Position numbers and translations under genes: made by a program. DNA of 5,445 nucleotides from an uncultured Clostridia bacterium (GTDB lineage: Bacteria > Bacillota_A > Clostridia > Christensenellales > Aristaeellaceae). The notes under the pieces are model-generated. The model did not search any database. It was not told the DNA's origin and saw nothing but the letters and a program-made list of their open reading frames with translations. The DNA lies in contig CAMBWJ010000150.1 in NCBI GenBank assembly GCA_945871545.1, positions 1 to 5,445 on the forward strand, written 5' to 3'. Below, in pieces: positions 1 through 5,445 of the stretch; position 1 is the first letter of the stretch, and each line of letters starts with the position of its first letter.

Positions 1-40
1 GGTAGTATGGACTGGGCACAGAATGCGCCTGTATACTCAT
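1..40 (-). CDS. 5' end of an unidentified gene, truncated by the window edge
   Basis: On the minus strand an ATG at 40-38 opens a frame that stays open to the window edge and reads MSIQAHSVPSPYY. It is preceded by a good ribosome binding site, AGGAG(AGG), about five bases upstream, which is the main reason for calling it. It lies 122 bases downstream of the folC stop on the same strand, so it could be a distal gene of the folC transcript; I saw no convincing promoter in the gap. Thirteen residues are too few to assign a family. It could also be a chance start codon next to a purine run. Confidence 0.45.
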   Translation of the reverse strand, partial: MSIQAHSVPSPYY

Positions 41-103
41 TGCCTCTCCTATCACACCATCTGCAAAAATGCAAGAACAGTGCACGGTGACACAAACCAT
101 TAC

Positions 104-150
104 AGCGCGCCGAAACATTTGCGCCCCAGGGCGGGATGCTTTGGCGCGCT
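104..150 (-). terminator. GC-rich inverted repeat downstream of folC, possible terminator
   Basis: AGCGCGCC at 104-111 and GGCGCGCT at 143-150 are perfect complements. The stem continues inward through AAA 113-115 and TTT 140-142 past one bulged G. A second small stem (CGCC 122-125 with GGCG 130-133) can form in the loop. It begins 12 bases past the folC stop codon, where a terminator is expected, but there is no U-tract on either strand, so efficient intrinsic termination is doubtful. It could instead stabilise the 3' end of the message. Confidence 0.4.
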
Positions 151-162
151 TCATCGCGTCAA

Positions 163-1434
163 TCAGTCGATCTTCTCCAACGCCTCGCAGATCGCGGAGA
201 TCATGTACAGCGATCCGCAGGCGCACACCACACCCTCGGGACCGGCGTGCTCGATGGCGGTCTGCACGCCCTCGGCCACGCTTTTACAGGCGCACACCGG
301 CAGCCCGTAGCGCTCCAGGTGGCGGGCCAGGTCCTCTGCGGGCAGGGAGCGGGGGTTGTCGGGGGTGACGGTGACGAACTCCTTTGCGAAGGGGGCCAGC
401 ATGCGGAACATCTCGCCGTAGTCCTTGTCGGCCATGCAGCCGTTCAGGAAGGTGAGCTTCCGCCCGGGCAGATAGTCCCGGATGGCGCGCACCAGCGCCT
501 CCAGGCACTGGGCGTTGTGGCCGCCGTCGATGATGAACAGCGGATTCTTGCGCATGACTTGGAAGCGCCCCGGCCAGCTGACCTTCTCCAGACCCGCGCG
601 GACGGCGGATTCGGGAATGCTCCAGCCCTTGCCCTGCAGGGCCTGAAGCGTCGTCAGCACCGTGCAGGCGTTGTGCAGCTGGTGCTCGCCCAGCAGCGGG
701 ATGTGCAGGTTCTTCAGATCCTTCCAGTGGAACACCTGACCCTCCAGACCGTGGGAGACGGGGGTGAGATCGTCCATGGCGGCGCGGTGCAGGCGCGCAC
801 CGTGATCTTCGCAGCTGCGGCGGATCACGTCCTCCACGGAGGGTTGCTGCGCATAGAGCACGCAGTCGCAGCCGTCCTTGATGATGCCGGCCTTGGCCTG
901 GGCGATTTCCTCCACGGTGTTGCCCAGCACCTGCATGTGGTCCAGGCCGATGTTCACGATCACGGCGGCCTCCGGCGCGTCGATCACGTTGGTGGAGTCC
1001 AGCTCGCCGCCCAGGCCCACCTCCAGCACCACGATCTCGCAGGCGTGGCGGGCGAAGTACTCCATGGCGATGCAGGTGACCAGCTCAAACTCGGTGGGGT
1101 GCTCCTCCATGGACTCCGCCAGCGGCTGGATGTACTCGGTGATTGCGGAGAGCTCCTCGTCGGAGATTTCCTGACCGCACACCTGCATGCGCTCGTTGAA
1201 GCGCAGGATGTAGGGCGAGGTGTACAGGCCGGTGCGGTAGCCGGCCTCCCGCAGCACGCGCTCCAGCATGGCGGCGGTGGAGCCCTTGCCGTTGGTTCCG
1301 GCGATGTGGATGAACTTCAGCTTCTTTTCCGGGTTGCCCATCTTCTCCAGCAGCTCGCGGGTGCGGCCCAGGCCCGGGCGCACGCCCATCCAGCAGATGC
1401 TGTGTATGTATTTCAGCGCTTCATTGACGTTCAA
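163..1434 (-). CDS. folC: Bifunctional folylpolyglutamate synthase / dihydrofolate synthase
   Basis: This cytoplasmic Mur-ligase-family enzyme uses ATP to add glutamate to folates, and in bifunctional members also to dihydropteroate. It thereby makes dihydrofolate and the polyglutamates that are retained in the cell. The 423-residue product has the normal family length. Visible motifs are the P-loop AGTNGKGST (45-53), SPYILRFNERM (73-83), LEVGLGGELDSTN (137-149), LDH with the metal-binding His (164-166), KAGIIK (181-186) with the lysine region that is usually carbamylated, PGRFQV (288-293), DGGHN (303-307) and the ADKD segment (335-338). Residue 144 is Glu where many homologues have Arg. I chose the TTG at 1434-1432 because AGAGAGGG lies eight bases upstream and the protein then begins NVNEALKYIHS, typical of the family. 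The frame stays open far upstream by chance. Whether both activities are present cannot be told from sequence. Confidence 0.95.
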   Translation of the reverse strand: MNVNEALKYIHSICWMGVRPGLGRTRELLEKMGNPEKKLKFIHIAGTNGKGSTAAMLERVLREAGYRTGLYTSPYILRFNERMQVCGQEISDEELSAITEYIQPLAESMEEHPTEFELVTCIAMEYFARHACEIVVLEVGLGGELDSTNVIDAPEAAVIVNIGLDHMQVLGNTVEEIAQAKAGIIKDGCDCVLYAQQPSVEDVIRRSCEDHGARLHRAAMDDLTPVSHGLEGQVFHWKDLKNLHIPLLGEHQLHNACTVLTTLQALQGKGWSIPESAVRAGLEKVSWPGRFQVMRKNPLFIIDGGHNAQCLEALVRAIRDYLPGRKLTFLNGCMADKDYGEMFRMLAPFAKEFVTVTPDNPRSLPAEDLARHLERYGLPVCACKSVAEGVQTAIEHAGPEGVVCACGSLYMISAICEALEKID

Positions 1435-1442
1435 TGTGGATA

Positions 1443-1450
1443 CCCTCTCT
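1443..1450 (-). promoter_or_regulatory. Ribosome binding site that sets the folC TTG start
   Basis: On the minus strand this reads AGAGAGGG and ends eight bases before the TTG at 1434. No ATG lies nearby in frame, so this site decides the start codon. Confidence 0.65.
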
Positions 1451-1485
1451 CGATTGTATGCATTGGTTTTCGGTTTGCCCAGTCG

Positions 1486-1514
1486 ATTATACCCTGTTTG
1501 CTGCCCTTTTGCAA
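1486..1514 (-). promoter_or_regulatory. folC promoter (sigma-A type)
   Basis: On the minus strand, a -35 of TTGCAA (1514-1509, four of six consensus bases) is followed after exactly 17 bases by a perfect -10, TATAAT (1491-1486). Transcription would start near 1479, giving a leader of about 45 bases before the TTG. Confidence 0.75.
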
Positions 1515-1546
1515 TCCCGATCCGACGGAATTTGACCGCATTCGAC

Positions 1547-1575
1547 TTGAACTTAACGCAGCGTATCATTATAAT
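1547..1575 (+). promoter_or_regulatory. Aldolase promoter (sigma-A type)
   Basis: A -35 of TTGAAC (1547-1552) and a perfect -10 of TATAAT (1570-1575) are separated by 17 bases. The predicted start is near 1582, about 45 bases ahead of the aldolase ATG. It points away from the folC promoter, with 32 bases between the two -35 boxes. Confidence 0.78.
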
Positions 1576-1587
1576 ATCCACGGATAT
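1574..1587. promoter_or_regulatory. Candidate operator: perfect dyad at the aldolase transcription start
   Basis: ATATCC (1574-1579) and GGATAT (1582-1587) are exact inverted repeats separated by two bases. The dyad overlaps the last bases of the -10 and the predicted transcription start, a position where a bound repressor would block initiation. No cognate regulator is visible nearby. A six-base arm can occur by chance. Confidence 0.35.
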
Positions 1588-1626
1588 GGACGCGTTTTCG
1601 CGCAAACGGAAAGGAACGGATGAATT

Positions 1627-2466
1627 ATGGCACTCTATACGATGAAAGAACTGCTTCAGGACGCGCAGGAAAAGAAGTACGGCGTGGGCTTTTTCAATAC
1701 CTTCAACACGGACATGGTGCGCGCGGTGATCCGCGCCGCCGAGGAGTGTTCCTCCCCGGTGATCATCGGCACGGCGGAGGTGCTGCTGAAGTACGGCTCC
1801 TTCGACATGATCGCGCCGGTGATGCTGGAGGCCGCGCGCCGGGCGAAGGTGCCGGTGGCGGTGCACCTGGACCACGGTTACAGCTACGAGGTCATCATGC
1901 AGGCGCTGCGCTGGGGCTTCGGCTCGGTGATGTACGACGGCACCCGTGAGAAAGATCACGCGGACAACGTGCGCAACTCCGCGCAGCTGGCCCGCACCTG
2001 CCACGCCATGGGCGTGGGGCTGGAGTGTGAGCTGGGCAGCGTGGGCGGACTGGCGGACGATGCGGGCAAGGTGGATCAGATGGCCTACACCGATCCCAAT
2101 GACGCGCGCAGCTTCATCGAGCAGACCAACGCGGACTTTCTGGCGGTGTCCATCGGCACCCAGCACGGGGTCTACAAGGCCACGCCGAAGCTGGACCTGA
2201 ACCGCCTTGCGGAGATTCACGCGGCGGTGGATGTGCCGCTGGTGCTCCACGGCGGCTCCGGGCTCTCCGACGACGACTTCCGCAACACGATTTCCGGCGG
2301 CATCCGCAAGGTCAACGTCTACACCGACGTCATCCTGGCGGCCAAGGCGGCCATCCATGCCGACGAGGGCGAGGCCTATGCCGACGCAATGCTGCGCGCG
2401 CAGGACGCGATGAAGGAGGCCACTGCCGTCAAGCTGCGGCTGTTCGGCAGCGTCGGCAGGGCCTGA
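1627..2466 (+). CDS. Class II (zinc) ketose-bisphosphate aldolase, GatY/KbaY/FbaA family
   Basis: Cytoplasmic class II aldolases reversibly cleave a ketose 1,6-bisphosphate (fructose- or tagatose-bisphosphate) into glycerone phosphate and glyceraldehyde 3-phosphate. The 279-residue product has family length and all key residues: HLDHG (80-84) with catalytic Asp82 and zinc ligand His83, ECELGSVGG (133-141), zinc ligands His180 in IGTQHG and His208 in LVLHGGSG, the phosphate-binding GGSG (209-212), and NVYTD (230-234). The numbering of Asp82, His83, His180 and His208, and the terminal GRA, match my recollection of E. coli GatY/KbaY, suggesting that clade. Substrate cannot be settled by eye; NVYTD differs from the commoner NVATE/NVNTE. 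ATG 1627 is preceded by AAAGGA about 11 bases upstream, a slightly long gap. It has its own promoter and is divergent from folC; no sugar-transport genes are in the window. Confidence 0.93.
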   Translation: MALYTMKELLQDAQEKKYGVGFFNTFNTDMVRAVIRAAEECSSPVIIGTAEVLLKYGSFDMIAPVMLEAARRAKVPVAVHLDHGYSYEVIMQALRWGFGSVMYDGTREKDHADNVRNSAQLARTCHAMGVGLECELGSVGGLADDAGKVDQMAYTDPNDARSFIEQTNADFLAVSIGTQHGVYKATPKLDLNRLAEIHAAVDVPLVLHGGSGLSDDDFRNTISGGIRKVNVYTDVILAAKAAIHADEGEAYADAMLRAQDAMKEATAVKLRLFGSVGRA

Positions 2467-2521
2467 TGCCGCAAAAAGGCGCGCTTTCTGACATAATTTG
2501 CCGGAATTTGTCAATTGCATA

Positions 2522-2550
2522 TTGTGTTTTCTGCAATGTGGGTATATAAT
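2522..2550 (+). promoter_or_regulatory. Promoter of the THF riboswitch-folT unit
   Basis: A perfect -10, TATAAT (2545-2550), lies 17 bases after a weak -35, TTGTGT (2522-2527). The predicted start, about 2556, falls just ahead of the riboswitch P1 strand at 2560, as expected if the transcript begins with the aptamer. The region from the aldolase stop (2466) to here has no gene and no U-tract terminator, so read-through from the aldolase into this leader is also possible. Confidence 0.72.
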
Positions 2551-2559
2551 GGTGGGCAA

Positions 2560-2651
2560 CAGAGTAGGGTTTTCTTCGTTAAGTGCCGCCAAAATGGGGA
2601 GTTGTCTGGCGGACGAAGGCGCAAGCCGCGGTTGAAGACCCGCACCCGCTG
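2560..2651 (+). ncRNA. Tetrahydrofolate (THF) riboswitch aptamer
   Basis: This matches the known THF riboswitch class in both conserved bases and helices. P1 is CAG 2560-2562 with CTG 2649-2651, followed by the conserved AGTA. P2 is GGGTTTTC 2567-2574 with GAAGACCC 2634-2641 (8 bp, one wobble). Next comes the conserved GTTAAGTG at 2578-2585. P3 is CGT 2577-2579 with ACG 2613-2615, continuing as CCGCCA 2586-2591 with TGGCGG 2607-2612, and is capped by a loop with the conserved ATGGG. A small hairpin GGC-GCAA-GCC (2618-2627) carries a GNRA loop. The strand GCACCCG (2642-2648) corresponds to GCAUCCG of the Eubacterium siraeum aptamer as I recall it, and its CCC could form the pseudoknot with GGG 2597-2599. 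The class binds reduced folates and commonly precedes folate transport genes; the next gene is a FolT-like S component. Confidence 0.9.
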
Positions 2652-2656
2652 AACCA

Positions 2657-2686
2657 CATATGGAGATAATCTATAACCTCCTTATG
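2657..2686 (+). promoter_or_regulatory. Candidate anti-sequestor hairpin of the riboswitch
   Basis: CATATGGAG (2657-2665) pairs with CTCCTTATG (2678-2686) in eight base pairs with one T-T mismatch. GCTG (2648-2651), which includes the P1 3' strand, could also pair with CAGC (2687-2690) stacked beneath it. This hairpin uses the same CTCCTT that the following sequestor needs, so the two exclude each other. Forming it would leave the folT ribosome binding site free. The pairing is seen directly; the switching role is inferred. Confidence 0.55.
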
Positions 2687-2721
2687 CAGCATGTGTCAAA
2701 TGCTCTGAAAGGAGGTTTTTT
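2675..2721 (+). terminator. RBS-sequestering hairpin and possible intrinsic terminator in the folT leader
   Basis: AACCTCCTT (2675-2683) is perfectly complementary to AAGGAGGTT (2709-2717), which contains the folT ribosome binding site. An inner stem, AGCAT 2688-2692 with ATGCT 2700-2704, caps it. The helix runs directly into six T residues (2716-2721), so the same hairpin could stop transcription as well as hide the Shine-Dalgarno. It may also serve as the missing terminator for aldolase read-through. Confidence 0.65.
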
Positions 2722-2722
2722 C

Positions 2723-3805
2723 ATGTCTCAGAACAACGCTCCCGAACTCTACGCCCACCCCTTCTCCAAGGCCTACTGGAAGCAGGCCGCCAGCGAATTC
2801 AAGAAGACGAAGGTGCTGATCTTCGCGGCGCTGATGATCGCCCTGCGCGTGGTGCTGAAGATGGTCAGCATTCCCGTCGGTCCCGACCTGCGCATCAACA
2901 CGGCGTTCTTCATCAACGCCTACGGCGCGGCGGTGTTCGGGCCGGTGGTGGCCATCGTGGCCGCCGCCATCTCCGATACCCTGGGCTGCCTGCTGTTTCC
3001 CACCGGCGTGTACTTCTTTCCCTTCGTGTTCATCGAGATCGCGGGCTCCCTGGTCTTTGCGCTGTGCTTCTACCGGGCGAGGATCAGCTCCGCGCGGGTG
3101 ATGCTGTCCCGCTTCCTGATCGACTTCGGCGTGAACATCGTGCTGAACACGCCCGTCATGGTGCTGTACTACAGGATGATCCTGGGCAAGTATTACGCCA
3201 TCGTCGACCTGCCCCGCATCGCCAAGAATCTGTGCATGTTCCCCATCGAATCGATCCTGCTGATCCTGTTCTTCCGCCTGGTGATCCCGCCGACGAAGCA
3301 CCTGGGCCTGATCCACGGCGACGTGGAGAAGCTGCGCTTCACGAAGAAGAACATCACCCTGCTGATCGTACTGTTCGTGGTGGGCGTGGCTGCGGTGTTC
3401 GGTTACAGCGTATACAGCTACAACAACACCTCCCTGAGCGCCAGCTACACCGCCTCCGAGCGCCTGGAAAAGAACGTCTCCATGCAGCAGTACGTGCTTG
3501 AGGACAATCCCTCGCTGGCGGACGGGACGATCGTGACCGTCATCGAGAGCGCCATCCCAAAGTTCGCCGATCCCAACGTCACCTACTCCGTGGCGGTCTA
3601 CACGGTGAACGAGGAGGAGCTTGCAAGCAACATCGCCGAGGCGAAGGAGAAGGATCCCAACTCCAGCTACGGCATGGATACCCTCAACGGCTACTCCAAG
3701 TCCAAAGCCAAGGCGGATGACGCGCTGGAGAGCGCCGGCTACGCCACCATCGTGCTGAACAAGAAGACCGGCGAGCTGGTCTCCTATGCCGACGACATCG
3801 AATAA
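2723..3805 (+). CDS. folT: Folate-specific ECF transporter S component (FolT-like) with extra C-terminal domain
   Basis: S components are membrane proteins that bind a vitamin and work with the shared EcfA/EcfA'/EcfT energising module to import it; that module is not in this window. Residues about 30-195 form the S-component core of roughly six hydrophobic segments. TM1 carries an AxxxA contact motif (Ala36-Ala40), and IPVGPDLRI (50-58) with LLFPTGVYF (90-98) resembles folate-family members. The THF riboswitch upstream strongly supports folate as substrate. The protein is 360 residues, about twice the usual length: a further hydrophobic segment (211-229) and a polar tail (230-360) follow the core. 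If the core ends inside the cell, the tail lies outside. I chose ATG 2723 because AAGGAGG ends seven bases before it; in-frame ATGs at 2660 and 2684 lack such a site and lie inside the regulatory hairpins. Two terminators follow. Confidence 0.88.
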   Translation: MSQNNAPELYAHPFSKAYWKQAASEFKKTKVLIFAALMIALRVVLKMVSIPVGPDLRINTAFFINAYGAAVFGPVVAIVAAAISDTLGCLLFPTGVYFFPFVFIEIAGSLVFALCFYRARISSARVMLSRFLIDFGVNIVLNTPVMVLYYRMILGKYYAIVDLPRIAKNLCMFPIESILLILFFRLVIPPTKHLGLIHGDVEKLRFTKKNITLLIVLFVVGVAAVFGYSVYSYNNTSLSASYTASERLEKNVSMQQYVLEDNPSLADGTIVTVIESAIPKFADPNVTYSVAVYTVNEEELASNIAEAKEKDPNSSYGMDTLNGYSKSKAKADDALESAGYATIVLNKKTGELVSYADDIE

Positions 3806-3821
3806 TCCACATTGCAGCCCC

Positions 3822-3857
3822 TGCGGATGGAATCCACGTGGTTCCATCCGCATTTTT
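3822..3857 (+). terminator. Intrinsic terminator of folT
   Basis: TGCGGATGGAA (3822-3832) pairs perfectly with TTCCATCCGCA (3842-3852), an 11-bp stem with a nine-base loop, followed directly by five T residues. It starts 17 bases past the folT stop. Confidence 0.93.
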
Positions 3858-3863
3858 GTGTCT

Positions 3864-3908
3864 GCATGCGGCATATCCTCACAGGAGGGACATGCCGCAC
3901 GCTTTTTT
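3864..3908 (+). terminator. Second, tandem intrinsic terminator
   Basis: GCATGCGGCAT (3864-3874) pairs with ATGCCGCACGC (3892-3902) apart from one A-C mismatch. An inner stem, CCTC 3877-3880 with GAGG 3885-3888, extends it, and six T residues (3903-3908) follow immediately. It sits six bases after the first terminator and just ahead of the padR promoter. Confidence 0.8.
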
Positions 3909-3919
3909 GGAAATGGGGC

Positions 3920-3948
3920 TTGACAATATATACTATGTGTTGTATAGT
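3920..3948 (+). promoter_or_regulatory. Promoter of the PadR-DUF1700-DUF4097 operon
   Basis: A consensus -35, TTGACA (3920-3925), and a -10 of TATAGT (3943-3948, five of six) are separated by 17 bases. This is the best -35 in the window. Predicted start near 3955, giving a very short leader before the ATG at 3972. Confidence 0.88.
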
Positions 3949-3950
3949 AT
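3929..3950. promoter_or_regulatory. Candidate PadR operator overlapping the -10
   Basis: Two overlapping dyads are visible. ATACTAT (3930-3936) is the exact inverse of ATAGTAT (3944-3950) around seven bases. TATAC (3929-3933) is the inverse of GTATA (3942-3946) around eight bases, similar in layout to the ATGT-N8-ACAT operators known for PadR proteins. Lying across the spacer and -10 directly ahead of a PadR gene, it most likely mediates autorepression; that role is inferred. Confidence 0.65.
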
Positions 3951-3971
3951 TACGCGAAGGGAGGTATTGTC

Positions 3972-4292
3972 ATGGATGCACAGCTGCGGCGCGGCCTTTT
4001 GGAGGTCTGCGTGCTCGCCGCCGTCGCCCGGCACGATTCCTACGGCTACCAGATCATCCGGGAGATGGAGCCCTTTGTGGAGATCTCGGAATCCACGCTG
4101 TACCCGATCCTGCGCAGGCTGGAGGCGGGGGAGATGCTCAGCGTGTACAGCGTGGAGCACAGCGGACGGCTGCGGAAGTACTATCAGATCACGCAGCGGG
4201 GCCGGGATCGCCTCGCGGAGTTTCAGCAGGAGTGGGGAGAGATCATGAGGATTTACAGCTTTATTGCGGGAGGTGCGCAGGAGGATGAATAG
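3972..4292 (+). CDS. PadR-family winged-helix transcriptional regulator
   Basis: A 106-residue cytoplasmic DNA-binding protein of the short PadR subfamily. Typical signatures run in order: LRRGLLEVCVLAAV (5-18), the SYGYQI element (23-28), the recognition-helix segment ISESTLYPILRRLE (38-51), and the wing GRLRKYYQIT (65-74). A final helix (about 76-98) would form the dimer interface. Family members are usually repressors, often of the operon they head. The ATG at 3972 follows AGGGAGG with a seven-base gap. The consensus promoter and the dyad over its -10 suggest autoregulation. The end overlaps the start of the DUF1700 gene by eight bases, so the two are probably translationally coupled. The inducing signal is unknown and no ligand pocket can be inferred. 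Confidence 0.94.
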   Translation: MDAQLRRGLLEVCVLAAVARHDSYGYQIIREMEPFVEISESTLYPILRRLEAGEMLSVYSVEHSGRLRKYYQITQRGRDRLAEFQQEWGEIMRIYSFIAGGAQEDE

Positions 4293-4863
4293 GAAGGAAT
4301 TTTTGCGGTCGCTGTCGCGTTCGCTGCGGGGGATGCCCCGGGCGGAGCGCGCGCAGTCGCTGGAGTACTACGGGGAGATGATTCAGGATCGCATGGAGGA
4401 GGGTCTGAGCGAGGAGGAGGCGGTGGCCTGTCTGGACAGCGCGGACGAAATCGCCCGGCAGATTCTGGAGAGCAACGGCGTTCAGGAGAAGCGCAGGAAC
4501 CGGGCGCCGATCTGGATGATCGCGCTGATCGTGCTGGGTTCGCCGCTGTGGCTCACGCTGCTGTTTGCATTTCTCGCGGTGGTGCTGGCGGCGTACATCG
4601 TGGCATGGTCGCTGATCGCGGCGCTGTACGCCGTGCTGCTGGGCATGGCGGTCTGCGGGCCCTGCGGCGCGCTGGGACTTGTGGTGGAGCTTGCGAAGGG
4701 CAACTTCAGCCTGGCGGTGCTGCTGCTGGGCGCAGGCTGCGCGCTGCTGGGAATCGCGCTGCTGGTTCTGCCCTGGTTCAACCGCGCAACAATTGCGGTT
4801 GCCCGCGCCAGCGCCTGGTGCGCGCAGGGAATCCTGCGCATCTTTGAGAGGAGGAAGGCATGA
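4285..4863 (+). CDS. DUF1700-family integral membrane protein
   Basis: This 192-residue protein has a charged cytoplasmic N-terminal region with the usual family pattern: NRKEFLRSLSRSLRGMP (2-18), then LEYYGEMIQDRMEEGLSEEEAV (26-47) and a short helix DSADEIARQIL (51-61). A highly hydrophobic region (about 76-165) follows, probably four membrane passes with a break at ELAKGNF (135-141), and a short basic tail. The biochemical function of the family is not established. It is repeatedly found next to PadR regulators and DUF4097 proteins, as here. ATG 4285 fits the family start. Its ribosome binding site is unusual: AGGAGG abuts the ATG with no gap, while GGGAGG (4268-4273) lies 11 bases away, suggesting reliance on coupling to padR translation. 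A TTG at 4264 would add seven residues and is less likely. Confidence 0.88.
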   Translation: MNRKEFLRSLSRSLRGMPRAERAQSLEYYGEMIQDRMEEGLSEEEAVACLDSADEIARQILESNGVQEKRRNRAPIWMIALIVLGSPLWLTLLFAFLAVVLAAYIVAWSLIAALYAVLLGMAVCGPCGALGLVVELAKGNFSLAVLLLGAGCALLGIALLVLPWFNRATIAVARASAWCAQGILRIFERRKA

Positions 4864-5445
4864 TGCATACCTGGGAGAGAAGGATCACGCGCATCGGTGC
4901 GCTGCTGCTCCTCATCGGAGCGTTGCTGTGCGTGGGCGCGTTTGCAGTGAACGGCTTCAGCTTTGACGGCCTGGAGAACGTCTCCTACGAGGCGGTGACC
5001 TACATGCCCGAGGGGGCGTTCGACCGCCTGGACGTGTCGGCGGTGGATGCGGAGATTCACATCCAGCCCGCGCAGGACGGCATTTGCAGGGTCGTCTGCG
5101 ACGAGCGGGAAGACGCACGGTACAGCGTGGAGGTTCAGGACGGCGCGCTCACGGTGCGCAGCGGGGTCAACTGGCGCGCGGGCATTCCCTTCACTCTGAA
5201 AACGCCGCTGCTGATGATCGAGCTGCCGGAGAGGGCGTATGCGGAGCTGAAGGTGCACAGTGTCAGCGGGGACATCGACCTCTGGAGGCTGCGCATCGAT
5301 GCGCTGGCGATTGACACCACCAGCGGCGAGGTCGGTCTGGAGAAGCTTACGCTGGGCAGTCTGGACGTGGAGACGGTCAGCGGCGACGTTGAGATGACGG
5401 ACAGCGCTGCGAGCGGCGACGTGACCATCCGCACCACCAGCGGCG
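4860..5445 (+). CDS. DUF4097-family membrane-anchored beta-repeat protein, cut by window end
   Basis: The frame runs off the right edge after 195 codons. A basic N-terminus (WERRITRIG, 5-13) leads into one membrane segment (about 14-30), after which the chain should be outside the cell. From about residue 55 it is rich in alternating beta-strand residues and shows recurring turns: VSGDIDL (135-141), TTSGEVGL (153-160), TVSGDVEM (172-179), ASGDVTI (184-190) and TTSG (192-195). This pattern is typical of DUF4097 proteins, thought to form a stacked beta fold; function is unknown. The ATG at 4860 overlaps the DUF1700 stop as ATGA; a second ATG at 4863 is equally plausible (AGGAGG 4849-4854 lies five or eight bases upstream). 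It is the third gene of the PadR operon; more genes may follow outside the window. Confidence 0.86.
   Translation, partial: MMHTWERRITRIGALLLLIGALLCVGAFAVNGFSFDGLENVSYEAVTYMPEGAFDRLDVSAVDAEIHIQPAQDGICRVVCDEREDARYSVEVQDGALTVRSGVNWRAGIPFTLKTPLLMIELPERAYAELKVHSVSGDIDLWRLRIDALAIDTTSGEVGLEKLTLGSLDVETVSGDVEMTDSAASGDVTIRTTSG

What the first reader, a model, noticed from the sequence alone, without database searches (positions are those of the whole stretch)
2723..3805. FolT-like S component fused to a seventh membrane segment and an unassigned polar domain
The S-component core ends near residue 195, where ordinary folate S components stop. Here a linker, a further hydrophobic segment (211-229) and about 130 polar residues follow in one frame with no sign of frameshift. 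With the core C-terminus inside, the tail should be extracytoplasmic. It contains SYTASERLEKN (241-251), a strand-rich TIVTVIESAIPKF (269-281) and ATIVLNKKTGELVSY (341-355), but I recognise no family. It could capture folate, cleave polyglutamate tails or contact a partner; these are guesses. A membrane-tethered accessory domain on an S component may be undescribed.
Basis: partly seen in the sequence, partly recalled or inferred. Interest (0 to 1): 0.7.

Follow-up and report, generated by a model that had tools for sequence, protein, structure and literature searches.

The report
Folate importer subunit with outside domain
A vitamin-B9 uptake protein of uncultured Clostridia carries an extra membrane anchor and a small folded domain, predicted to sit outside the cell, that ordinary versions of this protein lack and that some relatives lack while keeping the anchor.

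Summary
ORF 2723-3805 encodes a 360-residue FolT-type S component (TIGR04518, 76.6 bits, cut-off 60) behind a THF riboswitch (77 bits). AlphaFold2 gives the six-helix core, a separate seventh helix (208-235) and a folded alpha/beta tail (pLDDT about 90). The tail matched no Pfam, NCBIfam or solved-structure entry convincingly. It recurs in 66 of 80 related loci from Clostridia MAGs, 62 of them with a THF riboswitch upstream. In 26 whole genomes the tail occurs only in folT (16 with it, 10 without). The 14 tail-less relatives keep the seventh helix; on a core tree tail presence changes at least five times, best read as repeated loss. The one relative of the tail found outside folT is the C-terminal region of an unannotated lipoprotein family (profile-profile E 1.7e-7), which supports an extracytoplasmic tail. 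Docking residues and most folate-ligand residues are conserved. Best explanation: a working folate importer subunit with a TM7-tethered cap near the binding-site mouth, whose flexible linker lets the core topple. The cap role is inferred: one residue pattern fits it in one clade and fails in the other. New variant of a known kind; not found described in the open-access papers searched.

The parts
2558..2653 (+). THF (class I) riboswitch aptamer in the folT leader
   Evidence: Rfam RF01831, 77 bits against a gathering score of 36; found 45-335 bases upstream of the ORF in 73 of 80 related loci
2710..2715 (+). ribosome binding site AGGAGG
   Evidence: sequence shown directly, 7 bases before ATG 2723
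2723..3805 (+). folT-like gene, 360 residues: S component + TM7 + tail
2801..3298 (+). six-helix S-component core, residues 27-192, with AxxxA (A36/A40) and folate ligands D85, F101, N138, R165, K168
   Evidence: TIGR04518 76.6 bits; Foldseek 4huq_S E 2.8e-7, TM-score 0.86 by target length; residues counted
3299..3343 (+). linker, residues 193-207, coil in the model, K/R-rich before TM7; cytoplasmic by inference
   Evidence: AlphaFold2 secondary structure and lower pLDDT; charges
3344..3427 (+). seventh transmembrane helix, residues 208-235
   Evidence: AlphaFold2 helix, hydropathy peak 211-229 of 2.47, kept in 14 of 14 tail-less relatives (sequences)
3428..3802 (+). tail domain, residues 236-360, predicted extracytoplasmic: helix, beta hairpin, helices, beta hairpin

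Best explanation
The gene encodes the substrate-binding S component of a folate ECF importer, controlled by a THF riboswitch. After the normal six-helix core, which binds folate and docks on EcfT through AxxxA, the chain leaves the core on the cytoplasmic side, runs through a flexible charged linker, crosses the membrane once more as TM7 and ends in a small alpha/beta domain outside the cell. Most likely mechanism: the tail is an accessory cap over the outward-facing mouth (loops L1 and L5) that helps capture or retain folate; TM7 with its linker keeps this polar domain outside and lets the core topple onto the ECF module without dragging a charged domain through the membrane. Shown by computation: gene, core identity, predicted folded tail, conservation, riboswitch link, absence of the tail with TM7 kept in several lineages. 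Inferred: folate transport itself, extracytoplasmic side, independence of TM7 from toppling, the cap role. I put the architecture and topology at about 0.9 and the cap role at about 0.35.
For: Core: TIGR04518 over cut-off, Foldseek to FolT structures. Of 81 rows, D85, N138, K168, A36 and A40 are invariant and F101 is F in 78, matched to EfFolT ligands in PMC4525288 (passages) and to the docking motif in PMC11109136 (section 10). Folate link: THF riboswitch in window and 73 of 80 loci. Tail: folded, majority residue in over 90% of 67 rows at N251, Y293, A329, L335, mostly purifying codon pattern. Side: core termini cytoplasmic in EfFolT (PMC4525288 passage), positive linker before TM7, tail relative in lipoproteins with a lipobox seen by eye, L043 tail followed by another hydrophobic stretch with a positive end. 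Cap: all four core positions that separate tail-less from tailed rows in the 47-row clade (55, 61, 159, 162) lie at the extracytoplasmic end; 0 of 369 relabelled draws reached four. The CbiN loop on CbiM is a precedent (PMC7689651 passage).
Against: The position pattern was found after looking, and it is clade-specific: in the other 34 tailed rows D55 is N in 21 and D162 is never D. In a threshold sweep 3 of 18 settings were matched by 14, 16 and 33 of 139 null draws. Only five independent pairs exist, too few for significance. The tail evolves faster than the core and is absent in several lineages. No model of tail-core contact was available; pTM of the whole model is only 0.68. Folate ligands T81 and T121 of EfFolT are mostly I/V and N/Q here, the L1 lysine is K or R in 64 of 81 rows, the SM6 arginine is kept in 59 of 81, and R26 aligns with M47 (next to invariant K46). 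The lipoprotein match falls to 63.5% probability, E 6.8e-5, when the full-length alignment A1 is used.
Confidence: 0.4

Rival explanations
1. The tail is a docking site for another envelope protein or cell-wall component (or for dimerisation) and has nothing direct to do with folate binding.
Against: No conserved neighbour gene: each window neighbour is seen in at most 2 of 80 loci, many of them short contigs, and the downstream ORF differs in strand, distance and kind (crude ORF calling). Outside folT only one convincing tail relative was found in 291 class-wide genomes.
Confidence: 0.25
2. The tail is a nearly dispensable appendage under weak constraint, with no strong function in transport.
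For: Tail presence changes at least five times on the core tree, and the tail is gone without detectable remnant in 14 of 80 loci; its sequence varies more than the core.
Against: It is kept in 66 of 80 loci across two large clades, keeps a fold and an invariant Asn (N251 in 67 of 67 rows), and in most comparisons shows clearly fewer first- and second- than third-position changes.
Confidence: 0.2
3. The tail is an enzyme that trims polyglutamylated folates before uptake.
For: Only the logic of the substrate, and that core positions 55 and 162 lie near residues that bind the glutamate moiety in EfFolT (PMC4525288 passage). Some polar residues of the tail are conserved (E246, R247, N251, K326 at 84-100%).
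Against: No convincing peptidase family or enzyme fold; I recognise no catalytic motif in the conserved residues.
Confidence: 0.04
4. TM7 is a re-entrant or interfacial helix and the tail is cytoplasmic, for example facing the ECF ATPases.
For: No experimental topology; most short forms also carry one or two K/R after TM7.
Against: TM7 is 28 residues with a hydropathy peak of 2.47 and four K/R in the 18 residues before it; lipoprotein relative of the tail; L043 topology.
Confidence: 0.07
5. Frameshift, chimera or assembly artefact.
For: A few short metagenome contigs do carry odd joins (P0122, P0154, P0185, P0190).
Against: 66 of 80 loci with the same architecture; the nearest protein cluster P0001 stands for 184 member sequences.
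Confidence: 0.01

Closest known systems
FolT, folate S component of group II ECF transporters (E. faecalis 4z7f, L. brevis 4huq_S, L. delbrueckii 5d3m; species recalled or from papers)
   Same: TIGR04518 core, six-helix fold, most folate ligands, AxxxA docking motif
   Different: Published S components end after helix 6 (PMC11109136, passage); this one adds a linker, TM7 and a folded tail
CbiM/CbiN bipartite cobalt S unit
   Same: Works alike if the cap reading is right: an extracytoplasmic segment held by membrane helices that lies over the S-component pocket (PMC7689651 passage)
   Different: CbiN is a separate two-helix protein with a short flexible loop, in a metal transporter; no sequence relation was tested
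Unannotated lipoprotein family represented by L091/L094 (A3, 23 members)
   Same: C-terminal region homologous to the tail over 73 columns (hhalign 93.8%, E 1.7e-7); extracytoplasmic by its lipobox (seen by eye)
   Different: Lipid-anchored, about 280 residues, not a transporter; no convincing Pfam match in 23 members and no NCBIfam match over cut-off for the one member scanned
Cystatin/monellin fold
5TMR sensor kinases
   Same: S-component fold plus an extra helix and a soluble domain (PMC11109136 passages)
   Different: There the extra helix is N-terminal, the soluble domains are cytoplasmic and AxxxA is absent; here AxxxA is invariant in 81 of 81 rows

Membership tests
Folate family ECF S component (TIGR04518) | NCBIfam model over its curated cut-off | tested here: met
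   76.6 bits against 60
Folate family ECF S component (TIGR04518) | six-helix S-component fold | tested here: met
   Foldseek to FolT structures, best E 2.4e-7; 4huq_S TM-score 0.86 by target length
Folate family ECF S component (TIGR04518) | folate-binding residues | tested here: inconclusive
   D64, F80, N117, R142 and K145 of EfFolT are conserved in the window and K36 is R57; T81 is V, T121 is N, R26 aligns with M47 beside invariant K46
Folate family ECF S component (TIGR04518) | AxxxA docking motif in helix 1 | tested here: met
   A36 and A40 in 81 of 81 rows
Folate family ECF S component (TIGR04518) | folate binding and uptake with an ECF module | not testable with these tools
   EcfT family PF02361 present in 24 of 26 related genomes; no assay possible
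THF riboswitch, class I (RF01831) | score over gathering threshold | tested here: met
   77 bits against 36, full model 1-99
Cystatin/monellin fold (tail) | significant structural match | tested here: inconclusive
L091-type lipoprotein family (tail) | homologous C-terminal domain | tested here: met
   search E 2.6e-8 for one genome, 291 searched; hhalign A2 against A3 93.8%, E 1.7e-7; A2 against the single protein 76.0%, E 2.3e-5; A1 against A3 63.5%, E 6.8e-5
L091-type lipoprotein family (tail) | N-terminal lipoprotein signal with lipobox | tested here: not met
   the tail hangs on TM7 instead; it shares a domain but is not a member of this family
CbiM/CbiN | sequence relation of the tail to CbiN | not tested
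   only the working principle was compared, from a review passage

The most novel reading that the evidence does not exclude
A seven-helix S component in which TM7 stays upright while the six-helix core topples, holding an extracytoplasmic cap that loads or gates folate: a built-in, covalent counterpart of CbiN for a vitamin transporter, gained early in a Clostridia lineage and shed several times.
Probability: 0.3. Interest if true: 0.72.

Novelty: new variant of a known kind. Interest (0 to 1): 0.5.

Why it matters
[quoted passage not shown] A natural S component with a polar folded domain fixed outside tests that idea directly: the core must topple independently of TM7 and tail, or the model needs change. 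The natural tail-less forms with TM7, and the canonical FolT in the same genome as a tailed one (G010), are ready-made comparison pairs. The tail also points to an unannotated extracytoplasmic domain shared with a lipoprotein family.

Tried and rejected

Stand-alone tail proteins: a profile search found 22 proteins. All 22 were fetched and read as pieces of folT or as joins on short contigs (P0185 with a lipoprotein leader, P0190 with a PF06071 piece). From, P0122 (PF00144 piece) and P0154 (odd N-terminus) also look like joins. None was used as evidence for other architectures; that they are assembly joins is a judgement by eye.

G230/L092, E 5e-4 in an ABC permease frame: taken as chance.

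Conserved operon partner: none seen. Link to folate auxotrophy: HPPK (PF01288) is missing in 14 of 16 tailed and 10 of 10 tail-less genomes, so loss of synthesis does not separate the two; completeness of these genomes is not given.

Rooting with canonical FolT L124: branch length 10, no use. Residue-by-trait pairs: five pairs only, no significance possible. A direct D55/D162-to-tail contact as a rule of the family: rejected by the other tailed clade.

Rows left out: the genome scan kept 80 of 114 confirmed relatives, so counts of tailed and tail-less forms lean to close relatives. A1 held 47 of the 121 sequences at hand (window and 120 listed), A2 58 of 67 tails, A3 23 of 30 lipoproteins. The genome tests used 26 of the 80 loci. 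Rfam was run on the window, on 20 loci and on 10 loci or stretches, L030 a second time; the home-made model R1 on the window and all 80 loci.

Full report
What is there. ORF 2723-3805 starts behind AGGAGG and encodes 360 residues. A THF riboswitch lies at 2558-2653. Residues 27-185 belong to the folate S-component family; among solved structures the sequence finds FolT chains, and the model finds them by fold. Of the EfFolT folate ligands named in PMC4525288 (passages seen), the aspartate, phenylalanine, asparagine, arginine of SM6 and last lysine are kept in the window and the L1 lysine is an arginine; two threonines are replaced, and the first arginine is not aligned to an arginine. Across 81 rows the aspartate, asparagine and last lysine are invariant, and so is AxxxA, which PMC11109136 links to docking on EcfT (section 10 read).

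How common. A search of public proteins gave 1205 relatives (only the 7994 candidates sharing most words were scored); 115 of the 120 listed are 345-366 residues long. With the tail alone as query, 225 proteins match at E up to 10; of the 120 listed, 110 carry a precomputed S-component domain and the other ten are pieces, look-alikes without a called domain, or joins such as P0122 (P0160 was not read). The genome scan confirmed 114 relatives and kept 80, titled as Clostridia, Clostridiales, Oscillospiraceae, Christensenellaceae and similar MAGs, many with animal-gut isolate names. Of these, 66 ORFs are 337-380 residues long and carry the tail; 14 are 229-236 residues long, keep TM7 and stop. 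tblastn found no tail remnant in the 14 tail-less loci. Whole-genome search of 26 of these genomes found the tail once in 16 of 16 tailed genomes, at folT, and in 0 of 10 tail-less ones. In wider samples it is rare: 3 of 291 genomes of one class (the centre itself, a lipoprotein, one likely chance), 2 of 200 and 1 of 197 in two orders, centres included.

History. On a tree of the core alone (81 rows), tail presence changes at least five times, all forced by starred branches; the tail-less rows sit inside a 47-row clade with 33 tailed rows. Since the tails align with each other (A2), repeated loss is simpler than repeated gain, but the root is not known (the outgroup trial was useless) and transfer of the segment is not excluded. 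TM7 survives in all 14 tail-less rows, so it has a use of its own or is needed by the core. Residue 227 near its outer end is small (G, A or S) in 66 of 67 tailed rows and in 1 of 14 tail-less rows.

Control and context. A covariance model from 26 THF riboswitches finds one 45-335 bases upstream of 73 of 80 ORFs: 62 of 66 tailed, 11 of 14 tail-less, one of them (L067) cut at a contig start. Many of these loci gave sequences to the model; Rfam's own model found it in 19 of the 20 loci. L009 has only 78 bases upstream and could not be judged; L014, L017, L030, L062, L063 and L076 have none. In G010 a second, canonical FolT without TM7 (L124, 197 residues) has its own THF riboswitch and a folC-like ORF (named by eye) 33 bases downstream. 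EcfT is found in 24 of 26 genomes; HPPK (folK) in only 2, one being G001, home of the locus nearest to the window, where the neighbouring ORFs look like folE, folP and folB-folK by eye.

Which side. In EfFolT both ends of the core are cytoplasmic (PMC4525288 passage), the stretch before TM7 has four K/R in 18 residues and TM7 is strongly hydrophobic, so the tail should be outside. Two further hints agree. The tail profile found, in another genome of the same class, the C-terminal region of a lipoprotein with a lipobox. That protein has relatives in 43 of 98 genomes of its family at E up to 0.001, some of them short N-terminal matches only; aligned (23 of the 30 collected), they match the tail profile with 93.8% probability, E 1.7e-7, over 73 columns. 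The match is weaker with the single lipoprotein (76.0%, E 2.3e-5) and with the full-length FolT alignment (63.5%, E 6.8e-5). And in L043 the tail is followed by another hydrophobic stretch that ends in positive residues.

How it may work. PMC4820897 (passages seen) suggests that a loaded S component can topple because it exposes no charges outside. A polar domain fused outside would forbid this unless it is decoupled. The coil 193-207 and TM7 would do exactly that (inference). For the role of the tail I asked whether lacking it leaves a mark on the core. In the 47-row clade, six positions of 1-232 separate tail-less from tailed rows: two in TM7 (217, 227) and four in the core (55, 61, 159, 162), the four all at the extracytoplasmic end near L1 and L5; of 369 control draws that relabel real tailed clades, none gave four such positions, and five gave three. 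In a sweep of 18 settings the controls reached the observed count in 0 to 2 of 139 draws in 15 settings, and in 14, 16 and 33 draws in the other three. Against it: the test was set up after the positions were seen, only five independent pairs exist, and the other 34 tailed rows do not share these residues save A61 (33 of 34). So the cap reading is a lead. Its nearest known parallel is the CbiN loop over the CbiM pocket (PMC7689651 passage).

Print. Seven searches of open-access full text listed no paper that I recognised as describing an S component with a C-terminal membrane-tethered outside domain; only listings were seen except for the papers cited here and PMC7145868 (passages), and subscription journals and bioRxiv are not held. 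PMC11109136 (abstract, section 10 and passages seen) says helix 6 ends the protein in S components.

Verdict. It is a new variant of a known transporter subunit with an unproven but testable role.

Noticed in passing
L124 (G010:C33:19500-21500), 271-367 and 450-1043: A canonical FolT without TM7 or tail, with its own THF riboswitch and a folC-like ORF 33 bases downstream, in the same genome as a tailed FolT (L026): two folate S components of different build in one organism.
   Followed up: partly
L007 1216-1314, minus strand: A second THF riboswitch pointing away from folT, divergent from the folT riboswitch at 1549-1644.
   Followed up: no
L091 1483-2331 minus; L094-L123: A large unannotated lipoprotein family whose C-terminal domain is related to the FolT tail; several copies in some genomes.
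   Followed up: partly
L043 6016-6462: FolT tail followed by an eighth hydrophobic segment with a positively charged end.
   Followed up: no
L037, L038, L040, L044, L048, L059, L061: A divergent tail subtype (starting NTxNxAS instead of NTTSLSAS), shorter and with low identity to the window tail (about 17-24%).
   Followed up: partly
L062, L063, L069, L073, L074, L075, L017, L054, L093: An endonuclease III-like ORF (named by eye) downstream of folT, in tail-less and a few tailed loci.
   Followed up: no
window 3972-5445: PadR-like regulator, HAAS-domain membrane protein and DUF4097 protein in a row on the plus strand downstream of folT.
   Followed up: no
window 163-1434 minus; 1627-2466 plus: FolC-like Mur ligase family protein (folate polyglutamylation, by family and recall) and a class II fructose-bisphosphate aldolase upstream of folT; the FolC neighbour is seen in only 2 of 80 related loci.
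   Followed up: partly
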